In this document: piece by piece, positions 1 through 64,000 of the stretch
How positions within the stretch are numbered: position 1 is the first letter of the stretch
How the letters are laid out: each line of letters begins with the position of its first letter
Program-made: the position numbers and the translations under genes
Notes under the pieces: generated by a model
Told to the model about the DNA's origin: nothing
Databases searched by the model: none
The model's input: only the letters and a program-made list of their open reading frames with translations
Origin: Spirochaetaceae bacterium
GTDB taxonomy: Bacteria; Spirochaetota; Spirochaetia; Treponematales; Rectinemataceae
Assembly: GCA_025358255.1 (NCBI GenBank)
Contig: JANYKC010000051.1
Location: 1 to 64,000, forward strand
Length of the DNA stretch: 64,000 nt
Reading direction: 5' to 3'

Positions 1-131
1 CTGTGCCCCGTTCGTACGATGGTGTAGTCCTTCATGGTGATCATTTCCTGGGCCGCATGCTCCCAAGCATACCGACCCAGGCCCCCGCGGGTGGGGAATT
101 CTATTTGCCAACCGCTGAGGAATTCAGCTTA
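1..131 (-). other. open fragment at window edge, unidentified
   Basis: Reading leftward from about 131 to the window edge there is an open frame without a stop, encoding residues such as GGLGRYAWEHAAQEMITMKD. It lies in a different frame from the InlB-repeat gene that stops at 124, so it is not simply a continuation of that gene. It could be the 5' or internal part of another gene, or what remains after a rearrangement that cut the lipoprotein gene. No start codon with a ribosome binding site is evident and I do not recognise the family. Confidence 0.25.
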
Positions 132-1131
132 CCATTTCCAACTGTGCAACAGTGATCGTATAGCTGTTGGCGGTGAAAGTGGCTCCCAATGTCATGTTCC
201 CTGTTACGGTGAACGTTTGTGTAGACGTTGTCCCTGAAAGACCGCTCGACCAACTTCCGAAGCTAAACCCCGAAGAGGGCACCGCGGTAGCCGTGATCGA
301 TTCGCCAGCGTCATAATTTGTCTTGTTTGGTGAGAGCTGTATCGAACCTCCGGCCGGTGGGGTGATCGAGATCGTATAGTTGCCGCTTGTCACTTGGGCA
401 AAAGAAGCAGAAATGCTCATATCCTCCGCTACAGAGAAGCTCAGCGGGTTGGCCGTGCCGGATACGTCGCCTTTCCACGATTGGAAAATATACCCTGAGG
501 TTGGTGAAGCCGTAACGGTGACACTGTCGCCGAAAGCATAACTGGTCTTGCTCGGGCTGAGCGCGATGGCACCGCCGGTTGTTTGTGTTGCCGATATGCT
601 ATATGCAATGGGAGCGAAGGTAGCCGACACGGTCGTGTCCTTCGCCACGCTGAAAGTGATGGGGCTTGTCGTGCCGGAGACATCGCCGCTCCAGGACGAA
701 AACACAAAACCCGTTGCAGGAGTTGCTGTAGCAGTAACAATTTCTCCATCAGCATACGAGGTCATAGCAGGACTCAGGGATATGCTTCCGCCTGTCTGGC
801 TAGGCACAGCAATGCCCCAGGTTGCCGCCGCGTTAATCGGAACGAATACCGCGGTGATAGCCGTATCTCCGTTGACGGTGACGACGACGGGATTGGTTGT
901 GCTGGTGATATCACCTGACCAACGCGAGAATGCAAAATTCTCGCTTGCGGTCGCAGTGACCGTGATCTGGTCGCCGTCGGTGTACTGTGTCTTGACGGGA
1001 GAGACAGTGATGACGCCGCCGGTCACCTGTGTCACGGTGACCTTGTACTTTTGGCTAAAGGAGAGGAATTGGCAGGCCGTGAGCGTGATAAAGATAATTG
1101 TTGTGAAGAAAAAACGCGCGGAAATTTTCAT
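124..1131 (-). CDS. InlB B-repeat-like lipoprotein, apparently 3'-truncated
   Basis: A predicted surface or periplasmic lipoprotein of 335 residues. The N-terminus is a hydrophobic signal ending in TLTAC, a lipobox. The rest is four copies of a roughly 70-residue beta-rich repeat with the landmarks TGG..I.LSP..T.Y..GD.V...A.P..GF.F..WSGD.SGT..P..F.V..D....A.F, typical of the divergent InlB B-repeat (SpaA/Flg_new-like) family. A fifth repeat begins (SYTITVAQ) and is cut after eight residues by unrelated sequence and a stop, so the gene looks truncated by a rearrangement near 125-145. The DNA is less GC-rich than its neighbours, which would fit an acquired or fast-evolving surface gene. Function is probably adhesion or extracellular binding; the ligand cannot be inferred. 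Confidence 0.75.
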   Translation of the reverse strand: MKISARFFFTTIIFITLTACQFLSFSQKYKVTVTQVTGGVITVSPVKTQYTDGDQITVTATASENFAFSRWSGDITSTTNPVVVTVNGDTAITAVFVPINAAATWGIAVPSQTGGSISLSPAMTSYADGEIVTATATPATGFVFSSWSGDVSGTTSPITFSVAKDTTVSATFAPIAYSISATQTTGGAIALSPSKTSYAFGDSVTVTASPTSGYIFQSWKGDVSGTANPLSFSVAEDMSISASFAQVTSGNYTISITPPAGGSIQLSPNKTNYDAGESITATAVPSSGFSFGSWSSGLSGTTSTQTFTVTGNMTLGATFTANSYTITVAQLEMVS

Positions 1132-1138
1132 GAAATTC

Positions 1139-1158
1139 TCTTCGAGCTTGTTCGAAGA
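1139..1158 (-). promoter_or_regulatory. leader hairpin next to lipoprotein start
   Basis: A 7-bp perfect inverted repeat (TCTTCGA / TCGAAGA, 6-base loop) lies about eight bases upstream of the lipoprotein start codon and overlaps the only purine-rich stretch that could act as ribosome binding site. It may modulate translation. This is seen in sequence; the role is inference. Confidence 0.4.
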
Positions 1159-1180
1159 TGATGATGACTAAACATCCGGA

Positions 1181-1208
1181 ATTATAACAGTATGCTACCA
1201 ATTGTCAA
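1181..1208 (-). promoter_or_regulatory. sigma-70 promoter of the InlB-repeat lipoprotein gene
   Basis: On the minus strand TTGACA (1203-1208) is followed after 16 bases by TATAAT (1181-1186), both exact consensus hexamers. The surrounding 1160-1250 stretch is AT-rich. It predicts a leader of about 45 bases before the start codon at 1131. Confidence 0.8.
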
Positions 1209-1371
1209 TTATAAATTAAATGTCAAAAAAACTCTAAATGCTCAAGTCTGAGCTTCTGCCCGGGGTTCAGAGGCATCAAGACAAGAGTAATTTCTTTTCC
1301 CTTTGTGCTGGTCATTCGGACCTTGCCGCTGCCACAGGCGAGCCCAGGCAAGGTCCGGACTGCCGGTTCCG

Positions 1372-2754
1372 CTACAGCCCTTTCGATGCCAGGTAGATCC
1401 GGTAGCGATCGGGATCGGGCTTGAACGCGATGATGTGGGAATCCCTCTCATCGCGCGCCCGCTGAAGCGCAGCGCGCGCCTCCTGACCAATGCGGGCTCC
1501 GTCAACCAGGCGGCCCGAGCGGCTGGAAATGCCGATGAACACAGGGATGTAGCTTAGGGGCTTGTCCTTGGCCAGGAGGAAGGTCAATTTCTTGAGGAAT
1601 TCCTCGGCCATCCTGAGGCTATGGTCCGCGTCGACATTGGGAAGGATGACCGCGAAGCCTTCAGGTCCGTGCTCGAAAGCCAAGTCCTTGAAGCTGAAAA
1701 AATCCGAAAGGCTCCGCGCGACAACCTTGTATTCGGCTTTCTCCGGGGAGAGGCCCTCGTAGGCCACGAAGAGGAGGGAGAGATCCTGCTCGAATGAAGC
1801 GGAGCGGGCTAGTTCGGAGTCCAAACGGTCAGCAAGATAGGATTCCCAGCCAAGTCCCGACAGGGGCGAATAGAGGCCTCCCGGCATTTCCTCCACGGGC
1901 GGCTCTTCGACGGGAAGCTGAAGTTCCACGGATTCGGCATCCTCAGCGTAGGGTTTTTTGGGCATTTCTGCCTCCAGGGTAAAAGTCCCTTCGCTCAATG
2001 CCGGGATGTCAAAATAATCTTCTTCGGGTTCGGCATAGACGATGCCATCGGCGGAAGGCGCGGTTTCGCCGATGGGCGAATCTCCCTCATCCGCGGTCGG
2101 GTTCGCTCCGGCCTTGGCTGCAGGGATCGTCCTGGCTGCGAATCCATCCTGAGGGGGATTGGCGCCGGCTGAAGTGGGGAAGTCGGCTTCGGCCGTGTCC
2201 GATTCCGATTCAGCCCTGTCCTTTCCCATCGATGCGATAAGGAAAAACACCCCGATGAAGACGAGCCAGGCGGCTATCCCTAGGCAAGCATCCCTGAAGG
2301 CCAAAAAAACGCTGCCTTGGGGCAGGGTCACATAGAGGGCATCGACTGCAAGACGACCAGAGATATCGGCGGGAAGGGTCGCGGCCAAAAGGATTGCCGA
2401 TCGGTCGGGGTAGTTGGGTTGGGGGATCGGCGCAAGATTTTCCTTGGCCGGGAGATATTCCGAGGTGGCGGGAATCCTCCAGCGGACCCCGCCGCCGCGC
2501 TCATAGACGCTGACGAGGAGGATGTTCGGCGAGCGACGATAATAGGCCGCGAGCCTGGTCCGCAAGGTGGGGTCCTCCATATCTGACGCCGTTCGAACGG
2601 GAGCCAGGATGGCAGTCAATTCGGCGAACTGCGTTCTTGCCATGGCGCGGCCCGAAACCCCGCTTGCCGCGATCCGGAAGACAACGGCACCCGCAGCCAC
2701 GAGGACTACAATGAGGCTGAGGGCAAAAAAGACGGTCATGCTTTTCTTTTTCAT
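1372..2754 (-). CDS. membrane protein with C-terminal GGDEF-like fold
   Basis: About 460 residues when started at the ATG at 2754 (MKKKSMTV). It has an N-terminal membrane helix (FFALSLIVVLVAAGAVVF), an extracytoplasmic region of about 130 residues, a second helix (CLGIAAWLVFIGVFFLIAS), a long acidic linker rich in Ala, Pro and Glu, and a cytoplasmic C-terminal domain of about 160 residues. That last domain resembles a degenerate diguanylate-cyclase/GGDEF-type fold (FEHGPEGFAVILPNVDADHS, then IGISSRSG and ARAALQRARDERDSHIIAF), but has no GGDEF motif, so cyclase activity is unlikely. A sensor or scaffold role is plausible. A -10-like TATACT lies 11 bases before the chosen start and no clear Shine-Dalgarno is present; a start 14 codons further upstream is possible but lies within that promoter-like sequence. 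Confidence 0.6.
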   Translation of the reverse strand: MKKKSMTVFFALSLIVVLVAAGAVVFRIAASGVSGRAMARTQFAELTAILAPVRTASDMEDPTLRTRLAAYYRRSPNILLVSVYERGGGVRWRIPATSEYLPAKENLAPIPQPNYPDRSAILLAATLPADISGRLAVDALYVTLPQGSVFLAFRDACLGIAAWLVFIGVFFLIASMGKDRAESESDTAEADFPTSAGANPPQDGFAARTIPAAKAGANPTADEGDSPIGETAPSADGIVYAEPEEDYFDIPALSEGTFTLEAEMPKKPYAEDAESVELQLPVEEPPVEEMPGGLYSPLSGLGWESYLADRLDSELARSASFEQDLSLLFVAYEGLSPEKAEYKVVARSLSDFFSFKDLAFEHGPEGFAVILPNVDADHSLRMAEEFLKKLTFLLAKDKPLSYIPVFIGISSRSGRLVDGARIGQEARAALQRARDERDSHIIAFKPDPDRYRIYLASKGL

Positions 2755-2846
2755 GGTGCCCGGCAAGTATATACTTACTATTGGCAAGCGCGCCACCGTA
2801 TGATTCTTTTTCTTGCGGCTTGGGCACCAAAAAAGCGCGCGATCAG

Positions 2847-2954
2847 CTTACTGACCCGGCAACATGACATCGGGTGCTCTCCCTTGAATCTGGCCCGTCG
2901 CTACGGGTCAGAATCATGGGCATAAAGCCAATGTTCGGTTGCCGGGTCAGTAAG
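2847..2954. repeat. 17-bp perfect inverted repeat flanking a structured 74-base core
   Basis: The arms at 2847-2863 and 2938-2954 are exact reverse complements (left arm CTTACTGACCCGGCAAC). The core contains another, roughly 10-bp hairpin (TCTGGCCCGT / ACGGGTCAGA with one G-T pair) and ACAT/ATGT pairing just inside the outer stem. The right arm runs into the AAGGAGG ribosome binding site of the Memo-like gene. It may be a small palindromic mobile element (MITE) or a folded mRNA leader that controls translation. Confidence 0.75.
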
Positions 2955-2964
2955 GAGGGTGGTT

Positions 2965-3819
2965 ATGCGAACGAGACATAGAAGCCTGCCCACAGGTTGG
3001 TATCCTTCCCAGGCCGGGGAGGTGAAAGCCGCGATCGCTGGCTGGGGATTGGATTTTGCCGGCCAAGGTAGGGGCCAAGGCGCTGGAAAGGTCCTTCCCG
3101 GAGCGATAGCCGCCATTGCGCCCCATGCCGGATGGGCTTTTTCCGGTCGCCTCGCCGCCCTCGCGATATCCTCCCTTGCTGATGCCGAGACGGTCGCGGT
3201 CATCGGAGGCCATCTTCCTGGGGGCTATCCCGTCGTCATGGGCCGGGAAGAGGTCTATGAAACGCCTGGAGGACTCCTCGAACAGGACATTGAGCTGGCT
3301 TCTGCCCTCGGTCGGCTTCTCCCACTTGAAGGTGATGGCGCCGAGGACAATACCGTGGAAGTCCAACTGCCCTTGTTGCAGTCGCTGAAGCCGGGTGTCC
3401 GGATGCTTTGGCTCAGGGCTCCGGCCGGAGCCAAAGCCATGGAGCTCGGTGCCTGTCTTGATTCGGCCGCCCGGGCCTTGGGCCGCAGCCTTGTCTGCCT
3501 TGGCTCGACCGACCTTACGCATTATGGTCCTGACTACGGATTCGAGCCTGCGGGTCGTGGGTCCGAGGCGGAGAAATGGCTGCGCGAGGTGAGCGACCGG
3601 GGCTTCATCGAAGCCCTGCTGGCCTTGGATGCCGAGGCTTCCCTCGCGCGCGGTGGCGCCGGAGCGGCCTGCTCGTCGGGAGCCGCGGCTGCGGCCCTTA
3701 CTTTCGCCCTCGCCCAAGGCGCCACCAAGGCGGAACTCCTTGGCTATGGGACCAGCTTGGAGGTCCGGAAAGCCGCTTCCTTTGTTGGCTATGCCGCTCT
3801 CGGGTTTTATCGGACCTGA
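2965..3819 (+). CDS. Memo-like protein (AmmeMemoRadiSam system protein B family)
   Basis: A 284-residue protein of the Memo/AMMECR-associated family, a fold related to non-heme-iron class III extradiol dioxygenases. Characteristic segments are PHAGWAFSGRLAAL near residue 53 (the HAGY.YSG motif), EDNTVEVQLPLLQ (the H/D-x-x-E-VqlPFL motif, with the usual His replaced by Asp-Asn) and LGSTDLTHYGPDYGF (the S.DmsHY motif). Many bacteria pair this protein with an AMMECR1-domain protein and a radical SAM enzyme; neither is adjacent here, so its partner is unknown. The start is chosen at ATG 2965, six bases after AAGGAGG; an in-frame GTG at 2959 overlaps that site. Substrate is unknown for the whole bacterial family. 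Confidence 0.8.
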   Translation: MRTRHRSLPTGWYPSQAGEVKAAIAGWGLDFAGQGRGQGAGKVLPGAIAAIAPHAGWAFSGRLAALAISSLADAETVAVIGGHLPGGYPVVMGREEVYETPGGLLEQDIELASALGRLLPLEGDGAEDNTVEVQLPLLQSLKPGVRMLWLRAPAGAKAMELGACLDSAARALGRSLVCLGSTDLTHYGPDYGFEPAGRGSEAEKWLREVSDRGFIEALLALDAEASLARGGAGAACSSGAAAAALTFALAQGATKAELLGYGTSLEVRKAASFVGYAALGFYRT

Positions 3820-3850
3820 GTCCAGGGAAACCCGCGCAAGGGAAGCTGTA

Positions 3851-5257
3851 TCAGGAAAGGCCGATAATATCCTTGACCGTCTCCTTGAACTTCAGGCCAC
3901 GATCGAATTCGTGGACGAACATTCCAAAGGATGTGCATCCCGGCGAAAGCAGTATCGTATCTCCGGGTACTGCCTTGGAGAGGGCGGAGCGCAAGGCGGA
4001 TTCCAGGTCTCCGAAGGGGCCTTTGTAGGAGATGCCAAGCCCTTCGAGGAGGGGACGCAGCTTTTCGGTCCCCGATCCGGCCAGGAGGACAATATCCTTG
4101 GGCTTGCGATACGCCTCTTTCACGGGCTCGAAATCGAGGTTCTTGTCCGTTCCGCCCGTGATGAGGACGAGGGGGGTGTCAAAGCTGGACAGGGCCGCGG
4201 CCACTGCCTGCGGGATGGTGGCGGCCGAATCGTTGAACCACCGCACCCCATTTTTCTCCGCGAAGAACTCGAGGCGATGTTCGACTCCCCTGAAACTTCC
4301 CATACCGGCAGCCGTTGCCCGCGGATCAAGGCCTGAGAGCCTGAGCGCAAGCGCCGCGCCAAGCAGATTCTTTCGATTGTGCCTGCCGGGAAGGATGAGG
4401 GAGACCGGGAGGATTTCCTCGGCATCCGACAGTGAACCTGTCGGCGAGAAGAGCCCCCGACCGCTGCCTTCCTCGAGCCAGGCTCCTGGAAGGCCGGCCG
4501 ACGGCCCGTCCATATACCAGCTCACGCGGGCCTTAGTCTGGGACGCGAAAGAAAGGTTCCATTCATCATCGCGGTTGGCGACAAGGTGACAGGAGGCGTT
4601 TTGGTCGGCATAGATGAGGCGCTTGTCCGCCATATATTCTTCCATAGAACTGTAGCGGTTCATGTGATCGGGCATCATCGAGGTTAGCACGGCCACTTGG
4701 GGCATTAGGACGCCCATGCCCTTGAGATCAGCAAGTTGCCAGCTCGAGAGTTCCAGGACAACGGAGCTTCTTGAGTCGATCTCGTCGAGGAAACTCAATG
4801 GAGATACAGTGATGTTGCCGCCGAGGAAAGCCTTCTTCCCGGCATGGATAAAACCGTGGTGGATTGCGCTTGCGACCGTCGATTTGCCCTTTGAGCCGGT
4901 GATCGCTATCACGGGGGCGTTGGAGAGCCGCAGGAAAACCGAAATATCCGTCTCCACGGCAACTCCGGCGCTGAGGTAGGGCGAGTCGGGCTTGACCGCG
5001 GGATTCTTTATCACGAGGTCCGCATCCTCGAAATCGGCCATGTCATGCCTGCCGAGCACGAAACGGATGGGCCATTCGGCCAAGGCCGCCACCGAGGCTT
5101 CCAGCGCTTCCGCTGATTTCATGTCCGTAACGGTCACCGCGGCCCCGTGCCTGGCGAAAAACAAGGCGCTTGCAAGCCCCCCGCCGTTGAGGCCCAAACC
5201 CATGATGGTCACCTTGAGGCCGCGCAGGTCTTCAATCCGGGCGATCGGGGATTTCAA
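3851..5257 (-). CDS. murD: UDP-N-acetylmuramoylalanine--D-glutamate ligase
   Basis: A 468-residue cytoplasmic Mur ligase that adds glutamate to UDP-MurNAc-L-Ala in peptidoglycan synthesis, using ATP. It shows the N-terminal Rossmann motif MGLGLNGGG (residues 19-27), the P-loop TGSKGKST (about 120-127), the central-domain LELSSWQL segment and the C-terminal segment HRLEFFAEKNGVRWFNDS (about 328-343). The canonical NDSKAT motif reads NDSAAT at 342-347, so the usual lysine is alanine; this variant may belong to a spirochaete-type subgroup. The start overlaps the 3' end of the upstream gene by 26 bases, indicating co-transcription. It converges with the Memo-like gene across a 31-base gap. Confidence 0.92.
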   Translation of the reverse strand: MKSPIARIEDLRGLKVTIMGLGLNGGGLASALFFARHGAAVTVTDMKSAEALEASVAALAEWPIRFVLGRHDMADFEDADLVIKNPAVKPDSPYLSAGVAVETDISVFLRLSNAPVIAITGSKGKSTVASAIHHGFIHAGKKAFLGGNITVSPLSFLDEIDSRSSVVLELSSWQLADLKGMGVLMPQVAVLTSMMPDHMNRYSSMEEYMADKRLIYADQNASCHLVANRDDEWNLSFASQTKARVSWYMDGPSAGLPGAWLEEGSGRGLFSPTGSLSDAEEILPVSLILPGRHNRKNLLGAALALRLSGLDPRATAAGMGSFRGVEHRLEFFAEKNGVRWFNDSAATIPQAVAAALSSFDTPLVLITGGTDKNLDFEPVKEAYRKPKDIVLLAGSGTEKLRPLLEGLGISYKGPFGDLESALRSALSKAVPGDTILLSPGCTSFGMFVHEFDRGLKFKETVKDIIGLS

Positions 5258-6197
5258 GCGAGAACTCCTTCATGTCGCGGTCATTGAGATAGGGCTTTGT
5301 CGCATATCCCTGGAAGATGTCCCTCCAGGTGGTGGGCACCCGGTTCCTCAATTCGGCGAACAGAGGCATCTTGTCCGAAAATTCGCTGTCTTTCAAGGAG
5401 TTCTGGATGTTCTCCATCTCGGGCACGATGAAATTGAGTGTCCGATGCAGGAGTGGCAGGGCTTTCCTGCGGTATTCCGCGCGTAGGACGGGCGCGCTCG
5501 CGCAGATGGTCTTGTACTTGCAGAATAGGGGGTAGAAAGGATAGGTGCGAACTCCCTCCGGGAGGACCAGCTTCGAAAAGAATTTGGTGAGCTCAGGATC
5601 CATCCAGACGCCGTGAACGCGATAACCGCGACCGCTTTCCCCGATCCACGTGTTTGAGACGACCTGCCGGATCGTGAAGGACTTGGCCTTGCCTTCGTCC
5701 CAGCCCACGTACTGCAGGGGGATTATCTCGCTCTCGAAATAGAGGTGGCTTGTCTTGTAGCAGGCGGTGACATCATTGCTGCCGGCCTCTATGAGGGTCG
5801 TCTCGAAAGGCCGCCATGCAAGATCAAGGCGGAGAAGGTAGAGATAGATGGAGTCGTCTATCTTGTAGAGGCGAAAAAAACAGGGTTTCAGGATCTCCGC
5901 CGGGTCGAAGGTATAGGTAAGGCCCTGGAAGGCCGCGGGGATTCGTGCCGAAATCCTGCGTATGAGGTCCCGGAGTCTCACCATGTAGGCTTCTTCGGGT
6001 TCGAGTTTCAGGACGTCGTGATGGATGGGCAAGCGGGGAACGAGGACCTCGTCCTCGAGCTCCATGAAAAGCTCCTCGCTCTGGTTGAACTTCACGCCGG
6101 GAATATACCCTATCGCGTCTTCGGGAATCGCTGCAAGGAGGCGGTTGATTTCGCCGTCAAGGTGGACGACTTTTATCTCGTTGAGGAGCTGTTCCAT
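5232..6197 (-). CDS. conserved-type hypothetical protein upstream of murD
   Basis: A 321-residue soluble protein with no signal peptide or membrane helix. The sequence is rich in charged and aromatic residues with an alpha/beta look (for example DSIYLYLLRLDLAWRPFETT and YPFYPLFCKYKTICASAP) and has no catalytic signature that I recognise. It is translationally coupled to murD through a 26-base overlap, which suggests a cell-envelope or spirochaete-specific role, but nothing in the sequence proves this. The start at 6197 is supported by a promoter whose -10 ends only 12 bases upstream. Confidence 0.75.
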   Translation of the reverse strand: MEQLLNEIKVVHLDGEINRLLAAIPEDAIGYIPGVKFNQSEELFMELEDEVLVPRLPIHHDVLKLEPEEAYMVRLRDLIRRISARIPAAFQGLTYTFDPAEILKPCFFRLYKIDDSIYLYLLRLDLAWRPFETTLIEAGSNDVTACYKTSHLYFESEIIPLQYVGWDEGKAKSFTIRQVVSNTWIGESGRGYRVHGVWMDPELTKFFSKLVLPEGVRTYPFYPLFCKYKTICASAPVLRAEYRRKALPLLHRTLNFIVPEMENIQNSLKDSEFSDKMPLFAELRNRVPTTWRDIFQGYATKPYLNDRDMKEFSLEIPDRPD

Positions 6198-6209
6198 GGT
6201 GTTGTGTTA

Positions 6210-6238
6210 AATATAGCGCTCCAGAAAGCCCGTTGCAA
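6210..6238 (-). promoter_or_regulatory. promoter of the unknown gene-murD operon
   Basis: On the minus strand TTGCAA (6233-6238) is separated by 17 bases from TATATT (6210-6215). The start codon at 6197 follows after 12 bases, so the predicted leader is only about six bases and no Shine-Dalgarno fits. Confidence 0.65.
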
Positions 6239-6281
6239 AGTTGATTGTCCGATTTGGGGCAGCTCGTCGGGCCTCCGTTGG

Positions 6282-8066
6282 CTAGTTGGAGGAATTCGCC
6301 ATCAAATGCTCCTCGATAAAGGCGCGGTAGGCGGGGCAACCTCCGATGAGGTCATCGTGCCTTCCGAATCCCGCGGCCTTCCCTTCATCAAGGAAGAGCA
6401 CCTTGTCCGCGTAATGCAGGGTCGAAAGGCGATGCGAGACAACGACACAGGTGAGGCCTGCGAAATTCTCCGCAAGGCTGTGCCATAGGCGCTCCTCGTT
6501 CGCCGCGTCGAGGCTGGCGGTGATATCGTCCAGGAGGAGAAGGCTTGGTTTCCGCGCTATGGCCCGCGCTATCGCCAGGCGCTGTTTTTGGCCGCCGGAG
6601 ACGGCGACTCCGCGCTGGCCAAGGAGGGTATCCACACCGTCCGAAAAACCCGCGACCTCATCTTTTATTTGCGCGATTTCGAGGGCCTCGGCCAATTCCG
6701 CTTCCCCAATCTCGAGTCCTTCTCCGCGCGCCCCGAAGGCTACATTCTCCCTGATCTTTCCAGAAAACAATAGGCTTTCCTGCGGCACATATCCAAGGCT
6801 CTCGGCGAAGGAAGCCGGATCGATCTCCTTGAGTGACTGGCCATCCAGGAGTATTCGGCCGGCTTTCGGGGGGATAAGACCGGCAAGGATCTTCACGAGG
6901 GTGGTTTTGCCGGAGCCAACAGGCCCGATGATGGCTAGCTTCTCACCCTTGGCCAGGCTGAAACCCACCCCATTGAGAGCCAGCCTGTCCCGGCCTTCAT
7001 AGGAAAAGCTGATGTCGCTCGCCTCGACAGAACCTATGGAGGTTATGCGCCTTGCCACCAGGGACCTCTCCGGATCCGGGAAGTCCGCCATCTCGTCGAG
7101 GCGGTCGATGTTGACGAAGGCTCGCTTTCCCGAAACGAAAAGGGTCGGGATGTCCAGGATGGGGTAGATGAGCATGCCGAGATAATTATAGAAAGCATAA
7201 AACGTCCCCACCGTGATCGTTCCCTTTACCGCCATATAGCCGCCGGCGAAGATGATGCCAATCTGGGCGACGTAATCGATGTACTGGTAGATGAGCATGA
7301 GGAGGGTCCCGAGGCGGGCCAGGTCCATCTCGGTGCCGAAACGGCGTCCCAGAGCTTCCTGGAAGAAGCGCTCGTATTTTTTCTCGGAGGCATAGGCCTT
7401 GATGATGCGTACGCCGGAAAAGCTCATTTCCAGTTGGCTGTTTATGTCGGAAATCGCTTCCTGGTTCTTGCGGAAGGTGTCGTAGATCCTGTCCTGCGCT
7501 ATCGAGAAGACCACGATCATGAGGGGAAGGGGGATGAGCGACAAAAGGGTCAGCTTCCAGTTGATGAGGAACATCGCGCCGAGGCAGAAGGCGATCTTGC
7601 TGATGGCTTCCACCGCCCTGAAGATGCCCGAACACATGAACCAGGCCAGCTTCTGCCCGTCGTTGTTGATGTCGTCGGTCAGGCGGGTGGCGATATCGCC
7701 GGTGCGGAAGGCTGCGAAAAAATGATGGTCCTTCTCCATTATCCTCTTGAAGTACTTGGTCCTGATGAGGTATTCGAAGACGATGTTGGCGGCACCCCGA
7801 ATGCCTGGGAAGAGGTTGGCGAAGAACCCGGCAACGCCAACCGCGAGGACAAGCATGGCAAGCCGGTTGATTTCCGCCTTTGCTCCGGTGGTCTCCGTTC
7901 CACCCTGCAAGAGCCGCTCGAGGAGGTCGATGAGGAGCTTGGAGAGGTAGGGGTAGGTGACGGCCACCGCGCTCGAAAGGAGGGTGAGGAAGAAGAGGAG
8001 GCCGATGAGGCCCTTTTTCTCACGCCATACCCGCCATACCCATGCGATATGCGATTTCGATTTCAT
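6282..8066 (-). CDS. ABC exporter half-transporter, degenerate-site subunit
   Basis: A 594-residue type IV (type I exporter) half-transporter, starting at the ATG at 8066 (MKSKSHIAWVW). The N-terminal half carries about six membrane helices. The nucleotide-binding domain has Walker A GPVGSGKTTLVK, signature SGGQKQRLAIARA, Walker B LLLLDDITASLD and the H-loop VVSHRLST. In Walker B the catalytic glutamate is aspartate (DD instead of DE), as in the non-hydrolysing site of heterodimeric exporters such as Thermotoga TM287/288. Its partner is encoded 14 bases upstream and has the normal glutamate, so the two most likely form a heterodimer. The frame is open upstream to 8627 but that stretch overlaps the partner gene. 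Substrate (drug, lipid or peptide) cannot be told. Confidence 0.9.
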   Translation of the reverse strand: MKSKSHIAWVWRVWREKKGLIGLLFFLTLLSSAVAVTYPYLSKLLIDLLERLLQGGTETTGAKAEINRLAMLVLAVGVAGFFANLFPGIRGAANIVFEYLIRTKYFKRIMEKDHHFFAAFRTGDIATRLTDDINNDGQKLAWFMCSGIFRAVEAISKIAFCLGAMFLINWKLTLLSLIPLPLMIVVFSIAQDRIYDTFRKNQEAISDINSQLEMSFSGVRIIKAYASEKKYERFFQEALGRRFGTEMDLARLGTLLMLIYQYIDYVAQIGIIFAGGYMAVKGTITVGTFYAFYNYLGMLIYPILDIPTLFVSGKRAFVNIDRLDEMADFPDPERSLVARRITSIGSVEASDISFSYEGRDRLALNGVGFSLAKGEKLAIIGPVGSGKTTLVKILAGLIPPKAGRILLDGQSLKEIDPASFAESLGYVPQESLLFSGKIRENVAFGARGEGLEIGEAELAEALEIAQIKDEVAGFSDGVDTLLGQRGVAVSGGQKQRLAIARAIARKPSLLLLDDITASLDAANEERLWHSLAENFAGLTCVVVSHRLSTLHYADKVLFLDEGKAAGFGRHDDLIGGCPAYRAFIEEHLMANSSN

Positions 8067-8080
8067 GTCTGCAGGTGCCT

Positions 8081-9853
8081 TTAGCCGCGCGCGGCCGCTA
8101 GTTCGCCTTCGGTGCTCTCCGCTGCCCCGAGGAGCTGCAGGCGCACAAGTTCGGCGTATTCGGGGAAGGATTCGATGAGTTCGAGGTGTCGTCCCCTTGC
8201 CGCTATCCTTCCGTCCTTGAAGAAAAGTATCTGGTCCGCGTTGAGGATCGACGAAAGGCGATGGGCGACGATTACCGCGGTCCGGCCGCGAAGCAAGCTG
8301 TCCATGCCTTCCTTTATCTTGCGCTCGGTCTTCACGTCGATGCTCGCCGTGGCCTCGTCGAGGACTACGATCTCGGGTCCGAAGGCCACCGCGCGGGCAA
8401 AAGACAGGAGCTGTTTTTCCCCTGCGGATACGTTTCCGCCTCGCTCGCGGATTTCGGCGTCCAGTCCGCCGGGCAAGCGCGAGACAAGGTCCTTGGCCTG
8501 CACCGTCGCCAGGGCGGCGTCGACCCTGTCCCTGCCAATGCCGTCGTCGTATACCCGGACGTTCTCCAGTACGGAGCCTGGGAAAAGGTAGACATCCTGG
8601 AGGACCAGGCCGATTTTCCGCCGCCATGCCCCGAGGTCGAGCGCTTTAAGCGGTTTCCCGTCTACGAGGATTTCGCCTTTTTCCGCCTCGTAGAACCGGC
8701 AAAGCAGGGAGACGACCGTCGTCTTGCCGGAACCAGAAGGGCCGACGAGGGCAAGGGTCGAACCTTTGCGCAAGGTGAAGGAAAGGTCCTTGAGGACCCA
8801 ATCCTCCTCCTTGGGCTTGTAGCGGAACCACACATGCCTGAACTCGATTTCGGCTTTGAAACCGGCTTCGGTCTTGCCGGAGCTCTCCTCCGGTGGAAGG
8901 GCAAGTATGTCGAATATCCGCTTCACCGACACCCTGGCCTGCTGTATGCTCCTGACATTCTCGGCAATGGACATGAGGGGATCAAAAAGCCTTCGTCCGT
9001 ATTCAAGGAAAACAAGAAGGGTCCCAAGGGTCATCACGCCAGCGAGGATCTTCGGGGAAAGGAAGATGACGACGGCGGCCATGAAGGCCGGGCCGATCAG
9101 GAAGGATAGGCCGGCCATGGCCGAATACTCGAGGAGGGAGGACCTCACGTCATTGTCGCGCTTGGTCGTGCCGTCGCGGTCCAGGGCGGCCTCGGCCCAG
9201 GGAACTCGGCCGAAGGCCTTGAGCACCTCTATCCCCTGCACGAACTCGGTGACGCGGGCGTTCACCTTGGCCGTCAGGACCCTCGACTTGTCGTAATAGT
9301 TGCGTAGCTTGTCGAAAAAGAAGATGACAAAACCCAGGGCGAAAGGAAGGGCCAGGGCGATATAGAATGTCACATGGGGCTCGAGGACAAAACAGACGGA
9401 GAGCATCCCGATGAAGAAGAGGGCGTTCGTGGCGAGGGAGATGCCGATGTTGGAAAAAAGGTCGCGTACCCGCTCGGTGTCGCTCTCGGTGCGCGACATG
9501 AGCTCGCCGACTGGATGCTGGTCGAAGTAGGAAACAGGCAGGGTGAGAAAGTGGGCGAAAAGGTCCTTCTTGATCCTCGTCACGACCTTGAGGCCGAGGC
9601 GCGCGATGGTCATGCTGCCATAATAGGTGAGCCAGCCCATGGAAACGACTATGCCCAGGTAGGCAAGGGCACGAACCAGCATCCCTTGCACATCGCCCCG
9701 TGGGATGCATTGGTCGATGATCGAGCGCAGGAGGAGGGGGCCGGCCAGTTGGCCTGCTGTCACGGCGGCCATCGCCATGAAGCCGACCAGGAAGAGACCC
9801 TTGAAATCGGCGACGTAGGCGGAAAGTCCCGCGATTCCTGAACGTTTTGCCAT
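8081..9853 (-). CDS. ABC exporter half-transporter, catalytic subunit
   Basis: A 590-residue half-transporter with an N-terminal six-helix membrane domain and a C-terminal ATPase domain: Walker A GPSGSGKTTVVSLL, signature SAGEKQLLSFARAVA, Walker B IVVLDEATASID with the catalytic Glu, and the H-loop VAHRLSSI. It forms an operon with the degenerate subunit that follows. The start is put at ATG 9853 (MAKRSGIAGL) rather than the longer frame from 9883, because a good promoter (-35 at 9886-9891, -10 at 9863-9868) would otherwise lie inside the coding region. That leaves almost no leader, so translation is probably leaderless. Confidence 0.9.
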   Translation of the reverse strand: MAKRSGIAGLSAYVADFKGLFLVGFMAMAAVTAGQLAGPLLLRSIIDQCIPRGDVQGMLVRALAYLGIVVSMGWLTYYGSMTIARLGLKVVTRIKKDLFAHFLTLPVSYFDQHPVGELMSRTESDTERVRDLFSNIGISLATNALFFIGMLSVCFVLEPHVTFYIALALPFALGFVIFFFDKLRNYYDKSRVLTAKVNARVTEFVQGIEVLKAFGRVPWAEAALDRDGTTKRDNDVRSSLLEYSAMAGLSFLIGPAFMAAVVIFLSPKILAGVMTLGTLLVFLEYGRRLFDPLMSIAENVRSIQQARVSVKRIFDILALPPEESSGKTEAGFKAEIEFRHVWFRYKPKEEDWVLKDLSFTLRKGSTLALVGPSGSGKTTVVSLLCRFYEAEKGEILVDGKPLKALDLGAWRRKIGLVLQDVYLFPGSVLENVRVYDDGIGRDRVDAALATVQAKDLVSRLPGGLDAEIRERGGNVSAGEKQLLSFARAVAFGPEIVVLDEATASIDVKTERKIKEGMDSLLRGRTAVIVAHRLSSILNADQILFFKDGRIAARGRHLELIESFPEYAELVRLQLLGAAESTEGELAAARG

Positions 9854-9862
9854 GATGAGGCA

Positions 9863-9891
9863 AGTATAGCAAATTTGCCGCATCGTGTGAA
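9863..9891 (-). promoter_or_regulatory. promoter of the ABC exporter operon
   Basis: Minus-strand TTCACA (9886-9891), 17-base spacer, TATACT (9863-9868). Nine bases separate the -10 from the ATG at 9853, so transcription should begin about three bases before the start codon. Confidence 0.6.
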
Positions 9892-10021
9892 AGCGGTAAC
9901 TTTTCTTATAATTGTTCGGGGCACTCGATCGCCGTCTCTGGGAAAAGCAAGAGTCGGGCCAAGACCTGCATGTCTATCCGGTTTCTTCGGGTAGTAAAAG
10001 CGCGCGGCCTCCCTTTTTTTC

Positions 10022-10051
10022 TTGACAGCCGGCTCGCTCGACGGCTAACGT
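10022..10051 (+). promoter_or_regulatory. promoter of the FAD/Fe-S dehydrogenase operon
   Basis: Consensus TTGACA (10022-10027), 18-base spacer and a weak -10 TAACGT (10046-10051). The ATG at 10060 is nine bases downstream of the -10, again implying a near-leaderless transcript. Confidence 0.5.
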
Positions 10052-10059
10052 GGGCAATC

Positions 10060-12168
10060 ATGAACCGCATCACCAGCCATCCCATCGTGAGTCCTCCGGA
10101 TGGACGCCGCGAGGTTGGATTCAGCTTCGATGGCCAGATCCACCGTGGATATGAAGGGGAAGCGATTTCCTCGGCCCTCGCCGCCGCAGGAGTAAGCGCT
10201 CTTTCAAGTCATGCCAAGGACGGCGCTCCCCAAGGCATTTTTTGCGCGAATGGCCAATGCTCGCAGTGCACCATCATCGTGGATGGACTCGCAAGGAAAG
10301 CCTGTGTCACTCCCCTTGCAGAAGGAATGGACCTGCGCGGCCTCAAGGGCCTTCCCCGCCTTCCCGAGGCTTCCGCTGCCTTTGGCGGGGCAGGCAAGCG
10401 CCGCATCTGCGCGGATGTCCTTGTGGTCGGGGGAGGTCCGGCCGGATTGGCGGCCACTGTCGAGCTTGCCAAGCTTGGCCTCTCAGTCGTGCTCGCGGAC
10501 GACAAGGCCAGCCTCGGTGGCAAGCTTGTTCTCCAGACCCATAAATTCTTCGGCTCGGAAGCCGACTGCTATGCGGGAACCCGCGGCTTTGATATCGCCA
10601 AAAAGCTCGAGTCCGAGGTTCGGGCGCTGCCGCAAGTCACGGTCCTCGCGAACTCTCCCGTCGTCGGCGTTTATAAGGACCGTGTAGCGGGCATCTACGT
10701 AGATTACCGCCGATATGTCCTAGTCGAATTCCGTGCCATCCTGGTCGCGGCGGGCGCCCGCGAGAAGTCCGTCCTCTTCCCCGGCAACGGCCTTCCCGGC
10801 GTGTATGGTGCCGGCGCCTTCCAGACCATGGTCAACCGGGATCTCGTACGCCCGGCGAGGCGCGTGCTCATAGTAGGATCAGGCAATGTCGGGCTTATCG
10901 CCGCCTACCATGCGCTCCAGGCCGGCATCGAAGTGGCGGGCATTGTCGAGATACTCGACAAGGTGAATGGATATGAGGTCCACGCCGACAAGATCGTCCG
11001 GATGGGCGTTCCGATCCATCTTCGGACAAGCGTCATATCCGTCGAAGGCGAGGGGCGTGTCGAGCGTGCGACAATAGCCCGTGTTGACGAAAAATGGCGT
11101 CCTTTGCTCGATACGGCGAGGACCTATGAGGTCGATACCGTCCTGGTGGCAGCCGGACTTTCCTCCTGCGACGAGCTCTACCGCCAGGCGCTCGACTTCG
11201 GCTTCCTGGCTATCACCGCAGGTGACGCAGAGGAGATCGCTGAAGCCTCGAGCGCGATATTCGGGGGCCGCATCTCCGCCTTGAGCCTTGCCAGGATGCT
11301 TGGCCAAAAGGTGGAACTGGACGAGAGCTGGCTGTCCAAACGGGAGGTTCTGAGGTCCAAGCCCGGAGATCGACTGTCGCGGGATCCCGTCCTGCCCTCG
11401 GCATCCTGGGAGCCGGTCTTCTCGTGCCGGGAGGAGATCCCCTGCAACCCCTGCACGACTGTATGCCCGACCAAGTCCATAATTCTCAAGCCCAGGCTGG
11501 GCTCGATAATGGACTTGCCCTATTATACGGGCCGAGACTGCAAGGGCTGCGCTGCCTGTGTCGCCGCCTGCCCCGGCCTAGCGGTGACCCTCGTGCGCCG
11601 CATCGATGAGCGCTGGTCCGAGGTGATGCTGGCCTGGGAATTCCTTGTCGATTTCGCCCCAGGGAAACTGCTTCCCCTCCTCGACAAGGAGGGCACCTTC
11701 CTCGAGGAGGCCGAACTCCTCAAGAAGACCTACTTCAAGCGGCCCAGGACGACCGTGCTGACCCTCAAGGTGAGCGCTTCCAATGCGACCCGCGCGTCGG
11801 GAATCAGGGTCCAGGATGAAGCGGCCACCGCTAGCTTGCCAGAGGCGCGGCTGGATCTCTTTCCGGAGGAGGCCATCCTTTGCAGATGCGAGCGTGTAAG
11901 CGTCGCCGAGATCCGGGAATACGCGGAAGCGAATGAAATCAGGGACTGGAACCAGCTCAAGAGCATCAGGGTGGGAATGGGAGCCTGCGGGTCCAGGACC
12001 TGTTCCAGCCTCCTCCCGCAGCTCTGGCGCTCCATGGGAAGGGATGCCGCCGCTCCATTGACCCTCCGCCCCCTCTCGATGGAAGTGTCCATGGGCGACC
12101 TCGTGAACGAAGGCAGCGCGACCCAAGCCGGAGCCTCCGATGCCAGCTCCGGGAGGGGCGAACCATGA
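10060..12168 (+). CDS. multidomain FAD/Fe-S oxidoreductase, amine dehydrogenase alpha-like subunit
   Basis: About 702 residues from the ATG at 10060. Domain order: an N-terminal ferredoxin-like segment with FCANGQCSQC near residues 61-70 and a later Cys in KACVTPL, as in sarcosine oxidase alpha/HcnA-type proteins; an FAD-binding Rossmann motif DVLVVGGGPAGLAA; an NAD-type Rossmann motif VLIVGSGNVGL; two ferredoxin-like clusters CNPCTTVC and CKGCAACVAACPG; and a C-terminal BFD-like [2Fe-2S] domain beginning CRCERVSVAEI and ending GACGSRTCSS. It overlaps the next FAD gene by four bases (ATGA). The pair resembles heterodimeric dehydrogenases for secondary amines or imino acids (sarcosine, proline or opine type). 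The exact substrate is not determinable. The extra 4Fe-4S domain suggests electron transfer to a ferredoxin or quinone rather than oxygen. Confidence 0.85.
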   Translation: MNRITSHPIVSPPDGRREVGFSFDGQIHRGYEGEAISSALAAAGVSALSSHAKDGAPQGIFCANGQCSQCTIIVDGLARKACVTPLAEGMDLRGLKGLPRLPEASAAFGGAGKRRICADVLVVGGGPAGLAATVELAKLGLSVVLADDKASLGGKLVLQTHKFFGSEADCYAGTRGFDIAKKLESEVRALPQVTVLANSPVVGVYKDRVAGIYVDYRRYVLVEFRAILVAAGAREKSVLFPGNGLPGVYGAGAFQTMVNRDLVRPARRVLIVGSGNVGLIAAYHALQAGIEVAGIVEILDKVNGYEVHADKIVRMGVPIHLRTSVISVEGEGRVERATIARVDEKWRPLLDTARTYEVDTVLVAAGLSSCDELYRQALDFGFLAITAGDAEEIAEASSAIFGGRISALSLARMLGQKVELDESWLSKREVLRSKPGDRLSRDPVLPSASWEPVFSCREEIPCNPCTTVCPTKSIILKPRLGSIMDLPYYTGRDCKGCAACVAACPGLAVTLVRRIDERWSEVMLAWEFLVDFAPGKLLPLLDKEGTFLEEAELLKKTYFKRPRTTVLTLKVSASNATRASGIRVQDEAATASLPEARLDLFPEEAILCRCERVSVAEIREYAEANEIRDWNQLKSIRVGMGACGSRTCSSLLPQLWRSMGRDAAAPLTLRPLSMEVSMGDLVNEGSATQAGASDASSGRGEP

Positions 12169-13337
12169 AGAGCTGTGACCTCGTCATCATCGGCGCCGGT
12201 TCGGTGGGCTTGCCCCTGGCGTGGAATTGCGCGGCGAAAGGCCTCAAGGTGATTGTCCTCGAGAAGGAAGCCTCCTGGGGCCGTGGCCAGAACCGGGCGG
12301 CGATAGGTGGCATCAGGGCCACACATTCGGACCCAGCCAAGATCAGGATATGCCGCGAGTCCATCGCTATCGTGTCTTCGCTCAAGGCGGAGAAGGGATT
12401 CGATGTAGAGTGGCGGGCAGGCGGATACCTCTATGTCGCCTATGACGAGGAAAGGGAAGCGGCCTTTCGCAAACTCCTCCTCATCCAGAAATCCGTGGGA
12501 TTAGACATAGACTGGGTGAATTCCGACCGCGTGGCTGCCCTAGCTCCAGGAATAGAGACGCGGTCCCTTCGCGGTGGCACTTTCAGTCCGGGCGATGGCT
12601 ACGCCAGTCCCCTCATGACGGCAAGCTGCTTCCACAAGCTGGGCATGGACAAGGGAGTCGATTTCCGCTTCGGCGAGTCTGTGGGATCAATCCGGCTGGA
12701 ATGCGGGAAGATAGTCTCAATTAAGACAAATCGCGACGAATACGGGGCGCCTCTTTTCGTGAACGCGGCCGGAGCCGAGGCCGCGGATATCGCGGGCCTG
12801 ATCGGTGCCGACCTTCCCGTCCATCCCGATTGCCATGAGGCGGGCGTCACCGAGCCGGTGGAACGGTTCATGGAGCCCATGATCGTCGACATCAGGCCGG
12901 ACAATGAATCGGGGAATTACTACTTTTACCAGGCGAACACCGGACAAGTTGTCTTCTGCATCACGCCCCGCCCCCAGGTCTGGGGCATGGACAAGGACAA
13001 TACCTCGAACTTCCTTCCCTTGTGCGCAAGCCGGATGCTCGAGCTATACCCCCGGTTGCGCAACCTCAAGGTGCGTCGGACTTGGCGGGGCATGTATCCC
13101 ATGACGCCTGATGGCTTTCCCATCGTCGGCTACCTCCGGGAAGCCGAGAATTTCCTCCAGGCTGTAGGCATGTGCGGGCAGGGTTTCATGCTTGGCCCCG
13201 GGCTAGGGAAGATCCTCAGCGAGGCTATCTTGGGAGGCTCGCGGCCGTCGAAGCCGGAGGGCTCAACGGAGTATGGATTTGTTTTCGAGGAACTCCAGGC
13301 CTACAGGAAATTTGACGGGATGGAACTTCTGAAATAG
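12165..13337 (+). CDS. FAD-dependent oxidoreductase of the DAO family, beta-like subunit
   Basis: A 390-residue D-amino-acid-oxidase-superfamily flavoprotein. The N-terminal dinucleotide-binding motif is IIGAGSVGLPLAWN, followed by the acidic VIVLEKE strand; the C-terminal FAD-contact segment is MYPMTPDGFPIVGY and GMCGQGFMLGPGLGKILSEAI, the usual G..G.G....P..g. It is translationally coupled to the large Fe-S flavoprotein before it, so the two almost certainly form one enzyme in which this subunit oxidises an amino or imino acid and the partner passes the electrons on. An AGGGGC-type ribosome binding site precedes the ATG inside the upstream gene. Confidence 0.88.
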   Translation: MKSCDLVIIGAGSVGLPLAWNCAAKGLKVIVLEKEASWGRGQNRAAIGGIRATHSDPAKIRICRESIAIVSSLKAEKGFDVEWRAGGYLYVAYDEEREAAFRKLLLIQKSVGLDIDWVNSDRVAALAPGIETRSLRGGTFSPGDGYASPLMTASCFHKLGMDKGVDFRFGESVGSIRLECGKIVSIKTNRDEYGAPLFVNAAGAEAADIAGLIGADLPVHPDCHEAGVTEPVERFMEPMIVDIRPDNESGNYYFYQANTGQVVFCITPRPQVWGMDKDNTSNFLPLCASRMLELYPRLRNLKVRRTWRGMYPMTPDGFPIVGYLREAENFLQAVGMCGQGFMLGPGLGKILSEAILGGSRPSKPEGSTEYGFVFEELQAYRKFDGMELLK

Positions 13338-13345
13338 AGCTGTGT

Positions 13346-13788
13346 TCCCCGAAGCTTGTTGGGAGTCAGGCGGGGCTCCATGTTTTTCCCGTTAATCCCT
13401 TATGTGGAAGCGAATTGGGGCAGGTAGTCCACCTCCTTTCCAAGCGGCGTCCTCCTGAGCCTCAGCCATTTCTCGCAAGCCGATGGCGACAGCCGCGAAA
13501 GCGAGTACCAGGCCCGATCTGTCTTGATCGCCTTCAACCCTTTTTCCATCAGGCCCGGGTCATACAGTGGAGAAGGGCGCGCCGCAGCCGGAGCATCGGA
13601 AGATGGGCACTCGGCCGAGGAGCCTGGTCCGGCAGGAGTCCCAAGCGGCGTAGCTCGCATATGCCCGGCCATGCCGGGGATGGTGTTCCGCGCACCTGAG
13701 GTTCCCACAGAAGGGGGGATGGAAGGTGTTCATGAACCATCCACGCATCAGACCGTCCCTCCCGCTTCAGGCCAACAAGCTTCGGGGA
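13346..13788. mobile_element. decayed insertion sequence with 17-bp terminal inverted repeats
   Basis: This gene-free stretch of about 0.5 kb is bounded by exact 17-bp inverted repeats, TCCCCGAAGCTTGTTGG at 13346-13362 and its reverse complement at 13772-13788. Inside, on the minus strand, is the N-terminus of a transposase-like zinc ribbon (see the pseudogene at 13560-13748), followed by a second coding-like piece in another frame ending near 13400. I see no clear target-site duplication. The arrangement fits an IS with an internal deletion, now non-autonomous (MITE-like). Confidence 0.65.
13560..13748 (-). pseudogene. transposase N-terminal zinc-ribbon fragment
   Basis: Starting at ATG 13748, preceded by GGGAGGG, the frame encodes 62 residues with FHPPFCGNLRC..HH and, 30 residues later, VPIFRCSGCGAPFS. 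A C-x4-C-x3-H half followed by R-C-x2-C-x3-FS is the usual N-terminal zinc ribbon of several DDE transposase families. The frame then stops; a likely continuation in another frame (ending LGKEVDYLPQFAST near 13400) is far too short for the catalytic domain, so the DDE region is deleted. It begins about 24 bases inside the right terminal inverted repeat, as expected for an IS transposase. Confidence 0.6.
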
Positions 13789-13813
13789 CCATTAACTGTT
13801 AACCACGTGCGCC

Positions 13814-13819
13814 TATAAT
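13814..13819 (+). promoter_or_regulatory. -10 element of the 13.85-kb gene
   Basis: A consensus TATAAT lies 33 bases before the start codon. Upstream, TTAAC-T-GTTAA (13793-13803) is a near-perfect dyad that could include a poor -35 and serve as an operator. Confidence 0.4.
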
Positions 13820-13852
13820 CGAACCTAGTCAGGACGGATAATGGAGGCATCC

Positions 13853-14440
13853 ATGGCAGCCAAGCGCATCGGAGCCCTCGCCGAAAGCCTCACTGAACGT
13901 TTTGCCTCCACCTGGCGCCTGCTCTCCGAAACAGGCATATTCCTATCCCGCACCTCGCTCTTCGCCCAATATGAGGGCGAACTCATGGAGATGAGGCGGC
14001 GCCTTGGCGTAGCTGTGCGCGATTCGGAGACTGAGAGGGTCGTCCGCAAGGAGCTTACCGAATTGCGAAAAGCCCTGCGCGACCAAGGCTACGACCTTTC
14101 CCTTGGAAAACTCGAACTGGTATTCCAAGGCTTTCGCAACGATGCGTCCCTGTACGAGGGCTTTCGGAGGGTCGTTGTCTTCATGGGGCCGAAGGGAATT
14201 TGGCATGCCGAAGGGGAAGCCAACCATATCGAGCTGCACCATCGACTGGAGCGAGCGCTGGAATCGAGCGCGGTTGAAATAAACCAAAAGCATTATCTAT
14301 GGTACCGATGGAATAACGGACAGCTGTTGCTTTCCGGTTCTGACACCGAGGGCAAAGATGACTTTGAAGTCCTGAAGGCCTGGTGCGAACAGCCCGAAAG
14401 ACGGCTGTTTCTACTCTCTCGCCTCAAGTCCCTGGGATAA
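13853..14440 (+). CDS. hypothetical protein, 195 residues
   Basis: A soluble, charged, mainly helical protein without signal peptide. The first half has long amphipathic helices with many Glu, Arg and Leu (SETERVVRKELTELRKALRD), suggesting coiled coil or oligomerisation. The second half has strands such as RVVVFMGPKGIWHAEG and HYLWYRWNNGQLLLSG. I recognise no family. ATG 13853 is preferred over ATG 13841 because TGGAGG (13842-13847) then sits five bases upstream. It lies between the IS remnant and the iron-sulphur cluster genes, but nothing links it functionally to either. Confidence 0.65.
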   Translation: MAAKRIGALAESLTERFASTWRLLSETGIFLSRTSLFAQYEGELMEMRRRLGVAVRDSETERVVRKELTELRKALRDQGYDLSLGKLELVFQGFRNDASLYEGFRRVVVFMGPKGIWHAEGEANHIELHHRLERALESSAVEINQKHYLWYRWNNGQLLLSGSDTEGKDDFEVLKAWCEQPERRLFLLSRLKSLG

Positions 14441-14444
14441 CCGA

Positions 14445-14495
14445 TTGACAGCGAATATCGGCTGTTGCTATATTCCTACTATCTCGATAGGAATA
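14445..14495 (+). promoter_or_regulatory. promoter and 25-bp dyad operator of the Rrf2/Fe-S operon
   Basis: TTGACA (14445-14450), 18 bases, TATATT (14469-14474). Overlapping the end of the -10 and covering the probable start point is a 25-base dyad at 14471-14495 with 8-bp arms TATTCCTA and TAGGAATA. Its length and position match known IscR/Rrf2 operators, so autorepression by the regulator encoded at 14507 is likely. Confidence 0.75.
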
Positions 14496-14506
14496 CGGGG
14501 TAATTC

Positions 14507-14929
14507 GTGTTTTCAGTCCCCACGAGGACACAATACGGTATTCGGGCCCTTGTGCACCTTGCCCGAGCTGGGGAGGCCGCCGATCCAGCGATCGCCGATC
14601 TAGCCACAAGCGCAGCCATAGCAAAAGCCGAGTCAATCTCCCCCAAGTATCTGGAAGGCATCATGACCCAGCTCAAGAGCAAGGGCATCGTGATCGCCGA
14701 AAGGGGCAAGGGCGGCGGCTACCGGCTTGCCCGTGACGCATCCGCCATCCGCATGATCGACATAGTCGAAGCGCTTGAGGGCGAGGTGAGACCGGTGGAC
14801 TGCGTGGAAAACTCGGATTGTTGCGTCCAGGGCAATGCCTGCATGCCGCGGAAATTCTGGATCGGCCTCAAGGGAGCCATCGATGATTATCTCGCCTCGA
14901 AGACGCTCAAGGACGTCATCGAGGCATGA
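14507..14929 (+). CDS. Rrf2-family, IscR-like transcriptional regulator
   Basis: A 140-residue winged-helix regulator. The N-terminal recognition region contains TRTQYGIRALVHLA, the helix-turn-helix ISPKYLEGIMTQLKSKGIV and the wing GGGYRLARD, all typical of Rrf2 proteins. Cysteines at 99, 105/106 and 112 (DCVENSDCCVQGNAC) occupy the place of the three [2Fe-2S] ligands of IscR. It most likely senses Fe-S cluster status and represses its own operon through the dyad overlapping its promoter. The start is GTG 14507. Next come the cysteine desulfurase and NifU scaffold genes, which supports an IscR-type role. Confidence 0.9.
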   Translation: MFSVPTRTQYGIRALVHLARAGEAADPAIADLATSAAIAKAESISPKYLEGIMTQLKSKGIVIAERGKGGGYRLARDASAIRMIDIVEALEGEVRPVDCVENSDCCVQGNACMPRKFWIGLKGAIDDYLASKTLKDVIEA

Positions 14930-14955
14930 CGCAGCAAAAGGAGTGCTAGAATCCC

Positions 14956-16185
14956 ATGGACAACCGTTTCGTCTACATGGATTACAATGCCACTACGCCC
15001 CTGCACCCTGAGGTGAAGAAGGCCATGATCGCGGATCTCGAAGTCTATGCGAACGCATCGAGCATGCATGAGTCGGGGCGCCGAGCCCGCGGAAGAGTGG
15101 AGAAATCCAGGAAGGCTGTCGCGGACCTCATCGGCACCAGGGATCCGGAGACAATCTATTTCACCTCGGGTGGCTCCGAGTCCAACAACACCGTCTTCGC
15201 TGCGATGTACGAGATCGGTCGCAAGGCCGGCGCGGGCAGAAGGAAGATCATCACGACGGCCATCGAGCATCCTTGCGTCCTCAATTCCGCCATCCACCTC
15301 CGCGACGAAGGCTTTCCTGTCGTCTTCATCGGGGTGGATTCCCGTGGGAGGATCGATCTCGCTGCCTTGGAACGGGAGCTGGACCCCGCTCGCTCCGAAG
15401 GCGGCCCGTCCCTCCTCGTTTCGGTCATGGCCGCCAACAACGAGATCGGCACGGTCGAGGATATCGGTCGAGTGGCCGCCTTGGCCAGGGCAGCCGGCGC
15501 TTTTTTCCATACTGACGCGACCCAGGCCGTGGGCAAGATGCCGGTCGACGTGGAAGCATGGGATGTGGACTACCTTACGATGTCATGTCACAAGATCTAC
15601 GGTCCCAAGGGCATAGGAGCCCTCTATGCGCGGAACAAGGCTCCCCTCGTGCCCCTTATCCGAGGCGGTCACCAGGAGAAGGGCGTCCGGGCTGGCACCT
15701 ACAACAATCTGGGCATACTTGGCTTCGGCGTCGCGGCGGAGTATGCCCGGGCGGAGTTGGCCGATTACGGCAGGCGGGTCGGCGGCCTCCGCGAACGGCT
15801 CCGCGCCGGCATAGTGGGGAAAGTCCCTCAAATCAGGGTGAATGGGCATCAGCGGGAATTCCTGCCCAATACCCTCAATGTGTCCTTCCCGGGCGCGGAA
15901 GGCGAGGCCATCCTCCTTTCGCTCGACATGGAAGGCATTGAGGTCTCCACGGGTTCGGCCTGCGCCTCCGGCAGCCTCGAGCCTTCCCACGTCCTCATGG
16001 CCACAGGGGTAGGGCCGGAGCTTGCCCACGGCTCCATCCGTTTCAGCCTTGGCCGGGGAACCACCGAAGAGGAGGTGGATTACGTGCTGGAGAAGCTGCC
16101 GCCCATCATCGCCCGACTGCGGCGCATGTCGACAGTGGCCGCATGCGTGGATGTGGTCGGCGACAACAACGAGCATTCAAGCTAA
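14956..16185 (+). CDS. cysteine desulfurase (NifS/IscS type)
   Basis: A 409-residue PLP enzyme that takes sulphur from cysteine for Fe-S cluster assembly. Family landmarks: YMDYNATTPLHPEV at the N-terminus, His105 in AIEHPCVLNS, the PLP lysine K213 in SCHKIYGPKG, and the catalytic loop cysteine C334 in TGSACASGSLEPSH. The loop length is that of class I (NifS/IscS) enzymes. It sits between the IscR-like regulator and the NifU-like scaffold, so this is the dedicated sulphur donor of the operon. The distal AAAGGAG before the start is 13 bases away, longer than usual. Confidence 0.95.
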   Translation: MDNRFVYMDYNATTPLHPEVKKAMIADLEVYANASSMHESGRRARGRVEKSRKAVADLIGTRDPETIYFTSGGSESNNTVFAAMYEIGRKAGAGRRKIITTAIEHPCVLNSAIHLRDEGFPVVFIGVDSRGRIDLAALERELDPARSEGGPSLLVSVMAANNEIGTVEDIGRVAALARAAGAFFHTDATQAVGKMPVDVEAWDVDYLTMSCHKIYGPKGIGALYARNKAPLVPLIRGGHQEKGVRAGTYNNLGILGFGVAAEYARAELADYGRRVGGLRERLRAGIVGKVPQIRVNGHQREFLPNTLNVSFPGAEGEAILLSLDMEGIEVSTGSACASGSLEPSHVLMATGVGPELAHGSIRFSLGRGTTEEEVDYVLEKLPPIIARLRRMSTVAACVDVVGDNNEHSS

Positions 16186-16201
16186 ACGAAAAGGAGCAAG
16201 C

Positions 16202-16804
16202 ATGAGCGATGCCTTCCAGTGGCTGTATTCCGATATCGTGAAAGAGCACTTCACCAATCCCAAGAACGTCTTCGATCCCGATGAGGAATTCCGAACCGAT
16301 GCCGAAGGGGTGGTGGGCAACATCAAGTGCGGCGACCAGATGATGTTCCTCCTCAGGATCGAGGAGGACAGGATCGCCGATGTCCGCTGGAAGACCTATG
16401 GCTGTGCCAGCGCCATCGCTTCCACTTCCATGCTCTCCGAGGTGATAAAAGGCATGCCCCTCCGGGAAGCCTATGGCATCAAGCCCGCGGATATCGCACG
16501 GAAGCTCGGGGGCCTTCCAGAAAACAAGATCCATTGCTCCGTCCTGGGGGACAAGGCCCTTCGGGCTGCGATAGATTCCTGGCTCGAGAAACATGGACGG
16601 ACAGGGGAGTTCAAGGGCGAGGATGCCATGGAGATCTGCCATTGTCTCAACATCACGGACAAGGACATCGAGCAGGCTGTCAAAGACGGGGCGAGGTCCT
16701 GGGGGCAGCTTCAGGAAGCCACGAAGATAGGGACTGTATGCGGCGGCTGCAAGGTCAAGGCCGAGGAACTCCTCCATGAGTTCGCCCACATCTACGGGGA
16801 CTGA
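16202..16804 (+). CDS. NifU-like Fe-S scaffold: IscU domain plus BFD domain
   Basis: A 200-residue scaffold protein. The IscU domain has the three cluster ligands C43 (NIKCGDQ, with the conserved Asp), C68 (YGCASAIAS) and C112 (HCSVLG). A C-terminal BFD-like [2Fe-2S] domain follows with C146, C148, C180 and C183 (EICHCLN and TVCGGCK). The third domain of Azotobacter NifU, the NFU domain, is absent. The start at ATG 16202 follows AAGGAGC; the frame open upstream belongs to the overlapping desulfurase region. Function: assembles clusters from sulphur supplied by the preceding desulfurase and transfers them to apoproteins. Confidence 0.93.
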   Translation: MSDAFQWLYSDIVKEHFTNPKNVFDPDEEFRTDAEGVVGNIKCGDQMMFLLRIEEDRIADVRWKTYGCASAIASTSMLSEVIKGMPLREAYGIKPADIARKLGGLPENKIHCSVLGDKALRAAIDSWLEKHGRTGEFKGEDAMEICHCLNITDKDIEQAVKDGARSWGQLQEATKIGTVCGGCKVKAEELLHEFAHIYGD

Positions 16805-16876
16805 AGGACGTCATGCGCCCTGCATGAATTCCCCCTCTTCTTTCCTTGATTGCCGCTTCCGCGTTATAGTATGCCC

Positions 16877-17923
16877 ATGGCTTCCAAGCGTTCGGTCAAG
16901 GTTGCGGACCTCATCATCGGCGGGGGCTTCCCCGTCTCCATCCAGACCATGTGGAAAGAACCCCTCGATCCCGCCGACCTCCCGTCGGCGTTGCATCGCA
17001 TCCAGGGGCTGGCATCGCTTGGCTGCGACCTGCTTCGGTTCGCGGTTCCGGACATCGGGGCCGCGGAAACACTGGGCGCCCTCGCCGCCATGGCAAAAAT
17101 GCCCCTTGTGGCCGACATCCACTTCGATTGGCGCATAGCTCTCCGCTGCCTCGACTTTCCCATCGCGAAGATTCGCCTCAATCCAGGCAATATCGGCGCA
17201 CGCTGGAAGGTCGAGGAGGTCGTCAAAAAGGCGCAAGGCAAAGGAGTCCCGATACGAATCGGGGTCAACGGCGGTTCGCTTCCCGAAGACCTGCGTGACC
17301 TGCCCGATCGCGCAGCCGCCATAGTGGAGGCGGCGGAGCGCGAATGCGCGGTATTCGATGAACTCGGTTTTCAGGACGTCCTAGTCTCCATGAAGGCGAG
17401 CGACGTGGCCCAGACAATCGCGGTCAACCGGGCTTTCGCCTCCCGTCACGAGGTTCCTCTCCACATTGGAGTCACTGAAGCGGGTCCCCTCATCGCCGGC
17501 GTTGTAAAGAACACCGCGGCGCTCGTTCCCCTTCTTGCCGACGGCATCGGCGACACGATCCGTGTTTCGCTTTCCTCCGATATGGAAAGCGAGGTGACGG
17601 CCGCCCGCGAGATCCTTGCCGCGGCGGGTCGAGGCAGGGCTGGCATCACGATAGTGTCATGTCCTCGTTGCGCCCGAGCCTCCTTCGATACCCATGCCTT
17701 TTCGGCGCGCTGGGCGCCTAGGCTGTATTGCCTGGGCAAAACCGCGACAATCGCCATCATGGGCTGCGTGGTCAACGGCCCGGGTGAGGCGCGACACGCA
17801 GACCTAGGCATCACAGGGGCGGGGGACAAGGTGATCATTTTCAAGAATGGCGCGATAGCCCGAACGATCCGGCCGGAAGAAGCCGATATTGTATTCGAAG
17901 AGGAGCTTCGCGCTTTCGAATGA
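16877..17923 (+). CDS. ispG: 4-hydroxy-3-methylbut-2-enyl diphosphate synthase
   Basis: A 348-residue enzyme of the MEP isoprenoid pathway, converting MEcPP to HMBPP with a [4Fe-4S] cluster. Cluster ligands are visible in SCPRCARAS and GCVVNGPGEA; the TIM-barrel start is KVADLIIGGGFPVSIQTMWK. The two-domain bacterial length is right. It follows the Fe-S assembly genes, which would supply its cluster. A -10-like TATAGT (16865-16870) lies six bases before ATG 16877 and no Shine-Dalgarno is present, so a leaderless transcript is possible in addition to read-through from the Fe-S operon. ATG 16871 is a near alternative start. Confidence 0.95.
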   Translation: MASKRSVKVADLIIGGGFPVSIQTMWKEPLDPADLPSALHRIQGLASLGCDLLRFAVPDIGAAETLGALAAMAKMPLVADIHFDWRIALRCLDFPIAKIRLNPGNIGARWKVEEVVKKAQGKGVPIRIGVNGGSLPEDLRDLPDRAAAIVEAAERECAVFDELGFQDVLVSMKASDVAQTIAVNRAFASRHEVPLHIGVTEAGPLIAGVVKNTAALVPLLADGIGDTIRVSLSSDMESEVTAAREILAAAGRGRAGITIVSCPRCARASFDTHAFSARWAPRLYCLGKTATIAIMGCVVNGPGEARHADLGITGAGDKVIIFKNGAIARTIRPEEADIVFEEELRAFE

Positions 17924-19218
17924 ACAAGAGCACTATTGGCTGGCGCCTACCGCGCCGCGAACCGGGATTGGCGCTTATCTTCGCCCTTTTCTGCGCGGCC
18001 GCTGTCATCGGAGCACAGGAACCGTCCTCGCCGGAAGCGGACAATGCGGCCGAAGAGCGCCATTTGGATTATTCGGTCATCCCTCCTTCCGACGCTTCCC
18101 GCGACCTCCTGGCAACGGGACGACGGCTCTATGAGGGGAAACGTTATGGAGAGGCACTCGCGGCCTTCCAGGCAGCGATCGACGAACGTGGCCGCCGCTA
18201 CCGAAGGGCTGCCGCGATGATCGAAGCCGTTCAGGCACTCCAGGACAAATCCGACGTCGTGGAAAAGTCCAAGAAAGATTCGATCAAGGACCTCATCACC
18301 CGCCTGGCGAAAGAGGACCTCATAGACGCCGAACTCGAGCGGATCGATGGAATTGCTGGACAATCGCTCAACCTGCGCGCCTCGCTTCTCCGGGAAAAAC
18401 GGCTTTCCACGAGGCTTGCCGATTTCCTTGATGCCCTGCTGGCCGTATTGGACCTCCGTCCCGCGTCGAGTTTCCACAATTCCTTGGCCGCCTTGTGCGC
18501 GTCAAGCCTCGAGCTTTCCGCCTACCCAGAAGCGGAATATTGGGTCGGCAAAGTCTATCTGGCCGAGGGCGAGCTTCGCCTGGCGGAACTCCAGATCCAG
18601 CATGCCTACGCCCTTAATGCGTCCTTGGTGATCCCCCAAGAGAGATTCGACATGCTCTATGATCTGGCATCCCTCTATTCGGTATCCAGGAACTACAAGG
18701 CCTATGAGTCGGTCCTCCTCGATATTGCGGCCGAAGATCCGCTTTTTGCCGCCGACAAGCGTTATCTCAGGGATGCGATGGAAAGGGCTCTTTCCCGATC
18801 CGGTTTCGGTACCTTCATGTCCCTGACCCGGGCAAAAGCTGGGGTATGGGGAGAAGCAGAGCGGCTCCTTGGTGAGTTTTACCTAGAGAGTGGCCGTGTC
18901 CAGGCCGTCGCCTACTTGGCTGCTGTAGTGAATTCCTCTCTTTCCGTGGCGATTGAAAGGCTGGAAAAACGGGACAGTTCATGGGAATACCGCAACTTGG
19001 CCGATCTCCTTCAGAGGATCGGCGGCAACCGCGAGCTTTTCATCTGGGCAAAAGACATATCCCTTTATCGAGCCCTTTACGAGCTGGGCTTGGCCCTCGA
19101 TCGGGGAGGAAACCGTGAGGGTGGTGCGGAAATCTGGCAGGTCCTTTCGACCACCAAGGGGATCGAGCCCTGGAACACTAGCGCCGCGCGGGCCTTGAGG
19201 GACTCCGGCAAAAGATGA
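17920..19218 (+). CDS. secreted TPR-like protein
   Basis: A 432-residue protein overlapping ispG by four bases. It starts with a basic region and a hydrophobic signal (LALIFALFCAAAVIGAQ), and then carries helical repeats, one clearly TPR-like (LLATGRRLYEGKRYGEALAAFQAAIDE, near residues 66-92). The rest is alpha-helical and repeats the pattern of paired helices. It probably acts outside the cytoplasmic membrane as a scaffold. The coupling to ispG may be only transcriptional. Confidence 0.75.
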   Translation: MNKSTIGWRLPRREPGLALIFALFCAAAVIGAQEPSSPEADNAAEERHLDYSVIPPSDASRDLLATGRRLYEGKRYGEALAAFQAAIDERGRRYRRAAAMIEAVQALQDKSDVVEKSKKDSIKDLITRLAKEDLIDAELERIDGIAGQSLNLRASLLREKRLSTRLADFLDALLAVLDLRPASSFHNSLAALCASSLELSAYPEAEYWVGKVYLAEGELRLAELQIQHAYALNASLVIPQERFDMLYDLASLYSVSRNYKAYESVLLDIAAEDPLFAADKRYLRDAMERALSRSGFGTFMSLTRAKAGVWGEAERLLGEFYLESGRVQAVAYLAAVVNSSLSVAIERLEKRDSSWEYRNLADLLQRIGGNRELFIWAKDISLYRALYELGLALDRGGNREGGAEIWQVLSTTKGIEPWNTSAARALRDSGKR

Positions 19219-19266
19219 TCCCGGATTGCATCGGGAAAAAAAATCGGTTAGCTTTGCCGTATCGTG

Positions 19267-20229
19267 ATGAAATACAGCCTTGGGGGCTTCTATAGTCACC
19301 GTGATTTCATGCGTGAGCTCCTTCTGGAAAAGAAGACCAACCCCCAGATCTTCAACAATGATTTCCAGATAGACTCGCTCTACGATTCCTTCCCCAACGT
19401 GATTTTCAACGGCGGGCGTCTTTTTATCATGAAGGATTTCGTTCAGGGAAAGGGAGATGAGCTCGAAGCCCTGGTGAAATTCTACAACAACCAAGGCATC
19501 GGGATTCGCTATACCTATTCCAACTCCGCGGTGGAGGCCCGTCATCTCGCCGATCCCTATGCCAACCTGACGCTGGAAATTGCCCATAACGAAATGAATG
19601 GCGTGATTGTCAATAATCCGATTCTTGAAGACTATATCCGCCACAAATATCCGAAATACAAGATCATCATTTCCACGACTGCCCAGCAGTTTGATCCTGA
19701 ATGGTACAAGCGCAGGCGTGAGGAAGTGGACATTTTCGTCCTGCCTGTAGAGCTCAATTTCGATGAAAAGCTTATCGAGATTATCGGAGCGGATAAAGTG
19801 GAGATAATGGTCAACGAAGGTTGCGCGGCAAACTGCCCATTCAAGAAAGACCACTATGCGGCCTCGTCGCGTGACCAATTGGCCCTAAGGGACGAGAACC
19901 TCGAGGGGGATGTTTTTTTCAGGCAATATTGTCCCATCCGCGAAGGAACCAGCCTATGGAAAACCGGATACCGCTTCGACCATCCCCCCGTTCGCCTTGG
20001 ACTGGATCAGATGCGAATGGTCGAAAGGCAATTTGGGGTAACGCACTTCAAGATCATCTGTCGATCCATGCCCCTCGAGATGTTCTACGATCAGATTGAG
20101 CGCTATCTCCTCCGAAGGAGTGCTCGTGACGGCACGAGGCTCAAGGCTTTTGTCGCTGAGAGGAAGAGAAGCTCCGAACGGGAAAAGGGGAAAGGGCGAG
20201 GCGAAGCTCCGACGACGCCCAAGTCCTGA
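19267..20229 (+). CDS. unrecognised protein with NEGC..NCPF motif
   Basis: A 320-residue cytoplasmic protein. The order of alternating strands and helices (for example GRLFIMKDFVQ, GIGIRYTYSNSA, MNGVIVNNPILEDYI, KIIISTTAQ, DIFVLPVELNFDE, KVEIMVNEGCAANCPFKKDH) suggests a TIM barrel similar to U32-peptidase-like or radical-SAM-like barrels. The Cys pair in VNEGCAANCPF and later single cysteines could bind an Fe-S cluster, but a CxxxCxxC motif is absent. The tail is basic and low in complexity. It immediately precedes the radical SAM/Tat operon but has its own unit. GTG 19264 is an alternative start; no Shine-Dalgarno is visible. Confidence 0.65.
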   Translation: MKYSLGGFYSHRDFMRELLLEKKTNPQIFNNDFQIDSLYDSFPNVIFNGGRLFIMKDFVQGKGDELEALVKFYNNQGIGIRYTYSNSAVEARHLADPYANLTLEIAHNEMNGVIVNNPILEDYIRHKYPKYKIIISTTAQQFDPEWYKRRREEVDIFVLPVELNFDEKLIEIIGADKVEIMVNEGCAANCPFKKDHYAASSRDQLALRDENLEGDVFFRQYCPIREGTSLWKTGYRFDHPPVRLGLDQMRMVERQFGVTHFKIICRSMPLEMFYDQIERYLLRRSARDGTRLKAFVAERKRSSEREKGKGRGEAPTTPKS

Positions 20230-20329
20230 GCCCATTCAAGGCATGAATATTCCCTTTGTCTAGAATGTAATTTTTCTCTAGTTGACGCTAATAATCACTG
20301 CCGGCGCTTCTTGGCATGAAAAATGCTAT

Positions 20330-20341
20330 GCCCAATTGGGC
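20330..20341. promoter_or_regulatory. palindrome upstream of the radical SAM/Tat operon promoter
   Basis: GCCCAATTGGGC is a perfect 12-bp palindrome ending 23 bases before the -35 hexamer. A second short dyad, GGCAT..ATGCC, lies around it. It could be an activator site. Confidence 0.4.
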
Positions 20342-20364
20342 TCTTGTGCCCGCAGAACAGTATC

Positions 20365-20392
20365 TTGACAAGTGACCGCACAATAATATAAT
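20365..20392 (+). promoter_or_regulatory. promoter of the radical SAM/Tat operon
   Basis: Exact consensus TTGACA (20365-20370), 16-base spacer, exact TATAAT (20387-20392). It is one of the strongest promoters in the window and precedes eight tightly packed genes. The leader is about 42 bases with GAGGT before the first ATG. Confidence 0.85.
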
Positions 20393-20440
20393 CAGGTCAG
20401 CGGTTGGCAAGCCGCGAGCCGGATACGTAGAGGTCGATTG

Positions 20441-21448
20441 ATGGCAAACATTCTACTGACACAGCAGTGCGTCCGATCTTGTCCCTACTGTTTCGCAAAA
20501 AAACATATGGCCGATTCGGAAAAATCGGCAACCCTTTCCTGGGAAGACCTGATCCACATTGCCGACCTCTTTGATGACACGCCAGAAAAGCATCTCTCCC
20601 TCCTTGGCGGCGAACCCACCCTTCACCCGGACTTTGTAGACTACTTCGTGTACCTGATTGGCAGGGGTTACCATGTATCGGTTTTCACCTGTGGAATCCT
20701 CTCCGAAAAACGCCTAGATGAGCTCGTCGCCGCGCTGTCGACTGTCAACCCGGGCAAATATTCCTTCGTATGCAACCTGAACCATCCTTCCATGTCGACC
20801 GAAGCGGAAACCGAACGCATTGATGCCTTCCTCACCAAGCTGGGGAAGCAGACCGCCTTGTCTTTCAATGTATTCACCATGGATTTCACCATGGATTACC
20901 TTTTTGACTATATACAGCGCTATGACTTGCGTCGGAATCTTCGTATTGGGCTGGCCCATCCCATACCGGGCGAGACCAATGCATGTATCTCCCCAGGCCA
21001 ATTTGGCCCCATGATAGAGCGGCTCGCCTCTTATATTCCAAAATGCATATCTAGTGGGGTCGTCGCAGGTCTTGATTGCGGCTTCCCTCTATGCAAGTTC
21101 ACTGACGAGCAGATCGGGAAGTTCTATAAGCTGGAACATGGAAGCCAGAACCGATCCTTGAAATTTGTCTGCAATCCCGCCCTCGACATCGGGCCTGACA
21201 TGAAGGTCTGGTCCTGTTTTCCGCTATCGCGATTCAACAAGCGTAGCCTCTATGAGTTCAATTCAGTGGACGAAGTGATGGAGTATTTCATCACTTTCCA
21301 TAAAGAGACACGGGCCAAGGATGCCGGCGCCTTCGCCGAATGCGCTTCCTGCGCGTATCGGGCCGCCGAAAGATGCGCGGGTGGTTGCCTGGCGCAGTCC
21401 CTCAACCATCTGGGGATGACAGAAGTCGTCTTTGGGAGGGATGCATGA
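20441..21448 (+). CDS. radical SAM/SPASM-type enzyme, first gene of the Tat-RiPP operon
   Basis: A 335-residue radical SAM protein. The cluster motif is C10-x3-C14-x2-C17 (QQCVRSCPYC), followed by the SAM-binding LLGGEPTLHP (GGEP at 56-59). The C-terminal third has cysteines arranged as in SPASM auxiliary-cluster domains: FVCNPALDIGPDMKVWSCF and then CASCAYRAAERCAGGCLA. SPASM enzymes commonly modify ribosomal peptides, so a peptide-maturase role is likely given the tyrosine-rich precursor encoded 2 kb downstream. It overlaps the next gene by four bases (ATGA). ATG 20441 is preferred over TTG 20438. Confidence 0.88.
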   Translation: MANILLTQQCVRSCPYCFAKKHMADSEKSATLSWEDLIHIADLFDDTPEKHLSLLGGEPTLHPDFVDYFVYLIGRGYHVSVFTCGILSEKRLDELVAALSTVNPGKYSFVCNLNHPSMSTEAETERIDAFLTKLGKQTALSFNVFTMDFTMDYLFDYIQRYDLRRNLRIGLAHPIPGETNACISPGQFGPMIERLASYIPKCISSGVVAGLDCGFPLCKFTDEQIGKFYKLEHGSQNRSLKFVCNPALDIGPDMKVWSCFPLSRFNKRSLYEFNSVDEVMEYFITFHKETRAKDAGAFAECASCAYRAAERCAGGCLAQSLNHLGMTEVVFGRDA

Positions 21449-22308
21449 ACGAGCTTATTCCCGTATTCGCCCCCGATGCGGGTCTCTCGAAGCGCTTGGA
21501 TGTCGAGAAGGTTGTCCTTGTTTTCGACAAGCTTGAGGATACCCTTGAATCCGGCAGCTCCCATGAAAGGGAACAGTCCCTCCATTGCGTGATCGTCAGG
21601 GAAGCGAGGAACCTGGATCTGCTGACTTTCGAAGGCATCGAGCATGCATTGCCCATTGCCCTCTTTGTCCCTGCCGTCGGGTCGATCAGGATTGCCATCA
21701 GTCGGGCCAAGGTATACTCGGCCTTCAACCTCCGGATCTTTCTTCCCGCTCTTCCGCGCGAAAACCTGGTCCATGCTCGCATCCTTGCGAGCCTCGGCAT
21801 CGAAATGGCAGTGGTGATTCCTCAGGAAGAGAAAGACCTGCCATGGGACGAGATCTCGGACTTGATGCACTATGCGGTGTATTCTCCGTCCCGAAAGGGA
21901 AGCATTGAACCCTTCGAACGCTTTGTGACCCGGGGTGACACGCAAGGAGTCACCGCTTTCGGCTCGCCCTGGTTTGACGACCCTGAGCGCTTCATCCATA
22001 TAGACGCGCAGGGGCGGCTTGCCTTTTCAAAGCGTGACCTGGAGGAAGGGCATTTCTTGCAGACAAGGCCCGAGGAGCTTTCGAACCTTCACCAAAACGA
22101 GGAATACCAAGGCAACCTCAAGCGTTGGCAAGCAAGTTTCTTGCGCAACAGCAAGTGCTCGTATTGCGCGGCGTGGAGCGCCTGCCAGGGGGCTTATATA
22201 GAAAGCTGCTCGCACGACCCGCGCTGTGAGGCATTCTTCTCGGAGATGGTCGAGGCGCTGGATTTCAGAAGCCAGAATCGAGGTCGAACAAAGATATGGC
22301 AGTCGTAA
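21445..22308 (+). CDS. pseudo-radical-SAM/SPASM-like partner protein
   Basis: A 287-residue protein that follows the first radical SAM gene with a four-base overlap. It has a barrel-like series of strands and helices but no CxxxCxxC motif near the N-terminus. The C-terminus keeps a cysteine cluster (KCSYCAAWSACQGAYIESC, then PRCEAFF) that looks like a SPASM auxiliary-cluster domain. By analogy with pseudo-rSAM or SPASM-only partners in other peptide-modifying systems, it probably binds substrate or relays electrons for the adjacent enzymes. This is inference from architecture and context only. Confidence 0.7.
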   Translation: MNELIPVFAPDAGLSKRLDVEKVVLVFDKLEDTLESGSSHEREQSLHCVIVREARNLDLLTFEGIEHALPIALFVPAVGSIRIAISRAKVYSAFNLRIFLPALPRENLVHARILASLGIEMAVVIPQEEKDLPWDEISDLMHYAVYSPSRKGSIEPFERFVTRGDTQGVTAFGSPWFDDPERFIHIDAQGRLAFSKRDLEEGHFLQTRPEELSNLHQNEEYQGNLKRWQASFLRNSKCSYCAAWSACQGAYIESCSHDPRCEAFFSEMVEALDFRSQNRGRTKIWQS

Positions 22309-23441
22309 TCTTCAAGGCCATCGAGGACTGCAACTCCAACTGCCTCTATTGCAAGGTAGTGAAAAAACCCAGGGACGAGGTCATGTCCCTTGCCCTCCTC
22401 GAAACGGTCTTCATGCGAATTGGCGATTTCTTGCGGGAACGGCCCGATGAGACCCTCGAATTCACCTGGCATGGCGGTGAGGCTTGCCTGCTTGGAGCCG
22501 ACTATTTCCGGGCCGCCCGGCGCTACCAGGAAAAGCACTGCGCAGGAATGGAAAAGCGGATCAGTCACCTGATCCAGTCCAATATGACCCTCCTTTCCCA
22601 GGATCTTGTCGATGCCTTCAAGGCCTTGGGCATCAACAAGATCGGGTCGAGCTTCGAGCCCCTCCCCAACATACGGGGCTTTGGCCCCGAGCGGGATTCC
22701 GATGCCTATAACCGGCTCTTCTTCAAGGGTGTGGAGCTTGCGGAAAGGAACAACCTGACATGGGGAGTGATCTATGTCGTGCATCGCCGCTCCCTTGGCA
22801 AGGCCAAGGAGATCCTCCGGTATTTGGTCAACCTGAACCCCCGATCCCTGCCCCAGCTGAACAAGATCTACCTCTACGAAGAGGATGAATTCGGCCTGGA
22901 TATCAGCCCCGAGGAGTATGCCGATTTCCTCGGCGAGCTCTTTCCCATGTTCTGGGCGAACAGGAAGCGCTGGGGCGGCCTCCAGCCGATATCGACCTTG
23001 GTCAATGCGATGGAAAGGGAAGGAGGCAGTGTCTGCGACTATTCCGGGAAATGCACACGGAAATGGCTGTACATCGGTCCTGCCGGAAAGGCCTCGCACT
23101 GCGGAAAGGGCGGCGACTACGACCTGATAAGCTACGGGAATATCCGCGATCGGTCGATCGCCGAGATCCTCGCTGATCCCTTGCGGGCGCCCTTAGAGGC
23201 GAGGCAGGAGAGCCTTCCCTTGGGCGAGTGCAAGGATTGCCGGTTCTGGGGCATCTGCCATGGCGGCTGTCCCTTGGACGCCTTGGCCACGCGCGGCGAT
23301 ATCCTCAAGGCCTCCAGCCATTGCGCTTTCATCAAGCGTTTCATGGGTGAATATGTGGAACCGATCACCGGCATGACCGTCAACCAACGGCCGCATGCCA
23401 ATGAATACGAGCGGCGAAAGGAAGTTGGCATCGCACGATAA
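22296..23441 (+). CDS. radical SAM/SPASM peptide maturase
   Basis: A 381-residue anSME-like radical SAM enzyme. It has C12-x3-C16-x2-C19 (DCNSNCLYC), the GGE motif WHGGEA at 59-63, and a full SPASM domain: CTRKWLYIGPAGKASHCGKG, YGNIRDRSIAEIL and ECKDCRFWGICHGGCP, then SSHCAF. Domain order and spacing match maturases that cross-link or epimerise residues in ribosomal peptides. It overlaps the preceding gene by 13 bases and ends 12 bases before the tyrosine-rich precursor gene, making it the best candidate for the principal modifying enzyme. Confidence 0.9.
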   Translation: MAVVIFKAIEDCNSNCLYCKVVKKPRDEVMSLALLETVFMRIGDFLRERPDETLEFTWHGGEACLLGADYFRAARRYQEKHCAGMEKRISHLIQSNMTLLSQDLVDAFKALGINKIGSSFEPLPNIRGFGPERDSDAYNRLFFKGVELAERNNLTWGVIYVVHRRSLGKAKEILRYLVNLNPRSLPQLNKIYLYEEDEFGLDISPEEYADFLGELFPMFWANRKRWGGLQPISTLVNAMEREGGSVCDYSGKCTRKWLYIGPAGKASHCGKGGDYDLISYGNIRDRSIAEILADPLRAPLEARQESLPLGECKDCRFWGICHGGCPLDALATRGDILKASSHCAFIKRFMGEYVEPITGMTVNQRPHANEYERRKEVGIAR

Positions 23442-23453
23442 GAGGAGGGTGAT

Positions 23454-23705
23454 ATGGAAGACAAAAAGGTTGTCCAGGCCGAAGGAAAGGCGGAAGTGAC
23501 CATCAGCAGGCGTGATGCGCTGAAACGGATGGCCAAGGTTGGCGCTGTCGTCGCGGGAACCGCGGTCCTGGCGGCTTCCTGCGACATGTTCTACTATGAC
23601 TACTACGATTATTCGGACTACTACTCGAACTACTACTACTCCAACTACTATGCCTACTACAACTACTACAATTATTACAACTACTACAATTACTACTACT
23701 ATTGA
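23454..23705 (+). CDS. Tat-targeted tyrosine-rich lipopeptide precursor
   Basis: An 83-residue peptide with three parts. Residues 1-17 are a charged leader. Residues 18-42 are a twin-arginine signal (SRRDALKRM, then the weakly hydrophobic VGAVVAGTAVLAAS) ending at Cys43, a plausible spirochaete lipobox (LAASC). Residues 44-83 are extraordinary: 24 of 40 are Tyr, arranged in triplets YYD, YYD, YSD, then YYS/YSN variants and finally YYN four times, ending in four Tyr. The strong AGGAGG five bases before the ATG suggests high expression. The gene lies directly after two radical SAM enzymes and before tatA and tatC. I infer a radical-SAM-modified, Tat-exported, lipidated peptide. Aromatic-x-Asn/Asp triplets resemble the substrates of three-residue cyclophane-forming maturases; cross-linking is a hypothesis. 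Confidence 0.85.
   Translation: MEDKKVVQAEGKAEVTISRRDALKRMAKVGAVVAGTAVLAASCDMFYYDYYDYSDYYSNYYYSNYYAYYNYYNYYNYYNYYYY
23592..23703 (+). repeat. tandem trinucleotide/9-base repeat encoding the Tyr-rich core
   Basis: The core is encoded by imperfect tandem units of the form TAC-TAC-AAC/GAC with occasional TAT and AAT codons. This DNA-level repetitiveness may allow changes in the number of YYN units by slippage; synonymous TAC/TAT alternation shows the repeats are not all recent. Confidence 0.7.
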
Positions 23706-23737
23706 GGTTCGGGGCGGCACGGGTGTAGGAGGTTCGA

Positions 23738-23926
23738 ATGCTCGGTTTCGGTGAGATTCTCCTGGTGGCCATCGCCTTGTTCCTCGTTTTCGGGGCGTCG
23801 CGCCTTCCCAAGCTCGGCAAGTCCCTGGGTGAGGGCATCCGGGAATTCAAGGACAGCCTGAAGGCAGGGATCGCCGAGGACGACACGAAAGAGGCCGGGG
23901 AAGGCAAGACGCCTCCGCAGGCTTGA
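23738..23926 (+). CDS. tatA: twin-arginine translocase subunit TatA/E
   Basis: A 62-residue protein with the standard TatA layout: one N-terminal membrane helix (FGEILLVAIALFLVFGA), the hinge and amphipathic helix RLPKLGKSLGEGIREFKDSL, and a short polar tail. The FG..RLP.LG.S.G.GI.EFK signature is clear. It lies 32 bases after the Tat-targeted precursor and overlaps tatC by one base, so it forms the pore-like component of the locally encoded Tat translocon. Confidence 0.95.
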   Translation: MLGFGEILLVAIALFLVFGASRLPKLGKSLGEGIREFKDSLKAGIAEDDTKEAGEGKTPPQA

Positions 23927-24645
23927 TGGCACGTCTCTCCATGTCCAAGGCCCTCCCCTTCCAGGGGCATCTGGAGGAGTTGCGGCGACGCCTGCTTGTC
24001 GTAGTCGGCGCCGCTGTCTTGCTCTCCGTCTTCGGCTATTGGGCATACCCCAAGGTATACTCCTTCATCGGTTCGATCGTGGGCGAGAAGCTCTTCCTGA
24101 GCAAGGTGTACGAAGGCTTCTTCATCCGCTTGAAGGTCGGTGTCCTTGTCGGGGTGTTCCTCACCATACCGATATTCCTCTATCAGGCATTCGCCTACAT
24201 ACTCCCCGCGCTTGAGCGTCGGGAGAAGATGATGCTATCTGCCCTCCTCGTCTCGAGCCTGGGGCTTTTCATCGGTGGCGTGGCCGCATCGATCCGGGTT
24301 GTCCTCCCCCTGTCGATCCGGGTGCTCCGTTCGAGCTCCTTCAACCCCGACGACGTAAGCAGGATCATTTCATATGATTCCTTCGTGATGTTCGTATTCC
24401 AGTTCGCGGTGGCCTTCGGCGCTTGCCTGCAGTTCCCGATAGTGATCATGATCCTTCTTTACTACAAGATCGTAAGTACGGCCATGCTGATTCGCTTCTC
24501 AAGGTATTTCGTGGTCGTGGCCCTCCTTGTGGCAGGCATCCTTACGCCGACTCCCGACATGATCTCCCAGGTCATGTTGGCCGTGCCCCTTATCGCCCTG
24601 TATTTCCTCTGCATCTCTATCGCAAAAATCCTGCGCTGGAGCTGA
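23926..24645 (+). CDS. tatC: twin-arginine translocase subunit TatC
   Basis: A 239-residue integral membrane protein with about six helices. The N-terminal signature QGHLEELRRRLL, the periplasmic glutamate region KVYEGFFIRLKVG, and YQAFAYILPALERREK near residue 90 are the TatC family landmarks; the first is where the twin-arginine motif binds. The start ATG shares its A with the tatA stop TGA; an in-frame TTG lies three bases upstream. Its position directly after the precursor and tatA indicates a receptor dedicated to this system, although it could also serve other Tat substrates of the cell. Confidence 0.95.
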   Translation: MARLSMSKALPFQGHLEELRRRLLVVVGAAVLLSVFGYWAYPKVYSFIGSIVGEKLFLSKVYEGFFIRLKVGVLVGVFLTIPIFLYQAFAYILPALERREKMMLSALLVSSLGLFIGGVAASIRVVLPLSIRVLRSSSFNPDDVSRIISYDSFVMFVFQFAVAFGACLQFPIVIMILLYYKIVSTAMLIRFSRYFVVVALLVAGILTPTPDMISQVMLAVPLIALYFLCISIAKILRWS

Positions 24646-24651
24646 TCTGCG

Positions 24652-26352
24652 ATGTTCAACTTCGGCCTCGGTGAAATGCTCCTCGTCCTCCTCGTCTTTT
24701 TCCTGGTTGCCCCCCAGGATATTCCCAAGGCTTTCCGCAAGCTCGGCGAACTCCTTGCCTCGATACGGAAATTCACCAAGGAAGCCGGGCTTGAGGATGC
24801 CGGCAATTTGCTCAATGACACGAAGCGCGAGCTTTCCGATGCGGGAATCCCCATCGGCGGCCGCGGCGCTCGGCAAGGCGGCCTTGCCAAGGGGCCGGAA
24901 GGGAGCTTGATGACTGCGGAGGAGATGGAGAGCGACCGCCGCATAAGGACTGAGGACGAGGAAAACGTCAAGCTTGGGCTTATAGAGTTGTTCTCCAGGG
25001 AATACTCGCCGGACAGCGCCAGGAGGATACTGGGCTTCATGGCGGGGGCGGGCACTCCGGAGATGCGGCATCGAGCCGCGGATTGCCTCCTTCAGGATCC
25101 GCTCTTTGCCTTCCAAAAACGCCAGGTCCCGAACCGCTCCCCTGACGCATCGAAGAAAGGGGCTCCAGGCGCCGTGAATGCCTGCTTTGACGAGAAAAGG
25201 ATCAAGGATCTCTCTGAATACCTGGCCTCCTTGCCCGAGAAGTACTTCAAGGGGCTCCTACCTGCCATCGCGAGCCTTCCCGGCATTGAGAACCTTGATC
25301 TTCGCCGCGTTTTCTCTGGCAAAAAAAGCGCGCTTTACGAGGAATACCGGAAGATCCGTTCCAAAGAATGGGCCCGCAGGTATCCCCGTCAACTTGCCGT
25401 CGTGCCGACATACGACTGCGACCGTGGCTGCGAGTATTGCTTTTCGCGGGACCTTTCCCGATTTTACGCGAAACCGATGGATGTGGGGGCTTTCGAGGCT
25501 ATGTTGGACGCGGTGGATCCCCAGCGGAAACTGGAAGTCATCGGGCTTTTCGGGGGGGAACCGACTTCGTTCGACGCCTTGGAAGACTTCATCGCCGTGA
25601 TCGAGAAGCGCGGCCTTCTCTTCACCGTCGCGACAAACGGCCTTGCCGATCCCGCGACATTCCGGAAAATCGCATCCCATGACTCGTTATGTGCATTGAC
25701 CTTCCATATCGATCGGGATGAAAGCTATACCGGCGAGGAACGCGAGCGGGTCGGCAGGAATGTCGCGGAGGCCGCGGCTCGGGGAAGGCATGTCATTTTC
25801 CGCTACAACCTTGTCGACGCGGCAACCAGGGATTGGGGTTTCCTCGATGCCTTCATCGATGCCGTCCCCGAATTCTTCTTCAATTTTTCGACGGTCTTTC
25901 CCGCTCGGCGAGGGACCAACGTCAGCATCGATGTCGAAAACCTCCGGTCCTTCGTGCCCCCGATCATCTCCCTTGTTGATTACGTAAGGATGAGGACGGG
26001 GCGGAAGCTCTGCAGGATTTCCTTTGCCAAGCCTTTTCCCCTCTGCTTCTTCCGTGACGAGGAATTCCGTTTTCTCATGCGCCACGCCGCATTCAAGAAC
26101 ATCTGCGACCTAGATCGAAACGATTCCACCAACAACCTGACGGTGAATCCCGATGGGTCCTACCATCCCTGCATGGCCCTGACTTCGGACGCCTACCGCT
26201 TCGATGCCTTGGGCGACCTGGATCGCATACCCAGCGAGTATTTCCGGCGCATCCAGGGCTTGATCGCGCAGCCATACCTGCCCGCCTGCTCCACCTGCCG
26301 CCTGTTCGACCTGGGCGTGTGCCAGGCCCTGTGCTACGCCTACGGCCCATGA
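24652..26352 (+). CDS. TatB-like domain fused to radical SAM/SPASM enzyme
   Basis: One uninterrupted frame of 566 residues. Residues 1-60 read as TatB/TatA: MFNFGLGEMLLVLLVFFLVA, then PQDIPKAFRKLGELLASIRKF, closely paralleling the TatB membrane helix, hinge and amphipathic helix. Residues 85-245 are a helical, charged linker. A radical SAM domain follows, with C256-x3-C260-x2-C263 (YDCDRGCEYC) and GGEPTSF at 301-307. The C-terminus has SPASM-like cysteines: NICDLDR, NPDGSYHPC and ACSTCRLFDLGVCQALC. It supplies the missing third Tat component of the operon and would anchor a cytoplasmic maturase to the translocon, coupling modification with export. An internal ATG at 24910 (codon 87) with GGGAG just upstream might also yield a soluble form. 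I know of no described protein of this design. Confidence 0.88.
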   Translation: MFNFGLGEMLLVLLVFFLVAPQDIPKAFRKLGELLASIRKFTKEAGLEDAGNLLNDTKRELSDAGIPIGGRGARQGGLAKGPEGSLMTAEEMESDRRIRTEDEENVKLGLIELFSREYSPDSARRILGFMAGAGTPEMRHRAADCLLQDPLFAFQKRQVPNRSPDASKKGAPGAVNACFDEKRIKDLSEYLASLPEKYFKGLLPAIASLPGIENLDLRRVFSGKKSALYEEYRKIRSKEWARRYPRQLAVVPTYDCDRGCEYCFSRDLSRFYAKPMDVGAFEAMLDAVDPQRKLEVIGLFGGEPTSFDALEDFIAVIEKRGLLFTVATNGLADPATFRKIASHDSLCALTFHIDRDESYTGEERERVGRNVAEAAARGRHVIFRYNLVDAATRDWGFLDAFIDAVPEFFFNFSTVFPARRGTNVSIDVENLRSFVPPIISLVDYVRMRTGRKLCRISFAKPFPLCFFRDEEFRFLMRHAAFKNICDLDRNDSTNNLTVNPDGSYHPCMALTSDAYRFDALGDLDRIPSEYFRRIQGLIAQPYLPACSTCRLFDLGVCQALCYAYGP

Positions 26353-27437
26353 AACCGCGAGTCCGGGCCGCCGCCCTTTTGCTGGCGGCCGCTTTCCTGG
26401 CCATGCCAGCGAGTCCCCGGGAATACGACCGGAGGACCTTCGATCCGCGGGCGGCCACGAGATCGGCCATCGAGCTTCTCGGCAACCTGCGATTCCGTGA
26501 GGCCACCGAAGCGATTGCCTCGATCGAGAGACAAGAACCCGCAGGCTATCGCGCGCCTTTCCTCAAGTCCTGCATGTCCGTCTGGCAGGTATTCATGTCC
26601 GCGGATCGAGGATCGGTCACAAGGCTTCGCGAGGAATGCGACCGAACCATCGCGGCATGCGAATCCGGCGCGATGGCCAACGAGGACGACGCCCGCCTGT
26701 TTCGGGCGGCTGCCTGTGTCTTTGTCGCGAAGGCCTCCATGGAATCGGGCAAGTCCGTAGAAGCCTTCATCTGGCTGGCCCGAGCCAAGGAAGCTTCCCG
26801 GCCCTTGCTCGCCGCGGGGCTTGCCGATGCTTGCCTCTTCAGTGCTTGCTTCGACTATTACCTCGCGCCCGGCCGAGGAAGCTACCGCGGGGACCTTGAG
26901 AGGGCCTTTTCCCAGGGTTATTACTTCCCCTCATTGGCCGCATATCTTGGGGGGCTCTTCAACGAGGAAACCGGCGATTGGAAGGGAGCCAAGGCCATCC
27001 TCGAACCATTGGTCCGCGATTATCCTGGCAACTCCCTCTACTGGTACCTGTTCGGGAAGAGCCTTCAGCACCTGCATGAGCCCTTGGGCGCCTTGGAGGC
27101 TTTTCGCAGATCGATCTCCGAGCTCAAGGTCGAGCCACCCCCAGAACGGCTCGGGGCGGAGACCTGGTTCGCGCTCGGACAACTGCTTGAGAATGACCTT
27201 CATGACAATGCGGCGGCGATGGCCGCCTATGCGTCGGTCAAGTCCATCGCGCGTTCCGATTATGCGCCGGTCCGGCGGCTTCGCGCTTATGCCTCGCTCC
27301 AGACCGGCAATTGCCTGTCGAGGCAGGGCGACAAGGCCGCAGCGATGGAATCGTGGCAGATGGTGAGGAAGGCGGATGATGCCCGCGCATGGTCGCTGGC
27401 GTCCGAGGCCATGCGGCGCTCTTCTGCCGAGCCGTGA
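26349..27437 (+). CDS. secreted TPR-like protein of the Tat-RiPP operon
   Basis: A 362-residue protein overlapping the TatB-radical SAM fusion by four bases (ATGA). It has an N-terminal signal peptide (AAALLLAAAFLAMPASP) and helical repeats. TPR-like units are recognisable in the second half (YWYLFGKSLQHLHEPLGALEAFRRSI, TWFALGQLLENDLHDNAAAMAAYASV, LQTGNCLSRQGDKAAAMESW). As the last gene in the operon it may bind or organise the exported tyrosine-rich lipopeptide in the periplasm. That role is inferred from position only. Confidence 0.72.
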   Translation: MKPRVRAAALLLAAAFLAMPASPREYDRRTFDPRAATRSAIELLGNLRFREATEAIASIERQEPAGYRAPFLKSCMSVWQVFMSADRGSVTRLREECDRTIAACESGAMANEDDARLFRAAACVFVAKASMESGKSVEAFIWLARAKEASRPLLAAGLADACLFSACFDYYLAPGRGSYRGDLERAFSQGYYFPSLAAYLGGLFNEETGDWKGAKAILEPLVRDYPGNSLYWYLFGKSLQHLHEPLGALEAFRRSISELKVEPPPERLGAETWFALGQLLENDLHDNAAAMAAYASVKSIARSDYAPVRRLRAYASLQTGNCLSRQGDKAAAMESWQMVRKADDARAWSLASEAMRRSSAEP

Positions 27438-27451
27438 TCCAGGGGAGCCCT

Positions 27452-27775
27452 CTAGCGCGCGAGGCCGGGAGGAATGGGATTATCCACGACGATCCGCTTG
27501 ATGAGGTCGGCGATGAAGGGGTCGATGATCGAATAGACACGCCGCGTTTTTTGCACTTCCGCGCTGACTATGCCGTTTTCCTTCAGGATCGCCAAATGCT
27601 GGGAAATGACTGGCTGGGGTTGCTTCAGGCAATGCCAGAGATCGGAGACGCATGGATCTTCCTCCCGTGCGATGAGGCAGAGGAGGCGGAGGCGGATGGG
27701 ATGGCCTACCGCCTTGATTTTCCGGGCATACTCCGTAAGGTATTCGTCCGGACAGGTCTTCTCTGGTTCTGGCAT
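27452..27775 (-). CDS. ArsR/SmtB-family transcriptional regulator
   Basis: A 107-residue winged-helix repressor. The fold is visible as AVGHPIRLRLLCLI, the recognition helix QPVISQHLAILKENGIVSAE and the wing KTRRVYSI. A cysteine in DPCVSDLWHC occupies the position of the ArsR metal-binding C-x-C-DLW motif, but the first cysteine of that pair is missing (PCVSD), so ligand and mode are unclear. It converges with the Tat-RiPP operon over only 14 bases and could regulate it, or itself, or distant genes. Confidence 0.85.
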   Translation of the reverse strand: MPEPEKTCPDEYLTEYARKIKAVGHPIRLRLLCLIAREEDPCVSDLWHCLKQPQPVISQHLAILKENGIVSAEVQKTRRVYSIIDPFIADLIKRIVVDNPIPPGLAR

Positions 27776-27795
27776 TAAGGCACTTTATCCTTTCA

Positions 27796-28533
27796 TCAGG
27801 TTTTTTTCAACAGGGCTTTCATCTCTCGTTCAGAGAACGTGTTTAGGTACTCGTCATAAAAAGCCTTTTCTTCCTTTTCCATCTGGTGGATCGCCAGACC
27901 CAGGACACGCTCGGAGCGCGCGACCAGGCAGGATAGGGAAAGGATGCGATCCCCCACGCGCACCGAGCAATCTTCAAGGATGGATCCGGCAAGGATATCC
28001 CGGCAGATGGTGGCCGATTCGGGCATGAAGGAGAGTCCGGAAATCGAGACCGTTTCGATCCTTCCAACTACTGGAACCAGGCTTTTCGGATGGGAGAACA
28101 TGAAATCCAGCCTGTCCCAAGGCGAAGGCGCGACACGTTCATCCCCCCGGCCGTCCTCGATATTGACATAGCGCTTGAGCAGGCGCTGGAACTGGGTCTG
28201 CTCGTGGCGGTCGTCTAGATCGTCCCTGAGGACGCCATTGATGCCGAGATGGGAAGCTTTCGCCGCCTCCTCGAAGGGGAAAAACTCGCCCTTGAGGAGG
28301 ATGAGGACGCATTCTTCCTTCGAACGTTCGGCCCGGACCGTCGCCGCGATGACTTTCCAATGGCGTGGATAGTCACGGGCCGAGAGGATTATTGCGTCGG
28401 GTTCGATCTCCGCCAGGTTGTCCAGGGCCTTGAGGGGGTTGCGATAGCGCACCGCCTCGAAGCCCAAGGGCTTGAGGTAAAAGCGGGCGATATCCGCGAC
28501 GCTGTCGTTTTCGATGAGGAGGAGCGCCTTCAT
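27796..28533 (-). CDS. receiver-like protein with possible PilZ-type domain
   Basis: A 245-residue cytoplasmic protein. Residues 1-120 look like a response-regulator receiver (MKALLLIENDSVADIARFYL, then EPDAIILSARDYP), though the phospho-acceptor aspartate region is weak (DAIILSARD). Residues 140-240 (HPKSLVPVVGRIETVSISGLSFMPE) resemble a PilZ domain, with a degenerate D/N-x-S-x-x-G motif (VSISG). The C-terminus is a charged helix. It may relay a signal without canonical chemistry. It overlaps the upstream secreted-protein gene by four bases. Confidence 0.6.
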   Translation of the reverse strand: MKALLLIENDSVADIARFYLKPLGFEAVRYRNPLKALDNLAEIEPDAIILSARDYPRHWKVIAATVRAERSKEECVLILLKGEFFPFEEAAKASHLGINGVLRDDLDDRHEQTQFQRLLKRYVNIEDGRGDERVAPSPWDRLDFMFSHPKSLVPVVGRIETVSISGLSFMPESATICRDILAGSILEDCSVRVGDRILSLSCLVARSERVLGLAIHQMEKEEKAFYDEYLNTFSEREMKALLKKT

Positions 28534-29600
28534 TCCGTCCCCTTGTTGAGCACGGTGTAGGCCTCGATGAACCAGACGCCATCGCGGCGAACGAGCTCAT
28601 AGTCGTATTCCTTCACCATGGTGAAGCCGCGATACTCGAACTTCTCGATGACCTTGACGAAGCCGCGCTCGGCCGAATAGCGCGTCTCGATGATCTCGAA
28701 ACTTGCAGGGATGGTGACGATGTCCGAATCGATTACGTTGTCCCGCAGGTCGGCCTTGTAGCGCTCGATCATGCGCCGCCTTCCTTCGTCGGATTCCTTG
28801 TCATAGGCGCGTTTTCGGGATTCGCTACGAGATAGCAGCGATTCGACATCGAGATAGAGGAAGAATTCATTCCATCGGGAACGCTGGCGGGCGATGATAG
28901 TCCGGGATACGACCTCATCGGGGGGGAGGGGAAGGGGTTTCAGGACCTCCCCTGTATCTGGATTCACGAGATCGGCGGCGGGCGGCAAGCCCATGGAAGG
29001 ACGGACCGTGAGGATAAGGACGTTGGAAAGCATGGCCGGCATCCTCGCGGCCGGAGTGGAAGACACTGGCGCCGAATTGCCGGCGGAGGCGGTCGAGCCC
29101 GTTGCGGGAGCCTGGGCTATGAGCTCCGGCCAGAAGCTGGCTCGCAGGGTGAAGGACCCCGGCTCCTTGATCATGATGTAGTGGGAGAGGCTTTCGACAA
29201 AGGAGTACTCTTCCCCTGGATCCAGGGCCATTTCCCGATAGAAGACGGGGCGGGCCGCCGCGAGGGAGCGCTTGTAGTCATCCGACAGCTCAAGGCTGCG
29301 GTTCGCGGGTGTCCTGGCATCGATGGAGAGGGAAAAGGCACGATCCTCGGCGAGCTTGAACCGCCAGGTCCTGGCTCCCTTGTTGGTGAGCGTCACCTTC
29401 AGGGGGATATCGCTTTCGGGGTAGTAAACCCGCTTATCGAAGAACCGTATGGATATCTCGACATCCAGGACGCTCGCGGAAGTTGCGCCTTCGGAGTTCC
29501 CGGCCGTGAGGAGCGGCCTGCTATCCTCGGCGAAAAGGGAAAGGGCGAGGGCTCCTGAAATGAGCAACACTGCCGCGACTGCGGATAGTTTAGGGTACAC
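28530..29600 (-). CDS. secreted hypothetical protein
   Basis: A 356-residue exported protein with a signal peptide (SAVAAVLLISGALALSLFA, cleaved near AED). The first half resembles an immunoglobulin-like beta domain of the kind that ends in 'PLKVTLTNKGARTWRF' (about residues 65-80), where such 'LTN.G...W.F' strands are common in bacterial surface Ig folds. Its second half is charged and helical (ESRKRAYDKESDEGRRRMIE) and ends with strands (FEYRGFTMVKEYDYELVRRD). Function is unknown. It is divergent from mfd and shares the intergenic region 29601-29688. Confidence 0.6.
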   Translation of the reverse strand: MYPKLSAVAAVLLISGALALSLFAEDSRPLLTAGNSEGATSASVLDVEISIRFFDKRVYYPESDIPLKVTLTNKGARTWRFKLAEDRAFSLSIDARTPANRSLELSDDYKRSLAAARPVFYREMALDPGEEYSFVESLSHYIMIKEPGSFTLRASFWPELIAQAPATGSTASAGNSAPVSSTPAARMPAMLSNVLILTVRPSMGLPPAADLVNPDTGEVLKPLPLPPDEVVSRTIIARQRSRWNEFFLYLDVESLLSRSESRKRAYDKESDEGRRRMIERYKADLRDNVIDSDIVTIPASFEIIETRYSAERGFVKVIEKFEYRGFTMVKEYDYELVRRDGVWFIEAYTVLNKGTE

Positions 29601-29688
29601 GGCCTCGTTTCTCCTTCGATATGGAACAAAGGGAGACTCCGGTGTATGATATGCTCAACCAGTCCCCATCGTAGATTGTCGGAATGAT

Positions 29689-32600
29689 ATGATGAATACC
29701 TTACCATCGCAAGGCATAGTGGAGCGACTTCGTAGCCATGCCCCGCTTGTGAAGCTTGCTGAGCGCGCTTCAAAAGGGCCTTTCCCCGTGGATATCGCCG
29801 AGGCGGAGGGTTCGTATGCCGCCGTCGTCGCCGCGGTCCTCGATCGCGTGCAGCGCGACCGGAAGGGCGCGCCTCCCCTCCTCATCGTGGTTCCCTCTGA
29901 CCAAGAGGCGGAAGCGCTGGCGGCCGACCTTTCCTTCCTCGGGATGGAGCCGGATCTCCTCCCGTGGTGGCGGACCGCCGCTTTCCGTCCCGCATCCACG
30001 CGCGCGCGGGTCTTTGGAGAAAGAGCCGCCGTATTGGCCCGCCTCGTGACTGGGCAGGCAAGGATCGTCGTAGCCTGCGCGCGCGCTTTCACGACGCCGG
30101 TCCCGCCGCCCTCCCATTTCAGGGAGCTCGTGTTCAGCCTGGAGCCGGGCGGCACCATCGATCCCGCCGATCTTGGCGAGCGCCTCGCCTCCTACGGATA
30201 CTTGCGCGTCCCCAGGGTATCGCTTCCCGGAGAGTTCGCCCTCCGGGGTGAAGTGCTCGACATCTATATGCCGGGAGACGAAACCGCGGTCCGCATTGTC
30301 TTCGAGTATGACAAGGTCGAGCGGATAACCTCTTTTGACGCATCCCTCCAGGGAGGCCTTACCGCACTGAAACGGGCGCTCATCCGGCCAATGAAGGAAG
30401 TCCGCTGGGATGCCGAGCGCGTCGCACGGATAGCCTCGATCGCGGCGGGACTCCCCAACTGCGCAGGTCGGATGGACGCCGTCCTCGAGGAGCTTGCGGA
30501 GAAAGGCGAGGCCCGTGGAGAGGAGCTCTGGTATCCCCTTGCCTGGCCGGAAAGCGCCTCCGTCCTGGACTACCTCGGGGAGGATGGCCTTCTCCTCCTC
30601 CTCGATCGCGAGCGGCTGGCCGCGCAGGAGGAGAGTTCGCACAAGGAATATGCGGGCTTGTATCGCGGTGCCTTGAAAGAGGCGCCTGTGCCCCCTCCGG
30701 AGCTCCTGCAGAAATCGCTCACGGCGCTGGAAGGAGCCCATCGCCGGGTAGTGCGCGACTTCGCGCTCAATGACAGGGAAGGGGAGGCAAGGCTTCGCCT
30801 CGGCGCGGAGGCGGCAAGGTCCTTTTTCGGGAACATCCAGTATTTCAAGGAAGAGCTCTCTTCGCTTTTCAAGGCGGGCTACGAGGTCAGGATCTTCGCC
30901 GAGACCGAGCCGCAGGCGGAGCGGATACGCTCCCTCCTCAAGGATCATCCGGTCCTGGTCGTGGCCGCCGGCATCTCCGCGGGCTTTTCCATCCCTGCCC
31001 TCAAGCTCCTTGTCGTGCAGGAGGGAGAGATCTTTGGCCGGAGGAAGCGGGTCCCCAAGTCGGTCAAGAACACCCGTTCGGCCAGCATCGATTCCTTCGT
31101 GGAGCTCTCTCCGGGTGACTATGTCGTCCACGTGAACTACGGCATCGGCCGTTTCTCCGCGATCGAGCGCATGCTTGTGCTCGGGAACGAGCGCGACTAT
31201 ATAAAGATCGAGTATGCCGAGGAGGAGACGGTCTTCGTCCCCATCGAGCAGGCCAACCTCGTCCAGCGCTATATCGGGAACGAGGGCGAAGCGCCCCGCA
31301 TGGATCGCCTGGGCTCCAAGTCATGGGAGAACCGCAAGACCAAGGTCCGCAAGTCGGTCGAGGAGCTCGCCGAGCGCCTCATCCGCATCTACGCGCGGCG
31401 CAAGACCGCGAGGGGATTTGCCTTCCCGCCCGACCAGGAATGGCAGCTGGCTTTCGAGGCCGCCTTTCCCTATGACGAAACCCCCGACCAGCTGCGCTGC
31501 ATCGACGAGGTGAAGGAGGACATGGAAAGCGTCCGGCCCATGGACCGCCTCATCTGCGGTGACGTGGGCTACGGCAAGACCGAGATCGCGATGCGCGCCT
31601 GCTTCAAGGCGGCGATCGCCGGCAAACAGGTCGCCTTCCTCGCTCCCACCACGATCCTGGCCGAGCAGCACTTCGAGAACTTCAAGGAGAGGTTCGAGCA
31701 CTATCCCGTCAACATGTCCATGCTTTCGCGCCTCATCGAGAGGAAGGAGCAGCGAAAGACCCTTGTCGCCCTCAAGGAAGGCAAGGTCGACGTCGTGATC
31801 GGCACCCACCGGCTCCTGCAGAAGGATGTGGAGTGGAAGAACCTCGGCCTCCTTGTCGTTGACGAGGAGCAGCGCTTCGGCGTCAAGGACAAGGAGAGGC
31901 TCAAGGAGATGAAGGCCGGCGTGGACTGCCTGACGCTTACCGCGACGCCCATCCCACGCACCCTCCACATGTCCCTCCTCAAGATACGCGACATGTCGGT
32001 GCTCAATACGCCGCCCTACAATCGCCAGCCCATCGAGACCGTAGTGGAGGAGTTCAACCCCGAGATCATCGCCGAGGCCATCAGGCGGGAAGTCGAGCGT
32101 GGCGGCCAGGTTTTCTACCTCCACAACCGCATCGAGAGCCTCGAGGAGGTCCAGGCATTCCTCCAGAACGTGGTGCCGGAAGTCATGGTCGATGTCGCCC
32201 ACGGGCAGATGGATCCGTCCGACCTCGAGGACATCATGCACCGCTTCATCCACGGGGGGTTCCAGGTGCTTGTCTCGACCACCATCATCGAGAACGGCAT
32301 AGATATCCCGAATGTCAACACAATTGTCATAGATCGTGCGGACATGTACGGGATCTCCCAGCTCTACCAGCTCCGTGGCCGAGTGGGGCGGTCCGACAGG
32401 CAGGCCTACGCATTCCTGTTCTATCCGGACAGGCGGGCGCTCTCGGAGCTCGCGATGAAGAGGCTCCAGGTCATCTCGGATTTCACCGAACTGGGATCCG
32501 GCTTCAAGATCGCGATGAAGGACCTGGAGGTCCGCGGCGCGGGCAACCTCCTGGGGCGCGAGCAGTCCGGGGATATCTATTCCGTCGGATTCGACCTCTA

Positions 32601-33102
32601 CCTCAAGCTCCTCGACGAGGCCGTGGCCAGGCTTTCCGACGAGCATTACGAGGCCGAGACCGAGCCCTACCTTGAGCTCGACTATGCCGGCTTCATACCG
32701 AATGAGTACATCTCCATGCAGGCGGTCAAGATGGAGGTCTACAAGAAGCTGGCCTCGATCTACAACGACCAGGACCTCGAGTCCCTTCGGGCCGAGCTCT
32801 CCGATCGGTTCGGCCCCTTGCCCGACGAGGCGGAGAGCCTCCTTGCCCTGGCCGAGATCCGCGTCATCTGCCGCAAGCTCTCGATCGCGAACCTCAAGGA
32901 ACGTGGAGGCCTCGTGACCGTGGAGTTCTCCCACGTCGCCAAGGTGTCCGTGGAGAAGGTCCTGCGCCTCATGCGCGAGTCGGGCGGTCGCATAAAGCTG
33001 GATCCCCACAGGCCAAACATGCTGATCATAAAGACCGGCTCGATAGGGCTGAGGGAAAAGAGCGAGTTCCTCCGTGAACGATTGGCTTCGTTGCTGGCCT
33101 AA
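29689..33102 (+). CDS. mfd: transcription-repair coupling factor
   Basis: A 1137-residue DNA translocase that removes RNA polymerase stalled at lesions and recruits UvrA. Domains in order: the UvrB-like N-terminal module, the RNA polymerase interaction (CarD-like) domain around residues 460-530 (VELSPGDYVVHVNYGIGRFS), the superfamily 2 helicase core with Walker A GDVGYGKTEIAMRA and the DEEQ box VVDEEQRFG, the helicase C motifs HGQMDPSDLEDIM and GRVGRSDRQAYAF, and a C-terminal TRCF domain. Length is normal. ATG 29692 is an adjacent alternative start. Confidence 0.97.
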   Translation: MMNTLPSQGIVERLRSHAPLVKLAERASKGPFPVDIAEAEGSYAAVVAAVLDRVQRDRKGAPPLLIVVPSDQEAEALAADLSFLGMEPDLLPWWRTAAFRPASTRARVFGERAAVLARLVTGQARIVVACARAFTTPVPPPSHFRELVFSLEPGGTIDPADLGERLASYGYLRVPRVSLPGEFALRGEVLDIYMPGDETAVRIVFEYDKVERITSFDASLQGGLTALKRALIRPMKEVRWDAERVARIASIAAGLPNCAGRMDAVLEELAEKGEARGEELWYPLAWPESASVLDYLGEDGLLLLLDRERLAAQEESSHKEYAGLYRGALKEAPVPPPELLQKSLTALEGAHRRVVRDFALNDREGEARLRLGAEAARSFFGNIQYFKEELSSLFKAGYEVRIFAETEPQAERIRSLLKDHPVLVVAAGISAGFSIPALKLLVVQEGEIFGRRKRVPKSVKNTRSASIDSFVELSPGDYVVHVNYGIGRFSAIERMLVLGNERDYIKIEYAEEETVFVPIEQANLVQRYIGNEGEAPRMDRLGSKSWENRKTKVRKSVEELAERLIRIYARRKTARGFAFPPDQEWQLAFEAAFPYDETPDQLRCIDEVKEDMESVRPMDRLICGDVGYGKTEIAMRACFKAAIAGKQVAFLAPTTILAEQHFENFKERFEHYPVNMSMLSRLIERKEQRKTLVALKEGKVDVVIGTHRLLQKDVEWKNLGLLVVDEEQRFGVKDKERLKEMKAGVDCLTLTATPIPRTLHMSLLKIRDMSVLNTPPYNRQPIETVVEEFNPEIIAEAIRREVERGGQVFYLHNRIESLEEVQAFLQNVVPEVMVDVAHGQMDPSDLEDIMHRFIHGGFQVLVSTTIIENGIDIPNVNTIVIDRADMYGISQLYQLRGRVGRSDRQAYAFLFYPDRRALSELAMKRLQVISDFTELGSGFKIAMKDLEVRGAGNLLGREQSGDIYSVGFDLYLKLLDEAVARLSDEHYEAETEPYLELDYAGFIPNEYISMQAVKMEVYKKLASIYNDQDLESLRAELSDRFGPLPDEAESLLALAEIRVICRKLSIANLKERGGLVTVEFSHVAKVSVEKVLRLMRESGGRIKLDPHRPNMLIIKTGSIGLREKSEFLRERLASLLA

Positions 33103-33122
33103 GCGGGGGCCAACCGTCCACG

Positions 33123-33141
33123 ATCCGGCCTATAGCCGGAT
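33123..33141. terminator. possible bidirectional hairpin between mfd and NSS transporter
   Basis: ATCCGGC-ctata-GCCGGAT is a perfect 7-bp hairpin that spans the stop codon of the leftward gene. It sits in the 27-base convergent gap but lacks a T tract, so it is only a weak terminator candidate. Confidence 0.4.
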
Positions 33142-34494
33142 GATGCCGAAACCGTTCAGCAGGATGACGAGGATGAGGACGGGGGCCACGAAGCGCAGGA
33201 AGGCGAGGATCACCTTGGTGTGCCAGGGTTGTGCCGCATGGCCTTTCCGGAGTTCGGCCTCGAACGGTTTCCTTCCCAGGAGCCAGCCGGCCACCACGGC
33301 GATGGCCAGGGCGCCTATGGGGAGGAGGACATTCGACGAGACGAAGTCGAAGAGGTCGAAGAAACCCTTGCCGAACAGCCTCACCGACCCGAGGACAGCG
33401 CTTTGGGATAGCGTGGCGAGGGTTCCGAGGGCAAACATGGCCGTGCCGGTGAGGCAGGCTGCCACAGGCCGTTTTACGCGCCCTTTTTCCACCATCCAGG
33501 CAACAGGCACCTCGATGAGGCTTACCATTGCGCCGATCGTCGCCACCGATGCCAGCACGAAAAAGATGGTGGTGAAGAAAGCGCCGCCGGGCATCCTGGA
33601 GAAGATCAAGGGGATCGTATTGAACAGGAGGCCTGGACCGCCTGCCGGTTGGCCGCCGAAGGCGAAAACGGCCGGGAAGATCGCAAGCCCGGCGAGTAGC
33701 GATACGATGGTATCGGCCAAGGCAACGCGGACCGCGTTGGGCGCTATCCTGGTCCCATCCGGGAGGTAGGAGCCGTAGGTCGTCATTGTGCCCATCCCCA
33801 AGGATAGCTTGAAGAAGGAGAGCCCGAGCGCGGCGATGAGGACTGAGCCAGTGATCTTGGACAGGTCCGGCTTGAACAGGTAATCGACTCCCGCGAAGGC
33901 GCCCGGAAGGGTAAGTGCCCGGATGTCGCAGATCACGAGGAGGATGAGGAGGAGGGGCATGAGCGCCTTGGTCGCCTTCTCAATGCCCCGTGATACCCCG
34001 AGGGCGATGATGGCGCTTGTCATGGCGAGGACGCCAGCCTGCCATGCCAGGGGTTCCCAGGTCCCACCGGCAAGGGAGCTGAAAGTCCCCGCGCCGAGCG
34101 CTTTCCCGCCAAAGGCCGCGACAGCCGATTTGAATACGTAGGCGAATACCCAGCCCGCGACATCAGTGTAGAAGGCCATGATGAGGAATGCCGAGAGGAG
34201 CCCTGCCCAGCCGATGGCCGCCCAGATCCCCTGCTTCGGCACGACGGCTCCGTAGGCATGGACCGCGTCCAGCCGCATTTTCCGTCCGATCAGGTGTTCG
34301 GCCACAAGGACCGGCAGGCCCACGAGGACTACCGAAAGAAGGTAGGCGAGGACAAAAGCCGCCCCTCCATTGGAGCCGGTCAGGAAAGGGAACTTCCATA
34401 TATTGCCAAGGCCGATCGCCGATCCCAGCGTTGCGGCGAAAGCCCCGAGTCCCGATGCGAAAGCGTCCCTTCCTTTTTTGTTCGTGCTAGTCAT
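33130..34494 (-). CDS. sodium-dependent transporter, NSS/SNF family
   Basis: A 454-residue, roughly 11- to 12-helix secondary transporter of the neurotransmitter:sodium symporter family, importing amino acids or related amines with Na+. Helix 1 carries the signature GSAIGLGNIWKFPFLTGSNGG. Other landmarks are MAFYTDVAGWVFAYVF and SFFKLSLGMGTMTTYGSYL. The start at 34494 (MTSTNKKG) has AAAGGAG nine bases upstream; a longer frame to 34521 has no such site. The substrate cannot be deduced. Confidence 0.93.
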   Translation of the reverse strand: MTSTNKKGRDAFASGLGAFAATLGSAIGLGNIWKFPFLTGSNGGAAFVLAYLLSVVLVGLPVLVAEHLIGRKMRLDAVHAYGAVVPKQGIWAAIGWAGLLSAFLIMAFYTDVAGWVFAYVFKSAVAAFGGKALGAGTFSSLAGGTWEPLAWQAGVLAMTSAIIALGVSRGIEKATKALMPLLLILLVICDIRALTLPGAFAGVDYLFKPDLSKITGSVLIAALGLSFFKLSLGMGTMTTYGSYLPDGTRIAPNAVRVALADTIVSLLAGLAIFPAVFAFGGQPAGGPGLLFNTIPLIFSRMPGGAFFTTIFFVLASVATIGAMVSLIEVPVAWMVEKGRVKRPVAACLTGTAMFALGTLATLSQSAVLGSVRLFGKGFFDLFDFVSSNVLLPIGALAIAVVAGWLLGRKPFEAELRKGHAAQPWHTKVILAFLRFVAPVLILVILLNGFGIIRL

Positions 34495-34718
34495 TGTTGC
34501 TCCTTTGTGAAGAAACACCATGCCATGGAGTCCACTGTCATTTCAAGTCGCATGTCGAAGCGAAAGGAGGGTTCTGCCTCCCCACATGCAGGATGCCATG
34601 CAATACGGCCCCCCTCCGATGATTGACCGTGGCGCGCTGGGCGGTCCCGGAATTTCGTCCACCTTTTCCGCTTGCATCCCGGCTCGAATTGCTTGAGACT
34701 GGTCCTTGGAGGATATCC

Positions 34719-34898
34719 ATGTCTCAGCGAATAGGTGATTTTCTCGTGGAAATCGGTGCCATGACGAGCGATCAAGTAGACTCGGTGCTGGCCTTGCAGA
34801 AGGCCGGCGATGATCGCATGTTTGGCGAGATCGCCATTGCCTCCGGATATATCGACGACAAGGCCCTTAAGTCCTATGTAGACCGCCCGAAACAGTGA
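34719..34898 (+). CDS. small MshEN/GspE-N-like protein
   Basis: A 59-residue protein starting at ATG 34719, seven bases after GGAGG. RIGDFLVEIGAMTSDQVDSVLALQ and GEIAIASGYIDDKALKSYVD follow the two-half pattern of GspE N-terminal/MshEN domains (IG..Lve.g.it..ql..al..q.....lGeiai..g.i....l). MshEN modules elsewhere bind c-di-GMP; this single short version may be a regulatory or structural protein. It is followed by a strong terminator. Confidence 0.7.
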   Translation: MSQRIGDFLVEIGAMTSDQVDSVLALQKAGDDRMFGEIAIASGYIDDKALKSYVDRPKQ

Positions 34899-34927
34899 TT
34901 GCCGGCTAACCCCGGCTTTTATTCGCT

Positions 34928-34955
34928 GGCCGCCTTCATGGCGGTCTTTTTTTTT
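34928..34955 (+). terminator. intrinsic terminator of the MshEN-like gene
   Basis: A 7-bp GC-rich stem (GGCCGCC / GGCGGTC with one G-T pair) with loop TTCAT, followed by nine T. It overlaps the 3' end of the convergent RsmI-like gene. Confidence 0.85.
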
Positions 34956-35748
34956 GCTGATGGCTTCGCTTTCCCTGCGATGCGGCCGGTTTCGCCTTCG
35001 ATGCATGGCCTTCCAGTTGGGTTCCAGGAGGCCGGCCGACGAGGAAGACCGCCGGCACTTTGCCTATCACGCAGGGACGGCTTCGCCATTGAGCGACACT
35101 TTCCTGGCGAACCATTTCAGCTTCGGTTGTAAGGCCCGCGGCTACGCAGAGGCGGGTATCGATGGAAAGGACCTCGAGGCAGTCGGCCAGCAGCTTGTCA
35201 TTGCGATAGGGGGTCTCGATGAAAAGCCTGGTTCCGCCATCCGATCTCACCGCGCGCTCCATGGCTAGAAGGGCCGCCCTCCTCGCCATCCGCTCCTGAG
35301 GCAAATACCCAAGGAAGGTGAAGCGTTGGCCATCCAAACCAGAGGCCGAAAGGGCAAGAAGCAGGGATGAAGGTCCTGTCAAGGGAACAACTCGTATGCC
35401 CGCAGCATGGGCCGCAGCGACCAAGGCCCCACCTGGATCGGCTATGCAGGGGAGCCCCGCCTCCGACATGAGTCCGAGGTCCTCGCCCCTCAAGGCAGGC
35501 GCTAAAAGGCCGGGAAGGGCTTCCATTGGAGTATGCTCATCGAGCCTGTCCATGGTCACGGCAGCCAAGGCTTCCTTGTCCATGACCTTTGCGAGTAGGC
35601 GCCAGGCCGCTCGTTCACCTTCCACGACAAAGCGCCGCAACCCGCCTATCCTGGCCATGACCGCGGAAGGAATCACGAGCTCCAATGGCCCTGCCTCCGA
35701 GTTGAGGACATTGGGTATGAGGTAGAGTGTGCCCGGTTTTTCCGCCAT
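34936..35748 (-). CDS. RsmI-like SAM-dependent methyltransferase (tetrapyrrole methylase fold)
   Basis: A 270-residue protein of the RsmI/tetrapyrrole-methylase family, whose members methylate ribose 2'-OH of C1402 in 16S rRNA or act on related substrates. Segments include GTLYLIPNVLN at the N-terminus, LMSEAGLPCIADPGGALVAAA and VVPLTGPSSLLLALSASGLDGQRFTFLGYLP, all RsmI-like. It is shorter and more divergent than E. coli RsmI, and resembles a SAM-methyltransferase subgroup in spirochaetes and Bacteroidetes. The tail is rich in Lys and Gln. It is the last gene of the leftward operon, starting three bases after the FAD subunit gene. Confidence 0.82.
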   Translation of the reverse strand: MAEKPGTLYLIPNVLNSEAGPLELVIPSAVMARIGGLRRFVVEGERAAWRLLAKVMDKEALAAVTMDRLDEHTPMEALPGLLAPALRGEDLGLMSEAGLPCIADPGGALVAAAHAAGIRVVPLTGPSSLLLALSASGLDGQRFTFLGYLPQERMARRAALLAMERAVRSDGGTRLFIETPYRNDKLLADCLEVLSIDTRLCVAAGLTTEAEMVRQESVAQWRSRPCVIGKVPAVFLVGRPPGTQLEGHASKAKPAASQGKRSHQQKKRPP

Positions 35749-35751
35749 GAC

Positions 35752-36579
35752 CTACCTTGAAAGGAGATCCAGGACCCCGTCCACGAGCGTCCCGAACTGG
35801 AGGCGGAGCCGCGGCGAGAGGTCGGCCGCGGCCTCGTGATACTCTTCCGCAAAAGCGCTTCTCTGCTTGGATTCCAAGGGAAGCCTGCGCCCTATGAACT
35901 TCGACTCGATCTCCCGGAGGCGAAGCGCGATCTGTCCTGCGAAGGCCAGGCGGAATTCCGAGAGGATGCCCTTTTCCGCCTTTGTGGCAAGGGCAAAGAC
36001 CGCCGTATCCTTGGATGGATAATCCCTGGTTCCGACCTTCCGCAGAACCACGAGGTCCCAACGATCGAGAGGGAGGCGAAGCCGCACCAGGATGTTGCCG
36101 GCAGGGAAATCGGGCGCGCCGTCCGAGCCTGCAAGGCGGTTCACGTTCACCCAGCGCGAACCGGATGCGTCGCGCAGTTCGACGAGCGCATCAAGGCAGG
36201 CCAGCGCGGGCCAGGCATCCATGAAACGCGAGGTGGAGGCAAGGTTGCCTCCGATGGTCGCGAGCGAGCGCAGCGCCGGCGTCCCTATGCCTCGCAGCGC
36301 AAGCGCGAAGAGCTCGGGCACCGCGTTTTCGCGGAGCTCCAGGATCTCGGCAATGGTCACGCAGGCGCCGATCTCGACGAAGCGCTCGGTGAGCGCCACC
36401 TGGCGCAGCTCCGAGAGCCCGCAAATCGAAATGACCTCCGGCGGAAGCCTGGCATAGGGTTCCGATTGTCCCCTGAGGATTTCCGTCCCCCCGGAGTAGA
36501 TGACGGCGTCGGGCATCCTTCGAACGAGATCGAGGAGTGCCGGAAGGCTGTCAGGGAAATAGACTTCACTGGCTCGCAC
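35752..36579 (-). CDS. FAD-binding subunit of a molybdenum hydroxylase (XdhB/CoxM type)
   Basis: A 275-residue FAD subunit from GTG 36579, ten bases after GAGGAGG and overlapping the 2Fe-2S subunit by 14 bases. The FAD-binding landmarks are VIYSGGTEILRG (the AGGTDL-type motif) and LRSLATIGGNLAST (the (T/S)IGGN motif). A central tract rich in charged residues and the CO-dehydrogenase flavoprotein C-terminal domain (YPSKDTAVFALATKAEKG) follow. It would take electrons from the 2Fe-2S subunit. A longer upstream frame is spurious. Confidence 0.88.
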   Translation of the reverse strand: MRASEVYFPDSLPALLDLVRRMPDAVIYSGGTEILRGQSEPYARLPPEVISICGLSELRQVALTERFVEIGACVTIAEILELRENAVPELFALALRGIGTPALRSLATIGGNLASTSRFMDAWPALACLDALVELRDASGSRWVNVNRLAGSDGAPDFPAGNILVRLRLPLDRWDLVVLRKVGTRDYPSKDTAVFALATKAEKGILSEFRLAFAGQIALRLREIESKFIGRRLPLESKQRSAFAEEYHEAAADLSPRLRLQFGTLVDGVLDLLSR

Positions 36580-37054
36580 GGCGGTAATGCCTCCTCGCCT
36601 TGAGTTCGGCTGCCGCCTGCACTCCCTTGACCATCGTCTCGGGGTCCGTGCATCGGCAGGGGACGGAGGCCATCTCCTCGAGTATCTCGCGTGCGCTTGG
36701 CCTGGCCTGCCTCTCAAGGAGCGCGGCCGTGGCGAGGATCTTTCCTGAATCGCAGAACCCGCAGGTTTCGAGGCCGGCTTCTGCGAAGCCTTTCATTATG
36801 TCGGCGAATTCATCGGTCTGGGAGAACCCCTCTATGGTGATGACTTCGCGTCCCCTGACGCGGAAGACCGGCAGGAGGCAGGAAGGGGCTAGGCGGCCGT
36901 CAAGCAGGATGAGGCACTTGCCGCAAACACCCCGTCGGCAGTCGGCCTTGACACCAAGCAAGCCGAAGTGCTCGCGCAACGCATCCGCGAGCCTGTCATA
37001 CGATCGTGCGTTGAGCGATACGTCCTCGCCGTTCAGGATGAAGGATATGGTCAT
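36566..37054 (-). CDS. [2Fe-2S] subunit of a molybdenum hydroxylase (XdhC/CoxS type)
   Basis: A 162-residue iron-sulphur subunit starting at ATG 37054 after GGAGGAAGC. All eight cluster cysteines are present: the plant-type ferredoxin set in DCRRGVCGKC and SCLLP, and the second cluster in TCGFCDSGK and PCRCTDPE. This is the standard small-subunit architecture of the xanthine dehydrogenase/aldehyde oxidoreductase family. It overlaps the large-subunit gene by four bases and the FAD-subunit gene by 14. Confidence 0.93.
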   Translation of the reverse strand: MTISFILNGEDVSLNARSYDRLADALREHFGLLGVKADCRRGVCGKCLILLDGRLAPSCLLPVFRVRGREVITIEGFSQTDEFADIMKGFAEAGLETCGFCDSGKILATAALLERQARPSAREILEEMASVPCRCTDPETMVKGVQAAAELKARRHYRRASQ

Positions 37055-39147
37055 GCTTCCTCCGCGACGACGGAAAGGTCCTCGGGCCGGACGGGAAGCT
37101 CCCTGAAAGGCGTTCCTGCCGCCTGGGAAACGGCAGCCAGGAAGGCCGGGGGGATGGTGTCGAAGGGAAGCTCTCCGATGCCCTTCGATTTCGGGCGTTT
37201 TTCGGTCTCGCACAGTTCGACGTGAATCGGAGGAAGGTCCGCGGGCGACATGAGGCCATAGGAGAGGTAATCCTCCTCTGTGACGGCTCCGGATGCGATG
37301 TCGAGCCGTTCCCGGACGCAAAGGCCGATGGCGTCGGCCGAGCCGGAACGGAGGGCGGATTCCGCATGGGAGCGGGAAACGATGAGGCCGCCGTCAACGC
37401 AGATCCAGACGCTCAAGGGTATGGGTTCCAGTGTCCAAGGGTCTAGTTCCACCTCGACGATCGCGCCTCCCCAGCTTGCGGTCTCGAAAAGCGACCCTTC
37501 GACCCTGCCATTTTCCCAACGGATGGGCTTGGGTACGCGATAGACGCTTTTTGCGGTCAATGGCAGGGGATCGCGGAAGCGGCGCTTTTGGATGTTCTCG
37601 CAAGCCTTCTCCACAAGCCGGTTCACGACGGTCACGCCGCGGGAAAGGGTGACCGGACCGGAATTAGGCGCCTTGTCCGTGTCCGGCGGCGCCACGGCCA
37701 CGGAATCGATCGGTATGTCCAGGAGGAGGGCAGCTGTCCTTTTCCAGATAGCCCTGACGCTCGGCTTGCAGGCCGCGGCGCTTGTCCGTATCGTGATGGT
37801 CAGGTCCTTTTCCAGGCTGACCTCGACTGTGTAGGAGTTGGGCGAGTCCCCGGTGAGGAACGAACCCGCGCCCTGGTAGGCGAAGGCGAAGCCGATGCCG
37901 CGCAAGGGACCGTCGGCGCGGCCGGAGCGGCGCTTGCGGACCAGTTCATAGCATGCGTACTTCCGATGGAAATCGCTGGCAGCGGCGAGCCGAAGGGCGA
38001 TGGCTTCGTAAGGCGGTTCATCCTTGAGGGCCTCGCCCGTGATGAGGAGGGAGCCTTTCCTTAGCACGTTGCGCGATTTCCAATCAATTGGATCCTCTCC
38101 GGACTCCTGGGCCAGGAGGGCCGCGGTGGCTTCCGCGGCGAAAAAGGCCTGCGAGGCGCCGAGCCCCCCAAAAGCCCCCATGGGCGGGTCATTTGTCGTG
38201 ACCGCATAGCCCTCGACCCTGAGGTTCGGGCATGCATAGGCGCCTGGGGCAGCGAGGCAGATCTGCGAGAGGGTCTCTTCCGCGAGGGGACCATAGGCCC
38301 CTACATTGACCGCGACCCGGGCGTCCACGGCGGAAATCCGGCCAGTGGAATCGAGGGCCGCCCTCAAGGTGATGGAGGACCGCGCCCTTTTGGGGGAATA
38401 GAGGAAGTCCTCTTCACGCGTGAGGAAAATCCGGGAAGGCTTGCGGACCAGGTATGCGGCGATGGCGGCATGGCAGGAGAGGAGCGAAGGGTACCAGAGC
38501 TTGCCGTCCATGTGGACTCCGAGCCTCGTGGGGCGCACGACCACCTCTTCGTTCTTGCAGCCGAGCGCGATGGCGACCGAATCGCGGACATGGTAAGGCC
38601 ACTGGGTGGCGCACCAGACGCCAAGCTTGTCGTAATCGAAGGATGCGACGGATCCCTGAGGTTCCGAATATAGGTGCTCGCTGGCCCCGGAGCGATAGGT
38701 GCCTTCTATGGTTTCCTCGGCAATGGAAAAGGCAAGGTCGGGGTCCCCCATCACGGCGATACGTTTGGAGAGCACCTGTTCGGAGGAAAAGCTCTCCCAG
38801 GACAGGACCGCTTCTTCCTCTTCGCAGTCCACCACCGTCGATCGGGCAAGCTCGGCGGCGACAAGGGGATTGGCGCCCACCACAAGGGCGACCGGCTCTC
38901 CGCGGTAGGATGCCCTTTCGGCGGCCAGGATCGGCACCTCGGCTCCGAATGAAAGTATGTGGTTCTTTCCGGGGATGTCCGAAGGCAGGATGAGCCGGTA
39001 GCCCGCCGGAAGGCGGGGAGGCGTGACCGAACGGATACGGCCGCGCGCGACCGGCGACCTGACCGTCGAGATATGCAGCATTCCTTCGAATGAGATGTCG
39101 GTCAGCGAAAGGGAAAAGCCCTCGGCATCGCGTTCGGCCTCCATCAT
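37051..39147 (-). CDS. molybdopterin-binding large subunit, xanthine dehydrogenase family
   Basis: About 698 residues from ATG 39147, overlapping the aminotransferase gene by four bases. It contains the aldehyde oxidase a/b-hammerhead (ISTVRSPVARGRIRSV), the molybdopterin contacts GAFGGLGASQAFFAAEATAA and a C-terminal GIGELPFDTIPPAF in which the Glu of GxGE is the catalytic base. The length is somewhat shorter than typical xanthine dehydrogenases (about 750). Position of Mo-contacting residues varies, so the substrate (purine, aldehyde or N-heterocycle) cannot be told. Why it shares an operon with polysaccharide genes is unclear. Confidence 0.85.
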   Translation of the reverse strand: MMEAERDAEGFSLSLTDISFEGMLHISTVRSPVARGRIRSVTPPRLPAGYRLILPSDIPGKNHILSFGAEVPILAAERASYRGEPVALVVGANPLVAAELARSTVVDCEEEEAVLSWESFSSEQVLSKRIAVMGDPDLAFSIAEETIEGTYRSGASEHLYSEPQGSVASFDYDKLGVWCATQWPYHVRDSVAIALGCKNEEVVVRPTRLGVHMDGKLWYPSLLSCHAAIAAYLVRKPSRIFLTREEDFLYSPKRARSSITLRAALDSTGRISAVDARVAVNVGAYGPLAEETLSQICLAAPGAYACPNLRVEGYAVTTNDPPMGAFGGLGASQAFFAAEATAALLAQESGEDPIDWKSRNVLRKGSLLITGEALKDEPPYEAIALRLAAASDFHRKYACYELVRKRRSGRADGPLRGIGFAFAYQGAGSFLTGDSPNSYTVEVSLEKDLTITIRTSAAACKPSVRAIWKRTAALLLDIPIDSVAVAPPDTDKAPNSGPVTLSRGVTVVNRLVEKACENIQKRRFRDPLPLTAKSVYRVPKPIRWENGRVEGSLFETASWGGAIVEVELDPWTLEPIPLSVWICVDGGLIVSRSHAESALRSGSADAIGLCVRERLDIASGAVTEEDYLSYGLMSPADLPPIHVELCETEKRPKSKGIGELPFDTIPPAFLAAVSQAAGTPFRELPVRPEDLSVVAEEA

Positions 39148-40322
39148 GGGCCCGAAGCCCTTGCTTCGGCCACGATGGCCTTGACCGCCTCGATCACCCT
39201 TCGTCCCTGCTCCTCCGACATGCCATGCCATATCGGGATCGAGATGCTCCGCGAGGACTTGTCCCAGGCTTCGGGGAAGTCCGAAGGGGAAAAGCCATAT
39301 CTCCTAGCCCAGTAGTCCATGGTATGGAGGGGGATGAAATGGACAGAGCTGCCGATCCCGCGAGCTGCCAGGCGGCCGATGAATTCGCCGCGCTCGATGC
39401 GGAGTTTCCCCGGCACAAGCCGGATGGCGAAGATATGCCAGGAGTGCCCGGGATGGACGGGAGGAAGTTCGATCGCGTCCAGATCGGCAAAGGCCTTGAG
39501 GTAGCCAGCGGCGATTGCCTGCCTTTCGGCCAGGAAGGCATCCGCCTTCTTGAGCTGCTCCCGGCCGATGGCCGCAAGGAGGTCAGGCAGGTTGTACTTG
39601 TAGCCCGCTTCGATCACGTCGTAGAACCAGGCAGGCTTGGTCGAGGTGTAGCGGTCCCAGGCATCGCGGTCGAATCCGTGGGAACGCATGAGCGCCATGC
39701 GCTTGCGCAGGGAGTCGTCGCGGGTCACAATCATGCCGCCTTCCCCTGTCGTCATGGTCTTGTTGGCGTAAAAGGAATAGACGCCTATGTCGCCTATCGT
39801 GCCGGCGAAGCCGCCCTCCATGCGGAGGGGAAAGGCGTGGGCCGCATCCTCGACGACGGCTGCGCCATGGCTACGGGCAATGTCGATGATCTCGGCCATG
39901 TCGCAGGGATTGCCGCCGATATGGATGGGGAGGACAGCCTTGACGTGGCGTTCCCGAGCGAGGAGGCTCTCCAGTTTCCCCGGGTCCATGTTGTAGTCGG
40001 CCTTGCCGATGTCGCAGAAGACCACTTCTGCCCCAAGATGGCGGGCCACTGCGGCTGTGGAGACGAAGGTATATGGGGTTGTGGCGACCTTGTCGCCCGG
40101 ACCCACGCCCAGTGCCTCCAGGGCGAGGTGCAGTCCGCTCGTCGCGGAATTGACCGCGAGCGCCGCGGGAGCGCCTACAAAGGCGGCGAATTCCTCCTCG
40201 AAGGCCTTGGCGACCGAGCCCGTGGTCAACCACCCGGATCTGAGGACGGACAGGACGGCGTTTTCCTCTTCCACGCCCAGGGAAGGGCGGGCGTAAGGTA
40301 TGAAGTCAGTACTCGGGTTCAT
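39144..40322 (-). CDS. DegT/DnrJ/EryC1/StrS aminotransferase
   Basis: A 392-residue PLP-dependent sugar aminotransferase. It has the N-terminal PYARPSLGVEEENAVLSVL, the family's GDKVATTPYTFVSTAAV segment, the His/Asp pair VVEDAAHAFP and the PLP lysine in YSFYANKTMTTGEGG. It aminates a keto-sugar nucleotide, most likely the 4-keto product of the adjacent CapD/PglF-like dehydratase, giving an amino sugar for a surface glycan or glycoprotein. It overlaps the dehydratase gene by 17 bases. Confidence 0.93.
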   Translation of the reverse strand: MNPSTDFIPYARPSLGVEEENAVLSVLRSGWLTTGSVAKAFEEEFAAFVGAPAALAVNSATSGLHLALEALGVGPGDKVATTPYTFVSTAAVARHLGAEVVFCDIGKADYNMDPGKLESLLARERHVKAVLPIHIGGNPCDMAEIIDIARSHGAAVVEDAAHAFPLRMEGGFAGTIGDIGVYSFYANKTMTTGEGGMIVTRDDSLRKRMALMRSHGFDRDAWDRYTSTKPAWFYDVIEAGYKYNLPDLLAAIGREQLKKADAFLAERQAIAAGYLKAFADLDAIELPPVHPGHSWHIFAIRLVPGKLRIERGEFIGRLAARGIGSSVHFIPLHTMDYWARRYGFSPSDFPEAWDKSSRSISIPIWHGMSEEQGRRVIEAVKAIVAEARASGP

Positions 40323-41796
40323 GCTCAGGAAAGATAAGCGTAGGAACGAATTTTTTCAAGACTTCCCTGATGGCTTGGCGGTTCCTGTAGATAGCCTCTT
40401 TCCCTTCGGTGGGGCTGCAGATCGGCGCGAGCTTGCCGAGGGCCTCCTCGATGGGGAAGAGGCCGCCTTTTCGCTCCAATCGATTGACGCGGGGGTATTT
40501 GGTTGGAACGATGGTCTCGCATTCGGCGATGAGGTTTTCGTGGATTTTCTCGCCGGGACGCAGGCCTACATACTCGATCCTGATATCCCGGCCGGGTTCG
40601 TATCCATAAAAACGTATCATCTGTTCGGCAAGGTCGTTTATCCGTACAGGCTCGCCCATGTCGAGGAGGTAGAGCTCTCCGCCCGAACCTACGCCCCCTG
40701 TCTTGAGCACAAGGGAGCAGGCTTCGGGTATGGTCATGAAGAAGCGGGAAGTATCGGGATGGGTCACGGTCACCGGACCACCCTTGGCGATCTGGCTTCG
40801 GAAAAGCGGGACGATCGAACCGCGTGAGCCAAGTACGTTGCCGAAGCGTACGACCATGAAGTCCTGGTCGGAAGCCGCTCTTTCGCGGGCGTTCATGACT
40901 ATCCGTTCGGCGAGGAATTTGGACGCCCCGTAGACGCAGACTGGATCCACGGCCTTGTCCGTCGAAATGAGGACGAGGCGCTTCACCCCGCTTTCCAGCG
41001 CGGCTTCCACCAGGTTCTTGGTGCCGAACACGTTGTTCTCTATGGCGGCGATGGGATTGGCTTCCATCATGGGCACGTGCTTGTAGGCTGCGGCGTGAAA
41101 GACGGCATCGGCCTTGAGCCTGTCCAGGATGAAGCGGACATAGGCCGATTCCTTGAGCTCGCCGATGACGGGGACGATGGAGGTTTTCTCGCCGACGCCT
41201 TCTTCCTGGAGGAGGCGAAGTTCCCGGTCTATCTGATAGATCGAGTTTTCCCCATGTCCGAACAGATAGAGGCGGGCGACCCCCGCTGACAGGAGCTGGC
41301 GTGCGAGTTCCGACCCGATGGAGCCTCCCGCACCAGTGATGAGGACACGCTTGCCCCTGAGATAGGAAAGGCTCTGCTTGAGTCCGATGGCGACCGGACT
41401 GCGTCCGAGAAGGTCCTGGGGGTCGATCTCCCGCGCCTGTATGAGGTGGGCATCGCCTTCGATGATCTGCACGATGCCGGGGACTATCCTGATGCGCTGG
41501 AATCCGGCCCTTTTCAATAGGAAGTAGAGCTCGCGCAGTTCCTCGCTCGTGGCGCTCGGGATGGCGATGATGGCCTCGTCCGCGGGAAGGCGGGACAACA
41601 GGTTGACCACGTCCCGGATCGGGCCAAGGACGGGAATGTCCTCGATGCGTGAGCCGATCTTTCGCGGATCATCGTCAAGGAAGGCCACGACCGAACCGAA
41701 GACGCCCTTTGCCTTTATCTCACGCGCTATTGCCCTGCCCGCAAAACCTGCACCCAATATGTAAATCCGCGCGTCATCCTTTTCGTGCGTCATCAT
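40306..41796 (-). CDS. CapD/PglF-like nucleotide-sugar 4,6-dehydratase, soluble form
   Basis: About 496 residues. An N-terminal Rossmann domain (ARIYILGAGFAGRAIAREI) is followed by an SDR epimerase domain with KRVLITGAGGSIGSELARQL, VFHAAAYKHVPMME and the active-site-like VLISTDKAVDPVCVYGASK. This is the FlaA1/PglF/CapD architecture, UDP-GlcNAc C6 dehydratase or epimerase, but without the four membrane helices usual at the N-terminus. Followed by a sugar aminotransferase, it likely makes a 4-keto-6-deoxy intermediate that is then aminated. It overlaps the end of the NusG-like gene by 23 bases. Confidence 0.88.
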   Translation of the reverse strand: MMTHEKDDARIYILGAGFAGRAIAREIKAKGVFGSVVAFLDDDPRKIGSRIEDIPVLGPIRDVVNLLSRLPADEAIIAIPSATSEELRELYFLLKRAGFQRIRIVPGIVQIIEGDAHLIQAREIDPQDLLGRSPVAIGLKQSLSYLRGKRVLITGAGGSIGSELARQLLSAGVARLYLFGHGENSIYQIDRELRLLQEEGVGEKTSIVPVIGELKESAYVRFILDRLKADAVFHAAAYKHVPMMEANPIAAIENNVFGTKNLVEAALESGVKRLVLISTDKAVDPVCVYGASKFLAERIVMNARERAASDQDFMVVRFGNVLGSRGSIVPLFRSQIAKGGPVTVTHPDTSRFFMTIPEACSLVLKTGGVGSGGELYLLDMGEPVRINDLAEQMIRFYGYEPGRDIRIEYVGLRPGEKIHENLIAECETIVPTKYPRVNRLERKGGLFPIEEALGKLAPICSPTEGKEAIYRNRQAIREVLKKFVPTLIFPEHEPEY

Positions 41797-42328
41797 GGAG
41801 ATCGCCGCCCCCTTGTGTGACCTTTTCGACCACCAGGAAGCCAAGATCGACAAGGAAACCCGTCGAACAAATGTCGAGGGCCACTTTCGCTCTGCCACGC
41901 CTTCGGTCCGCCTTGACGATTTTACCCTCGAGGCCCTTCAAGGGGCCTTGAATCACGACGATCCGGTCGTTCTCGTCAAAGGTCACTTTCGATATATCGG
42001 CGTATTTACCGAACGATATGAAGTGGAGGAGGATACTCTTGTCATTATCCGAAAGGGGGCTCGGTTCAAGGCTTGTCTTGAGAAAGCGATAGAAGCCCGC
42101 GGTTCGCCTTATAATCCATCGATCAGCGTCATCAAGGCTCGGCGTCTCATAGAAGACATAGCCGGGGAAGACCGGCAGGAGCTTGTTGGTGACCTTGCCG
42201 GCCTTGCGTTGGGGCAGGAGGCGCTTAGGCGCAAAAAAACGCCCCTTGGGGGGCTCTTCCTTGGCTAGGATGCGGCGGATGAAATCATCTTCCTCGGTGC
42301 TGCGAACCTGTACTGCGTAATAAAGCAT
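41774..42328 (-). CDS. NusG-paralogue antiterminator (RfaH/LoaP-like)
   Basis: A 184-residue NusG-family protein from ATG 42328 (MLYYAVQVRSTEEDDFIR). The N-terminal NGN domain binds RNA polymerase; the C-terminal KOW motif is VVIQGPLKGLEGKIVKADRRRGRAKVAL (conserved Gly-x-x-x-G-x-x-G). It is the first gene of a seven-gene leftward operon for nucleotide-sugar enzymes and a molybdenum hydroxylase. Such operon-specific NusG paralogues (RfaH, LoaP, UpxY) allow RNA polymerase to read through long polysaccharide operons. The general housekeeping NusG lies elsewhere. Confidence 0.85.
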   Translation of the reverse strand: MLYYAVQVRSTEEDDFIRRILAKEEPPKGRFFAPKRLLPQRKAGKVTNKLLPVFPGYVFYETPSLDDADRWIIRRTAGFYRFLKTSLEPSPLSDNDKSILLHFISFGKYADISKVTFDENDRIVVIQGPLKGLEGKIVKADRRRGRAKVALDICSTGFLVDLGFLVVEKVTQGGGDLHDDARKG

Positions 42329-42442
42329 TGTTTTGGCGGCGGTTGTTCCCGTCCGCAACCCAAAGATAGCATGGCTGGCAGACCGCGACAATGGGATCGT
42401 CTTGGTAAAGGGCGGGCAAGGTTTCGCCGATAGTCAATAGGT

Positions 42443-42997
42443 ATGAGAAGAATCGGAGCAGCCGTGGCCGTCGCAACCCTCATCCTCTTGGCACCCTTGT
42501 GCCGCATCGCGGCACAGACGGTCGAGGTTTTTCCGGCAATCGGTGCCGGCTCACAGGCCTTTGTCTCGACGCAGGTGGTGCTTGCGGGATGCATGGATGC
42601 CCTTTTTGAAAAGGGCTATATCGCGGCCGACTCTAGACCGGTGATGCTCTCCGCCGAGGAATGGGCGAACAGCGCGCTCGGGATAAAGGCCGCCGAAGAC
42701 GGTTTTGCCGATTATGTGCTCTCCTTTTATAGCATTTGGGCGGCATCTACCGCGGTGGTCGGGAAAATCTATCCGGTTTCGCTCCGCTACCGCATCGTCA
42801 AGGTCACGAGCGTCAAGGTCCTTTTTGAGGGGAGCATCGATACGCCAGCGGACACGCTGGAAACTTTCAGGAAATACGATGCGATCCTGCGCGCATTGGG
42901 CACATCGGTCGCGCAGGGCTTTATCAACACGCTAGAGCATCGGGGCCCGGCCCTGGGTTCAGCATCCGGCTTCAATCGACTGGGGGGATATCTATGA
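42443..42997 (+). CDS. exported hypothetical protein
   Basis: A 184-residue exported protein: signal peptide AVAVATLILLAPLCRIAAQ, then a domain with mixed strands and helices (VEVFPAIGAGSQAFVSTQVV, DYVLSFYSIWAASTAVVGKI, VTSVKVLFEGSID). It overlaps the RlpA/SPOR-like gene by four bases, so both probably act in the periplasm, perhaps in envelope assembly. No known family recognised. Confidence 0.65.
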   Translation: MRRIGAAVAVATLILLAPLCRIAAQTVEVFPAIGAGSQAFVSTQVVLAGCMDALFEKGYIAADSRPVMLSAEEWANSALGIKAAEDGFADYVLSFYSIWAASTAVVGKIYPVSLRYRIVKVTSVKVLFEGSIDTPADTLETFRKYDAILRALGTSVAQGFINTLEHRGPALGSASGFNRLGGYL

Positions 42998-44832
42998 AGA
43001 AACTGCCGCTCTGCGCGGGTTTTTTTGCGCTCGCCATTCTCGCCTTCGCCGCTTCCACCTGGGAAGGCAGCGCGGTTGTCGCCGGAAGCGCCGATTTTCC
43101 AATCGACGGTTTCTATGGAGCATGCAACTCCTTCCCGCTCAACTCGAGCGTTCAGGTTGAAAACCTCGAAACAGGCAGGAAACTCAGTGTTACGATCACA
43201 AAGAACATAGAGAACCCCGCCATTTTCATGACCTTGGCACCCAAGGCGGCAGCCGAGCTTGGCATGAAGGCGGGAGCCTCCGCGCGTGTCCGTGTCCTGG
43301 CCCAAATGGCCTCTGCGACACCGGCTCCCCCTGGTTCACCCAAGTCCGTCGAATCCAATGATCCGGATTACAATCCGCGCCTTCTTGCATCGATCCAGTC
43401 CAGCAAGAGTCCCGCGGACAGCGCGGACTCCACGGCCCTTGCCGGCATCCTTGAAAATCCCCAGGCGGGGGACAAACCGTCTCTCGGCGAAGCGCAGCCA
43501 AGCCCTGCGTCTGAGGCTTTGGCTTCGCCCATCAACGCGGTTCCGGCAGTGGCCCTCTCTCCGGTGTTGGGAAAGCCTGACCTGGCCGCCGATGGAGGAA
43601 ATCCTCCCGCGGACGCACTCCCGTCGCCGGAGCTTGCCGTGCCCGCCGTATCCTCCACCGCATCGGCGGGCGAGCGCATCGGCGACAATGGCCTCGTCCT
43701 GGATGCGAGCGTGGCTCCGGGCAAGCCTGGGGCCCCTGAGACAGCCAAAGGGCTCCTGGACCTTCCGGAAGCGCCCGTCTCCCTGACGTCCAAGCCGGAA
43801 CTGGGAAGCGTGGCGATCAACCCTCCAGGCCGGACCGTCGCCTCAGCCGAACTCGGGCTTCCCGAAATCGCCACAGCGGCCCCCAAGACCGAAGGTCCCC
43901 CAGAGGCGGTGGACCTTGATGCACCCCAGCCCTTGCCGGGAATCCATCATGAGGTCGCCTTGGCCTCTCCCTTGCCACTCGTCGAAAGCGCGGAGAACGC
44001 GGAGTCGCCTGGCGTCGCTGACCCCAGGCCATTGTTGCCCTTGGGGAGCGTCGCAGGGGCGGGATTGGAGCTTCCCAGCCCGGAACTCGGGCCCGATCTC
44101 ATCCCTGAAGCCGAGCTTGCTCGACTTGCCAACCCGCCTTCAGTCAGGCCTGACATAGCTCTTGCGGACAGCATCGTCGAGCTGGGCGGTTCGGAGAAGC
44201 CTGAAATAGTCCTTAGCCTGGAGGCCACTGCGCCGCGGCCGCCTGAGAAAGCCGAAGCCCTGAAGACGCCCGAGGAGGCGAAGCCCGAAATGGCGGCTGC
44301 CTTGAGCGGCGGCGCGCCCAGTTCCTCGCCAGCGACCTTGCCCTTGGTAGCCACCCCGCCCCAACCGCCGGCGATCGTTCCCCCGAAAGCGCTTCCCTTG
44401 GCGGCTGCAGCGCAGCCTGTCACTCCTCCCGTGGAAAAGCCGAAGGAGAACTCTTCCGCTGCCGCCGTGCAGGCCAAGCCCGCCCTGCCGGTCGCAAGTG
44501 CGCCGAGCGCTGCCGCGGTGGCGCTTGCCCCGACGTCCAAAGCCCTTGTCCCTGGAATGCCGGCCAAGGAGCCGACTGAGCTCGCGAAGCTGGAAGCTAC
44601 GATGAAGAAGGGCAACTATTACGTGCAGATCGGCCTATTCGCAAGTGAGGACGCGTTGCGTGTCGCGATTGCCAAGACCGCCGCCGTCTTTCCGGTCGTT
44701 TATGAGACCGTGAGCGTGCCAAGGATCGCATACCGGCTGTATGTCGGACCACTTTCGCGGGACGAGAGCGGCATGGTCCTTCAGCAGGTGAAAGGCCTCG
44801 GTTACAAGGATGCCTTCATCAAGGCGATTTGA
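42994..44832 (+). CDS. RlpA-like/SPOR-domain envelope protein with long low-complexity linker
   Basis: A 612-residue exported protein. After a signal peptide (PLCAGFFALAILAFAAS) comes a double-psi beta-barrel resembling RlpA (GFYGACNSFPLNSSVQVENL, then KLSVTITKNI). A linker of about 400 residues rich in Ala, Pro, Leu, Glu and Ser follows. A C-terminal SPOR domain (NYYVQIGLFASEDALRVAIA to GLGYKDAFIKAI) should bind denuded peptidoglycan glycans. RlpA proteins are lytic transglycosylases of septal peptidoglycan; catalytic identity here is uncertain because the barrel is divergent. It would localise to sites of division or growth. Confidence 0.82.
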   Translation: MKKLPLCAGFFALAILAFAASTWEGSAVVAGSADFPIDGFYGACNSFPLNSSVQVENLETGRKLSVTITKNIENPAIFMTLAPKAAAELGMKAGASARVRVLAQMASATPAPPGSPKSVESNDPDYNPRLLASIQSSKSPADSADSTALAGILENPQAGDKPSLGEAQPSPASEALASPINAVPAVALSPVLGKPDLAADGGNPPADALPSPELAVPAVSSTASAGERIGDNGLVLDASVAPGKPGAPETAKGLLDLPEAPVSLTSKPELGSVAINPPGRTVASAELGLPEIATAAPKTEGPPEAVDLDAPQPLPGIHHEVALASPLPLVESAENAESPGVADPRPLLPLGSVAGAGLELPSPELGPDLIPEAELARLANPPSVRPDIALADSIVELGGSEKPEIVLSLEATAPRPPEKAEALKTPEEAKPEMAAALSGGAPSSSPATLPLVATPPQPPAIVPPKALPLAAAAQPVTPPVEKPKENSSAAAVQAKPALPVASAPSAAAVALAPTSKALVPGMPAKEPTELAKLEATMKKGNYYVQIGLFASEDALRVAIAKTAAVFPVVYETVSVPRIAYRLYVGPLSRDESGMVLQQVKGLGYKDAFIKAI

Positions 44833-44862
44833 CCTACTGGAAAGCGGCCGATCGCGCTATCG

Positions 44863-44892
44863 AACCGCCTGTTTCCTGACAGGCGGTTTTTA
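44863..44892. terminator. bidirectional terminator between SPOR and CapA genes
   Basis: A 9-bp perfect stem AACCGCCTG/CAGGCGGTT with an eight-base loop, followed by TTTTTA on the plus strand and preceded by AA on the minus strand. It sits in the convergent gap 44833-44889. Confidence 0.8.
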
Positions 44893-46338
44893 TTTGGCAA
44901 GCGCCGCGGTGCGCGCAGCGAAGGCCGACAGGATATCGTCGGGGGCGGACGAAAGATCGGTTCCCGCATAGCCTGCGACGACAGGCACCAGCGAGAGTCC
45001 ACGTATCTTTCCCTCATAGACAAGGAACAGGAAGATGGAGCCCTGCAAAGCCATGGCAGGCTCCACTTCGCCCGTAAACAGGAAATTGCCCAGGGAATAG
45101 GCTATGATGCCACCCTTCCGCTCTTCGACACCCTGGAGGACATGGGGATGGGAGCCTAAGACCAGCGCGGCTCCCGCGTCGATGAACGAACGATAAAGCG
45201 CCCGGATCCCTTCCGTGGGCTCAAACCGGTATTCGCTGCCGCCATGTGCCAGAACAACGACGATTTCGCCCTTCGCGGCGGCTTCGGAGATGGCGCGAAG
45301 TGTGGCGGATTCGTCGCTGTTGGTACCGATTTTGCCGGGTCCCGCGGCGCCTTCCGCCGTAGTGAAGCCCATCATCTCCGCCGGATAGCGGGCGAACCCG
45401 AAAAAGGTCAAGGTGACGCCGTCCTTGAGCCCGAAGGCGGTGACGCGCCTGCCTTCCAGCGCGCGCTCCAGGTCTTCTCCCGCCCCGACGAGGGGAAGCG
45501 CGGATATCCGGGCATCCTCCAAGGTGGATATGAACCCCTCTTCGCCGAAATCTAGGACATGGTTGTTGGCAAAAAGGAGGAGGTCGAAACCAGCCTCCTT
45601 GAGCGATCCAGTCGCATGCGGTGGAAAGACGAACTGGTATCTTTTTCGTGGATTGGCCTGCCTGCCGGAAGTCACCGGCCCTTCGAGGTTCCCGACCAAC
45701 CATGCGGGGCGTCGCAGTTGAGGCAGGGCCCCACCGAAGAGCTTCCGGAAGCCTTCCTCCCCCTGGAAAAGCCAGGGAGCTTCGCCCTTGCCTACCTGGA
45801 TGTCGCCGACCGCGCCAAGAAGCTCGGGCCGCTTTCCCCTGCCGGAAAGGCGGTGAGGCTCGACGCTCATGAGCCAGGTTTCCAGGAGGGCACGATCGTG
45901 GCCTCGGGCGGACGCGACCTGGAGTCGGAGCTCCTTTTCGAAGGGGTAACCGGCTTCGCCGGGAAACAGCCCATCCACGCTGACCGCGCGGCGAGGAAGC
46001 TCGATCAAGGCCAGGTCGACCAGGCCGGCGGCGAGGGCCTCCTCCCGAGTCATCGCATAGCGTGGATCGCGGAAATCCACCGCGGGGGCCAGGTAGGACC
46101 TTTCGATCCCGAGGCAGTCTGCTGATCTTGATTCCTCTATAGGTGAAAGGGCAAGGCCTTCCGTCCAGGAAAGCATGACCTTTCCTCGCGCCATAGGCAG
46201 GGGATTGCTGAGGATAAGCGACTTGAGGCGGGCTTCCAGGTCCGTCGTGCTGACGAGCGTGATTCCCTTGACAGGGGATGCGCAGGCGGCCACCAGGAGG
46301 GCAAGTCCCCAGGATGACAGCCAACGAGGATTCCTCAC
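44890..46338 (-). CDS. CapA-family lipoprotein (PGA capsule biosynthesis-type phosphoesterase fold)
   Basis: A 482-residue lipoprotein starting at GTG 46338 (GTGA overlap with the MFS gene stop). The signal ends in the lipobox LVAAC. The CapA metallophosphoesterase domain has GAVGDIQVGK (the usual GDv.l), GNLEGPVT, DLLLFANNHVLDFGEEG (the N-N-H motif) and VVVLAHGGSEY and LVLGSHPHVLQG, with IIAYSLGNFLF near the end. CapA family members in poly-gamma-glutamate systems attach or transport polymer, but many homologues have unknown roles. It is coupled to the MFS transporter gene. Confidence 0.9.
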   Translation of the reverse strand: MRNPRWLSSWGLALLVAACASPVKGITLVSTTDLEARLKSLILSNPLPMARGKVMLSWTEGLALSPIEESRSADCLGIERSYLAPAVDFRDPRYAMTREEALAAGLVDLALIELPRRAVSVDGLFPGEAGYPFEKELRLQVASARGHDRALLETWLMSVEPHRLSGRGKRPELLGAVGDIQVGKGEAPWLFQGEEGFRKLFGGALPQLRRPAWLVGNLEGPVTSGRQANPRKRYQFVFPPHATGSLKEAGFDLLLFANNHVLDFGEEGFISTLEDARISALPLVGAGEDLERALEGRRVTAFGLKDGVTLTFFGFARYPAEMMGFTTAEGAAGPGKIGTNSDESATLRAISEAAAKGEIVVVLAHGGSEYRFEPTEGIRALYRSFIDAGAALVLGSHPHVLQGVEERKGGIIAYSLGNFLFTGEVEPAMALQGSIFLFLVYEGKIRGLSLVPVVAGYAGTDLSSAPDDILSAFAARTAALAK

Positions 46339-47492
46339 GATTTCCTTCTCACGAGGATGGCCTGCATGACAATGCCAATGCCGATGAGGCCGGCCAGGAG
46401 GAGGAAGACGCTCGGCCATGAGAAGGCTTGATAGACGATGCCCCCTCCAATGGAACCCAATATCTGTCCGGCCGTCAGGATGGATTCATGCATTGTCATG
46501 CGTCGAGACCTGTCCCTGGCCCCCGAGACGCCATAGAAGATCGAATTGTTGTAGCAGAGGGACTGCACAAGTCCCAGGGCGCACAGACCGATTCCGAAGG
46601 CCAAAGGCGAGCGGAGGGGAATGAAGGCGATATCGAGGACGAGGAGAAGCCCAGTTCCCAGGAATATGTAGCGCTTCCTGAAGTGCCAGAATTCGAATCG
46701 CCCCAAGGCCCAGAATCCTGAGGCCGCGAATAGGGCGCGCAGGAGGAGGAGGAAGCCGATCCTCGATTCGGAGAGCCGCAGTTCGTCCTTGGCGAAGACC
46801 GGGAAGATATTGAAAAACACCGCCATGACTGCGTAGATGAGGAAGGCTCCGATCCATGCAGGGAAGCGAAGCGGGGTCGATCTATCCTCCGCCTCGGCGG
46901 CTCTCGACGCATCCGTTTTTTTGGGCGGGGTCGGGGCGAGCCGGGAGGAGGAAAGCACGAGGAAGCCTGTGGCCAGGAAAATGGCCATGCCAAGATAGAC
47001 CGGCATCTCAAGGCTCCGCTCCGCCAGGAAGCCGCTCAGGTAAGGAGCGATGATGCCTCCTGACGACCAGGACAGGCTGAATGTGGAGGTTGCCTTGCCG
47101 AGGGCGGAGCCTTCCAGTCCGGCGGAGAGCCAGGCCATGAGGGGAGGCCAAAAAAGGGCGCAGAGGAAGCCATAGGCGGAGTAGGCGAGAAAGGCCGATC
47201 CCAGGCTCGGAAAGAGGAAGAAAAGCCCCAGGACAAATACACTTCCGAAGGAGGAGATGGTCATGGACAGCCGGGGCCCGAGGTTGACCGCCGGTCTCTT
47301 GAGCAGGATGCAGCCGGATAGGTATGCCACCGACCAGAGGGCCATGAACCAGCCTACTGATCGGGCGCCGGCATGGAAGCTCTCTTTCACCACAAATAGC
47401 ATGGCGAAATTGACCATGCCGATACCGATGGACGCGAGGAAGGCGGATGGGATGAGAATGAGCGTTTTTCGATCGCTGGAGATGGCTTTCAC
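46335..47492 (-). CDS. MFS transporter
   Basis: A 385-residue membrane protein with about twelve hydrophobic segments and the conserved loop features of the Major Facilitator Superfamily (SAYGFLCALFWPPLMAWLSA and GRFEFWHFRKRYIFLG). It lacks a clear subfamily signature. It overlaps the CapA-type gene by three bases, so both may serve the same envelope process. The substrate is unknown. Confidence 0.88.
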   Translation of the reverse strand: MKAISSDRKTLILIPSAFLASIGIGMVNFAMLFVVKESFHAGARSVGWFMALWSVAYLSGCILLKRPAVNLGPRLSMTISSFGSVFVLGLFFLFPSLGSAFLAYSAYGFLCALFWPPLMAWLSAGLEGSALGKATSTFSLSWSSGGIIAPYLSGFLAERSLEMPVYLGMAIFLATGFLVLSSSRLAPTPPKKTDASRAAEAEDRSTPLRFPAWIGAFLIYAVMAVFFNIFPVFAKDELRLSESRIGFLLLLRALFAASGFWALGRFEFWHFRKRYIFLGTGLLLVLDIAFIPLRSPLAFGIGLCALGLVQSLCYNNSIFYGVSGARDRSRRMTMHESILTAGQILGSIGGGIVYQAFSWPSVFLLLAGLIGIGIVMQAILVRRKS

Positions 47493-47615
47493 CTAGGATA
47501 GACCTTTGTTGGGCAATTCGCTTGAGGAGGGAGCCTTGGTAAATCATCCAGGCGGGCATCCTTCCCGTGTGCGCTCCATGAAGGGTAGCCAAAAGACTTG
47601 CCTAAGGTCAATCAT

Positions 47616-47645
47616 TTGACAGGGACGTCCCTGCCTGCATAAAAT
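47616..47645 (+). promoter_or_regulatory. ligA promoter with 14-bp palindromic operator
   Basis: TTGACA (47616-47621), 18 bases, TAAAAT (47640-47645). Between them is the perfect palindrome CAGGGACGTCCCTG at 47620-47633, overlapping the end of the -35. A repressor binding there would block polymerase. ATG 47669 follows GAAGGAAGG. Confidence 0.75.
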
Positions 47646-47668
47646 GGCGGAGCAAAAGAAGGAAGGCC

Positions 47669-49603
47669 ATGGCAGCCCGAAGCAAGAATCCACGCGTCCG
47701 TGAACTCGAAACCCTTGTCAGGAAGCACCAGGATCTGTATTACAACGGACAACCTGAGCTGTCCGACGCGGAGTTTGACGCCCTCTGGGATGAACTCGAA
47801 GCCCTTGACCCCTCCAATGCAATTCTATCCCGGGTGGGTGCCGACAAGGCGGACGGATGGCCGAAGGCCGAGCATGTCATGCCCATGGGGAGCCAGGAAA
47901 AAGCTTCCAATCCCGAGGATTTCCTTGCTTGGTGCGCCAAGGCCGAGCGAGGGGAATTTTTGGTCCAATACAAGCTTGATGGGGCGAGCCTTGAGCTCCA
48001 ATATGAATTCGGCCACCTCGCGCGGGCTGTGACCCGAGGGGACGGGAAAGTCGGGGACGACATCACCCCCAATGCCCTTCGCATGCAGGGAGTCGTGGCC
48101 CACTTGCGCGAGCCCTTCACGGGGGCTGTCCGAGGGGAAGTCCTCATGGGCCATGAGGTCCATGACCGCAATTATGCAGACAAGGCGAATTGCCGCAATG
48201 CCGCCAACGGCCTCATGAAGCGCAAGGATGGCATCGGTGTCGAGGACTTGGAGGTCATCTGCTATGATGCCCTTGGAAGCCTGCCTGCCGATGAGGACCT
48301 CTTCGGCCAGGCTGGGGGAGGCCCCGGAAAGGCACCGTTTTCCGATGAATCCGCCAAGGTGGCCTGGCTGGCGCGGATGGGCTTTTCGGTGGTCAAGGTC
48401 GAACGCCATGCCACGCCCGAATCGGTCATAGAGTACCGCGCCCGAGTGATGGATCTCCGCGGCGAGCTTCCTTGGGATATCGACGGCCTTGTGGTGAAGG
48501 GTCTCTTGATCGACGAGAATGACATGAGGCGGGCACGCCCGGAAAAGCAGATCGCCTTCAAGTTCAGTCTTGAGGAAGCGGTCACCGTCCTGCGCAAGGT
48601 CGAATGGAGCGAATCAGGTTCGAACTACACGCCCATCGGCATCGTCGACCCTGTCCGCCTGGCCGGCACGACCGTGCAAAGGGCCAACCTCGTCAACACC
48701 AATATCATCCGCGGCATGAGGCTCGAGATCGGGAGTCGGGTTGTCATCACCAAGCGCGGCGAGATCATCCCGAAGATCGAGAGCCTTGTCGCCAATCCGC
48801 CTGGAAGCGCAGCCATCCAGGTCCCGGTGACCTGCTCCTGCGGCACGGCCCTCATCGACGAGGGAACCAGGCTCTACTGCCCCAATCCCGACTGCCCGAA
48901 ACGGCGCTTCCATCGCCTCGAGAAATGGCTCGCCGTCGTCGATGTCCGCGATTTCGGTTCAGTCATACTCGGCAAGCTCTTCGCCGCCGGCCGGGTGAAA
49001 ACCATCGCCGACCTTTACGGCCTCGGGGAAACCGAGCTTGCGGCCTTCGACCGCATGGGCGATGTCCTGGCCGCCAAGATCCTCCGCAACCTCCACGCCA
49101 AAAAGGAAGTGGGGCTTGCCCGCTTCATCGCTGGTTTCGATATTGAGGGCATCGGCGAGGTGATGGCGGAAAAGGCGGTGGTTGCCGGCTTTGACAGCCT
49201 TGAGAGACTGCGCGCGGCGACGGTGGACGACCTCGACCAGATAGAGGGGTTCGCGGAGATAACGGCCCGAACCCTCCTCGACGGCCTTGCTGCCCTCGCC
49301 CCTGAGATGGACAGCCTCCTCGCCACGGGTTCCGTGCGAATATCCGCCTCGAGGCAGACCGGAGGGACCCTCGCGGGAAAGTCCTTTTGCTTCACCGGCG
49401 AGCTATCCTCGATGAAGCGTGCCGAGGCGGAGAACCGCGTCCGCGACGGAGGCGGCACGATCCGCGGGACGGTGACCAAGGACCTCTCCTTCCTGGTCAC
49501 CAATGATCCGGTGTCGGGTTCGGAAAAGAACAAGAAGGCCGCGGCCTACGGCGTGGTCCTCCTGGATGAGGCCGCCTTCCTATCCCTCCTGGGGGAGCGA
49601 TGA
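47669..49603 (+). CDS. ligA: NAD-dependent DNA ligase
   Basis: A 644-residue enzyme that seals nicks in replication and repair using NAD+. It has the N-terminal Ia domain (HQDLYYNGQPELSDAEFDAL), the nucleotidyl-lysine in YKLDGASLELQY, the motif GEVLMGHEVHDRNYADKANC, an OB fold, a four-cysteine zinc finger (SCGTALIDEGTRLYCPNPDC), helix-hairpin-helix motifs and a C-terminal BRCT domain (LAGKSFCFTGELSSMKRAEA). Length is slightly shorter than E. coli LigA (671). A gene of unknown function follows with a four-base overlap. Confidence 0.97.
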   Translation: MAARSKNPRVRELETLVRKHQDLYYNGQPELSDAEFDALWDELEALDPSNAILSRVGADKADGWPKAEHVMPMGSQEKASNPEDFLAWCAKAERGEFLVQYKLDGASLELQYEFGHLARAVTRGDGKVGDDITPNALRMQGVVAHLREPFTGAVRGEVLMGHEVHDRNYADKANCRNAANGLMKRKDGIGVEDLEVICYDALGSLPADEDLFGQAGGGPGKAPFSDESAKVAWLARMGFSVVKVERHATPESVIEYRARVMDLRGELPWDIDGLVVKGLLIDENDMRRARPEKQIAFKFSLEEAVTVLRKVEWSESGSNYTPIGIVDPVRLAGTTVQRANLVNTNIIRGMRLEIGSRVVITKRGEIIPKIESLVANPPGSAAIQVPVTCSCGTALIDEGTRLYCPNPDCPKRRFHRLEKWLAVVDVRDFGSVILGKLFAAGRVKTIADLYGLGETELAAFDRMGDVLAAKILRNLHAKKEVGLARFIAGFDIEGIGEVMAEKAVVAGFDSLERLRAATVDDLDQIEGFAEITARTLLDGLAALAPEMDSLLATGSVRISASRQTGGTLAGKSFCFTGELSSMKRAEAENRVRDGGGTIRGTVTKDLSFLVTNDPVSGSEKNKKAAAYGVVLLDEAAFLSLLGER

Positions 49604-50325
49604 GATTGCCGTCGATCACCGGTCGCGAGGAGGGGGGCCGCGGAGGGAGCCCGCTTGTCGGCTTTTTTGTCCTGGCCATCACTATTTCCCTTGCCATCCT
49701 CTTCTGGGACGGGTTCCCCGGGGGAAGCCGGAAAACGGGGGATTCAGCGCTCGCGGAGGCCGCCAGCCTCTTGCCCACGGAGTACTTTCCCGTCCACCTC
49801 GAGCTTCTTTCAAGGGATGGCGGCGTGTTGCGCGCCAAAATGAAGTTATGCGATTTAGGTGGCCGTGAGCTCTCCATCTCCGAGAGGACCATGAAGGGGG
49901 AATCCCTCATCATCGATTGCTGGGTCCTATGCCCCCCCGGCAGCGGGAAGGCATCGACGACCGCAAACCAGCTTGCCTTTGTTTTCCCGAGGCGGGTGCG
50001 CGGTGATCGAGAAGTCTTCCGCGAGGGAAGGTCCCTCTACGATGCCTATTCTGAGCAGGGTTTTCCTGGGATACTGGGCGGTTCGCCTCCCGGAGGCTCT
50101 CCCTTCGATGCGCCGGCTCGCAAAGTCCTTGTCAGCCTCCTTGGCGCCCTTGCAAAGGCCGACACTTCCGCGGATGCCACTTTGGCGCCAGGACCGGCCC
50201 TTTCGGCGGTAAAGGGGCTCGCGGGGATGGAGTACATCCTTGGGGGCCTTGAAATTGGGCATGCATATGCCATCGGCTTCGGTGCGGGAGGGGAGGTCAC
50301 CCTCCGTGGCATTGCTGCCTTTTAA
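49600..50325 (+). CDS. membrane-anchored hypothetical protein
   Basis: A 241-residue protein with a single N-terminal membrane helix (VGFFVLAITISLAILFW) and a mostly beta extracytoplasmic domain (YFPVHLELLSRDGGVLRAKM, ESLIIDCWVLCPP). It overlaps ligA by four bases, but function is unknown and nothing suggests involvement in DNA repair; the overlap may just reflect operon packing. Confidence 0.65.
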   Translation: MRLPSITGREEGGRGGSPLVGFFVLAITISLAILFWDGFPGGSRKTGDSALAEAASLLPTEYFPVHLELLSRDGGVLRAKMKLCDLGGRELSISERTMKGESLIIDCWVLCPPGSGKASTTANQLAFVFPRRVRGDREVFREGRSLYDAYSEQGFPGILGGSPPGGSPFDAPARKVLVSLLGALAKADTSADATLAPGPALSAVKGLAGMEYILGGLEIGHAYAIGFGAGGEVTLRGIAAF

Positions 50326-50453
50326 CATCCGGAGTTTCGTTCCACGTGGCCTGGCCTCTGCACAAGCCGTCGGGGCGCTTGCCCCCTCGCGCCGTGCCGC
50401 GCTAATATCGTTTTTCCTTGGTCCCGAGAGCCCATCAATTGAGGAGCCGCCCA

Positions 50454-52217
50454 ATGGCCGATATGAAGACCGCATGGAAAGCAATTGTCGCACGTGCCCT
50501 TGCAGAGTACGTCAGGCAAAAGGGGCTCTCCTTGAGCCTTCCCGCGGCGGATGGAATCGTGGTCGAGCGGCCGCCCAAGCCCGAACTTGGCGACCTCGGT
50601 ATTCCCATGTTCCCCTTTGCCAAGCTCCTGAGGGCAGGACCGAACCAGGTTGCCCAGGCACTCGCGGAGATCATCGCCGCTGATCCCGAGTCCAGCGGCC
50701 TAGGCGCGGCGGTGGCCGAAGGCCCATATCTCAATGTCCGGCTGGCCCGTCGCCCCGAGCTCTCCCGGATCCTCGACGCGGCCCTGTCTCCTGGCTGGGG
50801 CAAGACCCAAAGCCTATCTGGTCACCGGGTAATGGTCGAGTTCTCGAGCCCGAACACGAACAAGCCTCTCCACCTCGGCCACTTGCGCAACAACATCCTG
50901 GGCGAGTCGCTCTCCCGAATCCTCAGGGCAGCGGGTGCGGAAGTCAGGAGCATCAACCATATCAATGACCGCGGCATCCACATCTGCAAGTCCATGCTTG
51001 CGTACATGAGACTGGGGGGAGGGCGCTCTCCTGCGGACGAGGGGCTGAAAAGCGACCATTTTGTCGGCAAGTATTACGTGCTTTTCAACGAGCTCAAGGA
51101 GAAGGAGCCGGGAATCGAGGCAGAAGCCCAAGACCTGCTCGTGCGCTGGGAAGCCGGTGATGCCGAGGTGCGGGACCTCTGGCAAAGGATGAGGACCTGG
51201 GTCCTGGAGGGCATAGCCCAGACCTACGCCAGGACGGGAGTCCAGTTCGATCTCTATGATTACGAGAGCGACACCTACGAGCTCGGCAAGGACATCGTGC
51301 TCAAGGGCCTTGAGTCGGGTGTGTTCTACCGCGAGAGCGATGGATCGGTCTGGTGCGATTTCGAGGATATCGGCCTTGACACAAAGGTCTTCCTCCGAAA
51401 AGACGGCACGAGCCTCTATATAACCCAAGACCTGGGCTGCGCGGTGGATCGCCACGACAGCTGGCCATATGACCGCCTCGTCTATGTCGTCGGCAATGAG
51501 CAGCAGTATCATTTCAAGGTCCTTTTCGAGGCCTTAGGGCGGCTAGGCTACGATTGGGCGCGGGACCTCCATCACCTTGCATACGGCATGGTCAACCTGC
51601 CTTCAGGGCGCATGAAAACCAGGGAAGGGACTGTAGTCGACGCGGATGACCTCGTGGACGAAGTGAGCGCGCTCGCCAAGGCGGAAATCGAGGCCAAAGG
51701 CCGGGAAGACCTTGTCGGGAACCTGGACGCGGTCGCGGAAAAGATCGCCCTTGGCGCTATCCATTATTACTTATTGCAGGTCGCCCCTGCCAAGGATATG
51801 CTCTTCGATCCCGCCGCGTCGCTTTCCTTCAATGGCGACACAGGTCCGTACATCCAGTACATGGGCGCCCGTGCGACCTCCATCTTGCGGAAACATGGGG
51901 CGGGCGAAGGAAATGCCCGCAAAGGAAAAGCCGACCCAGGGAAGCTCTCCGGCGACTCGGATTGGGCGCTTCTCCGCTTGGTGTCCGGCCTCCCGGAGGT
52001 GATTGACGCAGCGGCGGCGGCCATGGATCCCTCTGTCCTCGCCGCTTACCTCTATGGGCTGGCTTCCGGTTTTTCGACATGGTACCGGGAAAACCCAGTC
52101 CTGAATTGCGCCGATTTCGACGTGGCCGCCAGCAGGCTCGACCTGGTCTCTGCGGTAAAACGGAGCCTGGAGGCCGGTTTGGCCCTTATCGGCATACCCT
52201 TCCTGGAGTCGATGTAA
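50454..52217 (+). CDS. argS: arginyl-tRNA synthetase
   Basis: A 587-residue class I aminoacyl-tRNA synthetase. It has the N-terminal Add-1 tRNA-recognition domain, the HIGH-type motif NKPLHLGHLRNNILGESLSR, the conserved INHINDRGIHICKSML segment and the KMSKS-like loop SGRMKTREGTVVDADDLV. The C-terminal anticodon-binding domain closes the protein. ATG 50454 is chosen seven bases after GAGGAG; upstream frame extension lacks support. Confidence 0.96.
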   Translation: MADMKTAWKAIVARALAEYVRQKGLSLSLPAADGIVVERPPKPELGDLGIPMFPFAKLLRAGPNQVAQALAEIIAADPESSGLGAAVAEGPYLNVRLARRPELSRILDAALSPGWGKTQSLSGHRVMVEFSSPNTNKPLHLGHLRNNILGESLSRILRAAGAEVRSINHINDRGIHICKSMLAYMRLGGGRSPADEGLKSDHFVGKYYVLFNELKEKEPGIEAEAQDLLVRWEAGDAEVRDLWQRMRTWVLEGIAQTYARTGVQFDLYDYESDTYELGKDIVLKGLESGVFYRESDGSVWCDFEDIGLDTKVFLRKDGTSLYITQDLGCAVDRHDSWPYDRLVYVVGNEQQYHFKVLFEALGRLGYDWARDLHHLAYGMVNLPSGRMKTREGTVVDADDLVDEVSALAKAEIEAKGREDLVGNLDAVAEKIALGAIHYYLLQVAPAKDMLFDPAASLSFNGDTGPYIQYMGARATSILRKHGAGEGNARKGKADPGKLSGDSDWALLRLVSGLPEVIDAAAAAMDPSVLAAYLYGLASGFSTWYRENPVLNCADFDVAASRLDLVSAVKRSLEAGLALIGIPFLESM

Positions 52218-52433
52218 AAGGGGGGGGGCTGCGGGGGTGGTGCGGAAATCGAAGAAAACCGCAATATAGGGGATCTCTCTGTGCATCACCCTGCATCCTT
52301 CCGTGTCTTTTCGGGCTTCTCTCCTTCAAATGACCCACCGGAACTTCCGTGTGGAAATCTTTTCCCACGCATTTTTGCTGTCCTGGCGCTGGGATCAGGA
52401 TTGGAAAAGCCAGCCTCACGGACAGGTTCCCAA

Positions 52434-52468
52434 GGCCGTTGACAGAAAACGGCCAAACGATGTATAAA
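52434..52468 (+). promoter_or_regulatory. rplU promoter with overlapping inverted repeat
   Basis: TTGACA (52439-52444), 18 bases, TATAAA (52463-52468). An inverted repeat GGCCGTT/AACGGCC (52434-52440 and 52448-52454) overlaps the -35 and could be an operator. The 52218-52433 gap upstream has a run of nine G near 52221 and no other gene that I can see. Confidence 0.75.
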
Positions 52469-52504
52469 ATTACGCCCAAGTAACGAATTTACCGAGGTTA
52501 TGAC

Positions 52505-52816
52505 ATGTACGCAGTCGTTGAGATCAATGGGAAGCAGTACCGCGCTGAAAAGGGCGCCACCCTCACGGTTGACAGGTTCGATGCCGAGAAGGGAACAGCG
52601 CTCTCCCTCGACAAGGTTCTTCTTCTCTCTGGAGATACCGTGAAAGTCGGCTCGCCTTACGTAGCCGGCGCTGCCGTCAAGGCCATCGTCCAGGACGAGG
52701 TCAAGGGCGAGAAGATCATCGTTTTCAAGTACAAGCCCAAGAAGGACTATCGCCGCAAGACGGGACACCGCCAGCGCTATACGGTCCTCACGGTCGAGGA
52801 GATTCTAGGCGCCTGA
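52505..52816 (+). CDS. rplU: 50S ribosomal protein L21
   Basis: A 103-residue ribosomal protein. MYAVVEINGKQYRAEKGATL and YKPKKDYRRKTGHRQRYTVL are the two family signatures. First gene of the block with prp, rpmA and obg. Confidence 0.97.
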   Translation: MYAVVEINGKQYRAEKGATLTVDRFDAEKGTALSLDKVLLLSGDTVKVGSPYVAGAAVKAIVQDEVKGEKIIVFKYKPKKDYRRKTGHRQRYTVLTVEEILGA

Positions 52817-52850
52817 GGGCGCCTTGCGCGTGGATTGAAGGGGTGGCGGC

Positions 52851-53192
52851 ATGATAAAAGCTACCCTCGTCCTTGATCCGGAAGGTCATCCGCTCAGTTT
52901 TGACGCGGAGGGTCATTCAGCCGAGGGCAAGCCGGGCAGCAACCTTGTGTGCGCCGCTTTTTCCATCCTTGCTCGCGGCGCCTTCGAGTCCCTTGAGGGG
53001 CTCCCAGGCATGCTTCTTGAAGGATCAGCCCCGGAAAGGGGATCCTTGCGCTTCGTCGTCCGACATCTTCCTTCCGAGGCGGGTGAAAGGGCGGCAGGCA
53101 TCGCTCTTTTCCTGCGGGCCGGTATTTCCAGCCTGGAGCGTGAGTACCCAGGCGAAGTGGGGCTCACCGTAAAATGTCATTGGAGGGAATGA
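52851..53192 (+). CDS. prp: Prp family ribosomal-processing cysteine protease
   Basis: A 113-residue protein of the Prp/YsxB family, which in Firmicutes and Fusobacteria removes a short N-terminal extension from L27. Both catalytic residues are present: His in [10 protein letters not shown] and Cys in [12 protein letters not shown]. It lies between rplU and rpmA as usual. The L27 encoded next does not carry the typical cleavable extension, so the substrate here is uncertain (see findings). Confidence 0.88.
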
Positions 53193-53193
53193 A

Positions 53194-53445
53194 ATGCCAC
53201 ATAAAGGTGTAAACGGCCGCGATTCCAACCCCCAGCATCTCGGCGTCAAGGCCTATGGAAACGAGGTCGTGACCGCTGGTTCCATCATCGTGCGCCAGCG
53301 CGGCACGAAGATTCATCCCGGTCTCAATGTAGGCATCGGCAAGGACGATACGCTGTATGCCCTCGTCGACGGCAAGGTTTTCTTCAAGGAATACAAGCGC
53401 AGGAAATATGCCGGCGTGGAAATCCTTCCCGCCTCTGGCGAGTAA
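53194..53445 (+). CDS. rpmA: 50S ribosomal protein L27, shortened N-terminal tail
   Basis: An 83-residue protein starting [19 protein letters not shown]. The core ([46 protein letters not shown]) is standard. The N-terminal tail, which normally reads close to MAHKKGGGSTKNGRDS, is four to five residues shorter ([11 protein letters not shown]), and the extension cut by Prp in other phyla is absent. The tail reaches toward the peptidyl-transferase centre, so the shortening is notable. GGAGGGA precedes ATG 53194. Confidence 0.93.
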
Positions 53446-53490
53446 ATCTTCGCTCGAAGGTCCTTTTGCGTTTCACGCCAAAGGACTTGA

Positions 53491-53545
53491 GGCCGCCCGA
53501 GGGCGTGCGCTTGTGCGCGCGTCTTTGACGGGCGGTCTTTTTTTT
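53491..53545 (+). terminator. branched intrinsic terminator after rpmA
   Basis: A 9-bp stem (53491-53499 with 53529-53537, GGCCGCCCG type, one G-T pair) encloses an inner GCGC..GCGC hairpin, followed by eight T (53538-53545). It ends the rplU-prp-rpmA transcript; obg must then be read from its own promoter or through read-through. Confidence 0.75.
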
Positions 53546-53560
53546 GCAAGGTTGTAGGCA

Positions 53561-54787
53561 GTGATCAAATTCGCGGACGAAGCATTCATCATCGTTGGGT
53601 CGGGGAAGGGCGGGGACGGCTGCGTGGCCTTCCGCCGTGAGAAATACATACCCATGGGCGGTCCCGCTGGAGGGGATGGAGGTCGCGGCGGCGACGTCAT
53701 CTTCGAGGTCCGGCGCAATTTGCGCACCTTGGCCGCGCTCCGTTACCACCAGACCTTCAAGGCCCAGTCGGGCGAGCCGGGGAAGGGGAAAAACTGCCAC
53801 GGCAAGGATGGAGTGGATGTCATCATCCCCGTGCCTCCGGGAACCCTGATAAAAAACGCCGATACCGGTGAAGTCCTCAAGGACTTCGGCAATGAGCAAG
53901 GCTTTGCCGGCGGTGGACGCGAAGCCGGGGCCAAGGCCGGATCGAAGGTGGGCTACAGGGATCCGCGCGAAGCCGGGCGCTGGGTCTTCCTGAAGGGCGG
54001 CAACGGCGGATGGGGCAACACGCATTTCAAGACCAGCGTCAACCAGGCCCCGCGGCAGTTCCAGCCGGGCAAGCCGGGCCAGACGATCAGCCTGAGGGTC
54101 GAGCTCCAGCTCATCGCCGACATAGGCTTTGTCGGCTTTCCGAATGCGGGCAAGTCCTCCCTCCTGGACTATTTCACCAACGCGCGTCCCAAGATCGCGC
54201 CCTATCCCTTCACGACCAAGATCCCCAACCTCGGCATCATGAATGTCCATGAGAGGGATATCATCCTCGCCGATATCCCCGGAATAATCGAGGGTGCCCA
54301 CGATGGCGCCGGCTTGGGCCTGCGTTTCCTCAAGCATATCGCGCGGACCAAGGTCCTCGCTTTCCTCATCGACCTTTCCGAGGAGAAATGGCCGGATAGC
54401 TTCCGCGTCCTCCACGACGAACTCCTTGCGTTCTCTCCGGAGCTTGCCCAAAAGCCGCGCGTCGTCATCGGCACCAAGCTCGACCTCGAGGAGACGGCTG
54501 GTCGGATCGAGGAGCTCAAGGCCTCGCTGCCCGATGAATCGGTGACCGGCATTTCCGTCTTTTCGAAAGTGGGACTCGACGAGCTCCAGGAGGTTTTCCT
54601 TAAGCTGGTCCTGGAGAACGAGGCCGTGGAGGAAGCCCGCGCCAAGGAGGCGGGGACGCTTTTTGATGACATCCCCGAAAGCCGTTTCCCCGATCTGCCC
54701 GATGACGATGTTTTTGCGGCAGGCGCGAATGGGGGCACCGACGGCGAAGGTTTTGGTGACCATTCGGAAGGCGGAGCCGGGAGGTGA
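53561..54787 (+). CDS. obg: GTPase Obg/CgtA
   Basis: A 408-residue ribosome-assembly GTPase. The N-terminal glycine-rich Obg fold (GSGKGGDGCVAFRREKYIP, GGPAGGDGGRGGDVIFEV) is followed by the G domain with GFPNAGKSSLLDYF, DIPGIIEGAHDGAGLG and a G4 motif GTKLD in place of NKxD. A C-terminal acidic tail follows. The start is GTG 53561 after the terminator; the next gene begins in its stop codon (GTGA). Confidence 0.95.
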   Translation: MIKFADEAFIIVGSGKGGDGCVAFRREKYIPMGGPAGGDGGRGGDVIFEVRRNLRTLAALRYHQTFKAQSGEPGKGKNCHGKDGVDVIIPVPPGTLIKNADTGEVLKDFGNEQGFAGGGREAGAKAGSKVGYRDPREAGRWVFLKGGNGGWGNTHFKTSVNQAPRQFQPGKPGQTISLRVELQLIADIGFVGFPNAGKSSLLDYFTNARPKIAPYPFTTKIPNLGIMNVHERDIILADIPGIIEGAHDGAGLGLRFLKHIARTKVLAFLIDLSEEKWPDSFRVLHDELLAFSPELAQKPRVVIGTKLDLEETAGRIEELKASLPDESVTGISVFSKVGLDELQEVFLKLVLENEAVEEARAKEAGTLFDDIPESRFPDLPDDDVFAAGANGGTDGEGFGDHSEGGAGR

Positions 54788-55356
54788 GGCTTCTAGTTTT
54801 CGGCGGGACCTTCAACCCTATCCACCTCGGCCATCTCATCCTCGCAGAGGAACTCAAGGCGGAGTTTGGCTACGACCTTGTGCTTTTCGTGCCTTCTGCC
54901 CGTCCGCCCCACAAGGAATTGAGGGAGGATCCAGGCGCGCCTGCGCGCCTTTCCATGCTTCGCCTTGCCATCCAGGACAATCCTGGCTTCGCCGTGGATA
55001 ATTGCGAGCTGTCCCGCAGCGGGCCGTCCTATACGATCGACACCCTCAGGGGACTTTCCTCCCGCCATGTATTTGAGGGAAAGCCCGGATTGGTCCTGGG
55101 CGACGATCTGGCGGCCGGATTCCCCTCGTGGAAAGAGCCATGCGCCATAGCCTCCGAATCCGATCTCATCCTCGCGCGAAGGGGGGAGGAACGCGTCGTC
55201 CTGGACTTCCGTCACAAGAAGGCCTCGAATCGCCTCATCCCGCTCTCGAGTTCCGAGATCAGGGGACTGATCCACCGCGGTCGCAGCGTGCGCTACCTCG
55301 TCCCCGATCCTGTTGTGGAGTACATCTGCGAACGGGGGTTCTATGGAGCTCGGTGA
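54784..55356 (+). CDS. nadD: nicotinate-nucleotide adenylyltransferase
   Basis: A 190-residue enzyme of NAD biosynthesis. The nucleotidyl-transferase motif is FGGTFNPIHLGHL at the N-terminus, and the second is SSSEIRGLI near residue 157. The start is GTG 54784, overlapping obg by four bases. The following yqeK gene overlaps by 14 bases. Confidence 0.95.
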   Translation: MRLLVFGGTFNPIHLGHLILAEELKAEFGYDLVLFVPSARPPHKELREDPGAPARLSMLRLAIQDNPGFAVDNCELSRSGPSYTIDTLRGLSSRHVFEGKPGLVLGDDLAAGFPSWKEPCAIASESDLILARRGEERVVLDFRHKKASNRLIPLSSSEIRGLIHRGRSVRYLVPDPVVEYICERGFYGAR

Positions 55357-55954
55357 GCTTTCGAAGGCCCTCGACGCCCGCCTCGATTCGATGCTTTCGC
55401 CCAGGCGCGCCGCCCATGCAAGGGGAGTCGCGGACCTTGCCGCCGCGCTTTGCCAAAAGCATGGCCTGTCTCCCAACAAGGGCAGGGTGGCCGGGCTTGC
55501 CCACGACCTCTGCAAGGAGCTCCCCCTCGAATCGCAGCGCGCGGGTTTTGAGGCCTATGCCGCAAGACAAGGTGAGACCTCGGCCTGGAAAGATCCGGCG
55601 CTGGTGGGGATCCTGATGGACGAGCTCCTCCATGGGCCGGCTGCAGCCACGCTGCTCCGTGAGGAGTTCGCCTGCGATGCCGAAGACATCCTTGAGGCCG
55701 TGGCATTCCACACCGTCGGTGACCCCTCCATGGGCCTGCTGGCCCTGATTGTCTATTGCGCCGACAAGATCGAGCCAAACAGGAAGCACGTCAATGAGGC
55801 CTTCCGCGATGCCTGCATGAATCGCGAACCGAGGAGCATGTTGCTCGCTGTCGTCGTGGACAGCATGGAGTGGCTGCGGAAGAAAGGCAGGGCGGTTGCG
55901 CCTTCCACCCTCGTTCTGTACAATGCGCTCCGGAATTCGGTGCAAGAACCATGA
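55343..55954 (+). CDS. yqeK: HD-domain phosphohydrolase YqeK
   Basis: A 203-residue HD-domain protein, related to symmetric Ap4A hydrolases. The metal-binding HD is seen as GLAHDLCKELP, with an upstream His in RAAHARGVADLAA, and later AFHTVGDPSMG and IVYCADKIEPNR. It starts at ATG 55343 within nadD. It should degrade diadenosine tetraphosphate, an alarmone-like nucleotide. nadD-yqeK pairs are common in spirochaetes and Firmicutes. Confidence 0.9.
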   Translation: MELGELSKALDARLDSMLSPRRAAHARGVADLAAALCQKHGLSPNKGRVAGLAHDLCKELPLESQRAGFEAYAARQGETSAWKDPALVGILMDELLHGPAAATLLREEFACDAEDILEAVAFHTVGDPSMGLLALIVYCADKIEPNRKHVNEAFRDACMNREPRSMLLAVVVDSMEWLRKKGRAVAPSTLVLYNALRNSVQEP

Positions 55955-57126
55955 AACGAATCGCTTTCGAGAGAAGCTCTTCCCTTCTCATTGTCATCCT
56001 TGCGGTGGTCGCGGCCTTGGGGGTCGGTCTCTTCCTGTCTCTTCGCTCCGGCGCCGCCGATGAGGCGCTGAAATCGGATCGAATCCTCAATGTCCTCATA
56101 GTTTTTGAAATCGAGAAGCGCCCGGCGACGACCGAGCTTTTCCTCTTTTATCCCTCCACCGGCAAAGGTGCCCTCCTCGATGTCCCCGGCGAGACCGGCC
56201 TCATCATCAAGTCGCTGAACCGGGTGGACAAGATCGACGCACTCTATGACGGTCGGAAGCCTGGAGAATACGTCAGCGAAATCTCCCGACTCCTTGCCAC
56301 TGCGGTTCCCGCGTGGATCGTGTTCGACGCGAAAGGCATCGTCTCCGCGACCGACCTCCTCGAGGGGCTCGAGCTCTTCGTGCCGGATGCGGTGGAAAGC
56401 GATGGTCCCCCGGTGATCAGGCTGCCTTCGGGAGCCTTGATCCTGGACGGGGACAAAGTCCTGCAATTCGCGGCGATACATGAGATCGACGACACCGAAG
56501 CCGATCGAGCGCTCAGGCGGCAAAAACTCGTCCAATCTTTCGTTAAACGAATAGGCGAGCGATCGGCTTGGCTTTCCCGACCGGAGGCATTCTCGGTCTT
56601 CAAGCGTTGCTTGCAGACCAATTTGACCGATGAAAGCCTGCGCCGCTTCGTGACGCAGCTAGGTGGCCTTGACGCCGACCGCCTTTTGCTCCAGCGTATC
56701 ACCGGAATTTACAAGAACGTGGACGGCAAGCAGCTCCTTTTCCCGCACTACGATGGCGAGCTGGTTCGTGACATCGTGAAGCAAACCCTCAACGCGCTGG
56801 CCAATTCCGGTGGTTCAGGTGCAGTCGACAAGATTTATACTGTGGAGATCCTCAATGGTACGCCGCTCAAGGGTGTTGCCAAGAAAACCGCCGAGATTTT
56901 CCAGAGTTTCGGTTTCGATGTCATTTCGGTGGGTAATGCCAACCGCGACGATTACGAAAAAACCATGGTGCTGGACAAGCTTTCAAATCCCGACGCAGCC
57001 AAGAACGTCGCGGCCGTCATTCGCTGCGCAAATATCAGCGAGCCGGGCGTCCAGGGTACAGGGTCCACCGCCGACTTCACAGTCATCCTTGGTGATGATT
57101 TCAATGGGAGGTACTGTGCAAAATAG
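55951..57126 (+). CDS. LytR/CpsA/Psr-like protein with LytR C-terminal domain
   Basis: A 391-residue membrane-anchored protein. An N-terminal membrane helix (SLLIVILAVVAALGVGLFLSL) precedes an LCP-like domain (about residues 45-290; KSDRILNVLIVFEIEKRPAT, VDKIDALY, AWIVFDAKGIVSATDLLEGL). A LytR_C domain (KIYTVEILNGTPLKGVAKKT and FGFDVISVGNANRDDYEKTM) follows. LCP enzymes attach secondary polymers to peptidoglycan; the conserved arginines of the active LCP phosphotransferase are not obvious, so it may be a divergent or inactive member. It overlaps yqeK by four bases. Confidence 0.82.
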   Translation: MKRIAFERSSSLLIVILAVVAALGVGLFLSLRSGAADEALKSDRILNVLIVFEIEKRPATTELFLFYPSTGKGALLDVPGETGLIIKSLNRVDKIDALYDGRKPGEYVSEISRLLATAVPAWIVFDAKGIVSATDLLEGLELFVPDAVESDGPPVIRLPSGALILDGDKVLQFAAIHEIDDTEADRALRRQKLVQSFVKRIGERSAWLSRPEAFSVFKRCLQTNLTDESLRRFVTQLGGLDADRLLLQRITGIYKNVDGKQLLFPHYDGELVRDIVKQTLNALANSGGSGAVDKIYTVEILNGTPLKGVAKKTAEIFQSFGFDVISVGNANRDDYEKTMVLDKLSNPDAAKNVAAVIRCANISEPGVQGTGSTADFTVILGDDFNGRYCAK

Positions 57127-57514
57127 CCGAGAAGCGGCATTTGCCCTCGCGAAGGATCTTGCCGAACACAAAGGCGGCAATGTCGTTGTCCTTGATCTGG
57201 CTCCCTGCCAGGGATGGACTGATTTTTTCCTGGTAGCCACAGCGACCACGGCTGCCCATTTGCGAGGCCTGGCTCGAGCCGTGGACGAGTTCGCCCATGG
57301 CGCAAAGATAGGCATCCTCAACACGCCGCGGATCGCGGACGACGAAGCTTGGGTGCTCCTTGACCTGGGAGATATCATCGTTCACCTCATGACCGGGGAA
57401 GCCCGCGCCTTTTACGACCTCGAGAAGCTCTGGTTCCAGGCAAAAGCCACCATGATCGAAGCGGAAACGCCACTTTTGCCGGTCGTTGCCCCTTCCACAA
57501 GAAGGGAAGCGTAG
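57116..57514 (+). CDS. rsfS: ribosomal silencing factor RsfS
   Basis: A 132-residue protein that binds L14 and blocks subunit joining. The start is GTG 57116 (VQNSREAAFALAKDLAEHK) after GGGAGG, overlapping the LytR-like gene by 11 bases. Family landmarks are VVLDLAPCQGWTDFFLVATATT, DDEAWVLLDLGDIIVHLMTGEARAFYDLE and LWFQA. Upstream frame extension is spurious. Confidence 0.93.
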   Translation: MQNSREAAFALAKDLAEHKGGNVVVLDLAPCQGWTDFFLVATATTAAHLRGLARAVDEFAHGAKIGILNTPRIADDEAWVLLDLGDIIVHLMTGEARAFYDLEKLWFQAKATMIEAETPLLPVVAPSTRREA

Positions 57515-57540
57515 CAACGAGGGCCTCGTAGCCCTGAATA

Positions 57541-57573
57541 AAAAAAAGCCGGCCTTTACGAGGCCGGTTTTTC
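57541..57573. terminator. bidirectional terminator after rsfS
   Basis: A 7-bp stem CCGGCCT/AGGCCGG, five-base loop TTACG, flanked by seven A upstream and five T downstream. It serves rsfS and the convergent acidic gene at 57616. Confidence 0.85.
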
Positions 57574-57615
57574 GTTTCGCTCACGCCGATGGTTGCGGGG
57601 AGCTGCCTTCCAGAT

Positions 57616-57930
57616 TCACTCGTCGAAATCATCGTAATCGATATCGTCCTCGTAATCGAATTCCTCGTCTTCCTCGCTTTCCTCTTCCTCGAAATCGTCG
57701 GCGGTTTCCTCATCATCGAAGTCGTCATCTTCGTCGTCGAATTCGTCGTCGTCCAAGTCATCGCTGTCGAGGTCGTCGAAGTCTTCCTCTTCCTCGAAGT
57801 CATCGTCCTCGTAGTCCTCGTAGCTGTCATCGAAGAATAAAGGCGGCGTTTCGGAAACGCCCTCACCAACAATCATGAGGCCAAGTTCGGGCGAGGGATC
57901 GAGCGAATATTCTCCGGAGGTGGGGACCAT
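57616..57930 (-). CDS. extremely acidic low-complexity protein
   Basis: A 104-residue protein. After about 35 ordinary residues (MVPTSGEYSLDPSPELG..ETPPLF) the rest is almost entirely Asp, Glu, Tyr and Phe. It is a real gene on the evidence: GGGAGGAAAA precedes ATG 57930, a promoter lies at 58035-58063 and a terminator follows the stop. Predicted to be disordered. By composition it resembles the acidic tail of RNA polymerase delta (RpoE of Gram-positives) or nucleic-acid mimics, but there is no folded domain to confirm that. It lies within an otherwise conserved block between rsfS and ispE. Confidence 0.7.
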   Translation of the reverse strand: MVPTSGEYSLDPSPELGLMIVGEGVSETPPLFFDDSYEDYEDDDFEEEEDFDDLDSDDLDDDEFDDEDDDFDDEETADDFEEEESEEDEEFDYEDDIDYDDFDE

Positions 57931-57979
57931 GGTATTTTCCTCCCTGGTGACGTATGGAACATCGTTCTCGGCGTTCTCA

Positions 57980-58063
57980 GGCTCGCGTTCCGGGTGCGGT
58001 TGTAGCCGCGAGCCGGGGTAGAGATCAAATGAAAATCTAAAAGAGTAAATGCCCTTCTGTCAA
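57980..58063 (-). promoter_or_regulatory. promoter and structured leader of the acidic-protein gene
   Basis: Minus-strand TTGACA (58058-58063), 17 bases, TTAGAT (58035-58040), giving a leader of about 100 bases. Within the leader, GGCTCGCG/CGCGAGCC (57980-57987 and 58007-58014) is a perfect 8-bp hairpin. The hairpin may regulate expression. Confidence 0.55.
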
Positions 58064-58089
58064 CTACGAATACGCATTAAATAGAGGGT

Positions 58090-58117
58090 TTGACAATCCT
58101 TCCCTTATCTGTATAAT
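58090..58117 (+). promoter_or_regulatory. ispE promoter
   Basis: Exact TTGACA (58090-58095), 16 bases, exact TATAAT (58112-58117). ATG 58128 comes only 10 bases after the -10, so the transcript is effectively leaderless. Confidence 0.85.
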
Positions 58118-58127
58118 AGCGTCCGCG

Positions 58128-59015
58128 ATGGAGAAGGCGCTAAAGATTCTTGCTCCGGCGAAAGTAAACCTTCACCTCCGGGTTTTCGGAAGGAGAATGG
58201 ATGGCTTTCACGGCATCATAAGCATCTTCCAGGCCATTTCCCTTGCGGACGAGATTATCGTCAGATCTTTGAAACAGCAAGAACATATCGAAATCAAGGG
58301 CACTTTCGATTGTCCTCCTGAGAAAACGACGTTTTACAAGGCAGCCATGGCTTTTCGCGAGGCTACCGGCGAAAAGGGCGGGCTTTCCGTAACGGTGGAC
58401 AAGGTGATTCCCGCAGGGGCGGGTCTCGGCGGTGGATCAAGTGACGCGGCGGCCTTTCTTCACGCCGTCAACGCGCTATTCGAAACGGGGCTTTCCGAGA
58501 CTGCGCTTCTTGAGTTGGGAGCCAAAGTTGGCAGCGATGTCCCTTTTTTCATCAGGGGCGGCACAGCGCTGGTCACCGGCCGGGGAGATTTGGTCGAAAA
58601 GATGGAAACCAGGGTTGACTATGCCTGTGTCGTGGTATATCCGGGTTTTGCGGTGCGTACCCGGGAAGCCTTCGACTTGCTGGATCGGGAGCGCCCCGAG
58701 CCAAGCCTGGAAAACGATATCCCTCCAAGGGGATTGATGGAAGCCTATCGAGAGAGCATCACCGATTGGCCCTTCGCGAACTCCTTTGAAAGACATATCG
58801 CGAGAGCCCATCCGGAAATCGGCTATTGGATCGGAAAACTCAAGGAATCAGGGGCCGATTTCGCGCGGATGAGCGGCTCGGGTTCGGCCCTATTTGGAAT
58901 ATTCATGGACAGGGCAAAGGCCTTGAAGGCGGTTCGAGAGCTTTCCCTCCAGGCAGGGGCCGGTTTCCTGGTGGCATCCGCCTTTCCGCTTGCGCGACCA
59001 TCTGGCTTGATATAA
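58128..59015 (+). CDS. ispE: 4-diphosphocytidyl-2-C-methyl-D-erythritol kinase
   Basis: A 295-residue GHMP kinase of the MEP pathway, making isopentenyl precursors with ispG at 16.9 kb. It has APAKVNLHLRVFGRRMDGFH at the N-terminus, the ATP-binding loop PAGAGLGGGSSDAAAFLHAV and the C-terminal MSGSGSALFGIF. The start follows a consensus promoter by 10 bases with no Shine-Dalgarno. Confidence 0.95.
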   Translation: MEKALKILAPAKVNLHLRVFGRRMDGFHGIISIFQAISLADEIIVRSLKQQEHIEIKGTFDCPPEKTTFYKAAMAFREATGEKGGLSVTVDKVIPAGAGLGGGSSDAAAFLHAVNALFETGLSETALLELGAKVGSDVPFFIRGGTALVTGRGDLVEKMETRVDYACVVVYPGFAVRTREAFDLLDRERPEPSLENDIPPRGLMEAYRESITDWPFANSFERHIARAHPEIGYWIGKLKESGADFARMSGSGSALFGIFMDRAKALKAVRELSLQAGAGFLVASAFPLARPSGLI

Positions 59016-59060
59016 TATCGGGTGATACATCCTTAGCAGGCTGGCAAGGAGAGTCGCACC

Positions 59061-59345
59061 ATGGAGATTACGGACATCCGCATCCGAAGGGTAACGACCG
59101 AAGGCAAGCTAAAGGCATACGTCACGGTTACTTTCGATAACTGTTTCGTCGTGCACAATGTTAAGATAATCGAAGGCAAAAGCAGTGTCTTCATCGCCAT
59201 GCCAAGCCGAAAGACGCGAAACGGAGAGTACAAGGACATTGCTCATCCGATCACTCCGGAGTTCCGTTCGCATCTGCAAGAGAGGATACTTGAGGCATTT
59301 GCGACAGCCCCGATGGGGGATGCCACGGCGGCCGATTTCGATTAG
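59061..59345 (+). CDS. spoVG: SpoVG family DNA/RNA-binding regulator
   Basis: A 94-residue protein: [38 protein letters not shown] and [20 protein letters not shown] are family signatures. In Borrelia SpoVG is a nucleic-acid-binding regulator; spirochaetes do not sporulate, so the name is historical. GGAGAG precedes the start. Confidence 0.95.
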
Positions 59346-59369
59346 TCAGGAACCCCAAGCGACCGAAAT

Positions 59370-59441
59370 TGGGACGTCGGCAAGCGGTAAGCCTCCGGAT
59401 TTTGGTTCCGGCAGTCGCAGGTTCGAATCCTGCCGTCCCAG
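59370..59441 (+). tRNA. tRNA-Gln (anticodon TTG)
   Basis: A 72-base cloverleaf: acceptor TGGGACG/CGTCCCA, discriminator G, short D arm with GGC/GCC, anticodon stem CCGGA/TCCGG with loop TTTTGGT (anticodon TTG at its centre) and T arm GCAGG-TTCGAAT-CCTGC. The 3' CCA is not encoded (TATCG follows), so CCA-adding enzyme is needed. Confidence 0.93.
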
Positions 59442-59478
59442 TATCGTATATACAGTTCGAGTATAAGGAGATTTTCAG

Positions 59479-60180
59479 ATGAATCATCCCGTCATAAACG
59501 CCGTGCTCAGGACGGGCACGACGAAAGGCGAGCTCAACACTCTTCGCCGCGAAGGCAAGATCCCTGCCGTGATCTACGGCGGCGGCTTGCCCGCTTCGCA
59601 CATCGTCCTCGATGCCAAGGAATTTAAGCAGGCGACTGCGGGCATTTCCGAATCCACGATCATCAAGATCGCGATCGGCAAGGACAAGAAGGACGCTTTT
59701 ATCCGTGAACGCCAGAGGGAAGTCCTCTCCGGCGACATCATCCATGTCGATTTCCTCGAAGTCGTCAAGGGCCGCATCCTCCGTGCCAAGGTCGGGATCC
59801 ACCTGATCGGCTCCCCGATCGGCGTAAAGGATGGCGGAATCCTCGAGACTCCCGCCCATGAAGTTGAAGTCGAGTGCGTGCCCGCCGACCTTCCTGAGAT
59901 GATCGAGCTTGACATCTCAGGCCTCCAGGTCAACCATTCCGTCCATGTTCGCGATATACCCGCGATCAAGAACGTGAAGATCCTCACGAGCAGCGAACTC
60001 GTTTTGGCCGCGGTCAAGTACGCGAAGGCCGAGGCAGTCGTGGCCGTGGAAGCCGCTCCCGTCATCGCCGGCGCCGTCCCCACAGCCGGAGCTCCCGGCG
60101 CCGTTCCCGCCCCGGGCGCGGCTCCTGCCGCAGGCGCGGCTCCTGCCGCCGCAGGCGCGAAGAAAGAAGAAAAGAAATAG
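59479..60180 (+). CDS. rplY: 50S ribosomal protein L25/general stress protein Ctc
   Basis: A 233-residue 5S-rRNA-binding ribosomal protein of the CTC type. The L25 domain (VLRTGTTKGELNTLRREGKIPAVIYG) and the TL5 C-terminal beta domain (GGILETPAHEVEVECVPADLPEMIELDISGL) are followed by an Ala/Pro/Gly tail ending in Lys/Glu. AAGGAG is seven bases before ATG. It is followed by a strong terminator. Confidence 0.95.
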   Translation: MNHPVINAVLRTGTTKGELNTLRREGKIPAVIYGGGLPASHIVLDAKEFKQATAGISESTIIKIAIGKDKKDAFIRERQREVLSGDIIHVDFLEVVKGRILRAKVGIHLIGSPIGVKDGGILETPAHEVEVECVPADLPEMIELDISGLQVNHSVHVRDIPAIKNVKILTSSELVLAAVKYAKAEAVVAVEAAPVIAGAVPTAGAPGAVPAPGAAPAAGAAPAAAGAKKEEKK

Positions 60181-60219
60181 AGCCTGCAGGAGGCCCGCCC
60201 TCCAGCAGGTCATTGGGAA

Positions 60220-60251
60220 GGAGAGAGGAAAGGTCCTCTCTCCTTTTTTTT
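60220..60251 (+). terminator. intrinsic terminator after rplY
   Basis: A 10-bp perfect stem GGAGAGAGGA/TCCTCTCTCC, loop AAGG, then eight T (60244-60251). Confidence 0.9.
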
Positions 60252-60276
60252 CCTGTACCTTGGACGAGGGACCGGG

Positions 60277-61641
60277 ATGCGCCAAGCCGGGGACATTGAA
60301 TTGTCCCTTCGCAGTTTTTTTTCCTCCCAAGGCATGGTCGGCCAGACTGCCTTTGCGGTTGCCTTTTCAGGCGGACCAGATTCGAGCGCCCTGCTTTTCG
60401 GGATGGCCGCCATCGGCATCCGGCCCTTGCGTGTCATCCATGTGGATCATGGGATCCGGGGCGTGGAGGAGCGGGAGGCGGAATGCGGGTTGGTGAAGGC
60501 GCAATGCCGCCATCTTGGCCTTCCCTTGACGATAGCCCACGTAAGGCCGGGGGCTATCGCCGATTTCGCGCGCACCCGATCCTGCGGCCTTGAAGCGGCC
60601 GCCAGGGCATGGCGCTACCACGTCTTCGAGAAGACCATGAAGGCTTGCCGTGCCCGCTGGCTTGTCCTGGCCCATACGCGTGACGACCAGCTGGAAACGA
60701 TACTCATGCGCGCCTTGAGCGGAGGAAGTTGCGCTGGATTGCGTGGGATCAGGGCGATGCAGGGGAGATATCTACGCCCCTTCCTCGATGTCCCCAAGCC
60801 CGCCCTCCTCGACTATCTCAAGGTCCGCGGCATCCAATGGTCTCTAGACACGAGCAATGAGGGAGATGCTTTTGCCCGGAATCGGCTGAGGCAGATCCTG
60901 GTTCCCGCCCTCGATGCCTTTGGATCTTCCTGGGAAGGGGGGCTTCTTTCGACGGCCAGGAAGGCGGCCGCCGAGGACGATGCGCTCGCCGCCTGGACGC
61001 TGCGGGCAGGATTCAAGCCAGGTGCTGACGGCCGCCTTGTGGCAGGACTCTCGCTGCTCTCCGAGCCTGCGGCAATACGGGAGCGGGCCTTGCTGGCTGC
61101 CATATCCACGCTCCTCGGCTCCGCCCGGCGTTCATCCCGCCTCGCCTCGGCGGCATTCGCCGCGCTCGACTCTGGAAAGGCTCGGTATTCCGGTGGGGGG
61201 ATATGGCTCATGCGCAAGGAAGACCGGCTTGAGCTCTCTTCCACCCTTGATTTTCCCTTGCCGGACGGGTATTTTGTAATTATTGAACGCGCGGGGTCGG
61301 CCGATCGGAGTATAGATCTTGGCGCTTTCAGGATTCTGACGGGCTGGGAGAGCGGAAAAGGTAGCCCGGGCCTGCGCGAACTCGCATTCAGTTTCCCTCT
61401 CATCGTAAGATCTCGACGACCGGGTGATTTCCTGGAGATAACCGACGGGAGAAAGCCCATTGATGCCCTTCTTGCCGAATGGCATGTTGATCCTGAATAT
61501 CGTGGCCGCGTGCCGATCCTGGAGGACAGGCTCGGAATCATCGGGGTCCTCGCTTCGGGCTTTGGCGGAAAAGACCGCTTCAGGCCCTCGAACGCTCGAG
61601 ACAACGGAAAATATTTTTCCATAATCGTGAAAGGAGCTTAG
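60277..61641 (+). CDS. tilS: tRNA(Ile)-lysidine synthetase
   Basis: A 454-residue PP-loop ATPase that converts C34 of tRNA-Ile(CAU) to lysidine, needed to read AUA. The PP-loop is AVAFSGGPDSSALL (about residues 28-41); the second motif is LEAAARAWRYHVFE, and LAHTRDDQLETILMRALSG is the family's conserved H-x-x-D-D segment. It follows the rplY terminator and lies just before ftsH, as in Borrelia. Confidence 0.94.
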   Translation: MRQAGDIELSLRSFFSSQGMVGQTAFAVAFSGGPDSSALLFGMAAIGIRPLRVIHVDHGIRGVEEREAECGLVKAQCRHLGLPLTIAHVRPGAIADFARTRSCGLEAAARAWRYHVFEKTMKACRARWLVLAHTRDDQLETILMRALSGGSCAGLRGIRAMQGRYLRPFLDVPKPALLDYLKVRGIQWSLDTSNEGDAFARNRLRQILVPALDAFGSSWEGGLLSTARKAAAEDDALAAWTLRAGFKPGADGRLVAGLSLLSEPAAIRERALLAAISTLLGSARRSSRLASAAFAALDSGKARYSGGGIWLMRKEDRLELSSTLDFPLPDGYFVIIERAGSADRSIDLGAFRILTGWESGKGSPGLRELAFSFPLIVRSRRPGDFLEITDGRKPIDALLAEWHVDPEYRGRVPILEDRLGIIGVLASGFGGKDRFRPSNARDNGKYFSIIVKGA

Positions 61642-61650
61642 TGGCTTACG

Positions 61651-63510
61651 ATGGACTTTGACGATCAGAATCCCAATCCCCAGAAGAAGCCAGAGGTCCA
61701 GGGTCGCGGGAACAAGGCCGCTCTCGCGGTCTTCCTCTCGCTCGCCTTTCTTTTCTCCGCCTTCTTTTTCATGAAGGAAGGCCCCACCAAGACTGAATAT
61801 CCGTATTCGGTCTTCATCGCGTATGTGGAAGCGGGAAAGGTCGACTCCGTCACGATCCTTGACCAGGTCGAGATCGAAGGCGTGCTCAGGGGCCCCAACG
61901 AGACCAGCACCAACTTCCATACGCTCATCCCCTATGTCGATCCTGGCCTTCCGCAACTCCTCCGATCGAAGGAAGTGAAGGTGTCAGGGGGGATCAAGGG
62001 AGTCTCGGCATGGCAGGTTGTCGCTCAATTCGTGCCATGGATCCTGGCCTTTTTCATTCTTTGGTTCATGTATCGACAGTCCCAGGGCAACAATAAGGCT
62101 TTCAGTTTCGGCAAGAGCAAGGCCAAGCGCTATGTCGAGCCGCCGAAGAAGATCGCCTTTGAGGACGTCGCGGGGCAAAAAGAAGCCAAATACGAGCTGC
62201 AGGAGGTCGTCGAATACCTCCGGAACCCGCAGAAATTCGCAAAAATGGGTGCACGTATCCCGAAAGGGGTCCTCCTCGTGGGCATGCCCGGGACAGGCAA
62301 GACCCTTCTCGCCAAGGCCGTGGCCGGCGAGGCCAACGTGCCCTTCTTTCACATGTCCGGTTCGGATTTTGTCGAGATGTTTGTAGGCGTCGGAGCAAGC
62401 CGCGTGCGAGACCTTTTTGAGCAAGGCCGGAAAAGCGCTCCATGCATCATCTTCATCGACGAGCTGGACGCAGTAGGTCGCACGCGTGGGGCCGGATACG
62501 GCGGCGGCCATGACGAGCGCGAGCAAACGCTGAACCAGATGCTGGTGGAGATGGATGGCTTCGACACCAAGGACGGAGTGATCATCCTTGCCGCCACCAA
62601 CCGGCCTGACGTCCTTGATCCTGCCCTCCTGCGGCCGGGTCGGTTTGACCGCCAGGTCGTCGTGGCGATGCCCGACGTCCAGGAGCGCGAGCTGATCCTG
62701 GCTATCCACATGAAGAAGGTCCCGGTCGATCCGGCGGTGGACTCTAGGAAAATAGCACGGGCGACACCGGGCACGAGCGGAGCCGACCTGGCCAACCTTG
62801 TGAACGAAGCCGCGCTTTTCGCCATCAGGAAAGACCGGACGATGGTGGCGATGGATGACTTCGAGGAAGCCCGCGACAAGCTCCTCATGGGAGTAGCCAG
62901 GAAAAGCCTGTTCATCACGGACGCGGAGAAGCGGGCAACAGCCTTCCATGAGTCCGGCCATGCCCTTACCCTCTACTACCTCGAGCATGCCGATCCGCTC
63001 CACAAGGTCACGGTCATACCCCGCGGCCGCGCCCTCGGCCTCGCGCTCGCCATCCCTGACAAGGATGCCTATTCGCACACCAAGAGCTGGCTTGAGGACT
63101 ACATGGTCTTCGCCTTCGGTGGCTACGCGGCCGAGCGCCTCATCTATGGCGAGACCACGACGGGCACTTCCCAGGACATCCGCCAGGCGACGGACTTTGC
63201 CCGGAAGATGGTTTGCGAATGGGGCATGGCGGAGAAGCTGGGACCCGTCGCCTATGGGTCCGAGGACGAGCCGATTTTCATAGGCAAGGAGATAGCCCAG
63301 CACAAGGACTATTCCGAGAATACGGCGATGCGCATCGACGAAGCGGTCCAGGCCTTCGTGCAACGGGCCTTGGATCGGGCTTCGGCCATCCTCGGCGAGC
63401 ATCGTGACCAGCTCGAAAGGCTGGCCGCCGAGCTCATTGTCAAGGAGACCCTGCTCGATCAGGATATCCGCGAGCTTTTCGGCTTCCCCGAGCGGAAGGT
63501 GGAGGCCTGA
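61651..63510 (+). CDS. ftsH: ATP-dependent zinc metalloprotease FtsH
   Basis: A 619-residue membrane AAA+ protease that degrades misfolded membrane proteins. It has two N-terminal membrane helices ([18 protein letters not shown] and [18 protein letters not shown]), Walker [14 protein letters not shown], Walker [12 protein letters not shown], the second region of homology [20 protein letters not shown], and the zinc site HESGH ([14 protein letters not shown]). Length is typical. It starts nine bases after tilS ends. Confidence 0.97.
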
Positions 63511-63512
63511 AG

Positions 63513-64000
63513 GTGGAGGCGGGCAAGGCAACCAAAGCCAGCGGTTGTTGTTCATGGGCGTTTCCCATCGTCCTTGCCTGCCTTGTCCTTCCGGCAATGC
63601 CGATGCCCGCGGAAGGCGCGAAGCCTGCGCAGGCCGCCGTTCCTCTATCCTTCTTGGCGGCAAGGGAAGCCGCGGGCTCCGGCGACTGGGGAAAGGCCTC
63701 TGCCTTCCTGTCGGAGGCAAGGTCCGTCGATCCTTCCAATTCAGATATTCTGTACCTGTCAGCGCTGGCCGCCCTAAAGACCGACGACGACGCCCGGGGC
63801 GCGCTCGTTTCGCTTGAGGAGTCGCTCGCGGCCCTTCGTTTCGATCTATATCGGCCACGCGATGCGGCCGTGTTGCGTCTGTCGCTGCTCATCCGCATCG
63901 GCCGCGCCGCGGATGCCCTCGCTGGCTTGTCGGCCCCGGCCCCGCGCGGGCTTTCCGCCAATGGGCTCGATCCGGAATATCGATACTTGAGGACCGAAGC
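63513..64000 (+). CDS. exported TPR-like protein, 3' end beyond window
   Basis: An open frame from GTG 63513, after GGAGG in the ftsH end, runs 162 codons to the window edge without a stop. The N-terminus is a signal peptide (AFPIVLACLVLPAMPMPAEG). The rest has helix pairs with TPR character (AAGSGDWGKASAFLSEARSV followed by LYLSALAALKTDDDARGALV). Similar exported repeat proteins occur elsewhere in the window (17920 and 26349). Incomplete, so no function is assigned. Confidence 0.7.
   Translation, partial: MEAGKATKASGCCSWAFPIVLACLVLPAMPMPAEGAKPAQAAVPLSFLAAREAAGSGDWGKASAFLSEARSVDPSNSDILYLSALAALKTDDDARGALVSLEESLAALRFDLYRPRDAAVLRLSLLIRIGRAADALAGLSAPAPRGLSANGLDPEYRYLRTE

What the first reader, a model, noticed from the sequence alone, without database searches (positions are those of the whole stretch)
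20365..27437. Radical SAM - Tyr-rich Tat peptide - Tat translocon operon
Seen directly: one consensus promoter and eight genes with overlaps or gaps of at most 32 bases. They encode two radical SAM enzymes, a radical-SAM-like protein without the cluster motif, a Tat-signal tyrosine-rich peptide, TatA, TatC, a TatB-like/radical SAM fusion and a secreted TPR-like protein. Known: SPASM enzymes modify ribosomal peptides, and Tat exports folded proteins bearing an RR signal. Inference: a post-translationally modified lipopeptide is made in the cytoplasm and exported by its own translocon, perhaps because cross-linked peptide cannot pass Sec. I do not know a published system with this gene set.
Basis: partly seen in the sequence, partly recalled or inferred. 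Interest (0 to 1): 0.95.

Follow-up and report, generated by a model that had tools for sequence, protein, structure and literature searches.

The report
Tat translocon fused to peptide-modifying enzyme
This bacterial operon groups genes for radical SAM enzymes with a tyrosine-rich peptide that carries a twin-arginine export signal and with a second set of Tat export genes, one of them apparently fused to another radical SAM enzyme, so the peptide is likely chemically modified inside the cell and then exported by a translocon of its own.

Summary
In detail: eight tightly packed genes at 20441-27437 behind a 12-of-12 promoter match. A (radical SAM), B (radical-SAM-like, no CxxxCxxC, four SPASM-like Cys), C (radical SAM/SPASM) and D (Tyr-rich precursor) are a real cassette: 12 further loci, one a fragment, in Bacteroidales, Ignavibacteria and probably Chlorobia; D is beside it in 12 of 13 loci. 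D has a twin-arginine signal in 9 of 12, and all 7 tested genomes with such a D have TatC. Three genomes without TatA/TatC hits keep A-B-C-D with a degraded RR. D is rich in Tyr-X-(Asn/Asp/Ser), the spacing triceptide enzymes cross-link, though in half the precursors another offset fits as well. Adjacent tat genes were seen in 2 of 13 loci: the window (TatA, TatC, TatB-like::radical SAM) and L058 (a TatA between D and A). So Tat export of a radical-SAM-modified Tyr-rich peptide is a supported inference; 'cross-linked peptide cannot pass Sec' is weakened. The fusion was seen in one species, and its TatB part scores below the curated cut-off. Chemistry, export and function are untested. New variant of a known kind; a strong lead.

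The parts
20365..20392 (+). sigma-70-type promoter, TTGACA-16-TATAAT
   Evidence: 12 of 12 consensus match
20441..21448 (+). gene A, radical SAM protein with CVRSCPYC motif and SPASM-like C-terminus
   Evidence: Pfam Radical_SAM E 2.3e-15; 45-49% identity to six relatives; CxxxCxxC in 12 of 12 loci compared
21445..22308 (+). gene B, degenerate radical-SAM-like protein without the SAM cluster motif, four SPASM-like Cys kept
   Evidence: no Pfam hit, SPASM sub-threshold; CxxxCxxC absent and Cx2Cx5CxnC present in 12 of 12; model pLDDT 79, only PDB match under E 1e-3 a sactipeptide maturase, 9.3e-4, TM 0.46; 89 proteins at E <= 1e-6 in 5.8 billion, the own one included
22296..23441 (+). gene C, radical SAM/SPASM peptide maturase-like enzyme
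   Evidence: best NCBIfam DarE 118.1 of 650 bits; 47-52% identity to six relatives
23454..23705 (+). gene D, precursor: twin-arginine signal, lipobox-like Cys, Tyr-rich tail with Tyr-X-(Asn/Asp/Ser) units
   Evidence: sequence; relatives; offset test
23738..23926 (+). TatA
   Evidence: Pfam TatA_B_E E 1.8e-15
23926..24645 (+). TatC, divergent second copy
   Evidence: Pfam TatC E 1.1e-47; 28% identical to the copy on contig C62; TatC structures matched
24652..26352 (+). gene G, TatB-like N-terminus (about residues 1-45) fused to a radical SAM/SPASM-like enzyme
   Evidence: TatB of 9e03 E 5e-4, NCBIfam tatB sub-threshold; Radical_SAM at 250-353; unfused relatives P0002-P0008 start behind the TatB part
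26349..27437 (+). gene H, TPR-like protein with N-terminal signal-like segment (by eye), overlapping G by 4 bases
   Evidence: TPR_6 E 4.7e-7; no phmmer relative in the loci compared

Best explanation
The operon encodes radical SAM proteins, a Tyr-rich precursor with a twin-arginine signal, TatA, TatC and a TatB-like start on a further radical SAM protein, and the precursor is predicted to be cross-linked in the cytoplasm at its Tyr-X-(Asn/Asp/Ser) triplets and then likely exported by this Tat set. Inferred steps: (1) B, which keeps a SPASM-like Cys set but lacks the SAM-cleaving cluster motif, would hold the precursor or pass electrons; A and C would do the radical chemistry, C joining a Tyr ring carbon to the beta carbon of the residue two places on, as triceptide enzymes do. 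(2) The RR signal would bring the modified precursor to this TatC; the TatB-like part of G would place G's radical SAM domain at the translocon, so that a last modification or a check is coupled to export. (3) A signal peptidase (type II in the window) would leave a membrane-anchored stalk of stiffened Tyr triplets. In the probable Chlorobia relatives the same kind of Tyr-rich stretch links the signal to a C-terminal Lcl_C domain, which suggests a stalk role. Shown: gene order, conservation, motifs, RR/TatC co-occurrence, the second Tat set. Not shown: any modification, any export, any function.
For: A-B-C conserved in 12 of 12 complete loci, D beside them in 12 of 13. C scores best with darobactin/dynobactin maturases, sulfatase maturase and cyclophane makers. 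Asn/Asp/Ser at Tyr+2 exceeds shuffles at P <= 0.05 in 11 of 12 precursors; PMC11002830 (passages) gives i to i+2 links, among them Tyr-Asp (YxdB), Trp-Asn/Asp and Phe-Ser. RR-type D with TatC in 7 of 7 genomes tested, no RR and no TatC or TatA/B in 3 of 3. L058 has a TatA in the cassette; its genome has three TatA_B_E genes where three genomes of its class have two each. The window genome has another tatA-tatC-tatB-like locus, and 2 of the 37 TatC-bearing genomes among 116 of the order have two TatC.
Against: Tat genes seen adjacent in only 2 of 13 loci. The three tat-less genomes keep the cassette, so Tat is not needed everywhere. TatC is common (11 of 14 control genomes; 37 of 116 in the order) and its base rate in the relatives' groups was not measured, so 7 of 7 is weak alone; the three tat-less genomes look like one clade and all but the own are drafts of untold completeness. 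The TatB match is under NCBIfam's cut-off and the G model is poor (pLDDT 59). The fusion is seen in one species. C reaches no curated cut-off and scores about as well with sulfatase maturase (112 against 118 bits); in PDB sequences its profile matches sulfatase maturase best. Tyr+2 is the single best of seven offsets in only 6 of 12 precursors (L005, L006, L007, L056, L058, L095); it ties in the window (with -2), L003 and L004 and is beaten in L008, L094 (by -2) and L057 (by +1). Tyr repeats grow by duplication and I chose the stretches by hand, so the shuffles overstate significance.
Confidence: 0.45

Rival explanations
1. The cassette modifies the Tyr-rich protein, but the Tat genes are a separate cargo: an acquired tatACB operon that landed downstream, with the TatB-like part of G serving only as a membrane anchor.
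For: Tat genes seen adjacent in 2 of 13 loci; the genome's other tat genes sit near another RR-signal protein and could export D; the window TatC is a long branch, at most 34% identical to the 20 others compared.
Against: TatA, TatC and G lie directly behind D in one run (32-base gap, 1-base overlap, 6-base gap); a different lineage also has a TatA inside the cassette; RR is kept in 9 of 12 D proteins.
Confidence: 0.25
2. The radical SAM enzymes do something other than Tyr-X-X cross-links, for example epimerisation, oxidation or sulfatase-maturase-like chemistry on Ser, and the Tyr repeats are plain low-complexity.
For: C scores with sulfatase maturase nearly as well as with cyclophane makers, and best in L095; its profile's best PDB sequence match is a sulfatase maturase; A and G match no peptide-maturase family over its cut-off; Tyr+2 is not the single best offset in 6 of 12 precursors.
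Against: Asn/Asp/Ser at Tyr+2 exceeds shuffles in 11 of 12 while spacers differ between lineages. Sulfatase genes were not searched for by model.
Confidence: 0.3
3. D is a secreted bacteriocin-like peptide rather than an anchored structural stalk.
For: Darobactin and dynobactin, made by the enzymes whose models C matches best, are antibiotics (abstract of PMC9055067 in the listing for darobactin; a figure legend passage of PMC11002830 for dynobactin).
Against: Lipobox-like Cys in window, L003, L004, L008, L094, L095; C-terminal Lcl_C domain on D in L056 and L058 and by near-identity in L057; no protease or ABC exporter among the cassette genes I listed, though flanks were not scanned by model for these.
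Confidence: 0.1

Closest known systems
Triceptides (three-residue cyclophane RiPPs; XncB, OscB/GrrM, MscB, YxdB, YhhB)
   Same: SPASM radical SAM enzyme beside a precursor with repeated aromatic-X-(Asn/Asp/Ser) triplets; a Tyr-Asp link is known (PMC11002830, passages).
   Different: Three radical-SAM-type proteins in the core, one degenerate; a Tat signal on the precursor; no family cut-off reached; Tat genes, not an ABC exporter, in the operon.
Darobactin/dynobactin maturases DarE, DynA
   Same: Best two NCBIfam models for C in the window; one of them is first in 3 of 4 relatives scanned and second in L095, behind sulfatase maturase.
   Different: 118.1 bits against a cut-off of 650; Trp/Lys chemistry in darobactin against a Tyr-rich precursor here.
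Quinohemoprotein amine dehydrogenase gamma subunit (QhpC, QhpD, QhpF)
   Same: Radical SAM cross-linking of a polypeptide in the cytoplasm, then export by a transporter of its own operon (PMC7876137, passages).
   Different: QhpF is an ABC transporter and the links are thioethers; here Tat and a Tyr-rich peptide.
Tat translocons (TatABC)
   Same: TatA-TatC-TatB order as in the genome's other locus; of five positions where changes impair E. coli TatC (F94, P97, L99, Y100, E103; PMC3712464, passages) P97, L99 and E103 are kept, F94 is Tyr and Y100 is Glu (alignment).
   Different: The TatB-like part runs on into a radical SAM/SPASM-like enzyme; none of the 7 other proteins has such a start.

Membership tests
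Triceptide / 3-CyFE systems | SPASM radical SAM enzyme scoring over a curated 3-CyFE family cut-off | tested here: not met
   GrrM/OscB 59.7 of 310 bits, YhhB 56.3 of 445, XyeB 31.2 of 450 for C
Triceptide / 3-CyFE systems | precursor with repeated aromatic-X-X triplets, third residue of the kinds known to be linked | tested here: inconclusive
   Asn/Asp/Ser at Tyr+2 above shuffles in 11 of 12 precursors, but the single best offset in only 6 of 12; known link types in PMC11002830
Triceptide / 3-CyFE systems | C-C bond between ring of residue i and beta carbon of residue i+2 | not testable with these tools
   needs MS/NMR
Darobactin maturase DarE | NCBIfam equivalog cut-off | tested here: not met
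   118.1 of 650 bits
Tat translocon | TatC family protein over curated cut-offs | tested here: met
   Pfam E 1.1e-47 (163 of 25.1 bits), NCBIfam tatC 150 of 132.7 bits; HLEELR and the Glu at E103 kept
Tat translocon | TatB subunit over a curated cut-off | tested here: not met
   N-terminus of G: tatB 22.2 of 56.5 bits; TatB of 9e03 E 5e-4
Tat substrate | RR signal in the precursor | tested here: met
   SRRDALKR in the window, RR in 9 of 12 precursors; TAT_signal_seq 15.3 of 16.7 bits, just under its cut-off
Tat substrate | export lost without Tat or with RR to KK | not testable with these tools
   experiment
Bacterial lipoprotein | lipobox with Cys behind the signal h-region | tested here: inconclusive
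   LAASC by eye; no lipoprotein predictor was run

The most novel reading that the evidence does not exclude
A Tat translocon dedicated to one substrate, in which the receptor subunit TatB is itself part of a radical SAM maturase, so that a poly-cyclophane tyrosine stalk is finished or checked on the translocon and exported folded: modification-coupled Tat export.
Probability: 0.3. Interest if true: 0.92.

Novelty: new variant of a known kind. Interest (0 to 1): 0.78.

Why it matters
If true it would be a radical-SAM-modified ribosomal peptide exported by Tat, and a Tat subunit fused to a modifying enzyme; none of the listings of my searches of the paper library on these points showed either, within the limits given in the report. 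It would make testable whether Tat proofreading can read a chemical modification. The cassette A-B-C-D itself, with a degenerate radical SAM partner that no Pfam or NCBIfam model named above its cut-off, gives enzymologists a new set of maturases beside long Tyr repeats, in one lineage perhaps as the stalk of a variable surface protein.

Tried and rejected
Radical SAM homologues of A in three other genomes of the window's phylum (G102, G196, G214) were looked at in L050-L052 and dropped from the cassette count: no B and Tyr-rich D seen beside them; L052 has a distant C-like gene (E 3e-13). L055 (G664) holds only C and a piece of B on a 5,222-base contig; it is counted among the 13 loci as the one without D. 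A model search for D itself was judged useless (low complexity), so D was sought by Tyr content, by eye and by phmmer beside A-B-C. A TatC tree could not place the window TatC (long branch joined with another long branch), so I make no claim on its origin. The model of G is too poor to support the TatB fold; its Foldseek hits only repeat 'radical SAM'. I looked for a reverse transcriptase or template repeat near the variable D tips in L057, L058 and L097-L101 with a crude motif and BLAST: no reverse transcriptase was picked up; one stretch, L058:16276-16429, is 72% like the tip of L056 and was not studied. A diversity-generating retroelement is a lead only. The genome tools name no organism for the window; that its order is a spirochaete order is my guess from genome sizes. 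'Chlorobia' for G640, G664, G667, G785 is likewise a guess from class and genome size.
Full report
What is there. Eight co-directional genes fill 20441-27437 with overlaps of 1-13 bases and gaps of 6-32, behind a perfect TTGACA-16-TATAAT at 20365. Pfam gives radical SAM domains in A, C and G, TatA, TatC and a TPR repeat in H. B has no Pfam hit and only a sub-threshold SPASM match in NCBIfam (E 0.02). D is 83 residues with 24 Tyr, an RR signal and a lipobox-like Cys.

Is it a conserved unit? A tblastn-confirmed scan of GTDB contigs with C, which reaches close relatives only, gave 6 loci, L003-L008. Profile searches of genomes gave more. With A at E <= 1e-40: 4 of 392 genomes in the window's phylum, the own one included, the other three distant and not counted. 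With C at E <= 1e-60: 5 of 395 (phylum of G419), 1 of 395 (class of G423, itself), 4 of 98 (class of G640), 1 of 255 (class of G419, itself) and 3 of 23 (family of G418); these samples overlap. After reading the DNA around them there are 13 loci with the window: L003-L008, L055-L058, L094, L095. L055 is a fragment. In the 12 loci where A, B and C are complete, A and C keep CxxxCxxC, and B lacks it in every one while keeping Cx2Cx5CxnC. L056 and L057 are nearly identical, so the complete loci amount to about 11 independent ones. In these samples the cassette is rare and scattered.

B. No model names it above a cut-off. A profile of 12 members finds 89 proteins at E <= 1e-6 in a database of 5.8 billion (3,837 candidates scored). 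Its model (pLDDT 79) has one PDB match under E 1e-3, 5wgg, from a paper on sactipeptide thioethers (TM 0.46 and rmsd 8.6, so weak). I read it as a degenerate radical SAM partner.

D. A Tyr-rich protein lies beside A-B-C in 12 of 13 loci, before or after them (that of L003 is cut by the contig end); the 13th locus is the fragment. Nine of 12 have RR-(E/D)-A-(L/I). The three without (L005, L006, L007) read KKR-x-AFKRF at the same place. TatC was found in G000, G418, G419, G423, G640, G667 and G785, all with an RR-type D (7 of 7). The three genomes with degraded RR, G420-G422, gave no TatC and no TatA/B. G1336 and G1341 (RR) were not tested; G664 has TatC but no D was seen. TatC is common in general (11 of 14 control genomes), the base rate among the relatives was not measured, the genomes are mostly drafts, and the three look like one clade.

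The triplet. In each Tyr-rich stretch, bounded by hand, I counted Asn/Asp/Ser two places behind Tyr against 2000 shuffles: P <= 0.05 in 11 of 12 (L003, 13 residues, 0.16). Spacers differ (none, one or two residues, e.g. YSDIN repeats in L007 and YNSG in L095). Against: of seven offsets, +2 is the single best in 6 of 12 precursors (L005, L006, L007, L056, L058, L095), ties in 3 (window, L003, L004) and is beaten in 3 (L008, L094, L057). Asn/Asp alone at +2 is not enriched in L056-L058 and L095, where Ser takes the place, and is borderline in L004 (P 0.053). Repeat growth makes shuffles too kind. Triceptide enzymes join ring carbons to the beta carbon at i+2, among them Tyr-Asp, Trp-Asn/Asp and Phe-Ser (PMC11002830, passages read). 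C scores best with DarE and DynA, then with sulfatase maturase, and meets no family cut-off but that of the general SPASM domain; four relatives behave alike, L095 with sulfatase maturase first; the best PDB sequence match is a sulfatase maturase. The chemistry is a reasoned guess.

The translocon. TatA, TatC and the TatB-like start of G follow D directly. The genome holds another TatA-TatC-TatB-like locus on contig C62 (its TatB by a phmmer match to G, E 3e-5); the two TatC are 28% identical. In the order 37 of 116 genomes have TatC, and 2 of those 37, G000 and G1155, have two; the genome of the same genus, G001, has one TatC and no match to G. TatC keeps the HLEELR stretch; of five positions whose change impairs E. 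coli TatC (F94, P97, L99, Y100, E103; PMC3712464, passages) three are kept, F94 is Tyr and Y100 is Glu. The TatB-like part of G matches TatB models weakly. In the protein search for G (E <= 1e-8, the 7,993 candidates sharing most words) the other seven hits start behind it. In L058 a TatA sits between D and A; that genome has three TatA_B_E genes, and three genomes of its class have two each. Two lineages thus have tat genes in the cassette with different content, which I take as independent; that is an inference from gene order.

How it may work. A, C and probably G act on D in the cytoplasm, B helps; the RR signal hands D to Tat; in the window the TatB-like::radical SAM fusion would place a maturase at the receptor. 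The product would be a membrane-anchored (window) or signal-peptidase-cut (L056-L058) stalk. In L056 and L058 D has a C-terminal Lcl_C domain, and L057 is nearly identical to L056. Those two genes differ by indels and 7 substitutions in the Tyr repeat, 2 single substitutions, and 41 substitutions clustered in the last 132 bases, as in proteins diversified by retroelements; no reverse transcriptase was picked up in the stretches searched.

Literature. Ten searches of the held library were made. Those on the point: radical SAM + cyclophane + twin-arginine, 0 papers; radical SAM + tyrosine-rich, 0; triceptide + tyrosine-rich, 0; radical SAM + twin-arginine translocation + ribosomally synthesized, 2 off the topic by title; 3 of 4 terms around twin-arginine, radical SAM, tyrosine-rich and RiPP, 1 off the topic by title. 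Broader ones were listed only in part: 20 of 187, 20 of 772, 10 of 139, 15 of 16; (QhpD) listed 4 of 4. I saw no paper in the listings that joins Tat export with a radical SAM RiPP. I read passages of four papers (PMC10352776, PMC11002830, PMC7876137, PMC3712464), none in full. Most subscription papers are not held, so this is not proof of absence.

Noticed in passing
L056:4959-5144 against L057:6788-6977: Tips of two nearly identical D proteins differ by a dense cluster of substitutions while the middle of the gene and the downstream flank printed look the same; Lcl_C domain. Looks like a diversity-generating retroelement target.
   Followed up: partly
L003, L004, L056, L057, L058, L095: A glycosyltransferase family 9 (heptosyltransferase-like) gene sits between C and D or behind C, so D may also be glycosylated; none beside the window cassette. 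Pfam was run on those of L004, L056 and L095; the others were judged by eye.
   Followed up: partly
L053 (contig C62 of the own genome): The genome's other tatA-tatC-tatB-like genes lie near a ferredoxin-like protein with an RR signal and an aldehyde ferredoxin oxidoreductase-like gene (named by eye).
   Followed up: no
L050 (G196): A cluster with two A-like and one G-like radical SAM genes, an ABC-transporter-like gene and HprK-like genes (the last two by eye): perhaps a related peptide system with an ABC exporter.
   Followed up: no
L095:7529-8608: A second, adjacent copy of C keeps CxxxCxxC but not the C-terminal SPASM Cys pattern.
   Followed up: no
L005-L007, behind D: Downstream genes look by eye like type IX sorting-domain proteins and, in L005 and L007, Rhs/SpvB-like surface proteins.
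   Followed up: no
window 27452-27775, minus strand: Small ORF behind the operon that looks by eye like an ArsR-type regulator.
   Followed up: no
window 19264-20229: Upstream gene of 321 residues with a sub-threshold Peptidase_U32 match (E 0.031); separated from A by 211 bases that hold the promoter.
   Followed up: no
G1155: The other genome of the order with two TatC genes; its second tat locus was not looked at and might be another dedicated set.
   Followed up: no
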